From an uncultured Lactobacillus sp. (GTDB lineage Bacteria > Bacillota > Bacilli > Lactobacillales > Lactobacillaceae), in contig NZ_CANBCQ010000029.1 of the NCBI RefSeq assembly GCF_947367125.1, positions 1-35,654 of the forward strand: a DNA stretch of 35,654 nucleotides, in the 5' to 3' direction. Numbering within the stretch: the first letter of the stretch is position 1; each line of letters starts with the position of its first letter. The notes under the pieces were generated by a model. That model was not told the DNA's origin and searched no databases. It was given only the letters and a program-made list of their open reading frames with translations. Position numbers and translations under genes: made by a program. Positions 1 to 35,654 of the stretch are shown piece after piece.

Positions 1-41
1 AAAGAACGATGAAATCCAGATGGAAATCATCGTTCTTTTTT
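1..41 (+). terminator. Rho-independent terminator of an upstream plus-strand gene
   Basis: A 12-bp stem (AAAGAACGATGA / TCATCGTTCTTT) with a 14-base loop runs into a T-run. It belongs to a plus-strand gene that lies outside the window. It also separates that gene from the convergent deoxyribosyltransferase. Confidence 0.8.
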
Positions 42-84
42 ATGGTCCAGGAGTTAGTTTTTTCCCAGACACTTTTTGTTTTGT

Positions 85-588
85 TTAATAAACTTGATAA
101 TCAGTAATTGGTTTAGCTGGTGCACTGTTGAAGTCATAACTAGCCAACTGATCTAATTCGGTGTTGCCGTCGATCAAGGCTGTAACACCTTGGGCCAGCA
201 TTAGATTCAATCGTTTATCTTTTTCAGGATGATTAGTAAATGGAACTAACACTACTGGCTTATGATAGGCGCGCATAAAGCCAATTTCAAATGCACAGCC
301 ATCATCTAGTTCGTCCATGTCGTATAAAAACACGCCGCAGCTTGCATTGATTACGCCATTAAGATCATTATTATATGTTGCAAGTTGCCAGTTTAAACTT
401 CGAATACCTTGCTTCTGTGCCTCTGTTTCATTTGGGTCCACATAATTTTGATCAAAAGGGAAATGAACGCGTAAAACCGTTGGATTTTGTTCTAATAAAG
501 CTCGAGCTTGCTTAACGCGTTCTTGCTGTTCCTCATTAAAAAATGGCGTACCTAAATAAATAGTTGCGGTGGGGATTTGATGATTCAT
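85..588 (-). CDS. ptd: Purine/nucleoside 2'-deoxyribosyltransferase
   Basis: Cytosolic enzyme of purine salvage that moves 2-deoxyribose from one nucleoside to another free base. The 167 residues match the usual family length. The start has the substrate-binding segment IYLGTPFF, the middle has a GIRSLNWQLATYNNDL stretch, and the conserved block FLYDMDELDDGCAFEIGFM carries the nucleophilic glutamate at residue 101, the position known for the L. helveticus-type PTD. The overall pattern resembles PTD (class I, purine-to-purine) more than the broader NTD class II, but this is from memory of the family and not an alignment. The ATG follows an AAGGAA ribosome site. Monocistronic; an extended -10 (TGC-TAAAAT) lies upstream on the minus strand. 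Confidence 0.9.
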   Translation of the reverse strand: MNHQIPTATIYLGTPFFNEEQQERVKQARALLEQNPTVLRVHFPFDQNYVDPNETEAQKQGIRSLNWQLATYNNDLNGVINASCGVFLYDMDELDDGCAFEIGFMRAYHKPVVLVPFTNHPEKDKRLNLMLAQGVTALIDGNTELDQLASYDFNSAPAKPITDYQVY

Positions 589-628
589 TAATGTTTCCTT
601 TTCTATTCAAAAAACTAATTTGGCTAAT

Positions 629-697
629 ATTTTAGCATGCATTTTTCACAACTAAAAGCACAAATTAACTGCGTTTTTTCTGTAAACGCTTTATAAT
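629..697. promoter_or_regulatory. Divergent promoter region with a partial cre-like site
   Basis: On the minus strand TAAAAT (629-634), preceded by TGC as an extended -10, serves the deoxyribosyltransferase. On the plus strand TATAAT (692-697) serves the aldehyde dehydrogenase, with no good -35. TGTAAACGCTTTAT (681-694) overlaps that -10. It matches the CcpA cre consensus TGWAANCGNTNWCA except for the final CA, so catabolite control of the dehydrogenase is possible but unproven. Confidence 0.45.
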
Positions 698-750
698 AAA
701 TACATGACTTATTAAACATAAATATTAAACTTATAATTTGGAGGCAAAAA

Positions 751-2133
751 TTGTCTAGATATCAATCAATTAATCCATACACTAATCAAGAATTCGCCAG
801 CTATGATAATCCAACCGCCAAGCAAATTGACGATGCCATTAATTTAGCCCATGCTCTATATAAAAAATGGCGCCATGAAGCTCCTGAAACTCGTGCACGT
901 CAATTACACAAAGTAGCAGATGCTTTGCGCGAACATGAGGACGATTTAGCCAAAATGATGACCCTTGAAATGGGAAAACTTTTGCGTGAATCAAAAGAAG
1001 AAGTTGAACTATGTGCTTCAATTTGTGATTACTACGCTAAAAATGGCGTCAAGATGTTAGCTCCTACTCCAGTAAAATCAGACTTAGGGGATGCCTATTA
1101 CTTAAAGCAAGCAACTGGTGTCATCATGGCCTGTGAACCATGGAACTTCCCACTTTATCAAGTGATCCGTGTTTTTGCACCTAACTTTATCGTCGGGAAT
1201 CCAATTTTATTAAAGCACGCCCACAATGTCCCTGGCTCTGCCGCTTTAACTGCCAAAATTATCAAACGGGCTGGCGCTCCTGAAGGCAGCTTAATTAACC
1301 TTTACCCAAGCTACGACCAATTAGCTGATATTATCGCCGATCCAAGAATTCAAGGCGTTGCCTTAACCGGGTCTGAGCGCGGTGGCTCAGCTGTTGCCGA
1401 AGCTGCCGGTAAAAATTTAAAGAAATCAACCATGGAGCTTGGCGGCAATGACGCCTTTATCGTCTTAGACGATGCCAATCCACAAGTATTGCGCAACGTT
1501 TTAGGCGATGCTAGAACTTATAATGATGGCCAAGTATGTACTTCATCTAAGAGAATTATCGTTGAAAAATCTCGCTATGATGAAGTACTCCATGCTTTGA
1601 AAAATGTCTTCTCTAGCCTTAAGGCTGGCGATCCGCTTGAAGCCGACACAACTTTGCCACCAATGAATTCTGAACGAGCTAAAGAAAAATTAGAAAAGCA
1701 AGTTAAAAAGGCTACTGACGCTGGTGCCAAAGTCTTTTATCAATATCCAGAAATCGACTCTAAGGGTGCCTTCTTCAGACCAATCATTTTAACTAATATT
1801 GACCACGATAATCCGATTTTTGACGAAGAATTATTCGGCCCAGTAGCAGAAGTCTTGGTCGTTGACGATGATGACGCCGCAATCCAACTCGCTAACGATT
1901 CAAGCTATGGCTTAGGTTCATCTGTCATCTCCAACGATATTGAACGAGCACAAAAAGTCGCCGCTCAAATCGAAACTGGCATGACCGTAATCAACGGCCG
2001 CTGGATTACTTCTGGTGAATTGCCATTCGGTGGTGTCAAGAAATCCGGCTATGGTCGTGAATTAAGCGACTTAGGTATGATGGCCTTTGTAAATGAACAT
2101 CTAGTAATCGATGTCACTAAAAACAACCAATAA
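751..2133 (+). CDS. gabD: NAD(P)-dependent succinate-semialdehyde dehydrogenase family protein
   Basis: Aldehyde dehydrogenase superfamily enzyme that oxidises an aldehyde, likely succinate semialdehyde, to the acid with NAD(P). At 460 residues it is full length. The catalytic set is visible: Asn132 in EPWNFP, Glu229 in MELGGND and the nucleophile Cys263 in [11 protein letters not shown], with the C-terminal [14 protein letters not shown] motif. Translation starts at a TTG at 751, after TTTGGAGG with a 7-base gap; no ATG fits as well. Substrate identity is by family resemblance only. The gene stands alone and ends in a clear terminator. The gabD symbol is tentative because many lactobacilli carry one such enzyme without a GABA shunt. 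Confidence 0.85.
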
Positions 2134-2156
2134 TCAGAAATTTTAGGTAAAAGAAA

Positions 2157-2187
2157 TACGCTGGCAACCTAACCAGCGTATTTTTTT
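2157..2187 (+). terminator. Terminator of the aldehyde dehydrogenase gene
   Basis: Stem TACGCTGG / CCAGCGTA with an 8-base loop followed by seven T. It abuts the stop of the convergent gene. Confidence 0.85.
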
Positions 2188-3229
2188 ACGCATTTTTCAA
2201 TTCATTTCGTTTAAAGAGATTATAGCCAGCCAAAATTGTAGTTAATACACTAGCTAAAATCATAAAGTACGTAGAAGCTCCTAAAGAAACTGCATATGAT
2301 AAAAATTGACTAGTTAGTTGTGCTAGCACGCTAGATGAAGCATGAACTGCTCTGGTCATTTCTAAAACCATATAAATCAAAAAGACTGATTCAATTAAAG
2401 AAAGGACAAAAGCAAGCATTTGGCTACCCTTAGTATTTTTCAGGATATTGTAAATGATGAAAATTGGAATTAAGAAGAGCAATAGCCAAACTCCATAAAG
2501 AATAATTGCGTACCAAGAAGTTGTTCCTGATGAAAGCAAACGCCCCGTCAGACTAAACAAAACATTAGAAATAGACATTCTTTGCGTATAACCGACAGCA
2601 GAAACTGAGGCTCCTGAATCAGTAAAAAGCACAATCAAACTAATTAAAGCCGTTAAAATGACTGAAAGTTGAATGTAATTAAAATGATGCTTTCGACCAT
2701 CCTTAATTTCACGTACATGATTTTCTACACGAGGATGTTTCTGAACGAATTCTTGATTTCGCTGCTTTACCTTAACTTCACCTGCATCAACTCGATTAAA
2801 AATATTTGAGCCAACTTGATCCAATTTTTGGGTTAAACGTTGGTCTACCGTATATTGCTCAATTTTCTCCTTACGATCGCAGACAACATAGAGCCAAACC
2901 AACAATGCAAAGAAGCTAATCCAGCCTGCTGTTCTTGAAAAACTCATTAAGATTAAGAGAAAAACACCAAGCAAAAATACCAAAGTAGCATTTTTCCTAA
3001 TCCAAGCAATCATTCTTTGAACCGTAGTGTTCTGCTTTTCAGGAATAAACTCCTCACGATAGGCCGCACGACTAATAATCTTTTCACCCTCATTTGGCTG
3101 TTTAAATTTAGCCTTTTGATGTTGATCTGTGAAAAAATCATCGCGATATTTCTTCAAATTAAAACCACAGTTAGGACAAATCTCGTCATTTTCATTAATT
3201 TGCTGGCCACAATTTGGACAAGTAGTCAT
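2186..3229 (-). CDS. Zinc-ribbon membrane protein of unknown function
   Basis: 347 residues. The N-terminus is a zinc ribbon with two CPNCG knuckles (Cys4/Cys7 and Cys18/Cys21), followed by a charged cytoplasmic linker. Two short hydrophobic segments lie around residues 88-118, then a long charged region (about 119-180), then four hydrophobic segments between about 186 and 340. The architecture is the common lactobacillus "zinc-ribbon domain plus membrane" protein; its role is not known. An extended -10 promoter (TGT-TATAAT, plus-strand 3269-3274) lies upstream, and the ribosome site is AAGGGG. No operon partner is evident. The first ATG is used. Confidence 0.75.
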   Translation of the reverse strand: MTTCPNCGQQINENDEICPNCGFNLKKYRDDFFTDQHQKAKFKQPNEGEKIISRAAYREEFIPEKQNTTVQRMIAWIRKNATLVFLLGVFLLILMSFSRTAGWISFFALLVWLYVVCDRKEKIEQYTVDQRLTQKLDQVGSNIFNRVDAGEVKVKQRNQEFVQKHPRVENHVREIKDGRKHHFNYIQLSVILTALISLIVLFTDSGASVSAVGYTQRMSISNVLFSLTGRLLSSGTTSWYAIILYGVWLLLFLIPIFIIYNILKNTKGSQMLAFVLSLIESVFLIYMVLEMTRAVHASSSVLAQLTSQFLSYAVSLGASTYFMILASVLTTILAGYNLFKRNELKNA

Positions 3230-3304
3230 ATTATTAAAAGCCCCTTCTATTTTGATTTGTTAACGCTAATTATAACATGTATCAAAATGCAAATAATTAC
3301 TATC

Positions 3305-3324
3305 TGATTTGTTTAATCAAATCA
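3305..3324. promoter_or_regulatory. 20-bp inverted repeat upstream of the zinc-ribbon gene promoter
   Basis: TGATTTG-N6-CAAATCA is a perfect 7-bp inverted repeat about 10 bp upstream of the expected -35 of the zinc-ribbon protein gene. No T-run follows on either strand, so an operator is likelier than a terminator. The cognate regulator is unknown. Confidence 0.4.
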
Positions 3325-3366
3325 AGTATGATTAATCGTTTTTAAAGAAAAATATCATTAGAGAGC

Positions 3367-3401
3367 AAAAAATAAGCTCTACGGGAAATTTGTAGAGCTT
3401 A
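3367..3401 (-). terminator. Terminator of the MMPL/TetR operon
   Basis: Perfect 9-bp stem (AAGCTCTAC / GTAGAGCTT) followed on the minus strand by ATTTTTT, just after the MMPL stop codon. Confidence 0.8.
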
Positions 3402-3415
3402 TTTCGCTTTATTAA

Positions 3416-6400
3416 TTAATTTTGTTTCTTTCTCTTAGTGAACTTACTGAAATCAATTCCTTCATAAGTCAACTTAGTAGCAGCTGACAAAGTAATTGGC
3501 AAAATGAAGACTAAGATCAATAAACCAACATCCACAGTCAAGGCAACTTCAATCAAAGTTGGAATACCTGATGGAATGAGGGCTGCAAACGTACCACCCA
3601 AGATAATTGCGGCTGAGATAACCACCGTACCAATGATGGTACATGCCTTTAAGATTCTTGAACTTGGAGTAGTGTAGCCTTCAGTCTCAAGTTCACGATA
3701 ACGTGTCATGAGGAAAATACTGTAGTCAACACCCAAAGCAATCAACATGATAAAGCTGAAGAATGGAGTATTCCAAGTAAGCATGTCTCTGCCAAGAACT
3801 GCCTTAACGATCCATTGGTTAATAGACAATGAGCAGAGGTATGCGATCAGCAAAGTACCAAGAATGTAAACAGGTTGCAATAATGAACGAGTTACAAACA
3901 TCAAGGCAATACCGATACCAATCAACATGATTGCAGCAGTTCTAAGGAAGTCACCACTAGCAACCGTCTTAGTATCCTTGATCTTTGAACTTTGACCACC
4001 CATAGCTACCTTAGCATTCTTAAGTGCAGTACCTTGGAATGACTTCTTAGCCATTGCACTCAATTCTTGTGATTCATTTGTAGCTTCAGTTGCACTTGGG
4101 TTTGAGTTGAAGACAACAATAATTTGAGCTGACTTCTTGTCTGGGCTGAGGTAAACATCCATTGACTTCTTAAACATATCATTCTTTAAGAATTCCTTAG
4201 GGATATAGAAAGTATCAGCGGCAGCTGATGAACCTAAGCCTCTGAGGTAAGTTTCACCTTGGCCCAAACCACTATTAACAGTATCAATACCTGAAGTTAA
4301 TTCAGGAACCTTGTTAGCTAACTTGCCAGCACCTTCGCTAAGTTGACCAGCACCGTTGTTAAGTTGATCTACACCTGAAACAAGAGCTGGAGCTTGGCTA
4401 GCTAATTGACCAACACCACTGTTAAGTTGACCGGCACCATTAGCAAGAGTACCAAGACCATTGTTCAAAGTACCGGCACCGTTTGCTAAAGTACCAAGGC
4501 CATTATTCAAAGTACCAGCACCATTTGCTAAAGTACCAAGACCTGTGTTCAATTGACCCGCGCCATTGTTAAGTCGGTCTATACCCGCACCAAGACGACT
4601 AGCGCCTGACGAAAGTGAACCTAAGCCACTGCTTAATTGACCAGCACCTGAATTAAGTCTTTGTGCGCCTGCCACACCTTGTGAAGCAGCTGATTGAACT
4701 TGCGTCAAGCCTGAGCTTAATTGGTTCAAAGCAGTAGCTGCACCTGGAAGTGCCTTGTTAGAAGCTTGAGCTAAAGTATTAACCTGAGTCTTCAAAGTTT
4801 GAAGTTGATCCATCAAGTTGCTTTGTTGTAGTGCAGCCATTGAACTTTGTAAGCCCTGAGCTGCTGAAGTAGCGTTTGCCATGGCTGACTTCATCTTATC
4901 AGTATTAGCACCTGATTGAGCCTTTTGAACAACAGATTCAACTGCTTGAGTGGCAGCCTTAGTTGCTGCTTCTTGAGCAGCTTGTCTTTGATCAGCTGGT
5001 ACTGATTGTACTGCTGATGAAACTGCTGATGAAATTGCTGATTGAACTTCAGATTGATTTACTGAACTTGAACCAGCACTACCTGCTGCGCTTTGTAATT
5101 CTTTCAAGCTATTTTCAAGATCTGCAGCTTGTTTTTGAACTGTAGCTAAACTATTAGTTAATGATGAAGTATCAACCCCACCGCCAATAGCTTGATTCAA
5201 TTGTTGAATACCACTGTTAATTTGTGGCAAAGCAGTTTGAAGTTGAGCGAGTTGTTGTTTGTTTGAACCACTCAATTGAGTTGAAAGTTGTGAACTCAAT
5301 TGTTGTAATTGGTTAACCATTTGTTGGGTACCACTTTGCAAGCTGTTAGCACCATTCTTTAAGCGATTTGCACCGCTAACTAAGCTGCTTGCACCACTTT
5401 GAAGTGCGTGAGTACCACTTGCCAAACGACCAGCACCTGTTTGTAAACGTACTGCACCACTTTGTAATTGACCGGCACCGTTACGTAAACGATCTGCACC
5501 GCTAACTAATTGGCTTGAACCGCTTTGCAAACGAGTTGCGCCGCTTTGTAATTGGCTAGCACCATTTTGCAAACGACTAGCACCACCAACTAATTGACTA
5601 GCGCCACTTGCCAAACGGCCGGTACCATCATGAAGTTGATCTGCACCATCCTTCAAACTGTTGGCACCATTAGCAACCTTGTTGGCACCCTTACTCAATT
5701 TGCCCAAACCTGAACGAGCTTGATCAACACCGTCATTAACAGTGTTCAATTGATTATTGACATAAAGCATATCAATTGGTTCGCCGTAAGGCTCAGTAAC
5801 TGACGTTGCAAATGATACATCCTTTGAACCTTGAAGTTGCTTAGTTAATTGATCAATCAACTTCAAGTTTTCTTCATTATCTAATCGATGCTTGCTTTGG
5901 ATGTACAAGTATGATGGTTCGGCCATGCCTTTAGAAAAGTGCTTTTGCACTACAAGCAAACCTTGCTTAGATGGAACTGAATCGGCGATTTCATCAGTAT
6001 CGTCGTAATTTAAATGACCGGTATACATCAACATGAACGGAACAGTAACTACAGCTAAAACAACCAAGTAAATAATTGGGTGTTTCAAAGTTGAAGCTGA
6101 AATACCATGCCAAAGCTTATTATCACTTTCACCTGTAAACTTCTTAACAGGCCAAAACATCTTCTTACCAAGGGTAGCCATGAAGAATGGGTTGAGTGTC
6201 AAAAGTACTACCAACAATACGGCAACACCGACAGCAACACCAACGGCTGATTGGTAAATTGAGAACTTAGCTAAACTTAAGGCAGTAAAACCAATTAAGA
6301 TGGATGAACCTGAGTAAAGGATTGTTTTACCAGCGTTGCGAAGCGCATCATGCATCGCCTCATACTTATCCATCCCTTTCCCCAGATCCTCTTTAAACTT

Positions 6401-7168
6401 GTCATACAGCAGGATGTTGTAGTCGGTACCAATACCAAAGAGCACGATAACCATGAATACCTGCGTAAAGTTTGAAAATGGGAAATTGGCGTGTTCAACC
6501 AAATTAGTAACAATTGAGAAGGAAGTAAGGAATGAAACACCAACCGTTAATAATGAAATAAGTGGAACAATTGGTGACTTAAATACAATGATCAAAACAA
6601 TAAAGATAAAGACAACTGTAATTGCTTCGGTCTTCTTAATTCCCTCTTGAATAGAGGCAGAGAAATCATACTGCAAGACATCAGCACCCGTTACATAAGT
6701 TCTAAGTCCTTGTGTCTTAGCCGTTTGATTCATCTGCTTATAAACTTTTTCAATCGTACCATGGCTCTTGGCTACATTAAATTGTGCTACCCAAGTTGTA
6801 CCATCTTTTGATTGAAGTTTCTTTCTTGTAGCAATATTGGAATCAGGGAGCAATGAATCCTTAATTCCGTACTTGCTTTTATCATTAGTAAACTTGTCAA
6901 GCGTATTGTTAATTGCTGTTTTATCAGCATCAGTCAGCTTGCCATGTTCTTTATTAAAAACAAGTGCTACTGCATAGGTGTTTTTCTTCTTCGCACCCCA
7001 GTTGTTTTCAATTGATTGTGCTACATTGCTTTGTACATTACTAGGCAGTGTAATGTCCGAATGGGCATTGGTTAACTCAGTAATATTAGGCAAAGCAACA
7101 ATAGAAATAATCAATATCAAAATCCATGCAATCAATTCGAAAACATGATTTTTCAGAAATTTCTGCAC
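3416..7168 (-). CDS. Giant MMPL-family membrane protein with heptad-repeat extracellular domain
   Basis: 1250 residues, RND/MMPL superfamily. The layout is one N-terminal membrane helix (about 10-27), a first extracellular domain, five or six membrane helices (about 180-350), a very large extracellular insert (about 375-1040), and a second helix bundle (about 1050-1240) with a GVDYSIFLMTRYRE motif. The first bundle has the matching GTDYNILLYDKFKED motif. The insert carries two blocks of seven-residue repeats of the type GAxxLxx (about residues 490-620 and 840-990), separated by an Ala/Gln/Ser-rich stretch. This resembles YhgE/Pip-type proteins and suggests a long coiled coil. Translation starts at GTG after GGGAGG and a nearer AGGAAA. 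It follows tetR by 15 bases and is probably repressed by it. The likely role is export of a lipid or envelope component, or drug efflux; the substrate is unknown. Confidence 0.85.
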   Translation of the reverse strand: MQKFLKNHVFELIAWILILIISIVALPNITELTNAHSDITLPSNVQSNVAQSIENNWGAKKKNTYAVALVFNKEHGKLTDADKTAINNTLDKFTNDKSKYGIKDSLLPDSNIATRKKLQSKDGTTWVAQFNVAKSHGTIEKVYKQMNQTAKTQGLRTYVTGADVLQYDFSASIQEGIKKTEAITVVFIFIVLIIVFKSPIVPLISLLTVGVSFLTSFSIVTNLVEHANFPFSNFTQVFMVIVLFGIGTDYNILLYDKFKEDLGKGMDKYEAMHDALRNAGKTILYSGSSILIGFTALSLAKFSIYQSAVGVAVGVAVLLVVLLTLNPFFMATLGKKMFWPVKKFTGESDNKLWHGISASTLKHPIIYLVVLAVVTVPFMLMYTGHLNYDDTDEIADSVPSKQGLLVVQKHFSKGMAEPSYLYIQSKHRLDNEENLKLIDQLTKQLQGSKDVSFATSVTEPYGEPIDMLYVNNQLNTVNDGVDQARSGLGKLSKGANKVANGANSLKDGADQLHDGTGRLASGASQLVGGASRLQNGASQLQSGATRLQSGSSQLVSGADRLRNGAGQLQSGAVRLQTGAGRLASGTHALQSGASSLVSGANRLKNGANSLQSGTQQMVNQLQQLSSQLSTQLSGSNKQQLAQLQTALPQINSGIQQLNQAIGGGVDTSSLTNSLATVQKQAADLENSLKELQSAAGSAGSSSVNQSEVQSAISSAVSSAVQSVPADQRQAAQEAATKAATQAVESVVQKAQSGANTDKMKSAMANATSAAQGLQSSMAALQQSNLMDQLQTLKTQVNTLAQASNKALPGAATALNQLSSGLTQVQSAASQGVAGAQRLNSGAGQLSSGLGSLSSGASRLGAGIDRLNNGAGQLNTGLGTLANGAGTLNNGLGTLANGAGTLNNGLGTLANGAGQLNSGVGQLASQAPALVSGVDQLNNGAGQLSEGAGKLANKVPELTSGIDTVNSGLGQGETYLRGLGSSAAADTFYIPKEFLKNDMFKKSMDVYLSPDKKSAQIIVVFNSNPSATEATNESQELSAMAKKSFQGTALKNAKVAMGGQSSKIKDTKTVASGDFLRTAAIMLIGIGIALMFVTRSLLQPVYILGTLLIAYLCSLSINQWIVKAVLGRDMLTWNTPFFSFIMLIALGVDYSIFLMTRYRELETEGYTTPSSRILKACTIIGTVVISAAIILGGTFAALIPSGIPTLIEVALTVDVGLLILVFILPITLSAATKLTYEGIDFSKFTKRKKQN
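4431..4556. repeat. Three tandem 42-bp repeats within the MMPL gene
   Basis: Units 4431-4472, 4473-4514 and 4515-4556 are near-identical, each starting CCRGCACC on the plus strand. Each encodes a 14-residue double heptad (GLGTLAN + GAGTLNN type). The in-frame length means copy number can change without a frameshift. Confidence 0.85.
5325..5690. repeat. 21-bp degenerate repeats encoding GAxxLxx heptads
   Basis: About a dozen consecutive 21-bp units in the MMPL gene encode heptads such as GASQLQS, GADRLRN and GAGQLQS. DNA identity between units is lower than in the 4431-4556 block, so this array is older. Confidence 0.75.
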
Positions 7169-7183
7169 TTTCCTATTTCCTCC

Positions 7184-7747
7184 CTATTTCTGTAAGTCAG
7201 CTACTGGTTCTACAAGTCGCAGAATCATCTCATGATAATTCCGATTAGATTCATCCTTAGTTTCATCCAAAAAAGATGTCGATTTATCCAAAAAGACGTA
7301 ACCCAATACGGCGCCAATTAAAGCATGAAACGAAATGACACTTTCTCTTTTTAAATTAAGGCGTTCACCTAATTTAATTAAATCCAAGATTTCTTGACTA
7401 ATCGCGGCATCCTTTGGATACTCATTCAAATGATACAGAACACTTGCTAAAGCAGGATCACTTAACAAAAAATCGCGTACGATATCGGCAAACTTAAGCA
7501 CCGCATCCCGGCCAGACATTCCAATTAAATTATCCATCAATTGATGACGCAAAATTTTAATTTGCTGCGCACCAACTAGTGATAATAATTGCTTGCGCCC
7601 AGAAACATAATGATAAAGCGACTGTGAGCGCACACCAAGCGTCTTAGCCAAGGCTGGCAAAGTCGTTGCTGCTAAGCCTTGCTCAGATATTAATTTAGTA
7701 GCCTGATCAATTATCTTATCTAGATCAAGATTTCTTTTCTGTGCCAT
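7184..7747 (-). CDS. TetR-family repressor, probable regulator of the MMPL gene
   Basis: 187 residues. The N-terminal TetR helix-turn-helix is clear: TTLPALAKTLGVRSQSLYHY at about residues 38-57 of the protein, followed by a variable ligand-binding domain ending in EMILRLVEPVA. The middle resembles the TetR_C_33/WHG group, but this is uncertain. An upstream in-frame ATG at 7753 sits directly against the AAGGAGGG ribosome site, so the second ATG at 7747 with a 7-base gap is preferred. It is the first gene of a tetR-MMPL operon. Inverted repeats overlap its own promoter, which suggests autoregulation. Confidence 0.85.
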   Translation of the reverse strand: MAQKRNLDLDKIIDQATKLISEQGLAATTLPALAKTLGVRSQSLYHYVSGRKQLLSLVGAQQIKILRHQLMDNLIGMSGRDAVLKFADIVRDFLLSDPALASVLYHLNEYPKDAAISQEILDLIKLGERLNLKRESVISFHALIGAVLGYVFLDKSTSFLDETKDESNRNYHEMILRLVEPVADLQK

Positions 7748-7779
7748 TTTCATCCCTCCTTTGTCTCAGCATAATAAAT

Positions 7780-7822
7780 AATATACACCTACAGTGTGAA
7801 GATTACAATCTACATAGTGTAA
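7780..7822 (-). promoter_or_regulatory. tetR promoter with overlapping operator-like repeats
   Basis: On the minus strand TTGTAA-N17-TATATT (7808-7803 and 7785-7780). Two imperfect inverted repeats overlap it: ACAC-N5-GTGT (7785-7797) and TTACA-N10-TGTAA (7803-7822). Both contain CTACA(TA)GTGT. This is the arrangement of a TetR autoregulatory operator. Confidence 0.6.
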
Positions 7823-7837
7823 ATAATTTTATTTTTT

Positions 7838-7872
7838 ACAAAAAATAATGAAGTCAGCTTTTGACTTCATTA
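7838..7872 (-). terminator. Terminator of the beta-lactamase-fold gene
   Basis: Stem AATGAAGTCA / TGACTTCATT with a 5-base loop, followed on the minus strand by ATTTTTT. It lies immediately after the stop at 7879. Confidence 0.8.
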
Positions 7873-7878
7873 CTTTAC

Positions 7879-8823
7879 TTATTTATGTTTCTTAATAAAC
7901 CAATTATTGATCGTTTTACCTAATTTATTAAAGTTCTTATGTTGCGTACTCCAAACCGACATACAGTAAGCTCGACCATTACTCTGGACAATTGCCACTG
8001 CAAAATCATCATCACCAATTGCATAAATGCCGCCACTTAAGCCAGTAACTAGGCTGGGTCTTTGCTTAGCTAAAGTTCCGAGCACCCGACTTGCATATTG
8101 CCGGTTCAGCACCTGTCCTTGATATAGCCCGATCATTGTCCGCGCTAAATCATTAGCTGTTGTTTGGCCGGTCATATCTTTAGCAACTTTAGTCTTTGTA
8201 GCACCCATTTGTCTGGCAACTCGGTCAATATTATTAATGCCAATTTTTCTTGTTAAAGCATTGATTGCCGTTTTATTGTCTTTAAGCATTGCACTACGCA
8301 AATAACTTACACCATAGGTAATGCCAACTTGGAACATCTTATCACCCTTGGCTTTATCTTTTTTGCTAATCTTAATAGCAGTCCGCGCACCCATCTTGCC
8401 CTTTTGTTCTTGCTCATATAAAGCAATTAACAAAAATAGTCGCATCGTTTTACCTGCATCATGTGCCTTATCAGTATTAGAAACTACAGCATAATGACTG
8501 GAGTTGGTCAAATCTTGTGCCACTACTTGGAAACTATCGTCAATTCCCATAACCTTCTTAATTTGCTTAACTAGCTTTTGATTGCTACCCTTTTTAGCTT
8601 TAACATGGTTAGAATACTCAATTGAATTGACTTTAGGTTCTTGGTGCTTTTCTAATTTCTGAACCTTGGACTCTTTAGCTTTCTTTTTGCCCTTGGTGAC
8701 TTTGCCACTATTAGGCTCAATCACCTTTAACTGCGCATTTTCTACTCGCTTCAAACTTGATGTGTATAAAATAAATGCGAATAAAGTCACAATTAAGGAG
8801 CCGATTAATACTTTATGTTTCAT
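7879..8823 (-). CDS. Catalytically degenerate class A beta-lactamase-fold protein
   Basis: 314 residues with an N-terminal membrane anchor (about 5-22), a Lys-rich linker (about 40-90) and a C-terminal beta-lactamase2-type domain. The fold is recognisable from the helix after the active site (LFLLIALYEQ), the TTANDLARTMIGLY segment and the final strands (FAVAIVQSNG). All three catalytic motifs appear changed: the SxxK site aligns with KTMR (125-128), SDN with KDN (181-183) and KTG with SGG (about 263-265). It is therefore unlikely to be an active serine hydrolase and may bind peptidoglycan or another protein outside the cell. The motif assignment is by eye. The start is the first ATG after a poor ribosome site, 15 bases past the corA stop, so it is likely co-transcribed with corA. 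Confidence 0.75.
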   Translation of the reverse strand: MKHKVLIGSLIVTLFAFILYTSSLKRVENAQLKVIEPNSGKVTKGKKKAKESKVQKLEKHQEPKVNSIEYSNHVKAKKGSNQKLVKQIKKVMGIDDSFQVVAQDLTNSSHYAVVSNTDKAHDAGKTMRLFLLIALYEQEQKGKMGARTAIKISKKDKAKGDKMFQVGITYGVSYLRSAMLKDNKTAINALTRKIGINNIDRVARQMGATKTKVAKDMTGQTTANDLARTMIGLYQGQVLNRQYASRVLGTLAKQRPSLVTGLSGGIYAIGDDDFAVAIVQSNGRAYCMSVWSTQHKNFNKLGKTINNWFIKKHK

Positions 8824-8838
8824 TGAAATGCCTCAATT

Positions 8839-9765
8839 TTAGAAGAAATGATGCTTTTTCATCAAGATGACCAACCAGACCATTAAGACAACCATCAGGA
8901 TAATAATTAAAACCCAGTCAAATGAGTTTTTTAAGATTGGTAAACTAACATTCATCCCATAAAATCCGGTCAAAATAGTTGGAATCGTCAATACCAATGA
9001 CCACACCGTCAAGAACTGCATCGTATCGTTTAGGTTGTTGTTCATCATATTATTACTTGTAGCTGATAAAGTTTTAGTTACTTGCTGTGAAATCTGGACC
9101 ATTTCTGCTGACTGACTTGACTCAATCAAAACGTCATCCAAACGCTCACTAGCTTCTTTGGTAAAATCTAATTTACTATGATTTAGCCCATGCAGCATGA
9201 TTAAATCAGTTTGAATTGAACTAGACAAATAAACTAAACTTTTTTCAATATTTGATAGTTCTACTAAATCTTTATTATTAATATCATCAGATAATTTTTG
9301 ATCTAAGCTGTTACGTTCAACATCAAGCTGTGTAACGGCACGCTGGAAGTATTGTGATGAATATAAGAAAAAGAGCATTAACAATTCTGTCACATCTTTA
9401 GCTTCTGACAAGCGCTCCCGCATATGCTCATCATTAAATTCATCAAACACATAGCTGGTTGATTCAGTATGAAAAGTAAAAATATTTTCGCCCACTACCA
9501 AAAAAGTAATTGGATGCGAAGTAAAGTGTTTAATTGTGTTAGTTGGCCAAATTGGTACATCATAAACAAGCAAGTGGCTCTTAGTATGCACGTCATAGTC
9601 ATAGTGGGGCCGCTCATGACGGTCAGAAATATAGGAAATAATATCGGGTGTAAAATTAAAATCTTTTTGCAACCGCTCACTATCTTCTTCACTCAAATTA
9701 TTGATGTCATACCACTTATACTTTGTCTTTACCGGAAAATTCTGTTGTCTAATCAACCAGCTCAC
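8839..9765 (-). CDS. corA: CorA-family divalent cation transporter
   Basis: 308 residues, the usual CorA length. A long cytoplasmic funnel domain with charged helices fills the first 240 residues. Two C-terminal membrane helices follow, with the signature GMN at the end of the first (FYGMNVSLP) and a second helix ending in a Lys/His tail. Function is Mg2+, or possibly Co2+/Ni2+, uptake. The reading frame opens at GTG 9765; a TTG three codons on has a better-spaced GAGGTGAG site, so the start is uncertain by three residues. It probably forms a two-gene unit with the downstream beta-lactamase-fold gene. Confidence 0.9.
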   Translation of the reverse strand: MSWLIRQQNFPVKTKYKWYDINNLSEEDSERLQKDFNFTPDIISYISDRHERPHYDYDVHTKSHLLVYDVPIWPTNTIKHFTSHPITFLVVGENIFTFHTESTSYVFDEFNDEHMRERLSEAKDVTELLMLFFLYSSQYFQRAVTQLDVERNSLDQKLSDDINNKDLVELSNIEKSLVYLSSSIQTDLIMLHGLNHSKLDFTKEASERLDDVLIESSQSAEMVQISQQVTKTLSATSNNMMNNNLNDTMQFLTVWSLVLTIPTILTGFYGMNVSLPILKNSFDWVLIIILMVVLMVWLVILMKKHHFF

Positions 9766-9870
9766 CTCAGCTTTTAATTTATTACCTAGTAAATAGTACC
9801 ATTTTTCAATGCAGCGAAGAAACTATAAATTTTATTATCTTAATATAAGGAAAACCAAATTATTATAATC

Positions 9871-9914
9871 AAAAAAGTTCATTTATTAATCAAATTGACC
9901 ATAAATGAACTTTT
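9871..9914 (-). terminator. Terminator of the peptide-island minus-strand operon
   Basis: Perfect 10-bp stem (GTTCATTTAT / ATAAATGAAC) with a 14-base loop, flanked by A/T runs on both sides (AACTTTTTT on the minus strand). It follows the ABC exporter stop at 9928 and marks one edge of the island. Confidence 0.8.
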
Positions 9915-9927
9915 AATTTGTCCCACA

Positions 9928-11520
9928 TTATTGTTTATTATTTAAATCAATCACTCTGTCAAACATTTTCTTTTCTTGATCAGTAATCTTATGTGCAACT
10001 TCGATAACTGCTAAACCGAGATTATTCAAAATGATTTTGTGAATAGCTAACGACAATTTATTATCTAATGAACTAGTCGCTTCATCTGCTAATAAAATTG
10101 GCCGATTAGCCAATAAAGCGCGTGCAATTTCGATCCTTTGAATTTGACCACCTGATAAGTTTTTGCCATTTTCACCTACTTGATAGCCCCACCCCTTTTC
10201 TTTGATTAATTTTTCTAATCCTGCTGTCTTAATCACTTTATTTAAAAACTCATTACTTACACTTCTGCCTAAAGTAATATTAAATCGAAGATTTGCATCA
10301 AAAATAAATGGTCTTTGATTTATATAGCTAAAATAATTATGACTTTTTTCAAAGTTACTAGTTATGTTTAGCTTATCTATAACAATATCGCCATCTAATG
10401 GCTTTAAAATACCCATTAACAGTTTTAAAAAAGTAGTTTTTCCCCACCCGCTCGGAGCTATAAATAATACTTTTTCATTACTTTTAATTTTGAGATTTAA
10501 GTCATTAATAACTGGTGTATCAGAATATGAGTAAGACAAATGTGAGACCGTTAGCATCTCAAACTTGTTTGGCTTGAATGCATCTTCTTCATGCTTGTTA
10601 GTATAATTTAAAGCTGGCTCAATTTTCCTATAAATCGGCTCATTACTCTTAATTTGATTTATTCTATTGTATATATCGATCATTGGATTAATGAATTGAT
10701 TAGACAACTGTACAATCATTATTAATATTCCCACTTGAAGTTGACCACTTAAGATTAAGAGAGAGCCAATTAAAAACGGGATAACAAATCCTATTATCTC
10801 AGCTACAAAAGCTATTATTTCGTATGCTGAATTTTGCGAGAAACTCATCTCTTTTAAATTATTTTCTAATTCTTTAATTGGCTTCATTACATAAGAAATA
10901 AGAGTTGATTGTGTATTATACAATCTTGAAGTTTCAGTACCATTAATAGCATCTGACGCACTTTGCGTATATTCTGAGTTAGATTTTTCCCAACTTTTTG
11001 CTGTTTTCTGAATTTGCTTAGTAAAGTGTGTTTGTACAACACTAGGGATAATTGTTGCAATAGAAAAAATAATAGTTAAAATCCAAGAATTAGCTAATCC
11101 TATAAGTAAAGCAAAAACAAAAGAGCAAACATCTGAAATTATCAATAGATAATTCAAGGTGATTTGTGTTTCTATTTGCTTCAGGTCATTCGTTACCAGA
11201 GATAATTCATTTTTATATGTTTCTTTACCAGCATAAACAAGATAACTAAATACTCTTTTCTTAAGTTCAACATTAATATTTTTTACAATGTCAGACTTTA
11301 GATATTGAAAAAATATATTAGAAATCAAAATGACAAGTAGAGCAATAATTCCTAACATGGCAATTAGAAAAATTTCTTGAAACCTACTATTTCTCTTTAA
11401 AGCTGTGTCAATCATTAATCCTGAAATATATGCAATAGATATATTTCCAAAAGCTTTAATGATAGCCAATATTATATAGAAAGACAGTAAAGATCTAGAT
11501 GCTAATCTTAGTATTTTCAT
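9928..11520 (-). CDS. ABC exporter (fused membrane + ATPase) of the peptide island
   Basis: 530 residues: six membrane helices in about 1-290, then an ATPase domain. The ATPase has Walker A APSGWGKTT (355-363), signature LSGGQ (455-459), Walker B ILLADE with Glu480, and an H-loop His510. There is no N-terminal C39 peptidase domain, so any leader cleavage would need another protease. It is a clear paralogue of the exporter at 27776-29380. Both share the rare Walker A wording, NDLKQIET, HNYFSY and FNITLGR. The ATG follows the previous gene's TAA with no gap, with AGGTGG as ribosome site. It is the last gene of the four-gene minus-strand operon. Inferred cargo: the product of the divergent small peptides. 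Confidence 0.85.
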   Translation of the reverse strand: MKILRLASRSLLSFYIILAIIKAFGNISIAYISGLMIDTALKRNSRFQEIFLIAMLGIIALLVILISNIFFQYLKSDIVKNINVELKKRVFSYLVYAGKETYKNELSLVTNDLKQIETQITLNYLLIISDVCSFVFALLIGLANSWILTIIFSIATIIPSVVQTHFTKQIQKTAKSWEKSNSEYTQSASDAINGTETSRLYNTQSTLISYVMKPIKELENNLKEMSFSQNSAYEIIAFVAEIIGFVIPFLIGSLLILSGQLQVGILIMIVQLSNQFINPMIDIYNRINQIKSNEPIYRKIEPALNYTNKHEEDAFKPNKFEMLTVSHLSYSYSDTPVINDLNLKIKSNEKVLFIAPSGWGKTTFLKLLMGILKPLDGDIVIDKLNITSNFEKSHNYFSYINQRPFIFDANLRFNITLGRSVSNEFLNKVIKTAGLEKLIKEKGWGYQVGENGKNLSGGQIQRIEIARALLANRPILLADEATSSLDNKLSLAIHKIILNNLGLAVIEVAHKITDQEKKMFDRVIDLNNKQ

Positions 11521-12105
11521 TTAAACCACCTGCTTCAAATAAACATATGAAAAAATAGTATTCGCATACTGCCACTTCTGATATTCTGATTCAGAAAATT
11601 GATTTTTATTAAGCGGATTAATTACTCCTATCGTCCCATCTTCTTGCATATTTAAAAATAAAAATTCTGTGTAATTATTCAATAATGGTATACTACCTAT
11701 TTTTTTATAAATATTAGTTGCTACCAAAGAAGCTAAATTAATTTTGTAATTTCTTGCTAAATATATTAACAGTCCACTCAAATAATTTTGTACTAATTCA
11801 CTATCAGCTTCATTTTCTAAACTAGCTAAACTAAATAATGTTTTGTTACAATCGTCTAAAAGCTGTAATTGTTTTATGTTAAAATCAATTTTAGCGTCAC
11901 CTAATATAGCTAAATAATATTGTTTTTCAATAAAAGATAAATTATGTAGCCTAACAATTTTCTTAATCTTGTCATTGTCACTTCTATTTTTCATTACATA
12001 CGCTAACCTATCTGTTTGATTCAACAAATTTATATTTACAGTCTTTGCAAAAATTACAGCATTATTTTCAACTAAATATTTTTTAACTGTTTCCAGTTTA
12101 TTCAT
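11521..12105 (-). CDS. Helical protein with toroid-like C-terminal motif, peptide island
   Basis: 194 residues from the ATG at 12105, which has an AAGGAG site at 7 bases and lies one base after the previous stop. The frame extends 10 codons further upstream but without a ribosome site. It is all-helical in appearance and not confidently recognised. The C-terminus has FLNMQEDGTIG (150-160) followed about 20 residues later by WQYANTIFSYVYL. This parallels QKEDGSLPAPG ... CYHTTMVALG in the 294-aa protein of the same operon. The QxDGxx pattern with a following helix is typical of alpha/alpha-toroid proteins. It may form a complex or a split enzyme with its two neighbours. No signal peptide or membrane segment is visible. 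Confidence 0.65.
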   Translation of the reverse strand: MNKLETVKKYLVENNAVIFAKTVNINLLNQTDRLAYVMKNRSDNDKIKKIVRLHNLSFIEKQYYLAILGDAKIDFNIKQLQLLDDCNKTLFSLASLENEADSELVQNYLSGLLIYLARNYKINLASLVATNIYKKIGSIPLLNNYTEFLFLNMQEDGTIGVINPLNKNQFSESEYQKWQYANTIFSYVYLKQVV

Positions 12106-12106
12106 T

Positions 12107-12802
12107 TTATTCTCCTTGTTGTAATAATAATCCAAAAATCACATCGGGTTCTAATTCTTTAAAATCATATTTGTTTGAAATACCTTGTTTAATATTAAAC
12201 ATAAAGGAAGATAACAGAAACAAAGATATGTCATTATCAAATGATAAACTACTTACAAGATTTTTAATTTTAGTATCTGCTTGAAAATCTTTCTCTATTG
12301 CAAGACAACGAATAAAATCTTTAATCTCTGATTTTTTTAAAAACAATATATTTTCTTCAAAAGAATCACATCGTGGTTGAATTTTAGGTATTAATTCTTT
12401 ATATCGATTTCGATCCTCCAAGTTATAAAATAACTTCAGATAAAATTCATCTGGAAGCTCTAAATTCAAAATAACTGAACTGTAGACTAGTTTTTCAACG
12501 TTCACTTTGAACATCTGAGAAAATTTTTGTTCACTAAAATTTTTTTGCAAAAAATTATTCCAATTACCAAAATACTCAATTAATAATGGATTAGTCATCA
12601 GTAGCGCTTGAATATTCTGCTCGCCACCAACAAATGAATAGATTATATTAAATAATAGCTTGCCTAGTTCCTCTTTTGGCTTATTCCCCCACCTTTTATA
12701 GTCACAATAATATTCACACATTCGTGTTATTTGTAATATTAAATTTCGATCCTTATATTTTGAATCCAATTTATTAATTAAAATTTCCATCACTTTTTTC
12801 AT
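12107..12802 (-). CDS. Unrecognised helical protein of the peptide island
   Basis: 231 residues, rich in Leu, Phe, Asn and Lys, predicted helical and cytosolic; I do not recognise a family. No catalytic motif is obvious. The gene overlaps the end of the 294-aa gene by 29 bases and is followed one base later by the 194-aa gene, so the three are translationally coupled. The start is uncertain: ATG 12802 has a CAGG/AGGAG site rather far upstream, while ATG 12790 (MEILINK) has only a weak one. Together with the 194-aa product it could correspond to a longer toroid protein split into two chains. That is inference from position and the motif in the second chain. Confidence 0.6.
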   Translation of the reverse strand: MKKVMEILINKLDSKYKDRNLILQITRMCEYYCDYKRWGNKPKEELGKLLFNIIYSFVGGEQNIQALLMTNPLLIEYFGNWNNFLQKNFSEQKFSQMFKVNVEKLVYSSVILNLELPDEFYLKLFYNLEDRNRYKELIPKIQPRCDSFEENILFLKKSEIKDFIRCLAIEKDFQADTKIKNLVSSLSFDNDISLFLLSSFMFNIKQGISNKYDFKELEPDVIFGLLLQQGE

Positions 12803-13658
12803 ACAAAAAACCTGCTCCTAACGCTACCATCGTTGTATGATAGCATGCAAAGAATTTCTCCTCTTCACAGCTATATTTACCATCAATTTGCCCTGGTGCT
12901 GGTAAGGATCCATCTTCCTTTTGATAGCTTGAAATAAACGTTATCGCATTCCTTATCATTTTTTGTTGTATTTGATTCAGAGAAATATTCAAAAAATAAC
13001 TTGAAATAATTAACTCAGATAAAATATCTAAATTTTGCTCTAATTCATACACAGGTATTAAATTAAAAATTATATTTAATATTTTATCTTTATTAAATCC
13101 CTCAATATTTTGTCTCCCCATGTCTGTTAAATAAAAAATAGAGTGAGTTATTGAATACGTGCTAATCTCATTTGTATACATATAATTAAAATCTTTTCCT
13201 AATACTGTATTTTTTGCTATATCAGAAAAGCTATTATAATTTGAATAAACTCCTGCCTTGTTCAAAGAATACTTAACATCTATTTTTCTAAAAGCAGAAC
13301 GAGTGGTTAAGAGGTCAAATTTATCATCAACCATCTCCTTTAAAAGTATCTTTTCATGACTAAGATCAATATTGTTGTTTTTACCAAATTCTTGTGCAAC
13401 GGCTACAGCTGAAATAAAACCATGTTCGTGTAAAATAAAATCATTTAAGCTTAATGAATTTAATATTTCTTTAGTCATATTTATTATTTTTCTATGAATT
13501 CGTGGCATAAATGGTAATTCTGGAAAAAACATATTTTCCAAAAATAATAGTTCTGTAAAAGATTTAATACGTAACAAATCTTTTGCATATTTCCTATTTA
13601 CACGCGGATCGAAGAAATCTAAATTGTCATCTATCCAGCGTAGGCATTTTTCATACAT
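12774..13658 (-). CDS. DUF6895-like alpha/alpha-toroid protein, first gene of the peptide-island operon
   Basis: 294 residues, all-helical, no signal peptide. Conserved-looking motifs are THSIFYLTDMG (171-181), QKEDGSLPAPG (246-256) and CYHTTMVALGAG (272-283). The His...Tyr-x-Thr-Asp-x-Gly motif together with the QxDG turn and the last helix resembles proteins annotated DUF6895, from memory and not verified. An alpha/alpha toroid is the fold of LanC cyclases and terpene cyclases, but the LanC zinc motifs (GxxHG, WCxG, CHG) are absent. Conserved His172, Asp179, Cys272 and His274 are candidates for an active site. It starts at ATG 13658 after AAGGCGGAG and is divergent from the small peptides, with overlapping promoters. 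A peptide-modifying role is hypothetical. Confidence 0.65.
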   Translation of the reverse strand: MYEKCLRWIDDNLDFFDPRVNRKYAKDLLRIKSFTELLFLENMFFPELPFMPRIHRKIINMTKEILNSLSLNDFILHEHGFISAVAVAQEFGKNNNIDLSHEKILLKEMVDDKFDLLTTRSAFRKIDVKYSLNKAGVYSNYNSFSDIAKNTVLGKDFNYMYTNEISTYSITHSIFYLTDMGRQNIEGFNKDKILNIIFNLIPVYELEQNLDILSELIISSYFLNISLNQIQQKMIRNAITFISSYQKEDGSLPAPGQIDGKYSCEEEKFFACYHTTMVALGAGFLYEKSDGNFN

Positions 13659-13683
13659 AGCTCCGCCTTCTTTTTTAATCTTA

Positions 13684-13735
13684 TTGACATTTTTAAATAA
13701 TATATTATACTTAATCTAATTTATTTCAAGGAGGT
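13684..13735. promoter_or_regulatory. Overlapping divergent promoters and strong ribosome site of the peptide island
   Basis: Plus strand: TTGACA (13684-13689)-N16-TATACT (13706-13711), then AAGGAGG (13728-13734) eight bases before the peptide ATG. Minus strand: TTGAAA (13729-13724)-N16-TAATAT (13707-13702). The two -10 boxes overlap, and the minus -35 overlaps the peptide ribosome site. Polymerase can hardly occupy both promoters at once, which would make peptide and operon expression antagonistic. Confidence 0.65.
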
Positions 13736-13742
13736 AATCAAA

Positions 13743-13946
13743 ATGTTAAAAAATCTTACTAAGAACCTAGTTTTACATAAAGGCATTTACCTTAAGATTA
13801 AGAATTTAGATTTATCTAAACCTCTTGTAGAAGAAGGCGGTCCCTACGTTTGCGCATGGTCGGATTACGTAGCTATCGTTAAGACGAAAGAAATTGAACC
13901 TCAAAAGGGAAAGAATTTATTCCACTTTACGTCAGTTTTAAGTTAA
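13743..13946 (+). CDS. Small peptide 1, putative precursor of an exported modified peptide
   Basis: 67 residues with a strong AAGGAGG site and near-consensus promoter. The N-terminus is MLKNLTKNL, followed by a basic/hydrophobic stretch, an acidic VEEGG at about 29-33, then PYVCAWSDYV and a 25-residue tail ending FTSVLS. There is one Cys and one Trp. The Gly-Gly before the aromatic segment is reminiscent of a double-glycine leader cleavage site, but the upstream hydrophobic positions do not fit that consensus well. It sits divergently next to the helical proteins and ABC exporter and is followed by a paralogous peptide. Best guess: precursor of a ribosomally made, modified peptide (bacteriocin or signal). 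Direct proof is lacking. Confidence 0.65.
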   Translation: MLKNLTKNLVLHKGIYLKIKNLDLSKPLVEEGGPYVCAWSDYVAIVKTKEIEPQKGKNLFHFTSVLS

Positions 13947-13960
13947 GGTTATGGTGCTTT

Positions 13961-14098
13961 ATGAAGAATCTATCGTTTAACTTAAATAGTGATTCATACG
14001 TTTTTGTTTGGCAAAGTTTTATTTGGGTTAAGCAAAATAAAAAAAAGCTATCCAAAACTAATACAACAAAATTCACGTATGTTGAAGCTTTATCATAA
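13961..14098 (+). CDS. Small peptide 2, paralogue of peptide 1
   Basis: 45 codons, 14 bases after peptide 1 and before the shared terminator. It begins MKNLSFNL, matching MLKNLTKNL of peptide 1. Its last 33 residues start YVFVWQSFIWV and end EALS, lining up without gaps with the last 33 of peptide 1 (YVCAWSDYVAI ... SVLS). Identities are Y, V, W, K, F, L and S, plus conservative changes. Peptide 1 has about 22 extra residues between the two blocks. The Cys of peptide 1 is Phe here. There is no strong ribosome site (only GGTG at a short distance), so translation may be coupled to peptide 1 or weak. Shared termini argue that it is a real gene or a recent relic. Confidence 0.6.
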   Translation: MKNLSFNLNSDSYVFVWQSFIWVKQNKKKLSKTNTTKFTYVEALS

Positions 14099-14155
14099 TC
14101 TTTCTCAATTAAAACTATATATCCACTACTGTAACGTAATAACTAGGTGATATTC

Positions 14156-14189
14156 AACGGATCGATTAATTCAATCAATCCGTTTTTTT
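14156..14189 (+). terminator. Terminator of the small-peptide transcript
   Basis: Stem AACGGATCGATT / AATCAATCCGTT (one mismatch) with a 5-base loop and seven T. It is the first terminator after the two peptides and so supports a bicistronic mRNA. Confidence 0.85.
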
Positions 14190-14198
14190 ATTTGATAC

Positions 14199-14225
14199 AA
14201 AAAAAGCAGACCAAGCGGTCTGCTT
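14199..14225 (-). terminator. Terminator of the Ugp-like operon
   Basis: Stem AGCAGACC / GGTCTGCT with a 4-base loop and a U-run on the minus strand, after the binding-protein gene. The rest of 13947-14250 holds only peptide 2 and the terminator at 14156-14189. Confidence 0.85.
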
Positions 14226-14250
14226 TAAAAAATCGAATTGCTATTTAGTT

Positions 14251-15555
14251 TTATTGCTTCCAAGCAGCATCAAATTTTTGCTTACCAGCTTCGATTTGGC
14301 TGTTAATATTTTGACCCTTTTGTGCTGCAGCATAGATGTTTTGTTGAATAGTATTCAATTGTTGGAATGCAGCGTTAGAGTTCTTAGCAACTGGAACACT
14401 GTACAAGTACTTCATTGCATCTTCAAGCTTAGCTGGAAGCTTGATGCTCTTGTTGTTCTTGTATTCACTAGACTTAATCGCAGCGTTATTTACAGGAATG
14501 TAACCAGTAGCGTTAGCCCACTTGATTTGACTTGATTTGGATACCAAGAACTTAATGTACTTAAAAGCAGCTGCTTTTTGATCAGCACTAGCATGGTTAA
14601 ACATGTAGATGTCAGTACCTTGTTGCAAAGTGTACTTACCAGGACGTGGAGCAACGTCATAAGTAAACTTGTCGCCTACACCTTGCTTAACAAAGCCTTC
14701 ACCTGCTGAAGTACCAACAAACATTGCAACCTTTTCATTAGCAAATGGACCTGAAAGGTAGTGTTCTGAACCAGCAGTTCTGAAGTAGCCCTTCTTGATA
14801 CCATCTGCATAGAAGTTGATAACCTTCTTAGAAGTTGCACCAGTGAAGTTGATCTTGTCTGAGAAGTTTACACCTTCGTCCTTCATACCAAGAGTGTAGT
14901 AGTTAGAAAGTGAATCAAAACCAGCACCTACAACCTTGTGGTTACTCTTCTTGTAGATAGTTTCTGAAACATCTTTAAGTTCTTCCATTGTGGTTGGAAC
15001 TTTCTTGATGCCATATTTCTTAAACATGGTCTTGTTGTAAGTCAAAGTTTCAATTGACTTGTTAAATGGAATACCATATTGCGTACCCTTAATCTTGGCA
15101 CCATCAAGAAGTTCGCTTCTGATATCTGAAGCCTTGGCAGAACCCCAACCAACATTCTTATTGTTGATATATGGAGTTAAATCTACCAACATCTTGTTTT
15201 GTGCTGCGTTCCAAAGCCAACCTGGGTAAGCTTGGGTAATCGTAGGCAAGTTGTTTGGTGATTGCAAAGTTGAGTTAATCTTAGCTTGCAAATCATTATA
15301 TGTACCTTGGTTTTCAAGCTTAATAGTGATCTTAGGATTCTTCTTTTCAAATTCATTGGTTAATTGCCTTAAAGTAGAACCTTGTACTCCAGGCATAGCA
15401 TTCCAGAAGACAACCGTAGTTTGCTTGGTAATCTTTGATGGAATTTTTTCTGAACTTGATGATGAAGAGTTGCTTCCACTCTTTGAACAGGCTGCAGTTC
15501 CCACCAAAGCCAAAGTAGCAATGGTAGCCATAGTAAGTTTCTTACTAAACTTCAT
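14251..15555 (-). CDS. ugpB: Sugar/glycerol-phosphate-type ABC importer binding lipoprotein
   Basis: 434 residues, family 1 extracellular solute-binding protein. A lipoprotein signal with GTAAC lipobox is followed by a Ser-rich linker and the domain, which begins VVFWNAMPGVQGSTLRQLTNEF. The segment SGPFANEKVAMFVGTSAGEG is typical of the family. The frame opens earlier at 15591, but the ATG at 15555 has GGGAGG nine bases upstream and starts the signal peptide MKFSKKL. It is the last gene of a five-gene importer operon (ATPase, two permeases, MBL hydrolase, binding protein). Similarity is to UgpB (glycerol-3-phosphate or its diesters); a sugar substrate cannot be excluded. Confidence 0.75.
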   Translation of the reverse strand: MKFSKKLTMATIATLALVGTAACSKSGSNSSSSSSEKIPSKITKQTTVVFWNAMPGVQGSTLRQLTNEFEKKNPKITIKLENQGTYNDLQAKINSTLQSPNNLPTITQAYPGWLWNAAQNKMLVDLTPYINNKNVGWGSAKASDIRSELLDGAKIKGTQYGIPFNKSIETLTYNKTMFKKYGIKKVPTTMEELKDVSETIYKKSNHKVVGAGFDSLSNYYTLGMKDEGVNFSDKINFTGATSKKVINFYADGIKKGYFRTAGSEHYLSGPFANEKVAMFVGTSAGEGFVKQGVGDKFTYDVAPRPGKYTLQQGTDIYMFNHASADQKAAAFKYIKFLVSKSSQIKWANATGYIPVNNAAIKSSEYKNNKSIKLPAKLEDAMKYLYSVPVAKNSNAAFQQLNTIQQNIYAAAQKGQNINSQIEAGKQKFDAAWKQ

Positions 15556-15606
15556 TTGGATAATCCTCCCAAAAATAAAACTAAACAACAATATGTTTTT
15601 GATTCA

Positions 15607-16902
15607 CTAAAGCGTGATTGTTTGACCACGTTTAGGTAAAATCCGTTCTCCAAATGGATTCTCTTCCAGCTCCGGATGCAATGTGTGCACCGGTGCTAAA
15701 ATAGCTGGTTGAATTCCGGCAATGATTTCTTTGAGTTCTTTTTTATCAGCATGGCCTGAACAGCGTAATGCATGATACTCAATCTCATTGTTAGCTAAAG
15801 CCTCTACAAACGGCTTATAAGCAGGATCAAAATCTCCTAATGGCTCAGCATTTGAGTGGATGTATAAACCACCCTTTTGAAGCTTATCATAATTGGTGAC
15901 AACTTGCCACATATATTTGTGCTTATCTGCTAAAAGTTCGTCATAACTTACTTCAAGCTCTGGATTTAGATCATCATAATGCTCTTCATTAGGCATGTAG
16001 TAGTATGGATAATCCTCATTCAAGCTTTCTTTAATTAAATGTGCCCTTTGCGCATGCAAAACGACTTTTCTTGGTGAATCAGCGATGATCCGCAATAATC
16101 GTTCGACATTAGTAGGATAAGTATTAAAAGTAATTTGGCGATCGGGATTGGCCTTTTGCAAACGGACAATCTCTTCAGTCAATTCAACTTCATTCTTAGG
16201 ACCAGTAAATTCTTCACTATTTTCATCGTGCTTTTCTTCTGGCCAAGAAACCCCGGTTCCTTCAATAATTAACATGTCGCTGCCTTTGGCTGCTTCCATA
16301 AAGCTGCGCACCCAGTCTGGATGATAACCATGCAAACGAATGTCACCAGTATAAGCGATTTGCTTATCAGGTGTTTTAACAATTAAGCCCGTAGCACCAT
16401 AAGCATCATGATCACTTGGATATATTTCCAGGGTAATATCACCAACCTTAATTGTCTTTTGATATTCAGCTACAATGATTGGACGGGTATAACTCTTGTC
16501 ATGTCCTGCAGCAGGAAGCAAAAAGTCCCCTTTCTCATTCAATGCTGGCAGCAAATGAGCTGTAATTGGTCCAGCATAAAGTGGAATTTCTGGTGCTAAA
16601 AAGTTTAGTGCCTTGCTGTGATCTAAGTGCACGTGTGAAATATAAGCTGCTGAATGCTCCCAGCGTTCAGTATCAATTGGCTTACCAGTTAGCTTAGGAT
16701 CATAGAAGTTAGGCACATCACCAATTAGCTGATTTTTGATCAAAGTTTGGTAGCTTTCATCTGGCAACTTTAATTCTGGCCGATAAACTTCTCCTAAATC
16801 AAACAAAACGTGTGATTTATTATAAGCTACCTCAATCATTGGTCCACCAATTGTGGTTAACCCATTATAAAAAGTGACTGTCGTTTTATCCTTTAAGGTC
16901 AT
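15607..16902 (-). CDS. Metallo-beta-lactamase-fold hydrolase, RNase J/beta-CASP-like
   Basis: 431 residues. The metal site motif HVHLDH is at 90-95, with a further SDHD around 163-166, a YTGDIRLHG motif and a C-terminal CSGHADKKEL plus APVHTLHPE, which are the late motifs of RNase J/beta-CASP enzymes. It is shorter than RNase J (about 555 aa) and lacks that protein's C-terminal domain. It overlaps the end of the ugpE-like permease by 17 bases and precedes the binding-protein gene, so it belongs to the importer operon. The role is not obvious: it may be an RNA/DNA phosphodiesterase or, by context, act on an imported phosphodiester. The second is inference. Confidence 0.75.
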   Translation of the reverse strand: MTLKDKTTVTFYNGLTTIGGPMIEVAYNKSHVLFDLGEVYRPELKLPDESYQTLIKNQLIGDVPNFYDPKLTGKPIDTERWEHSAAYISHVHLDHSKALNFLAPEIPLYAGPITAHLLPALNEKGDFLLPAAGHDKSYTRPIIVAEYQKTIKVGDITLEIYPSDHDAYGATGLIVKTPDKQIAYTGDIRLHGYHPDWVRSFMEAAKGSDMLIIEGTGVSWPEEKHDENSEEFTGPKNEVELTEEIVRLQKANPDRQITFNTYPTNVERLLRIIADSPRKVVLHAQRAHLIKESLNEDYPYYYMPNEEHYDDLNPELEVSYDELLADKHKYMWQVVTNYDKLQKGGLYIHSNAEPLGDFDPAYKPFVEALANNEIEYHALRCSGHADKKELKEIIAGIQPAILAPVHTLHPELEENPFGERILPKRGQTITL

Positions 16903-17710
16903 TGCGCACTACTCCTCGAATAATCTGTTTTCTAAAGATGAAGTACAAAATCAAAATTGGCAAAACAGTTAATGTAGCTGCTGCTAATTGAAGTTGTGTT
17001 TCACTACCAGCATCAGATGCAAAAGAAGTTAAACCGTTGTTCAACAATCTCATGCTATCTTCATTAGTTACCAACAATGGCCATAGGAATGAATTCCAGC
17101 CTGAAATAAAGCTCAATAAAGCTACAGTGAACAAACCGCCCTTTGACATTGGTACTAAAATCCGCCAAATGTATTCCCAATCACTAGCACCATCAATCAT
17201 CGCTGCTTTATAAATAGTCTGTGAAATTGAGCCAAAGTAACTTTGCAAATAGTACATGTAGAAAATCGAGGTTAAGAATGGCAATACCAAACCAATATAG
17301 GTGTTCAAAAGTCCCATTTGGGCAATTGTACTATAGTTGGTAAAAATGATTGCTTCACCTGGTACCATCAATAATGATAACAAGACTACTTGAACAATCC
17401 CCTTGCCCTTGAACTTTAAATTAACCATAGCAAAAGCACCAAGCAAGGCGTTAAACAAACTTACTACTGTGGTGACAGTTGCTGTTAAGAAGGTATTGAA
17501 GAAGTAACGACCAAATGGTGCTTGGGCAAAGACTTTAGCATAGTTACTCCACTCAAAATGCTTAGGAATTAAAGTTGGCGGAATAGTAGTAGTTTCTCTA
17601 AAACTCATTAATCCGCCCAAAATCATGTAGATGAAAGGAAAGACAGTAATGATTGCAAAAATTGCCAAGATAATATAGGCAACTAAAGTACCCCAACGAA
17701 TCTTTTTCAT
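16886..17710 (-). CDS. ugpE: ABC importer permease (UgpE/MalG-like)
   Basis: 274 residues, six membrane helices, CUT1 family. The EAA loop is visible as YKAAMIDGASDWEYIWRILVPMSKGG (its core AAMIDGASDWEYIW), which docks on the ATPase. A proline-rich N-terminal stretch (TTIPPTLIPKHFEW) is typical of MalG/UgpE. It starts four bases after the ugpA-like stop and overlaps the MBL gene. With the preceding permease it forms the membrane channel of the importer. Confidence 0.8.
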   Translation of the reverse strand: MKKIRWGTLVAYIILAIFAIITVFPFIYMILGGLMSFRETTTIPPTLIPKHFEWSNYAKVFAQAPFGRYFFNTFLTATVTTVVSLFNALLGAFAMVNLKFKGKGIVQVVLLSLLMVPGEAIIFTNYSTIAQMGLLNTYIGLVLPFLTSIFYMYYLQSYFGSISQTIYKAAMIDGASDWEYIWRILVPMSKGGLFTVALLSFISGWNSFLWPLLVTNEDSMRLLNNGLTSFASDAGSETQLQLAAATLTVLPILILYFIFRKQIIRGVVRNDLKG

Positions 17711-17713
17711 CCT

Positions 17714-18580
17714 TTACCGTCCTCCAATCTTCTTCATCATCTTGCGTTGCAAGAACGTCACAAACATGATGATGATAAATAATACAACTGTTGCAGCCAT
17801 CGCTACACCTGGAGTACCAACAATTTGGAACTTGTTATAAATGTAGAACACTGCAGTTGTAGCCGAATTACCAACACCGGCTTGTCCATTGAACAAGGCA
17901 TATACAGAAGTATAAATCTTGAACGCTGCAATAATATTCATGGTCAACAAAAAGGCAATTGTTGGCACTAATTGCGGCATCGTAATCCGCCAAAACTTTT
18001 CCGTACCAGAAGCACCATACATATCAGCAATCGTGTAGTAATTAGGGTCAATATTACGTAAAGCCCCCATCAAAATAACGATATTAAAAGCCAAAGAAGT
18101 CCAAACACCGAAAATAATGATCGTTGTCAAAGACATGGCTGGATCATCAATCCAGTTAGGAGCTGGCAAATGCAAAGCTCTTAACAAGAAGTTAAGCATC
18201 CCGTATTCACCATTAAAGATATAACGAAAGACAATACCGATCGCAATTGTTGATGTTACATATGGCATAAAGAAAGTCGTTTCAAAAAATGACTTATGCT
18301 TGACCCGACTAAAAATAAACCAAGCCAACATAATTGAAATTGCCAAGGCTACTGGCACTGAAATTAAAGCATATAAAATGGTATTTTTAATCGCACGCAA
18401 AAATTCCGGATCGTTAAAAATGTATTGATAGTTGCTAAAGCCAGTCCAATTCATATTAATCAAAGAACCGCTTTGGAAACTCATTACAAAAGCCCGCAAA
18501 ATTGGATAAATACTAAAGAACGTCACAAAGATAATCGTTGGCGCTAAAAAGAGCCACGCCTTTTTTTGATTAGTCTTCAT
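17714..18580 (-). CDS. ugpA: ABC importer permease (UgpA/MalF-like)
   Basis: 288 residues, six membrane helices, CUT1 family. It begins with a cytosolic MKTNQKKAW and a first helix with the FLAPTIIFVTFF pattern. An EAA-type loop sits near DMYGASGTEKFWRITMPQL. It starts on the last base of the ATPase gene's stop codon (one-base overlap) and is followed four bases on by the partner permease, so coupling is tight. Substrate as for the operon. Confidence 0.8.
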   Translation of the reverse strand: MKTNQKKAWLFLAPTIIFVTFFSIYPILRAFVMSFQSGSLINMNWTGFSNYQYIFNDPEFLRAIKNTILYALISVPVALAISIMLAWFIFSRVKHKSFFETTFFMPYVTSTIAIGIVFRYIFNGEYGMLNFLLRALHLPAPNWIDDPAMSLTTIIIFGVWTSLAFNIVILMGALRNIDPNYYTIADMYGASGTEKFWRITMPQLVPTIAFLLTMNIIAAFKIYTSVYALFNGQAGVGNSATTAVFYIYNKFQIVGTPGVAMAATVVLFIIIMFVTFLQRKMMKKIGGR

Positions 18581-19665
18581 TAGTAGACACGCTCTCCTTC
18601 CTTAGTAAACAGGAATACTCGATCTAAACGCATCTTTAAATTAATATTATCGCCCGCTTTAATTGGGACTTCCAAGTTGACCAGTGAACGAGCTTGAACA
18701 CCATCATGGGTAAACTTCAAAATTCGCTCACGTCCGATTAATTCGACATCATCAACCTTAGCTGAAACATGACCTTCAGGAGCTGGCAAAATATTTTCAG
18801 GACGAACTGACAAGGTATATTCACCATCAGTTAATTCACGCTTAAAGCGATTCTGGTCCAAATCAGCAACATTAAGTTCAAAGTCTGACCCGGTAACCTT
18901 GCCATCCTTAACTGTAACCTTGAAATTATCAATTACTGGATTACCAACAAAGTTAGCAACAAAGTAGTTGTTTGGTTCAAGATAGAAGTTTTGCCCCAAA
19001 TCATCTTGTTGAATTACTCCATTGTTAAAGAGGATAATCTTATCACCAATTGATAAGGCTTCTTCTTGATCGTGCGTAACAAATAAAGTAGTAATTCCTA
19101 CATTCTTAACTAAAGCACGAATTTCTTCACGAATCTTTAACCGCAAACGTGCATCAAGGTTACTTAAAGGTTCATCCATAAGCAAAATCTTAGGCTGTTG
19201 GACCAATGCACGAGCAATTGCGACACGCTGCTGTTGACCACCTGATAAATTACCTGGCTTTTGATCGGCCAGTTCGGTAATCTGCGTCGTAGCCATATAC
19301 TTTTCTGCAATTTTTCTTGCTTCGTCCTTAGGCATCTTTTGCTTGCCTACAGTCAAAGGAAACATTACATTTTGAAGTACAGTCATATGTGGATATAAAG
19401 CATAGTTCTGGAAAACGTAACCGATCTGACGATCTTTAGGCGCTACGTTCACAACTGACTTACCATCAAAAAGGATATCGCCGCTGCTAGGGTTAAGTAG
19501 ACCAGCAAGCATGTTTAAAATAGTTGTCTTACCACAACCAGATGGGCCGAGCAAACAAACAAGGTCGCCTTTCTTAACCGAAAAACTAACGTCCTTGATT
19601 GCTTCATGACCGTTATCATAAACCTTTTTGAGGTTCTTTACTTCCACAAATTTCTCATCATTCAT
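18580..19665 (-). CDS. ugpC: ABC importer ATPase (UgpC/MsmK-like)
   Basis: 361 residues from ATG 19665 (a GTG nine bases earlier, 19674, is possible; neither has a good ribosome site). It has Walker A GPSGCGKTT, signature LSGGQQQR, Walker B LLMDEPLSNLD, H-loop FVTHDQEEA, and a C-terminal TOBE/OB regulatory domain (about 240-361) as in MalK/MsmK/UgpC. It is the first gene of the importer operon and drives uptake by the two permeases. In lactobacilli one such ATPase may serve several CUT1 importers. Confidence 0.85.
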   Translation of the reverse strand: MNDEKFVEVKNLKKVYDNGHEAIKDVSFSVKKGDLVCLLGPSGCGKTTILNMLAGLLNPSSGDILFDGKSVVNVAPKDRQIGYVFQNYALYPHMTVLQNVMFPLTVGKQKMPKDEARKIAEKYMATTQITELADQKPGNLSGGQQQRVAIARALVQQPKILLMDEPLSNLDARLRLKIREEIRALVKNVGITTLFVTHDQEEALSIGDKIILFNNGVIQQDDLGQNFYLEPNNYFVANFVGNPVIDNFKVTVKDGKVTGSDFELNVADLDQNRFKRELTDGEYTLSVRPENILPAPEGHVSAKVDDVELIGRERILKFTHDGVQARSLVNLEVPIKAGDNINLKMRLDRVFLFTKEGERVY

Positions 19666-19715
19666 AAATTTCACGCACCACTATATATTGATTAAAATTT
19701 TAAATTTCCCTATTA

Positions 19716-19744
19716 ATTTTAAGCTAAATATACGAAAATAACAA
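19716..19744 (-). promoter_or_regulatory. Promoter of the Ugp-like operon
   Basis: TTGTTA (19744-19739)-N17-TAAAAT (19721-19716) on the minus strand. Upstream, 19745-19865 holds several short CGAA-containing repeats (CCGAATCC, CCGAATGC, CGAACAAA, CCGAATTT) that could be regulator sites. Confidence 0.5.
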
Positions 19745-19886
19745 ATAATTATTGTCTAGGATTCGGGGTTTAACCAAATTTATCAAAAGCATTTCAGCAA
19801 GCATTCGGCTTTTGTTCGTATTTGGTTTTATTTTTTGCTCGTTCACTTTAAAAAATTCGGATTTACTAAATGTTGTGGTAGGTACC

Positions 19887-19913
19887 AAAAAAGCCATGAA
19901 TTAGTCATGGCTT
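19887..19913 (-). terminator. Terminator of the C69 dipeptidase gene
   Basis: Stem AAGCCATGA / TCATGGCTT with a 5-base loop; on the minus strand a T-run follows. It is placed just after the dipeptidase stop. Confidence 0.85.
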
Positions 19914-19919
19914 CTAATA

Positions 19920-21347
19920 CTATAAATTATCTCCACGTTCAAATTGATATTTTGAACTATTCAAAGCTTGACGAACCAAATTACTCATCAATGCTTTAGT
20001 ATTTTTGGTAATTACGCCAGCAGTTTCATCATTGGCGTTAGTTAAATACTCAATCAATTCTTGACCGTCCATCTTCTTGGCTTTGGCATCAATTGCATCC
20101 ACTCGGCCAATAGCATAGCTTTGGCAATCATCACGATAAGCATTTACTTTATAAATGTATTGGTGGTAACGTGGTTCAACAATTACTTGCAAAGTCTTGT
20201 ATAGCCAGTAAGCACTGCTATCTGGATCAACAGTGTGATCTGCCACCTTGTAGTTTAATGGCGTATCTTCAATGTTCGTGTAGAAAGGAACGTATGGTGA
20301 ATATGCATAAAAGCCCATGTTAAGCCATTGAATAGCAGCCATCTTAGCTGGCACATCATTTCTAATTTGCAAAATACTAGATTCTTGGTTTCTATCTAAG
20401 GCAATTGAACGGAACATCTTTTGTTCTTTTTCTGAACCAGAAGAAAAAGTATCCATTGGATCATATGGTGTACCGTTATAGTGACTTGATAAAAACTTTT
20501 GGACATCTTCAACACCAATTTTCTTTTCAGGCACACGAGTAAATGGCATTTCTTGGCTAGTTGGATCTTGTTCAATACTTGGGTTGAACAACTTTTGCCC
20601 ATACCAAGTTCTTGGCGTGTTATAAAAGGCATCAGCTTCATCCTTAGTACCAAAAATATCTCTAAATGAAAAATTACCATCGGTACTATTATTCAAATGG
20701 TTCTTTTCAACAAATTCTTGAATACCAGCTGAATACATGAAGTTGTCTGGATCATCAAAGTCGACCTTTTGAATCACCATAATATTCGGACAAATTGCAT
20801 AAGAATCATCAGGAACGCGAGCGGCTACCCATTGGTGACCTGCACCAGTTTCTAAATACCATACTTCTTTGTTATCGGAAAAAGCGATGCCGTTAGTTTC
20901 ACCAGTACCGTATTTTTCAATTAATTTACCTAAACGCTTTACACCTTCACGAGCTGTTTTAACGAAAGGCAAAGTAATGTAAACCATAGAATCTTCGTTA
21001 ATACCATCTTCAACAAGGGGATCATGACCTAAGCAGCGCGCATTAGTTGCTTCGGTTTCAGTAGCTGACATGGCAACATTATATTCGTTAATGCCTTGTT
21101 CATCCCAACGGCCATCTGTGTCATCAGCAGTTGGTGCAGCAGTCCACTTGCAGCCGTCACCTTCAAGGTGCATCTTAAAACCGTTGTATTTTGAAACATA
21201 GTCTTCATCATAATGACGTGCCTTATTTACGACAAAAAGCTTTTCATTAATGCCGCCGTAACCATCTTCGTCACGGGCAATCATGGTTGAGCCATCAATT
21301 GAGGCGTCTTTACCAACTAACATTGCAGTACAGTTATCTTTTTTCAT
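19920..21347 (-). CDS. pepD: C69-family dipeptidase
   Basis: 475 residues, usual PepD length. This is an Ntn-hydrolase-type peptidase with the expected nucleophile Cys6 in MKKDNCTAMLVGK; no propeptide is needed beyond the first few residues. Other family segments are DGSTMIARDEDG, EQGINEYNVAMSATE and WYLETGAGHQWVAARVPDD. It cleaves a broad range of dipeptides in the cytosol, completing breakdown of peptides imported by systems such as Opp. ATG 21347 follows AAGGAAG at nine bases. It is monocistronic with its own terminator. Confidence 0.9.
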   Translation of the reverse strand: MKKDNCTAMLVGKDASIDGSTMIARDEDGYGGINEKLFVVNKARHYDEDYVSKYNGFKMHLEGDGCKWTAAPTADDTDGRWDEQGINEYNVAMSATETEATNARCLGHDPLVEDGINEDSMVYITLPFVKTAREGVKRLGKLIEKYGTGETNGIAFSDNKEVWYLETGAGHQWVAARVPDDSYAICPNIMVIQKVDFDDPDNFMYSAGIQEFVEKNHLNNSTDGNFSFRDIFGTKDEADAFYNTPRTWYGQKLFNPSIEQDPTSQEMPFTRVPEKKIGVEDVQKFLSSHYNGTPYDPMDTFSSGSEKEQKMFRSIALDRNQESSILQIRNDVPAKMAAIQWLNMGFYAYSPYVPFYTNIEDTPLNYKVADHTVDPDSSAYWLYKTLQVIVEPRYHQYIYKVNAYRDDCQSYAIGRVDAIDAKAKKMDGQELIEYLTNANDETAGVITKNTKALMSNLVRQALNSSKYQFERGDNL

Positions 21348-21397
21348 TTTGTACTTCCTTTTTTATTTCAATACTATTTTATATATTTATAATTTTA

Positions 21398-22252
21398 CTA
21401 CTCATTGACCTGCATTTGGCGATCAACTTTAGCCCGGCCATTATTATAGTTAAAAGCATACCCTGGCTGAACATTATAAAGATAGACATTAAAGTCTAAG
21501 CTGCCATCAGTTGAAACAGCCTGCAAGTTAACACCTCGCGCCATCAATTCATTACCGCGGAAAACAGCAGTTGCTTGATAAATTACTCGCTTGTTGTGAC
21601 GCAGTGCTTGGCGCACTTTCGTTTCAAAAATCGTTTGGATCTTTTGATTAGAATAAGCTGATTGGGTAAACAAATTCTTCGGGTTATTCTGGTCGCCTGA
21701 CTGATTGCGGGGATCGTAATTGCCACTTTGATCAATTCCGGCTGAAACAGAATAAGCAATTAAATGACCACGATTGTAAATCTGAGTGCCGTTACGGTGG
21801 TTGTAATGCCAACCCGTTGGTTCCACATATTGCCGCACCCGCAAGCTATCATTAGCAACGTTGCGCTTTTCCAAAAAGGCCGTATTCGAACGCGAAGTTC
21901 GGTTTAGTGAATCAAGATTAGCATAGATCACTCGATTTACTTTCCATGAGCTTTTTACTAAAGTCGACTTATTATGATTAACCTCGGTATAAGCGCGACT
22001 GCCACTCTTAAAATTCAAATTAGCCAGTTTTTGATAATCAGCTGGTGATAGACCGCCATAATTTGTTTTTGCCTTAGATGCATCAGTAATTGTATTGGTA
22101 ATATGTTCATTATGATTACCGGTAAAATCACGTAAAAATTGGCTACCACTAGGATCGCTGCCGGCTTTAGTATATATTCCCCATAAAATCGCCAGTAAAA
22201 CGATTAATGATGAAAGAAATGTCCCCTGCTTTTTTCGTCTTCTTCGTGCCAT
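21398..22252 (-). CDS. Membrane-anchored or secreted DNA/RNA non-specific endonuclease (EndA-like)
   Basis: 284 residues from ATG 22252, which has GAGG five bases upstream; the frame runs eight codons further into the preceding gene. A basic MARRRRKK start and one membrane helix (about 12-30) are followed by a linker and a nuclease domain. The active-site motif is YNRGHLIAYS, a variant of DRGH with Asn for Asp, with the catalytic His and a downstream Asn-rich segment (NQSGDQNNPKNLFTQS) carrying the metal-binding Asn. It is last in a five-gene operon after an exonuclease gene. Likely role: degradation of external DNA for nucleotides. Confidence 0.85.
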   Translation of the reverse strand: MARRRRKKQGTFLSSLIVLLAILWGIYTKAGSDPSGSQFLRDFTGNHNEHITNTITDASKAKTNYGGLSPADYQKLANLNFKSGSRAYTEVNHNKSTLVKSSWKVNRVIYANLDSLNRTSRSNTAFLEKRNVANDSLRVRQYVEPTGWHYNHRNGTQIYNRGHLIAYSVSAGIDQSGNYDPRNQSGDQNNPKNLFTQSAYSNQKIQTIFETKVRQALRHNKRVIYQATAVFRGNELMARGVNLQAVSTDGSLDFNVYLYNVQPGYAFNYNNGRAKVDRQMQVNE

Positions 22253-22260
22253 CTTTTCCT

Positions 22261-23217
22261 CTAACTCCGAGCCCAATCATCAAGCATGCTTAAGAAAAAG
22301 CTTTCTGAAAAACGCTTGATCTTGGCGCCGTCTTTAATTAAATCGCGTGCAGTATTCAAGTCATGATTATCTTTGCTAAAGAAATCATGATCGCCCATAA
22401 TCAAATAATTAGTCGTGGCTAGCACTTCATCATCAACTTTGCCGCCCATATTATGAATCATCTTGCCAGCATCATCTTTATCCATATGAATGTGGCCTGA
22501 CAAAACAATTTTTTTATTTTGGACCGGATTGTGCCACCCCAAATCCAGATAATCGACCTCATCACCTGTTAGATCAATATTTTTGATTTTGCTCTGTGCT
22601 TTTTCTAATAAATCATCAGTAAAATGCTGGGCAAAATCATCGTAGACCTTAATCGTATCAAGCGAATCCTGTAAACCATGGTGAGCTTCAACTTGAGCAA
22701 TGCCAGCGCGTTGCATACAATCAAGCAGACGATTATGCCGCTCACGAGGATAATAAGTCCGTGCTAAACGCAACACATCAACATAATCATTATTAAGCAC
22801 TGGCAAACCGTATTTTTGACTCAAATCATATAAAAAGTTCAAATCAAAATTGATGTTATAACCAATAATGATGTCATCGCCAATAAATTCACGAAATTCG
22901 GTAATTGCCTGCTTCGCTGGAATTCCTTCCTTAACGATTTGTGCTTCAGTAATTCCATTCAACTTAGTAATAAAAGCTGGAACAGAATTATTTTTAGGAA
23001 ACTTTACCAAATTAGTATATTGATCAACAATTTGACCGTTACGCACCTTAACTGCACCTAATTCAGTGATCCGGTCGCGATAAGGATATAAACCAGTCGT
23101 TTCAATATCCAACATCGTATAATCAGTCAAAAAGTCAGGCTTCTCTTGCCCTTTTTGGCGCAACTTATCTTGGGCACCAGGAACATGCAAAATTCCGTTT
23201 TTTATGTAAATACTCAT
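22261..23217 (-). CDS. DEDDh 3'-5' exonuclease with C-terminal BRCT domain
   Basis: 318 residues. The DnaQ-type exonuclease domain (about 30-200) has motif I LDIETTGL (Asp37, Glu39), motif II GYNINFDLNFL and motif III HHGLQDSLDT. After a linker, a BRCT domain (about 230-305) has KIVLSGHIHMDKDD and the central GGKVDDEV. This exonuclease-BRCT fusion is common in lactobacilli and is distinct from the polymerase III epsilon subunit. A repair or nucleic-acid turnover role is inferred from the domains. ATG follows AGGTGAAG; 11 bases separate it from the sirtuin gene. Confidence 0.8.
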   Translation of the reverse strand: MSIYIKNGILHVPGAQDKLRQKGQEKPDFLTDYTMLDIETTGLYPYRDRITELGAVKVRNGQIVDQYTNLVKFPKNNSVPAFITKLNGITEAQIVKEGIPAKQAITEFREFIGDDIIIGYNINFDLNFLYDLSQKYGLPVLNNDYVDVLRLARTYYPRERHNRLLDCMQRAGIAQVEAHHGLQDSLDTIKVYDDFAQHFTDDLLEKAQSKIKNIDLTGDEVDYLDLGWHNPVQNKKIVLSGHIHMDKDDAGKMIHNMGGKVDDEVLATTNYLIMGDHDFFSKDNHDLNTARDLIKDGAKIKRFSESFFLSMLDDWARS

Positions 23218-23228
23218 TCTTCACCTAT

Positions 23229-24050
23229 TTATTTAGTTAAACCAAGCACTACATCGTGCACATTACTATCAAACCCTAATGCTCGCTTTTCAAGATCTAC
23301 TGGCATGTCTTCATCAGCTAAATCAGCCGCAATATAATGCCAGTTAGGGAATTGCTCAACTAACTTCACCATTGGATCAAGCAATTGCGGACTAGTCTCA
23401 TCAACACCTAATTCCAAAATAACGACATTTTTATCTTCTGCCCCAGTTAAAAACCAGCGAAAACGCGCATTGGCGTCAGTATCTGGGAAAAAGTTGGCAT
23501 TGAGCGGCATATGCAATTCCATTGGACTATTGCAGTCTTCACACTTAGGAACTAAGTCTTCCGTTACATTATCGTTCTTAATTGCCTGTAAAAAGCGTTC
23601 TACTACCTCACGATCATCTTTTTGACCATGGTTAATCCCGCTAGAACACTGCATCTTCGTCCAATCACCAAAAGCATTAAAAATCCGGTTTTCATTAAAA
23701 CCAGCATTTTCAAAAAAATGGGCAAAAGTACTCGTAGCAATAAAATATTTTTTATCACGAATTAAATTCTTCAAAGCCAGCATCACTTCACTAGGCTCAT
23801 ATTGCAAAGAATATTCATTAACTAATTCACTCCAAAAAGCCCATTGCTCACTCCAAGTAGCAAACTTCTTATCTAGTGCATCCCCAATCGTATGCACATC
23901 ATACTTAGCTGCAATTTTACCAAATTGGTCATCGAATCTTTCTTCACTCAGAATGTCCAATCCTTCTGATTGAGCCATTCCGTTACCTGCCGTTATGATC
24001 ACCGTATTGGCATTTTTCAACCATTTTTTTGCTGTTGTAAAATCTGCCAT
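23229..24050 (-). CDS. Atypical Sir2-family (SirTM-like) protein
   Basis: 273 residues. The NAD-binding N-terminus NTVIITAGNGMAQSEGLDIL corresponds to the Sir2 GAGxS-x-ESG motif but reads AGNGMAQSEG. The segment AFGDWTKMQCSS stands where classical sirtuins have the catalytic His, and there is no His at that place. One CEDC pair plus the earlier Cys suggest a partial zinc site. These traits recall class M sirtuins, which act as ADP-ribosyltransferases; no macrodomain or lipoate-related partner gene is seen here. It starts two bases after the DUF421 stop. Classification is by eye. Confidence 0.65.
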   Translation of the reverse strand: MADFTTAKKWLKNANTVIITAGNGMAQSEGLDILSEERFDDQFGKIAAKYDVHTIGDALDKKFATWSEQWAFWSELVNEYSLQYEPSEVMLALKNLIRDKKYFIATSTFAHFFENAGFNENRIFNAFGDWTKMQCSSGINHGQKDDREVVERFLQAIKNDNVTEDLVPKCEDCNSPMELHMPLNANFFPDTDANARFRWFLTGAEDKNVVILELGVDETSPQLLDPMVKLVEQFPNWHYIAADLADEDMPVDLEKRALGFDSNVHDVVLGLTK

Positions 24051-24052
24051 TT

Positions 24053-24700
24053 TTATCTCTTTTCCTTTGAATAACCTATTAAACGTAATTGCCCGTCAAT
24101 ATATTCTCCTAAGAAAATATCACTGACGCTATTATAACCTGCTTCTTCAACCTGTTGTTCTAGCCAGGCTTCACTTTTATGAATCAATTCTAAAACATCA
24201 ATATTCACTTGACCGTCGCTGATAATTGGGAAGCGAATGTTAGCTTCATCGTTTTCGATAATCGTTAATTGACCATCCTGTTCAAAAATACAGTTTTTTA
24301 CTTTTTCAACGGAATAAATACCACGGCTTCTAAGCTTAAACATTAATTCATTAGCAGAAATCCCCGCCTTCATACAGTTGCCCACTAGTACTTTGCCATT
24401 TTTGATCACCTGAACAGGTCTGCCATCAACAATATTTCTAATCCAATTGTTATGATCACGGCTGAATTTCAAGATGAACACAACTAGCGTCCAAACAATC
24501 AAAACTAGGAAAAATTGCAATACTGTGATGCTTGAGTTATAGATTAAACCACCAATAATTCCACCTAGCACATAATTTTGCAATTGATCTAACGCAGTTG
24601 TAGGTGCCAAGTTGGTTTTACCAAAAACATTGATCTGAATAATCATGGTTAAAATGCCAAGAGCAAATTTAATAAATAATTGTGTGTAGTCAAGTTGCAT
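24053..24700 (-). CDS. DUF421 (YetF-like) membrane protein
   Basis: 215 residues. Three membrane helices lie in the first 80 residues, then a cytosolic domain with the DUF421 pattern RPVQVIKNGKVL...ISANELMFKLRSRGI. The function of the family is unknown; related proteins YetF/YdfS are spore- or envelope-associated in bacilli. The ATG overlaps the DUF3290 stop by one base (TAATG), so the pair is translationally coupled, and it is a known conserved pair. Confidence 0.8.
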   Translation of the reverse strand: MQLDYTQLFIKFALGILTMIIQINVFGKTNLAPTTALDQLQNYVLGGIIGGLIYNSSITVLQFFLVLIVWTLVVFILKFSRDHNNWIRNIVDGRPVQVIKNGKVLVGNCMKAGISANELMFKLRSRGIYSVEKVKNCIFEQDGQLTIIENDEANIRFPIISDGQVNIDVLELIHKSEAWLEQQVEEAGYNSVSDIFLGEYIDGQLRLIGYSKEKR

Positions 24701-25149
24701 TATTTTACCACCTCTACCTTATGATCAATTACGTGTGCTGGGGTTAATGTGTAAGTATTGCGATCATCATTAAGATTTAATTGATAATCAATATTTTTAG
24801 AATCGATTCTGACAATCATGCCATTAGTTAAAACAGTTGAGTTAACTAAAACATCTGAAGTCGACACATTTTCATCTTTAGCAATTGACTTGATAAACGG
24901 AATAATCTGCACTGCTTGTGACTTTTGCGTACTAATCTGGACATATTTTTCATATTGCGTCCCCGCAAACAACATTAAAAACAAAAGCGCGATAATGCCT
25001 AAATCGCGATACCTTGTAGCAAAACGGTTATGTAAATAAAGCAAGGCAAAAATTACCATTGCTAGAGCTGCAACTAGCATCAATACATATAGGACTGCCT
25101 GATTAGTATTCTGATTGTTTTGAATATATTTCAATGTATAAAAGGTCAT
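24700..25149 (-). CDS. DUF3290 membrane protein, partner of DUF421
   Basis: 149 residues. Two membrane helices (about 18-40 and 48-63) precede an extracytoplasmic domain (about 70-149) with the segment ENVSTSDVLVNSTVL. This matches DUF3290, which is usually encoded next to DUF421. It is first in the five-gene minus-strand operon reaching to 21398. The ATG follows GAGGGG, and an extended -10 (TGC-TAAAAT) lies just upstream at the pnuC terminator. Confidence 0.8.
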   Translation of the reverse strand: MTFYTLKYIQNNQNTNQAVLYVLMLVAALAMVIFALLYLHNRFATRYRDLGIIALLFLMLFAGTQYEKYVQISTQKSQAVQIIPFIKSIAKDENVSTSDVLVNSTVLTNGMIVRIDSKNIDYQLNLNDDRNTYTLTPAHVIDHKVEVVK

Positions 25150-25184
25150 GCTTTTCCCCTCTGTTTTTGTACTATTTTAGCACA

Positions 25185-25216
25185 TGAAAAAAACGCCATC
25201 GAAATCGATGACGTTC
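25185..25216 (-). terminator. Terminator of pnuC
   Basis: Stem AACGCCATCG / CGATGACGTT (one mismatch) with a 4-base loop and a T-run on the minus strand. Confidence 0.85.
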
Positions 25217-25238
25217 CTTATTATGGTAAAAATAATTT

Positions 25239-25979
25239 TTACTTTTCAATCTCTTTAAGTCCAGCTCTGCGGCGACCCATGTTAAACCATGGTGACACAG
25301 TAAAGGCTAAGACATCGTTAATGACATAGATCAACGAATTAATTGCCATGGCTAAGTTGGCATCCCCTTGAGCATAAGTAATTCCCCAAAGAATCAATTG
25401 GAAAATGCCACTAGCAGTCCACCAGAAGTATTGATTGTTGTAACGCATGAAGCACATGATTCCGGCAGTAAGTGAAATAGCAAAACTAATTGCATCAACC
25501 CAAGGACGAGGATCATTAGTAAACTTACCAATCAAGTAACCTGAAATCAAATAAACAAGCAAAGTACCAACGATGGCAATAGCCCATTCCTTTGCACCGA
25601 ACTTTCGCAAGTGATTCTTAGTATCATCATTCCATGATCTAACCGCAACAATAACCGGTAAATCTAGAGTGGCAATATAAGCAATTTGCTCAAAAATGGA
25701 AAGATAGTTCTTAGCTGACCAACCTGCATAAATGAAACAAGCAGCTGAAATCAAACCTAACCAGCCGTTAATAGCCTTGGTGGCATTAATTGCCAACACA
25801 CAAAGTGTACCCAAAAGTGTACCAATAAATGTAATTAAAGTTACGCTAGTAACCTTACTTTGAATCAATAAAGCTAATTGAAAGCCGAAGGCAAAAAACC
25901 ATAAACAATAGTTTTGAACTGGCCACCCCTTCAATTGATTAAATAGCCAAACGAAATAATTCTCGTGTTTTCTTTCCAT
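25239..25979 (-). CDS. pnuC: PnuC-type nicotinamide riboside/mononucleotide transporter
   Basis: 246 residues, about seven membrane helices. Family marks are KAINGWLGLISAACFIYAGW, the paired-Trp segment YFWWTASGIFQLILW and the C-terminal NSLIYVINDVLAF. PnuC imports an NAD precursor, usually nicotinamide riboside, which fits lactobacilli that cannot make NAD from scratch. It is monocistronic and located just upstream of an operon with a NAD-using sirtuin-like gene. ATG 25979 follows GGGAG at 11 bases. The leader may contain a riboswitch-like hairpin. Confidence 0.85.
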   Translation of the reverse strand: MERKHENYFVWLFNQLKGWPVQNYCLWFFAFGFQLALLIQSKVTSVTLITFIGTLLGTLCVLAINATKAINGWLGLISAACFIYAGWSAKNYLSIFEQIAYIATLDLPVIVAVRSWNDDTKNHLRKFGAKEWAIAIVGTLLVYLISGYLIGKFTNDPRPWVDAISFAISLTAGIMCFMRYNNQYFWWTASGIFQLILWGITYAQGDANLAMAINSLIYVINDVLAFTVSPWFNMGRRRAGLKEIEK

Positions 25980-26096
25980 CTTCTAAACTACTCCCTTTTT
26001 ATATTTAGGTTCACAAGCACTATATCTTGTGCCTTATCCGCTCTTTTATTTAAAAAGCATCTTTATCTAGTATAGTAGACCAAGGATTAAATACAA
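25980..26096 (-). promoter_or_regulatory. pnuC promoter and leader with hairpin before the ribosome site
   Basis: Minus strand TTGTAT (26096-26091)-N16-TATACT (26074-26069). The roughly 80-base leader has a CACAAG / CTTGTG hairpin, then CCTAAATATAAAAAGGGAG, in which CCT could pair with AGG of the ribosome site. pnuC genes elsewhere carry NAD+-II (pnuC-motif) riboswitches; whether this is one needs a covariance search. Confidence 0.4.
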
Positions 26097-26246
26097 GAAT
26101 TGACATTTTTATATTTTGCGGTAATAACACAGTTTGAAAATTATCGGCTTTTTATAAAGCGCTTACATTTTTTGTTTTTCATGGTGATGCCGCGCCATCT
26201 AATCTATATGTAATCGATAGCCTATACCAAAATAGAGGATATACAA

Positions 26247-26390
26247 ATGTTTAAGACCAAAAGAACGTAGTTCGCTATCAGAAAATTAGCTAAAGGCGTT
26301 GCCGCAGTCTTACTTAGCCTTGGACTCATCAGTGCTGGCTTAGCGTTGGCGACTGGTACATTAGGTAAACTCTTCAAAAAAGAAAACTAA
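26247..26390 (+). pseudogene. Remnant of a YSIRK-signal surface-protein start with in-frame stop
   Basis: A 48-codon frame starts at ATG after AGAGGA and reads MFKTKRT, then a TAG at codon 8 (26268-26270). It continues FAIRKLAKGVAAVLLSLGLI plus a short basic tail (GKLFKKEN) to TAA. FAIRKLAKGVAAVL is the YSIRK-type signal motif of cell-wall proteins of lactobacilli. No mature domain follows, so it is a decayed signal-peptide relic or a mini-gene whose TAG has killed it. A terminator follows. Elsewhere in 25980-26529 I see a plus-strand TTGACA-N16-TAATAA near 26100 and no other gene. Confidence 0.6.
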
Positions 26391-26402
26391 TTTAGCCAAA
26401 AC

Positions 26403-26428
26403 AAAACGACTCACTTGAGTCATTTTTT
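26403..26428 (+). terminator. Terminator after the YSIRK remnant
   Basis: Stem AACGACTC / GAGTCATT (imperfect) with ACTT loop and six T. Confidence 0.7.
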
Positions 26429-26443
26429 AATTATTTTTAAAAG

Positions 26444-26456
26444 TGACATTATGTCA
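26444..26456. promoter_or_regulatory. 13-bp palindrome TGACATTATGTCA, candidate operator
   Basis: Identical to the copy at 30470-30482. Here it ends exactly where a promoter TTTACT (26457-26462)-N17-TAACAT (26480-26485) begins, 74 bp before the 102-aa gene. Stem TGACA / TGTCA around a 3-base centre. Confidence 0.5.
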
Positions 26457-26529
26457 TTTACTAACAATTACATCTCTGCTAACATAGAAATATACCAATC
26501 TTTAAACATTCACAAACGAGTACTTACAT

Positions 26530-26838
26530 ATGCTTAAAAATAAATTTACTAATCTTCCCCAAAAAATTATTCAACAAATTCTTCCTACTAAAGCAGAAAA
26601 AGAAGAATATACTTTAATCATCAATTACTATGATCCTGAAGGTAAAAAAGTTGGTTCTCATTCTGGATTAACTTTAAAAGAAAATAGCACCCTTAAACAT
26701 CATAAACTAAAGGAAGTCATCAATAGCCACGTTCCTGAAAACTACGAAGTCTTTCCTTACTTTGCCTATCCTCAAGACAACATTGCTAGTAACAATCTTC
26801 CTGCAGAAATCATGATTGCAGTTAGATCATGCGACTAA
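26530..26838 (+). CDS. 102-aa protein of unknown function
   Basis: 102 residues, soluble, basic N-terminus (LKNKFTNLPQKIIQQ), then a segment TLIINYYDPEGKKVG faintly like mucin-binding/MucBP-type beta repeats, and a C-terminus EIMIAVRSCD. No signal peptide. I do not recognise a family. The gene is preceded by a promoter and the palindrome shared with the PepSY lipoprotein gene. It lies 140 bases after the YSIRK remnant and ends in a bidirectional terminator facing the PAS gene. Confidence 0.6.
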   Translation: MLKNKFTNLPQKIIQQILPTKAEKEEYTLIINYYDPEGKKVGSHSGLTLKENSTLKHHKLKEVINSHVPENYEVFPYFAYPQDNIASNNLPAEIMIAVRSCD

Positions 26839-26867
26839 AAAAAAACGGCTCATCAGAGTCGTCTTTT
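26839..26867. terminator. Bidirectional terminator between convergent genes
   Basis: Stem ACGGCTC / GAGTCGT with a 4-base loop, A-run on the left and T-run on the right, serving both the 102-aa gene and the PAS gene. Confidence 0.75.
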
Positions 26868-26882
26868 TCATCACTCGTAAAA

Positions 26883-27623
26883 TTAATGTTGTGAAGCACC
26901 AGTTGTAGTATCTGGTTCTTCATGCTTTTCTTCCTTAACTTCTGCAGCCTTAGTTGAAGCACCGGTTGCCGCATCTGGATCCGAATTGCGACGATAAGTT
27001 GCACCAGTTGTGGCATCGTCGTCAATCACTAACTTTTGACCAGTAGTTTCGCAGAAGTACTTAACAAGTGGGTACAAATCTTGAACCCATTCGTAAATAC
27101 CAGCGTAGTTGCCTTCATCATCTTCAACCCGCTTGTAGTAGTGCAAAACTAATTTCTTTAAATTACCAGTAGGAACAGGCATGTAAACATCATCATGGCC
27201 GCCTTCCTTAGTGCGCAATGCGTGAACAACTTTCTTCGCATCAGGAATAACATCACGGACATCTGGGTGAACAGCCTTCATCGTATCACCAACTTGGTCT
27301 GGTGTACGTTTAGCTAACATCTTCTTGTTAGGATCAGTTGGACGATTGTACCACAAGAATTGGTTGTTGCTATCAACAAAAGTCATTTCACCAATCGTGT
27401 TGCGCAACATCCAGTTAATTTGGTTAACAGTCAATAAACCAGCATCAAGCTTAACGTAGTCATCACCTTCTGCGGCATTAACCTTCTTAGCTGCCTTATC
27501 AAGCCAATTTGGATCATCCTTGTCAATTCCTTCAACAGTATATTTAGTCTTGCCTGTTGCATCGAAGTCTTCTTTTAAGTATTCGTCAGGATTCATATCC
27601 TTAAGCCATTTTGGTTCAGCCAT
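26883..27623 (-). CDS. PAS-domain (PAS_10/DUF438-like) protein with repetitive acidic tail
   Basis: 246 residues. A single PAS-type domain occupies about 60-200 (LTVNQINWMLRNTIGEMTFV, DSNNQFLWYNRP, PDVRDVIPDAKKVV), as in the DUF438 C-terminal part. The N-terminus is a short charged extension. The last 45 residues are a disordered-looking acidic tail with three copies of D-x-x-TGA[ST] (DATTGAT, DAATGAS, DTTTGAS). There is no kinase or other output domain, so a stand-alone sensor, perhaps of redox or haem, is plausible but not shown. The ATG follows AGGGGGAA. Confidence 0.7.
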   Translation of the reverse strand: MAEPKWLKDMNPDEYLKEDFDATGKTKYTVEGIDKDDPNWLDKAAKKVNAAEGDDYVKLDAGLLTVNQINWMLRNTIGEMTFVDSNNQFLWYNRPTDPNKKMLAKRTPDQVGDTMKAVHPDVRDVIPDAKKVVHALRTKEGGHDDVYMPVPTGNLKKLVLHYYKRVEDDEGNYAGIYEWVQDLYPLVKYFCETTGQKLVIDDDATTGATYRRNSDPDAATGASTKAAEVKEEKHEEPDTTTGASQH

Positions 27624-27747
27624 AATTTCTTCCCCCTAATTAAGAACTATCTTTGACTAGATTATATAATGTAACTGCTTTCAGTTCAATAATTTTGATA
27701 TATTTTATAAAATGTTTTTATTAAAATGATTATATATTAATTTATAT

Positions 27748-27773
27748 AAAAAAAGTTGATTTAAAAATCAGCT
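27748..27773 (-). terminator. Terminator of the second ABC exporter gene
   Basis: Stem GTTGATTT / AAATCAGC (one G-U pair) with a 2-base loop, then seven T on the minus strand. Confidence 0.75.
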
Positions 27774-27775
27774 CT

Positions 27776-29380
27776 TTACATCTTAGTTTCAATTGTATGA
27801 GTATCTAAGTGAATAATCACATCAAACATGGCCTTTTCTGCCGGCGAAATCTTGTGGGCTACTTCAATTACTGCTACCCGTGGATTTTGCAAAAGTGTCT
27901 TATGGATGCCTAATGACAGATTAGGATCAAGCGCACTAGTTGCTTCATCAGCCAATAAAATTGGGCGGCCTGACAAAAGTGCACGCGCAATTTCTACCCG
28001 CTGAATTTGTCCACCCGACAAACCGCTGCCGTTTTCGCCAACTTTCTTATCCAGTCCTTGTTCTTTGACCAGTTCATCTAGGCCAGCTTCATGAATTACT
28101 TCCTTTAAGTGTTGATCACTCACCTGACGTCCTAAGGTAATGTTAAAACGCAAGGTATCATCAAACATAAATGGTTTTTGATTAACATATGAGAAATAAT
28201 TATGTGCTGCATCCCAATTTCCCGTTACTTCGTGGCCATTAATCAGGATCTTGCCACTTTTAGGTTTTCTCAAACCTAACAGCAAGCGCAATAAGGTCGT
28301 CTTACCCCAGCCACTTGGTGCCATTAACAGCACTTTTTCACCTGGCTTAACTTCCAAGTTCACATTTTCAAAAATTCGCTTGTGGTCACTATTAGTAACG
28401 TATGATAATTGCTCAACCTGCATCCCATCAAAATGATCAATTTTTCCTTTATCATTTTTCATGACATGCCGCAAAGCTCGCTGGGTCTTTTCCCACATTG
28501 GTACAGTCGACTTAACCTGATTAAATTCATTAAAAAGCGTTACGATTGGCGTAATAAAGTTGAGGGCCAAATCAACCATCATCACTAAAGTACCAACTTT
28601 TAAGTTGCCTTGCATCATCATGATCCCACCAATCGTACATGGCACGATGAAACAGAACAATTCAGCGGCAGAATAGATTAACTCTAATGCCCAGGCCTGA
28701 GTCAAAGTCATATTTCTTAGGGCGTTTTCCATCTGTTGGGCCGCATTGGCAGCTCGGGTAACGATGTTAGTGCGCACATTATACAGCTTAGTTGCCTGCG
28801 CTCCATTTAAGGAATCTGATACATTTTGGGTATAATTAGCATTCGTTGTAGCCCAAATCTTGGATTTTCTCGTAATGATCGGACTCGTAATCATTTGCAC
28901 TAATGCCGGAGCCAGCGTCGCAAACAAGAAAACCAAGGTCATTTGCCAAGAACTATAAAAAGCAAAAGTAATTGCCCCCAAAAAAGTTAATCCTTGAAAG
29001 ATCATATCCAATTGGGCTGTGACTCGGTTAGTTTCAATTTGTTTCAAATCATTGGTCATTAAAGACAAGCCGCTTTTAATATCTGGCTCACCTTGATCAA
29101 CTAAGTAACGCAAATTTGCCCGCTTAAAGGTCATATTCACATCACGAATAATCCCCATCTTCACCGTTTCATAGATGAAATTGCTGGCCATAAAACACAT
29201 TTGACCTAAAGCAGTCAAAATAGCCAAACGAACAAGGTGCATGTAGTCATGCGAGCCTGATGAAGCTACGTTTAACATGATTCTCACCATGTAAGCGACA
29301 AATACAACATTGCAGGCCTTAATTGCGGCCAAAATAATATAGCCAATTAGCTGACTTTTTTTAGCGTATTTAAGACTCAT
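27776..29380 (-). CDS. ABC exporter (fused membrane + ATPase), paralogue of the island exporter
   Basis: 534 residues. Six membrane helices lie in about 1-290, and the ATPase domain has Walker A APSGWGKTT (354-362), signature LSGGQ (454-458), Walker B ILLADE (Glu479) and H-loop His509. No peptidase domain. It shares many blocks with the exporter at 9928-11520 but has normal base composition for the window and no biosynthetic neighbours, so it is probably the resident copy. The substrate is unknown; peptides or drugs are usual for this type. The start is the first ATG, after a GGGGAA site. Confidence 0.85.
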   Translation of the reverse strand: MSLKYAKKSQLIGYIILAAIKACNVVFVAYMVRIMLNVASSGSHDYMHLVRLAILTALGQMCFMASNFIYETVKMGIIRDVNMTFKRANLRYLVDQGEPDIKSGLSLMTNDLKQIETNRVTAQLDMIFQGLTFLGAITFAFYSSWQMTLVFLFATLAPALVQMITSPIITRKSKIWATTNANYTQNVSDSLNGAQATKLYNVRTNIVTRAANAAQQMENALRNMTLTQAWALELIYSAAELFCFIVPCTIGGIMMMQGNLKVGTLVMMVDLALNFITPIVTLFNEFNQVKSTVPMWEKTQRALRHVMKNDKGKIDHFDGMQVEQLSYVTNSDHKRIFENVNLEVKPGEKVLLMAPSGWGKTTLLRLLLGLRKPKSGKILINGHEVTGNWDAAHNYFSYVNQKPFMFDDTLRFNITLGRQVSDQHLKEVIHEAGLDELVKEQGLDKKVGENGSGLSGGQIQRVEIARALLSGRPILLADEATSALDPNLSLGIHKTLLQNPRVAVIEVAHKISPAEKAMFDVIIHLDTHTIETKM

Positions 29381-29500
29381 AAGTTCCCCTTTTCTATGTC
29401 GTTAGAAACATTATAACCGCTAGCTTGTCTTTTTCTCAATTAGATACGATAATTAGAGTAATATCTTTAATTTCAAATGAAAAACAGAAAGGATCTTTTA

Positions 29501-30415
29501 ATGAAAACTGGTACTAAAATTATTACTTTAGACAACGGTTATCACTTATGGACTAATACTCAAGGCGAAGGCGATATTCATCTTTTAGCTTTGCACGGCG
29601 GTCCTGGCGGCAACCATGAATATTGGGAAGACACTGCAGAACAATTAAAGAAGCAAGGCCTAAACGTTCAAGTTACCATGTACGACCAACTAGGCTCACT
29701 TTATTCAGATCAACCGGATTATTCCGATCCTGAAATCGCCAAGAAGTATTTAACTTATGAATATTTCCTCGATGAAGTTGATGAAGTTCGCGAAAAGTTA
29801 GGCTTAGACAACATTTACTTGATTGGTCAAAGCTGGGGCGGCTTGCTTGTACAAGAATACGCCGTTAAATATGGTCAACACTTAAAAGGCGCCATCATTT
29901 CTTCCATGGTTGATGAAATCGATGAATACGTTGCTTCAGTTAATAGAAGACGTCAAGAAGTTCTTCCACAAACGGAAATCGACTTTATGCACGAATGTGA
30001 AAAGAACAACGATTACGACAACCAACGCTACCAAGACGATGTACAAATCTTAAACATTAACTTCGTTGACCGTAAGCAACCTTCTAAACTTTACCACTTG
30101 AAGGATATCGGCGGCAGTGCCGTCTACAATGCCTTCCAAGGCGACAACGAATTCGTCATCACTGGTAAGCTAAAAGATTGGCATTTTAGAGATCAATTGC
30201 ACAAGATCAAGGTACCAACCTTATTAACCTTCGGTGAAAACGAAACAATGCCAATTTCAACTGCTAAGATCATGCAAAAGAAGATTCCTAACTCTCGCTT
30301 AGTAACTACCCCTGATGGTGGTCATCACCACATGGTCGACAATCCTGCCGTTTATTATAAACACTTGGCTGATTTCATTCGTGAAGTTGAAAATAATACT
30401 TTTAAAGGTGAATAA
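29501..30415 (+). CDS. pepI: Proline iminopeptidase (S33 family)
   Basis: 304 residues from ATG 29501, which has AAAGGA eight bases upstream; the frame opens eight codons earlier without a site. Alpha/beta hydrolase with oxyanion motif HGGPGG (32-37), DQLGSLYSD, nucleophile Ser111 in GQSWGG and a late GGHHH carrying the catalytic His. The enzyme removes N-terminal proline from peptides in the cytosol and belongs to casein-type peptide use, with OppA and the C69 dipeptidase in the same window. Monocistronic. Confidence 0.9.
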   Translation: MKTGTKIITLDNGYHLWTNTQGEGDIHLLALHGGPGGNHEYWEDTAEQLKKQGLNVQVTMYDQLGSLYSDQPDYSDPEIAKKYLTYEYFLDEVDEVREKLGLDNIYLIGQSWGGLLVQEYAVKYGQHLKGAIISSMVDEIDEYVASVNRRRQEVLPQTEIDFMHECEKNNDYDNQRYQDDVQILNINFVDRKQPSKLYHLKDIGGSAVYNAFQGDNEFVITGKLKDWHFRDQLHKIKVPTLLTFGENETMPISTAKIMQKKIPNSRLVTTPDGGHHHMVDNPAVYYKHLADFIREVENNTFKGE

Positions 30416-30422
30416 TTTCATT

Positions 30423-30451
30423 AAAGTACTGCAGAAATGCAGTACTTTTTT
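30423..30451 (+). terminator. Terminator of pepI
   Basis: Perfect 11-bp stem AAAGTACTGCA / TGCAGTACTTT with a 4-base loop and T-run. Confidence 0.9.
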
Positions 30452-30469
30452 AAGAAAGTAATAAAAAAA

Positions 30470-30482
30470 TGACATTATGTCA
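30470..30482. promoter_or_regulatory. Second copy of palindrome TGACATTATGTCA
   Basis: Identical 13-mer to 26444-26456, here 78 bp before the PepSY lipoprotein start. ATGACA could also act as a weak -35, with TATTTT as -10. Confidence 0.5.
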
Positions 30483-30559
30483 CTAGATGCTATTTTTATA
30501 CTCCTTTTTACTGTAATATTGAGATATAGATTTGATATTAATATATTAGGAGTTTATTT

Positions 30560-31174
30560 ATGAAACAAAATAAAACATTAATTAAACTAGCTAGCAGTGT
30601 AGCATTAACTGGAGCATTAGTATTAGGTGCTACCGCATGTAGTAATAATAGTAATGAATCTAGCAGTCAGTCTTCAAAAGTCTCAAAAGCTAAGAAAAAT
30701 ACTAAAAAAGCAGTTAAACAAAACGAGACTAAATTGAAGAGAGCAAAAATTCAAGTTAGTCAGCAATCCGCATTAAATAAATTTAATGAAAAATATCCAG
30801 ACACCGAAATCAAAGAGCTTGATTTAAAGTTAGAAAATAATAATTATGTCTACGAAATTGATGGTTTTGATAAAACTAAAGAATACTCAGCAACTATTGA
30901 TGCAAATGATGGTAGGCTCATTCACTCAAGTTCAGAAAAACTAGATTTGGACGAGCTTAATCAAAAGGCTTTAAATTTCGACAGTTTGATCAGCCGCGAT
31001 GAAGCAACAAAAATTGCTGAAAAGAACGCAACCGGTGTAGGTAAAGAATGGAATCTAGAACAAGACCACGACATCGCTTACTGGAACGTAAAAGTTAGTG
31101 ATGGCACTAAAACTACTGAAGTCAAAATTGATGCACAAACTAAGAAAGTTATTTCAACTAAAAATGATGATTAA
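30560..31174 (+). CDS. PepSY-domain lipoprotein
   Basis: 204 residues. Lipoprotein signal with lipobox GATAC (Cys27), a Ser/Lys-rich linker, then two PepSY repeats: about 70-125 (ALNKFNEKYPDTEI ... YEIDGFD ... TIDANDGRLI) and about 145-202 (SRDEATKIAEKNATG ... WNVKVSDG ... KIDAQTKKVIS). PepSY domains are thought to inhibit or bind proteases outside the cell. It is a paralogue of the protein at 34729-35316, and both genes have a similar upstream palindrome. ATG follows TTAGGAG. Ends in a terminator. Confidence 0.8.
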   Translation: MKQNKTLIKLASSVALTGALVLGATACSNNSNESSSQSSKVSKAKKNTKKAVKQNETKLKRAKIQVSQQSALNKFNEKYPDTEIKELDLKLENNNYVYEIDGFDKTKEYSATIDANDGRLIHSSSEKLDLDELNQKALNFDSLISRDEATKIAEKNATGVGKEWNLEQDHDIAYWNVKVSDGTKTTEVKIDAQTKKVISTKNDD

Positions 31175-31175
31175 T

Positions 31176-31203
31176 AAAAAGCGAGCACAAGCTCGCTTTT
31201 TTT
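31176..31203. terminator. Bidirectional terminator
   Basis: Stem AAAAAGCGAGC / GCTCGCTTTTT around ACAA between the convergent PepSY and acetyltransferase genes. Confidence 0.9.
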
Positions 31204-31204
31204 G

Positions 31205-31720
31205 CTATAATTTCTTCACTAATAACCAATCGGTCTGTGGATCATTACCAACTTGGAATGTATGCTCACTTACCTTTTCAAAACCATGTCGCTTGTAAAA
31301 ATGCTGGGCTGGAATATTTTTTTCATAAACTCCTAGCCACAAATAATCTTTACCTTCTTCACGGGCTGTTTTTTCCGCAAAATCTAACAAGACATTGCCT
31401 AAGCCTCGATGCTGAAAACTGGTGCGTAAATAAATGCGTTCCACTTCTAAGGCATTCTCACGCAATTGTTCAGTTTGCGCACTTCCTACATTGATTTTCA
31501 AATAGCCAGCAACTTCTCCACTCACCAGCAAAAAATAAAAGCGACTATCAGGACATTTAATTTCTTCAATCAACTTCCCAGTTTCATAATCTTCTGCTAA
31601 AAAACGTTTCATATCAGCCGGCGCAGTATAAGGATCAAAGGTCGTCTTAAAAGTTTCGCGTGAAATTTGTTGTAATTTTTTTACATCATCTGTTGTAATT
31701 GTTTTAATTTCATAATTCAT
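31205..31720 (-). CDS. GNAT-family N-acetyltransferase
   Basis: 171 residues. GNAT fold with the acetyl-CoA loop in FQHRGLGNVLLDFAEK (motif A, Q-x-R-G-x-G) and motif B NIPAQHFYKRHGFEKV. The RETFKTTFDPYTAP start resembles PaiA-type spermidine acetyltransferases, but the substrate is unknown. The ATG overlaps the MarR gene's TGA (TGATG), so the start at 31720 is secure, with GAGGGA as ribosome site. Controlled with the MarR gene. Confidence 0.85.
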   Translation of the reverse strand: MNYEIKTITTDDVKKLQQISRETFKTTFDPYTAPADMKRFLAEDYETGKLIEEIKCPDSRFYFLLVSGEVAGYLKINVGSAQTEQLRENALEVERIYLRTSFQHRGLGNVLLDFAEKTAREEGKDYLWLGVYEKNIPAQHFYKRHGFEKVSEHTFQVGNDPQTDWLLVKKL

Positions 31721-32175
31721 CAATATTCCCTCTTTTCACCGTTTTTGACTAGCCGCCAATTTGCACCAGCGTTTTTCTCTACTGTCTGTAGCAAAGCAGC
31801 CAATTCTATCCGTTGTTGGGTACTCAGCCCTGCTAAAACTGCTTCATTTGAATAAACATTTTCTTTTTTAATTTGTTTAGCCAGCTTTTGGCCGAGTTCT
31901 GTCACAAATAAATGCTTAATCTTCTTATTTTGTTGGTCATTCTCTTTTCTAATCAGCTTATTCTGCTCTAATTTTTTAATACTGCGAGCCGTTGTTGTCC
32001 GATCAACATTAAGCATTCCTGCTAAATGATCTGAGATAATTCCTGGGTTCTCACTAATGCGAACTAAATATAAATACTGTCCACGATTTAGCTGTATTTC
32101 CTTAAACTCAATATTAGCAATCGAATCAAATGCCCGTGCGATTGTGCCAATTTGACGTAAAATATCTTCTTTCAT
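31720..32175 (-). CDS. MarR-family regulator
   Basis: 151 residues. Winged helix-turn-helix: ISDHLAGMLNVDRTTTARSI recognition helix, then LEQNKLIRKENDQQNKKIKHLFVT wing, between the dimerisation helices. First gene of a two-gene unit with the acetyltransferase. An inverted repeat (TTGTTG-N6-CAACAA) overlaps its promoter, pointing to autorepression. The inducer is unknown. Confidence 0.85.
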   Translation of the reverse strand: MKEDILRQIGTIARAFDSIANIEFKEIQLNRGQYLYLVRISENPGIISDHLAGMLNVDRTTTARSIKKLEQNKLIRKENDQQNKKIKHLFVTELGQKLAKQIKKENVYSNEAVLAGLSTQQRIELAALLQTVEKNAGANWRLVKNGEKREY

Positions 32176-32189
32176 TTTTTCACCTAAGA

Positions 32190-32224
32190 AACTATTATAT
32201 TAATTTTTGTTGAATTTACAACAA
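32190..32224 (-). promoter_or_regulatory. MarR promoter and operator
   Basis: Perfect inverted repeat TTGTTG-N6-CAACAA at 32207-32224. On the minus strand it contains the -35 TTGTAA, which is followed by N16 and the -10 TATAAT. A MarR dimer here would block the polymerase. Confidence 0.6.
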
Positions 32225-32234
32225 AAAATGTAAA

Positions 32235-32260
32235 CAAAAAAGGGGATCTCTCCCTTTTTT
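32235..32260 (-). terminator. Terminator of oppA
   Basis: Stem AAAAAGGG / CCCCTTTTT-type with a short loop and T-run on the minus strand, overlapping the stop. Confidence 0.75.
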
Positions 32261-33905
32261 AATCTACATAAGCATATTTATATGACCATTGCGTACCTGC
32301 GGTATTATGAATAATACCGTGAACCCGCTTATTTTGTAAATATGCTGTTGTTTGTTGATAAATTGGTGTAATAGCCTGATTATCATTCACAATCTTAGCT
32401 GCTGAAACCAAATCCTTCCAACGTGTTTCAGGATTATTAGCATCCTGATTGCCCGCTTTTTTAACCAAGTTATCATATTCAGAATTTGACCACTTACCAT
32501 AATTATAAGATGTTCCAGTCATCGGAATCTGCATAAAAGTCATTGGATCGTTGAAATCACCGCCCCAATGAGAGAGATAAATATCAAAGTTACCTTGCTG
32601 TGCACGACTAGTGGTTGATTTATCAGGAATATTGGTAATATTTATCTTGATTCCCTTCAATTCTTTGGTCCATTGTGACTGCAAATATTGGGTCAATTGA
32701 TCACTGTCTGCTTCATCATTTGAAGATAAAACATCAAAAGTCAAACTCTTTTGGCCAATCTCCTGTAATCCCTTTTGCCAATATTTCTTGGCTAGAGCTG
32801 GATTATAATCAACTGTATTTTTCACTGCTTGTTCTTTAGCAAAATCTGTACCTGTTTTAGAATTTGCAGCCAAATCATTGGCAACAAAGCCTTTTGGCAA
32901 AGTTGAGCCATTGCCTAAAACTTTTTTAGTCACAATATCACGATCAATTGATAATGATAACGCCAAGCGAATATTTTTATTATTCAAGGCCTTTCTATTA
33001 ACTGCATTTTTATCCTTAAAGTTATAAAGCAAGAAACGCACTAACGAATATGGATATTGAGTAAAGTCATTATTACTCTTTAAGTTCTTAACTTGCTCAC
33101 TTGAAAGCGGAGTTAAATCCAGCTTACCTTGTTGATACATCTGATAACCAGTATTGTTGGACTTAACCACTTGATAATGGATCTTGTTCAACTTAACTGC
33201 TTTTTTATCCCAGTAATCATTATTTTTAACAAATGACCAGGTATCATTAGTTCCGTTCCATCCTTTAATCTTGAAAGGACCTGAGTAGACTTGGTATTGA
33301 GCTTTGGTTGCGTATCTATTGCCATACTTTTTCACAACTTTTTCGTTCTGCGGCCCAAATAATGGATAGGCCATCAATACTTTAAAGTAAGCAATTGGAC
33401 GATTTAACTTAACCACTACTGTCTTTTTATCCGGTGCAGAAATCCCTAATGCGTTAGGTGACTTCTTTCCTGCAATGATCGCATCAGCATTTTTTACACC
33501 ACTAAAAAGATAGGCATACGGAGAAGCCGTCTTAGGATTCAAGCTTCTTCTCCAAGAATAAACAAAGTCCTGCGCTACAATCGGATCGCCATTTGACCAC
33601 TTAGAATCACGTATTTTAAACGTCCAAGTTTTACCATCTTTAGATACGGTCCCAGTTTTAGCTAAACCAGCTGTTGGCTTACCATTTTTACCAAGACGAT
33701 AAAAACTTTCGAATACATTGCCGGTTTGACCAAATCCGGTAGACCTACTGATATCAATAGTATCAAGTGGAGCTGTGGTGCTTAAATTTAAAGTGCCACT
33801 TTGAGCTGCCGACTTATTACTGCTATTGCCATTACCACATGCTGCAAGAAGCATCCCTAATGAAATAGTAACGACTCCTGCTAAAACTCCCTTTAGTTTC
33901 GACAT
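32259..33905 (-). CDS. oppA: Oligopeptide-binding lipoprotein (OppA family)
   Basis: 548 residues from ATG 33905. The frame extends seven codons to a TTG lying inside the terminator hairpin's T-run, which is not a credible start. Lipoprotein signal with LLAAC (Cys22). SBP family 5 features: GKTWTFKIRDSKWSNGDPIVAQDFVYSW, SPYAYLF, YSGPFKIKGW and IYLSHWGGDFNDPMTFMQ. It binds peptides outside the cell for an Opp permease; no opp permease or ATPase genes are in the window, so it is an orphan binding protein. Expression is probably governed by the leader ORF and hairpin just upstream. Confidence 0.9.
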   Translation of the reverse strand: MSKLKGVLAGVVTISLGMLLAACGNGNSSNKSAAQSGTLNLSTTAPLDTIDISRSTGFGQTGNVFESFYRLGKNGKPTAGLAKTGTVSKDGKTWTFKIRDSKWSNGDPIVAQDFVYSWRRSLNPKTASPYAYLFSGVKNADAIIAGKKSPNALGISAPDKKTVVVKLNRPIAYFKVLMAYPLFGPQNEKVVKKYGNRYATKAQYQVYSGPFKIKGWNGTNDTWSFVKNNDYWDKKAVKLNKIHYQVVKSNNTGYQMYQQGKLDLTPLSSEQVKNLKSNNDFTQYPYSLVRFLLYNFKDKNAVNRKALNNKNIRLALSLSIDRDIVTKKVLGNGSTLPKGFVANDLAANSKTGTDFAKEQAVKNTVDYNPALAKKYWQKGLQEIGQKSLTFDVLSSNDEADSDQLTQYLQSQWTKELKGIKINITNIPDKSTTSRAQQGNFDIYLSHWGGDFNDPMTFMQIPMTGTSYNYGKWSNSEYDNLVKKAGNQDANNPETRWKDLVSAAKIVNDNQAITPIYQQTTAYLQNKRVHGIIHNTAGTQWSYKYAYVD

Positions 33906-33924
33906 AATTTTTCCTTTCTCAAAC

Positions 33925-33964
33925 AAAAAAATGGGATGTACTCCAACACGGAATACATCCCATT
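33925..33964 (-). terminator. Hairpin plus U-run between the leader ORF and oppA (candidate attenuator)
   Basis: Near-perfect stem ATGGGATGTA / TACATCCCAT extended by TCC/GGA with a GTGTT loop, then seven T, 19 bases before the oppA ATG. It has no gene to terminate other than the 35-codon leader ORF, so it reads as an attenuator in the oppA leader. Confidence 0.75.
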
Positions 33965-33987
33965 AAGAACCACAACTTTTTAACTAG

Positions 33988-34095
33988 TTAATCAGTAATA
34001 GTCTTAAGATGAATCACCACATCAGAGCATGTCAAATAAATGCTGTTTGTACAACAACATTCAGTGTATTGACATTGCATTTGATGCTTAAACAT
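33988..34095 (-). CDS. Cys-rich 35-residue leader peptide upstream of oppA
   Basis: 35 codons, ATG 34095, with AAGGAGG nine bases upstream (an in-frame ATG at 34104 touches the site). The product has five Cys: residue 8, the run Cys13-Cys14-Cys15 encoded by TGT TGT TGT, and Cys23. Key segment: QCQYTECCCTNS. It starts about 30 bases after a TTGACA-N17-TATGAT promoter and is followed 24 bases later by the strong hairpin/U-run. The layout suggests ribosome-mediated, cysteine-sensitive attenuation of oppA. Alternative: a small Cys-rich secreted or modified peptide, but there is no signal or leader motif and no modification gene next to it. Confidence 0.6.
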   Translation of the reverse strand: MFKHQMQCQYTECCCTNSIYLTCSDVVIHLKTITD

Positions 34096-34130
34096 GTGAT
34101 TCATCCTCCTTCTTACTTTTTATAAGAACA

Positions 34131-34159
34131 ATCATAAGTTATTCGATCACGATTGTCAA
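34131..34159 (-). promoter_or_regulatory. Near-consensus promoter of the leader-oppA transcript
   Basis: TTGACA (34159-34154)-N17-TATGAT (34136-34131) on the minus strand. On the plus strand TATAAT at 34173-34178 serves the divergent DUF1304 gene. Confidence 0.75.
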
Positions 34160-34206
34160 CAAAAATCTATTGTATAATTATAGAAAAAATATTTGGAGGA
34201 ATTTTT

Positions 34207-34602
34207 GTGGAACTTATAAAATATGGTCCTTACACTCTTTTCACACTTATTGGAACAGTCTTAACATTTATCGTGGCTATTGAGCATATCGGTATCTGTT
34301 TCTTAGAAATATTTGGTAAACCTGAACAACAAGCTAAGGCTTTTGACATGGATAGCAATTTTGTTAAACAAGAAGCTGCTCAAGTTTCACTAGCTAACCA
34401 AGGCATCTACAATGGTATGTTAGGTGTAATTTTGATCATTGCTTTCTTTATTTTCCCTATCCCTATTCTTTTTAACGTATGGAAATTAATTCTAAGTTTA
34501 ATTGTCGTAGTAGCAATTTACGGCGGATTCACTGCAACTAAGAAAATCTTTTTAGTACAAATGCTACCCGCACTTTTAGCATTAATTTTTCTTTTCGTTT
34601 AA
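34207..34602 (+). CDS. DUF1304 family membrane protein
   Basis: 131 residues from GTG 34207, which has TTGGAGGA six bases upstream; the longer frame from 34153 covers its own promoter and is not used. Four membrane helices. The first holds VAIEHIGICFLEIFG, and the middle has SLANQGIYNGMLG, both typical of DUF1304. Function unknown. Divergent from the oppA leader. Confidence 0.8.
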   Translation: MELIKYGPYTLFTLIGTVLTFIVAIEHIGICFLEIFGKPEQQAKAFDMDSNFVKQEAAQVSLANQGIYNGMLGVILIIAFFIFPIPILFNVWKLILSLIVVVAIYGGFTATKKIFLVQMLPALLALIFLFV

Positions 34603-34652
34603 AAATATTGCATTTTTGTAGCAAAAAACATAAGAAAATTCAAAGCTCCTAG

Positions 34653-34665
34653 TGATAAGCTGTCA
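34653..34665. promoter_or_regulatory. Degenerate copy of the TGACATTATGTCA palindrome
   Basis: TGATAAGCTGTCA matches 9 of 13 positions of the exact copies and lies 64 bp before the second PepSY gene. It sits within GTGA-N7-TCAC. Weaker evidence than the other two. Confidence 0.3.
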
Positions 34666-34728
34666 CCTTGTGATTATGTAATATATAATATCAGTAAACA
34701 TATAGAACATAATAACGAGGTGGAATTC

Positions 34729-35316
34729 ATGAGAAAATTTTTTATCATTATCAGCAGCATTATTACTGGGTTACTTATTGGGATAATTGGGGCAACGATC
34801 TATCTAAATAGTCAATCGTCAAAGGTAAGTAACTTTACCATTCGAACTACTAATTTAACAGCTAAAACGAAAATGATCAGCTATTCTAGCAATAACCTGC
34901 CACAGATTAATCTCTCACAGGATTCCGCCGTTCAGAAATTCAAATCATTATATACACATGCAGTAGTTAAATCGATCACACTTAGTTTAAGTAAAGATAT
35001 CTATGTTTATGACATAGTAGGCTATGATGACCGTAAAGACTGTACTATTCAGGTTGACGCAACTAATAACAAGATTCTAGGTCAGTCTACGCAGGTGCTT
35101 GATTATGACTACGAAAAAGATGCGTCTTTGAACCTAAAAAAGACAATTTCACGCCAAGAAGCTAATGAAATTGCCCTAAAAGAATTCAGTGGAGGAACAC
35201 CGATTTCATGGGAATTAACTGATGACAATGATCAATCAATTTGGGAAGTTAAAATGATCCACGGTGAACACAAACATACCGTAAAAATTAATGCTAGAAC
35301 AAAGGCTATAATCTAA
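34729..35316 (+). CDS. PepSY-domain membrane-anchored protein
   Basis: 195 residues from ATG 34729, which has GAGGTGG five bases upstream; a GTG nine bases earlier lies in that site. One N-terminal membrane helix (about 5-26, no lipobox Cys) and two PepSY repeats, about 60-115 (SAVQKFKSLYTHAVV ... YDIVGYD ... VDATNNKILG) and about 135-193 (SRQEANEIALKEFSGG ... WEVKMIHG ... INARTKAI). Paralogue of the lipoprotein at 30560-31174, with the lipid anchor replaced by a membrane anchor. Confidence 0.8.
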   Translation: MRKFFIIISSIITGLLIGIIGATIYLNSQSSKVSNFTIRTTNLTAKTKMISYSSNNLPQINLSQDSAVQKFKSLYTHAVVKSITLSLSKDIYVYDIVGYDDRKDCTIQVDATNNKILGQSTQVLDYDYEKDASLNLKKTISRQEANEIALKEFSGGTPISWELTDDNDQSIWEVKMIHGEHKHTVKINARTKAII

Positions 35317-35358
35317 AAGAAGTTCTCATTATCAATGAAGATGTGAGGACTTCTTTTA
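35315..35358 (+). terminator. Terminator of the second PepSY gene
   Basis: Stem AAAAGAAGTTCTCA / TGAGGACTTCTTTT (one mismatch) with a 15-base loop. Confidence 0.7.
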
Positions 35359-35490
35359 ACATTTCCAAGCCATTGCCACCATCGCCAAAATATTGGTGTA
35401 ATGAATATATCTTTTCTTGTTTTCGCATTAAGGCACCATTTCCTGCAACGTAGATGACATCGGGATATTTAGTAATGCACATGTTTTGAA
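35359..35490 (-). pseudogene. Decayed HAD (Cof-type) hydrolase remnant
   Basis: On the minus strand a frame reads KYPDVIYVAGNGALMRKQEK, then IYSLHQYFGDGGNGLEMLKE. The first part resembles the mid-region NGA motif of Cof-type HAD phosphatases and the second the C-terminal GDGxND motif, with Asp changed to Gly. In an intact enzyme these lie more than 100 residues apart, so an internal deletion has joined them. No start codon or N-terminal DxD motif is present. Inactive relic. Confidence 0.5.
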
Positions 35491-35496
35491 CAGAAA

Positions 35497-35569
35497 TTTC
35501 AAGAAGTGGAAAAATAAAACACCAAGTGAATACCGTAATGCCTTTAAACGTTACTTCTTGAAATTTTAG
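35497..35569 (+). mobile_element. Possible transposase C-terminal remnant
   Basis: A plus-strand frame reads RNFKKWKNKTPSEYRNAFKR and ends shortly after at TAG (35569). The TPxEYR element is common near the C-terminus of IS3-group transposases. There is no upstream transposase. The following bases (35570-35654), containing GGCTCTTTGTCAAAT, may be an element end. No inverted repeat partner is visible in the window. Confidence 0.25.
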
Positions 35570-35654
35570 ACAAAAAATAATGGCTCTTTGTCAAATCCTG
35601 TTGATAATGAGTAAATGAATAGAATCAAGCAACCATTAAAAGGCTGTTTGGTTC

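Follow-up and report, generated by a model that had tools for sequence, protein, structure and literature searches.

Within the window, that is, the whole stretch of 35,654 nucleotides from an uncultured Lactobacillus sp. analysed here, lies a peptide island, a 4.4-kb cassette with six proteins at approximately 9808-14196, which is best explained (with a probability of roughly 60%) as a two-precursor RiPP locus with a DUF6895 epimerase, its helper proteins and export by an ABC transporter. The RiPP nature of the locus is well supported: a ribosomal precursor with a conserved core adjoins a putative modifying enzyme. An earlier, sequence-only reading of this DNA as a RiPP locus outside the named classes stands, given that the core is conserved and that a candidate precursor adjoins the DUF6895 gene in 16 of 20 genomes.

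In our best reading the locus would work in the manner of an epipeptide locus that needs no radical SAM. Both peptides, of 67 and 45 aa, would be made from their own promoter-like site, and the DUF6895 protein with its 231- and 194-aa helpers would invert the configuration at one or several alpha carbons of the aromatic, hydrophobic core. Invariant His, Asp, Glu and Tyr residues would supply the acid/base chemistry, and D-residues would result without a radical SAM enzyme. The core would then be freed, perhaps near the Gly-Gly preceding it in the 67-aa peptide, and secreted by the ABC transporter as a narrow-spectrum bacteriocin or signal. The odds appear even for a broader proposition, namely that such loci form an undescribed RiPP class across Bacillota and Actinomycetota, in which DUF6895 and its partners introduce D-residues without radical SAM into a conserved Y-V-x-A-W-x-x-Y-V-x-x-V core, here in a 4.4-kb two-precursor cassette exchanged among lactobacilli.

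D-residues render peptides protease-resistant; in ribosomal peptides they are known to arise mostly through radical SAM enzymes, or else by dehydration followed by reduction. If our reading is true, they would arise here from a different enzyme family in a compact cassette with precursors predictable by sequence motif, and DUF6895 together with a W-x-x-aromatic core would be a handle for genome mining. The system might also explain competition among lactobacilli and provide a simple peptide-epimerase tool.

The island as an acquired unit

The island at 9808-14196 is an acquired unit and a clean insertion. In two near relatives (L044 and L045), compared with the window by blastn, 14 nt replace it, with 9807 and 14197 as the flanking positions. 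Its identity to L. kitasatonis is 94-97%, against 70-90% outside (two bins straddling the ends left out), and its G+C content is 26-30% in the 1-kb bins from 10001 to 14000 vs 31-44% in the remaining bins, in agreement with the AT-rich block described earlier. That block was also said to be bounded by terminators, which is borne out by a hairpin at either end. The one at 9868-9922 is strong on both strands (fold z -4.4 on the plus and -4.9 on the minus strand, 0 of 200 shuffles equally good on either) and is probably a bidirectional terminator at the end of the operon; the one at 14152-14195 on the plus strand, a putative terminator of the peptide transcript, is moderate (z -2.7, 4 of 200 shuffles equally good) and is followed by T7. 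An automatic terminator scan lists neither of the two. The same scan lists a minus-strand terminator at 14203-14226, adjoining the next gene. The best promoter-like site (TTGACA-16-TATACT, 13684-13711, plus strand, 11 of 12 consensus positions) stands before the peptide genes; promoter-like sites are not enriched in the region (26 vs a shuffle mean of 31.7), and such a match alone is no evidence of function.

Precursor peptides and their conserved core

The 67-aa (13743-13946) and 45-aa (13961-14098) plus-strand peptides look like precursors. They are paralogous, as had been proposed (global alignment z 4.6, 1 of 1000 shuffles), and both frames are intact in L. kitasatonis, with dN 0.045 and dS 0.162 for the 67-aa ORF, from only 7 and 6 changes. 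The strong ribosome site noted earlier, AAGGAGG at 13728-13734 on the plus strand, belongs to the 67-aa gene; the 45-aa gene has a weaker and more distant AAGG.

The core of precursor 1, YVCAWSDYVAIV (13845-13880, plus strand), is matched in Streptomyces and Kitasatospora by ORFs that adjoin DUF6895 genes (YVLAWERYVLVV and YVLAWDKYVLVV). None of 5000 shuffles matches both actinobacterial precursors as well as the 67-aa peptide does (score 81 against the precursors of L035 and L037; shuffles 34.5, sd 5.7), and 3 of 5000 do so for the core of precursor 2, YVFVWQSFIWV (13997-14029, plus strand), statistics that are post hoc for these loci because the motif was drawn up after the peptides had been seen. 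Two loci fetched after the motif was written (L079 and L080) are out-of-sample and carry like cores, GGVLAWSGYVLVW and SGNTFAWSGWVLVV. W39 is invariant in 9 of 9 aligned precursors. Confinement of the peptides to this strain would have counted against the sequence-only reading; the core instead recurs in another phylum. AT-rich DNA abounds in short ORFs, and the two frames could be chance ones beside an operon of unrelated function; this is most improbable, as their core crosses phyla, they rank first and second of the 331 window ORFs in the match to actinobacterial cores, and both remain open in L. kitasatonis.

Directly before the core of precursor 1 stands a Gly-Gly (13836-13841, plus strand, residues 32-33), which may be a cleavage site; [GSA]G occupies this position in 8 of 10 other W-core precursors and is absent in the two 45-aa ones. 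A C-terminal motif apparently common to the precursors was noticed by eye.

The likeness is uneven across the related loci. Against three precursors of genus g43, the window peptides gave weak results in an ungapped 10-mer test (330 and 1988 of 5000 shuffles); the gapped global test (z 5.0 and 2.7; 0 and 8 of 1000 shuffles) and the 12-mer actinobacterial test were run after it, and both were strong. Between the g43 precursors and the actinobacterial cores the match reaches only 12, 52 and 152 of 5000 shuffles, and the precursors of a second group (n=8) show no good match to those cores (best 335 of 5000), with L019 (z 1.6) and L031 (z 1.0) unlike the rest of that group. A regular expression for the core proved too strict: L029, L030, L041, L079 and L080 escaped it, and three of its matches in 585 kb of sequence were unrelated ones. 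On the DUF6895 tree the W-core label is clustered (3 changes vs 6.8 when shuffled, 1 of 500), and the W-core proteins do not form a single clade (recovered in 0% of bootstrap trees); the tree has many open branches and long ones. A search of the genome itself with a nine-precursor profile yielded no third copy, the two island peptides being found by construction.

The DUF6895 protein and its partners

Four coupled minus-strand genes encode proteins of 294, 231, 194 and 530 aa, as first described, with a 29-nt overlap between the first two and gaps of 1 and 0 nt between the following pairs. The 294-aa protein (12774-13658) is a DUF6895 member (PF21836, E 8e-38, residues 4-283; 130.9 bits vs a curated cut-off of 23.8). 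Seven residues (Y168, T171, H172, D211, E215, Y273 and H274) are invariant in 20 of 20 aligned intact DUF6895 proteins; this count and the 20-protein tree leave out the truncated L016 and the broken L021, L022, L042 and L081, and L016 also keeps the invariant residues in a separate alignment (19 of 19). Their retention across Bacillota, Actinomycetota and one Cupriavidus plasmid suggests one chemistry.

We propose that the 294-aa protein is a non-radical peptide epimerase, by analogy with a paper whose title names DUF6895 a lasso-peptide epimerase (Shi et al. 2026, doi 10.1021/acscatal.5c08590). That title, the sole source for the epimerase function, concerns another member of the family in a lasso context. 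An inversion of this kind has a precedent in MslH of the MS-271 lasso peptide, which, according to PMC10406935, epimerises by metal-dependent acid/base chemistry without radical SAM; MslH has a calcineurin-like fold, whereas the window DUF6895 protein matches no calcineurin-like metallophosphoesterase family in Pfam.

The locus may conceivably be a RiPP locus in which DUF6895 does a different job on the precursor, such as cleaving the leader, cross-linking or altering side chains in some other way, with the lasso epimerase as a special case. Outside L. kitasatonis, members of the family are only 15-35% identical to the window protein, the partner proteins have no assigned function and the tree has long branches, all of which speaks for this alternative; we consider it unlikely, yet the least so of the alternatives, because the seven invariants point to a single chemistry and DUF6895 matches no known peptidase or redox family (Pfam/NCBIfam). 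Far less probable is a lasso peptide locus with its protease and cyclase elsewhere in the genome: the only DUF6895 work cited, as its title indicates, does concern lasso peptides, but the island is a unit without a lasso protease or cyclase, neither being matched in the six island proteins (Pfam/NCBIfam) nor noticed among the ORFs listed for related loci, which were inspected by eye only. A lasso cluster within the island was rejected, its leader protease and asparagine-synthetase-like cyclase having no match among the six proteins.

A 14-row DUF6895 alignment, searched against the sequences of solved structures, retrieved no match up to E 10; the helical folds that the sequence-only reading ascribes to three of the island proteins are putative. 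One viral_contigs scan gave no relative, a phage search no DUF6895 relative, and a divergent DUF6895 query no plasmid match.

The 231-aa partner (B; 12107-12802, minus strand) has no Pfam or NCBIfam family, and its helper role is suggested by its neighbourhood; a protein at a like position occurs in related loci, with weak alignment. For the 194-aa partner (C; 11521-12105, minus strand, ATG start), which carries a C-terminal DGxxGxxxP motif and would reach 204 aa from an alternative TTG start at 12135, neighbourhood is joined by a weak profile match (hhalign E 0.0017, probability 15%) to a domain that Kitasatospora and Streptomyces carry fused to DUF6895. In two actinomycetes DUF6895 forms part of a longer fusion protein. 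Profile comparison links neither DUF6895 nor the fused domain to the 231-aa family. The idea that the partners are DUF6895 paralogues was dropped (profile probability 10% for the 194-aa and about 0 for the 231-aa protein).

Co-occurrence of precursor, DUF6895 and transporter

Wide occurrence of the 294-aa family without a nearby small peptide would likewise have spoken against the sequence-only reading, and the 20 genomes show the reverse. Candidate precursors adjoin DUF6895 in the window and in G029, G101, G185, G257, G440, G457, G553, G575, G603, G656, G1256, G1262, G1350, G1417 and G1428 (in G1262 and G1428 beside a broken DUF6895 gene). In four of the 20 genomes none was seen: G167 and G431 have broken genes, G424 lies at a contig end, and G237 has an intact DUF6895 with neither peptide nor exporter seen. 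A transporter of exporter type is near DUF6895 in 18 of 20 genomes, all except G237 and G1428, and in 15 of these 18 it is an ABC exporter of the window type (broken in G431 and G167), the others being an MFS transporter in G185 and, in G1350 and G1417, no more than an ABC ATPase paired with a permease. Names were assigned by eye, except for the six window proteins, the window paralogue and ten proteins of related loci. G101 has a second copy, L023, which was set aside because it is the end of an overlapping contig. The tally does not include five plasmid records (L034-L038). Of these, L035 and L037 have the W core, a small ORF with a shared leader motif lies upstream in L034 and L038, and L036 contains a 125-aa ORF. 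An ORF of 45-80 aa with a ribosome site lies just upstream of 7 of 18 DUF6895 genes vs 8 of 207 other genes, a count covering 18 of 25 loci (L016, L021, L022, L042, L081, L036 and L037 left out).

Two of the related loci are flanked by regulators of the Rgg type (Pfam Rgg_C 1e-28 and 4e-16), and mature SHP pheromones are non-modified according to PMC12445099, so that the peptides might be unmodified pheromones or bacteriocins, with DUF6895 and the 231- and 194-aa proteins as regulators, chaperones or immunity proteins. We regard this as improbable: no Rgg is seen among the island ORFs, the exporter is a dedicated one, the invariant residues are enzyme-like, and the title of Shi et al. 2026 reports enzymatic activity for DUF6895.

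Relation to known systems and the exporter

The epimerase reading places the locus beside several known systems. Epipeptides (YydF/EpeX, Bacillus subtilis), as PMC7026026 describes them, likewise have a small precursor and a small operon with an ABC transporter; epimerisation is their sole modification, which for the island is only proposed, and they rely on an epimerase of the radical SAM type and on a membrane protease, neither of which was identified in the island. RaS-RiPPs under SHP/Rgg control (streptide, streptosactin and ryptide) resemble the island in small precursor and exporter (PMC12445099); two DUF6895-related loci carry Rgg, whereas the island has no radical SAM enzyme and no Rgg was seen in it. 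Lasso peptides with epimerised residues have the DUF6895 family in common with it, to judge from the title of Shi et al. 2026. The lack of radical SAM and C39 peptidase asserted earlier is borne out by Pfam and NCBIfam, neither being matched in the six island proteins; the missing radical SAM enzyme separates the locus from epipeptides and RaS-RiPPs. In the open-licence literature we found no account of stand-alone DUF6895 RiPP loci with a W core. No protease or immunity gene was identified for the locus. A C39 double-glycine bacteriocin was rejected, the 530-aa exporter having no C39 peptidase domain (Pfam/NCBIfam).

That exporter (9928-11520, minus strand) was rightly called an ABC exporter and has ABC membrane and ATPase domains only in Pfam (ABC_membrane 4e-23, ABC_tran 7e-23); the core peptides would be its substrate. 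It is 43.5% identical to a window paralogue at 27776-29380. Its best NCBIfam match is the streptosactin exporter GggC, at 191 bits far under the cut-off of 750, and the paralogue matches GggC equally well (202 bits).

Layout and origin of the island

The gene layout described by the sequence-only reading for the island proved exact: four minus-strand genes (294, 231, 194 and 530 aa), separated by a 29-nt overlap and then by gaps of 1 and 0 nt, face two small genes on the plus strand (67 and 45 aa), and the strong ribosome site that had been claimed is an AAGGAGG ahead of the 67-aa gene. The block is AT-rich as supposed (26-30% G+C in the 1-kb bins of 10001-14000 vs 31-44% in the remaining bins), and both terminators said to bound it fold better than shuffled sequences, the right-hand one moderately only. 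The top promoter-like site stops 31 nt 5' of the 67-aa gene; over the whole scan such sites show no excess over shuffles.

The island is an acquired unit: the genes that flank it lie next to each other elsewhere. These are, as judged by eye, a CorA-like gene (8839-9765) on the left and a gene for a solute-binding lipoprotein (14251-15591) on the right, the protein of which was matched in 71 genomes in a search of 75. In every one of the 28 loci fetched besides those of the window and L. kitasatonis, both flanks align within a single 3.9-kb piece, and in the two nearest loci, with right flank proteins of 99% and 98% identity, window positions 9807 and 14197 are only 14 nt apart, so that the island spans about 9808-14196. 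L. kitasatonis carries it at the same place with 95.3% identity over 4501 aligned columns (in 500-nt bins, 94-97% within the island and 70-90% outside). Both peptide genes are intact there; for the 67-aa peptide, to which this calculation was confined, dN is 0.045 from 7 changes and dS 0.162 from 6, and all but one of the seven changed residues fall outside the core. The L. kitasatonis counterpart of 14251-15591 (L014:5640-6943) is split into two frames, by sequencing error or as a pseudogene.

A tryptophan core in the candidate precursors

The two small peptides possess a tryptophan-containing core (W core), EEGGPYVCAWSDYVAIVKT in the 67-aa and SDSYVFVWQSFIWVKQ in the 45-aa precursor, which recurs in three loci of genus g43 (AAGFVVWSGWLLVYP, AGGIAIWSGWALVWP and ASGVLAWSFWAVVG in L029, L030 and L041), and on plasmids of Kitasatospora (ISGYVLAWDKYVLVVP, L035) and Streptomyces (VAGYVLAWERYVLVVA, L037); its tryptophan is invariant in nine of nine aligned precursors. 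When best 12-mers are compared with the two actinobacterial precursors, the 67-aa peptide reaches a score of 81, where shuffles average 34.5 (sd 5.7) and 0/5000 come as high; the 45-aa peptide is equalled by 3/5000 shuffles and the g43 precursors by 12, 52 and 152 of 5000; the window peptides take ranks 1 and 2 among 331 window ORFs of at least 25 aa. Globally aligned to the three g43 precursors they reach z 5.0 and 2.7, ranks 1 and 2 of 99 ORFs of 40-75 aa, and their ungapped 10-mer matches to these precursors are weak. Conservation beyond this strain, on which the sequence-only reading depended, is borne out by two loci fetched after the motif had been fixed, L079 (PDGGVLAWSGYVLVWKAD) and L080 (EQSGNTFAWSGWVLVVPSQ), which belong to other orders within the class and both bear a like core. 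The peptide of a third locus, L081, EGGMVICNHNYCIVARD, is without tryptophan and adjoins a broken DUF6895 gene. No third precursor copy was seen in the window's own genome (next match E 0.2).

Immediately ahead of the core, nine of the 11 W-core precursors have a [GSA]G pair, a plausible cleavage point that only the two 45-aa ones lack; no protease that would make such a cut was identified. Upstream ORFs of actinobacterial and Pseudalkalibacillus plasmids (L034, L035, L037, L038) have a leader segment in common that follows SG[IL][LIV][ND] and was not noticed among Lactobacillales precursors.

Eight loci (L017-L020, L031-L033, L042) make up a second group with different candidate precursors, e.g. 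EKWTFIQIYKSSS, none with a good W-core match in the 12-mer test. Six of the eight resemble the rest of their group (z 3.1-6.4, partly via two close pairs); L019 (z 1.6) and L031 (z 1.0) do not. On the DUF6895 tree, many branches of which are unsure, the W-core label needs 3 changes vs 6.8 when shuffled (1/500 as low), and its carriers do not form a single clade.

Neighbourhoods of DUF6895

The 294-aa protein belongs to Pfam DUF6895 (130.9 bits, cut-off 23.8), and we examined its neighbourhoods in 20 genomes and five plasmid records. The co-occurrence of peptide and 294-aa family that had been proposed as a check was found: a precursor-like small ORF adjoins DUF6895 in 16 of the 20 genomes; of the other four, two have broken loci, one is cut by a contig end, and one has an intact DUF6895 with neither peptide nor exporter at the locus. 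Next to DUF6895, 18 of the 20 genomes have a transporter: an ABC exporter in 15 (broken in two), an MFS transporter in one and just an ABC ATPase-permease pair in two. In a mechanical search within 250 nt upstream, which covered 18 of the 25 loci and is blind to divergent or more distant precursors, including the window's own, an ORF of 45-80 aa with a ribosome site precedes 7/18 DUF6895 genes vs 8/207 other genes (Fisher p 3e-5).

Rgg-type regulators (Pfam Rgg_C) lie divergent from related DUF6895 loci at L017:8591-9484 and L031:6177-7079, a hint that the second group of precursors may be under quorum control; in L029 another Rgg-like fragment matches only weakly. In g43 an ABC ATPase and a small membrane protein stand between precursor and DUF6895 (L029:956-2384, L030:5033-6395, L041:7269-8710), possibly a self-immunity that the window lacks. 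L018 and L023 represent one DUF6895 locus at both ends of a single contig (genome G101), the second copy with broken frames; these are probably overlapping contig ends.

DUF6895 is rare: carriers number 2/75 genomes in the genus, 9/397 in the family sample, 6/395 in the order, 6/396 in the class and 1/398 (the window's own genome) in the phylum, samples that overlap and each include that genome.

Island proteins and a proposed pathway

As had been claimed, the 530-aa protein is an exporter of the ABC type, and Pfam gave no C39 match for it; the 231-aa and 194-aa proteins matched no family in Pfam or NCBIfam. A second ABC exporter in the window (27776-29380), 43.5% identical to that of the island, has no adjoining DUF6895-type gene; DUF6895 is present once in the genome.

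Seven DUF6895 residues (Y168, T171, H172, D211, E215, Y273, H274) are invariant in 20/20 intact proteins from three phyla, and the two His, the Asp and the Glu would be consistent with an acid/base or metal site. In Kitasatospora (residues 10-294 of 584) and Streptomyces (18-301 of 577), DUF6895 makes up the N-terminal half of a larger protein, the C-terminal part of which has a G-x-[FI]-G stretch in common with the 194-aa family (hhalign E 0.0017 but probability 15%). Fusion and common stretch together weakly suggest that the 194-aa protein works together with DUF6895.

By its title, Shi et al. reportedly describe a DUF6895 member as a lasso-peptide epimerase, and by analogy with this family member the island enzyme may be an epimerase as well. 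Considering the invariant residues, the fusion, the [GSA]G pair and the MslH analogy below, we propose that the peptide is synthesized, that core residues would then be epimerised by DUF6895 and its partners, and that the epimerised precursor would be cleaved and subsequently exported. In the lasso epimerase MslH, two His/Asp pairs are used next to a Ca ion (PMC10406935); the invariant His, Asp and Glu can be likened to these by analogy only. Epipeptides are defined, in a passage of PMC7026026, by epimerisations as their sole modification; the island product would resemble them, but through different enzymology. Neither a radical SAM enzyme, which the sequence-only reading had not recognised either, nor lasso enzymes were matched among the island proteins, and judged by these genes the product would be neither an epipeptide nor a lasso peptide by membership.

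In the open-licence literature we found no published account of free-standing DUF6895 loci bearing such a core and nothing on PF21836/IPR054190 or DUF6902; full text yielded a single paper for DUF6895, a review of interlocked peptides (PMC13352647) that has Shi et al. in its reference list.

Elsewhere in the window, 30560-31174 and 34720-35316 encode proteins of some 200 aa that resemble one another and begin with a hydrophobic stretch, by eye apparently paralogues. The 1250-aa membrane protein encoded at 3416-7168 contains, in its central part, a long series of short units (GAxxLxxG type) that nearly repeat one another.
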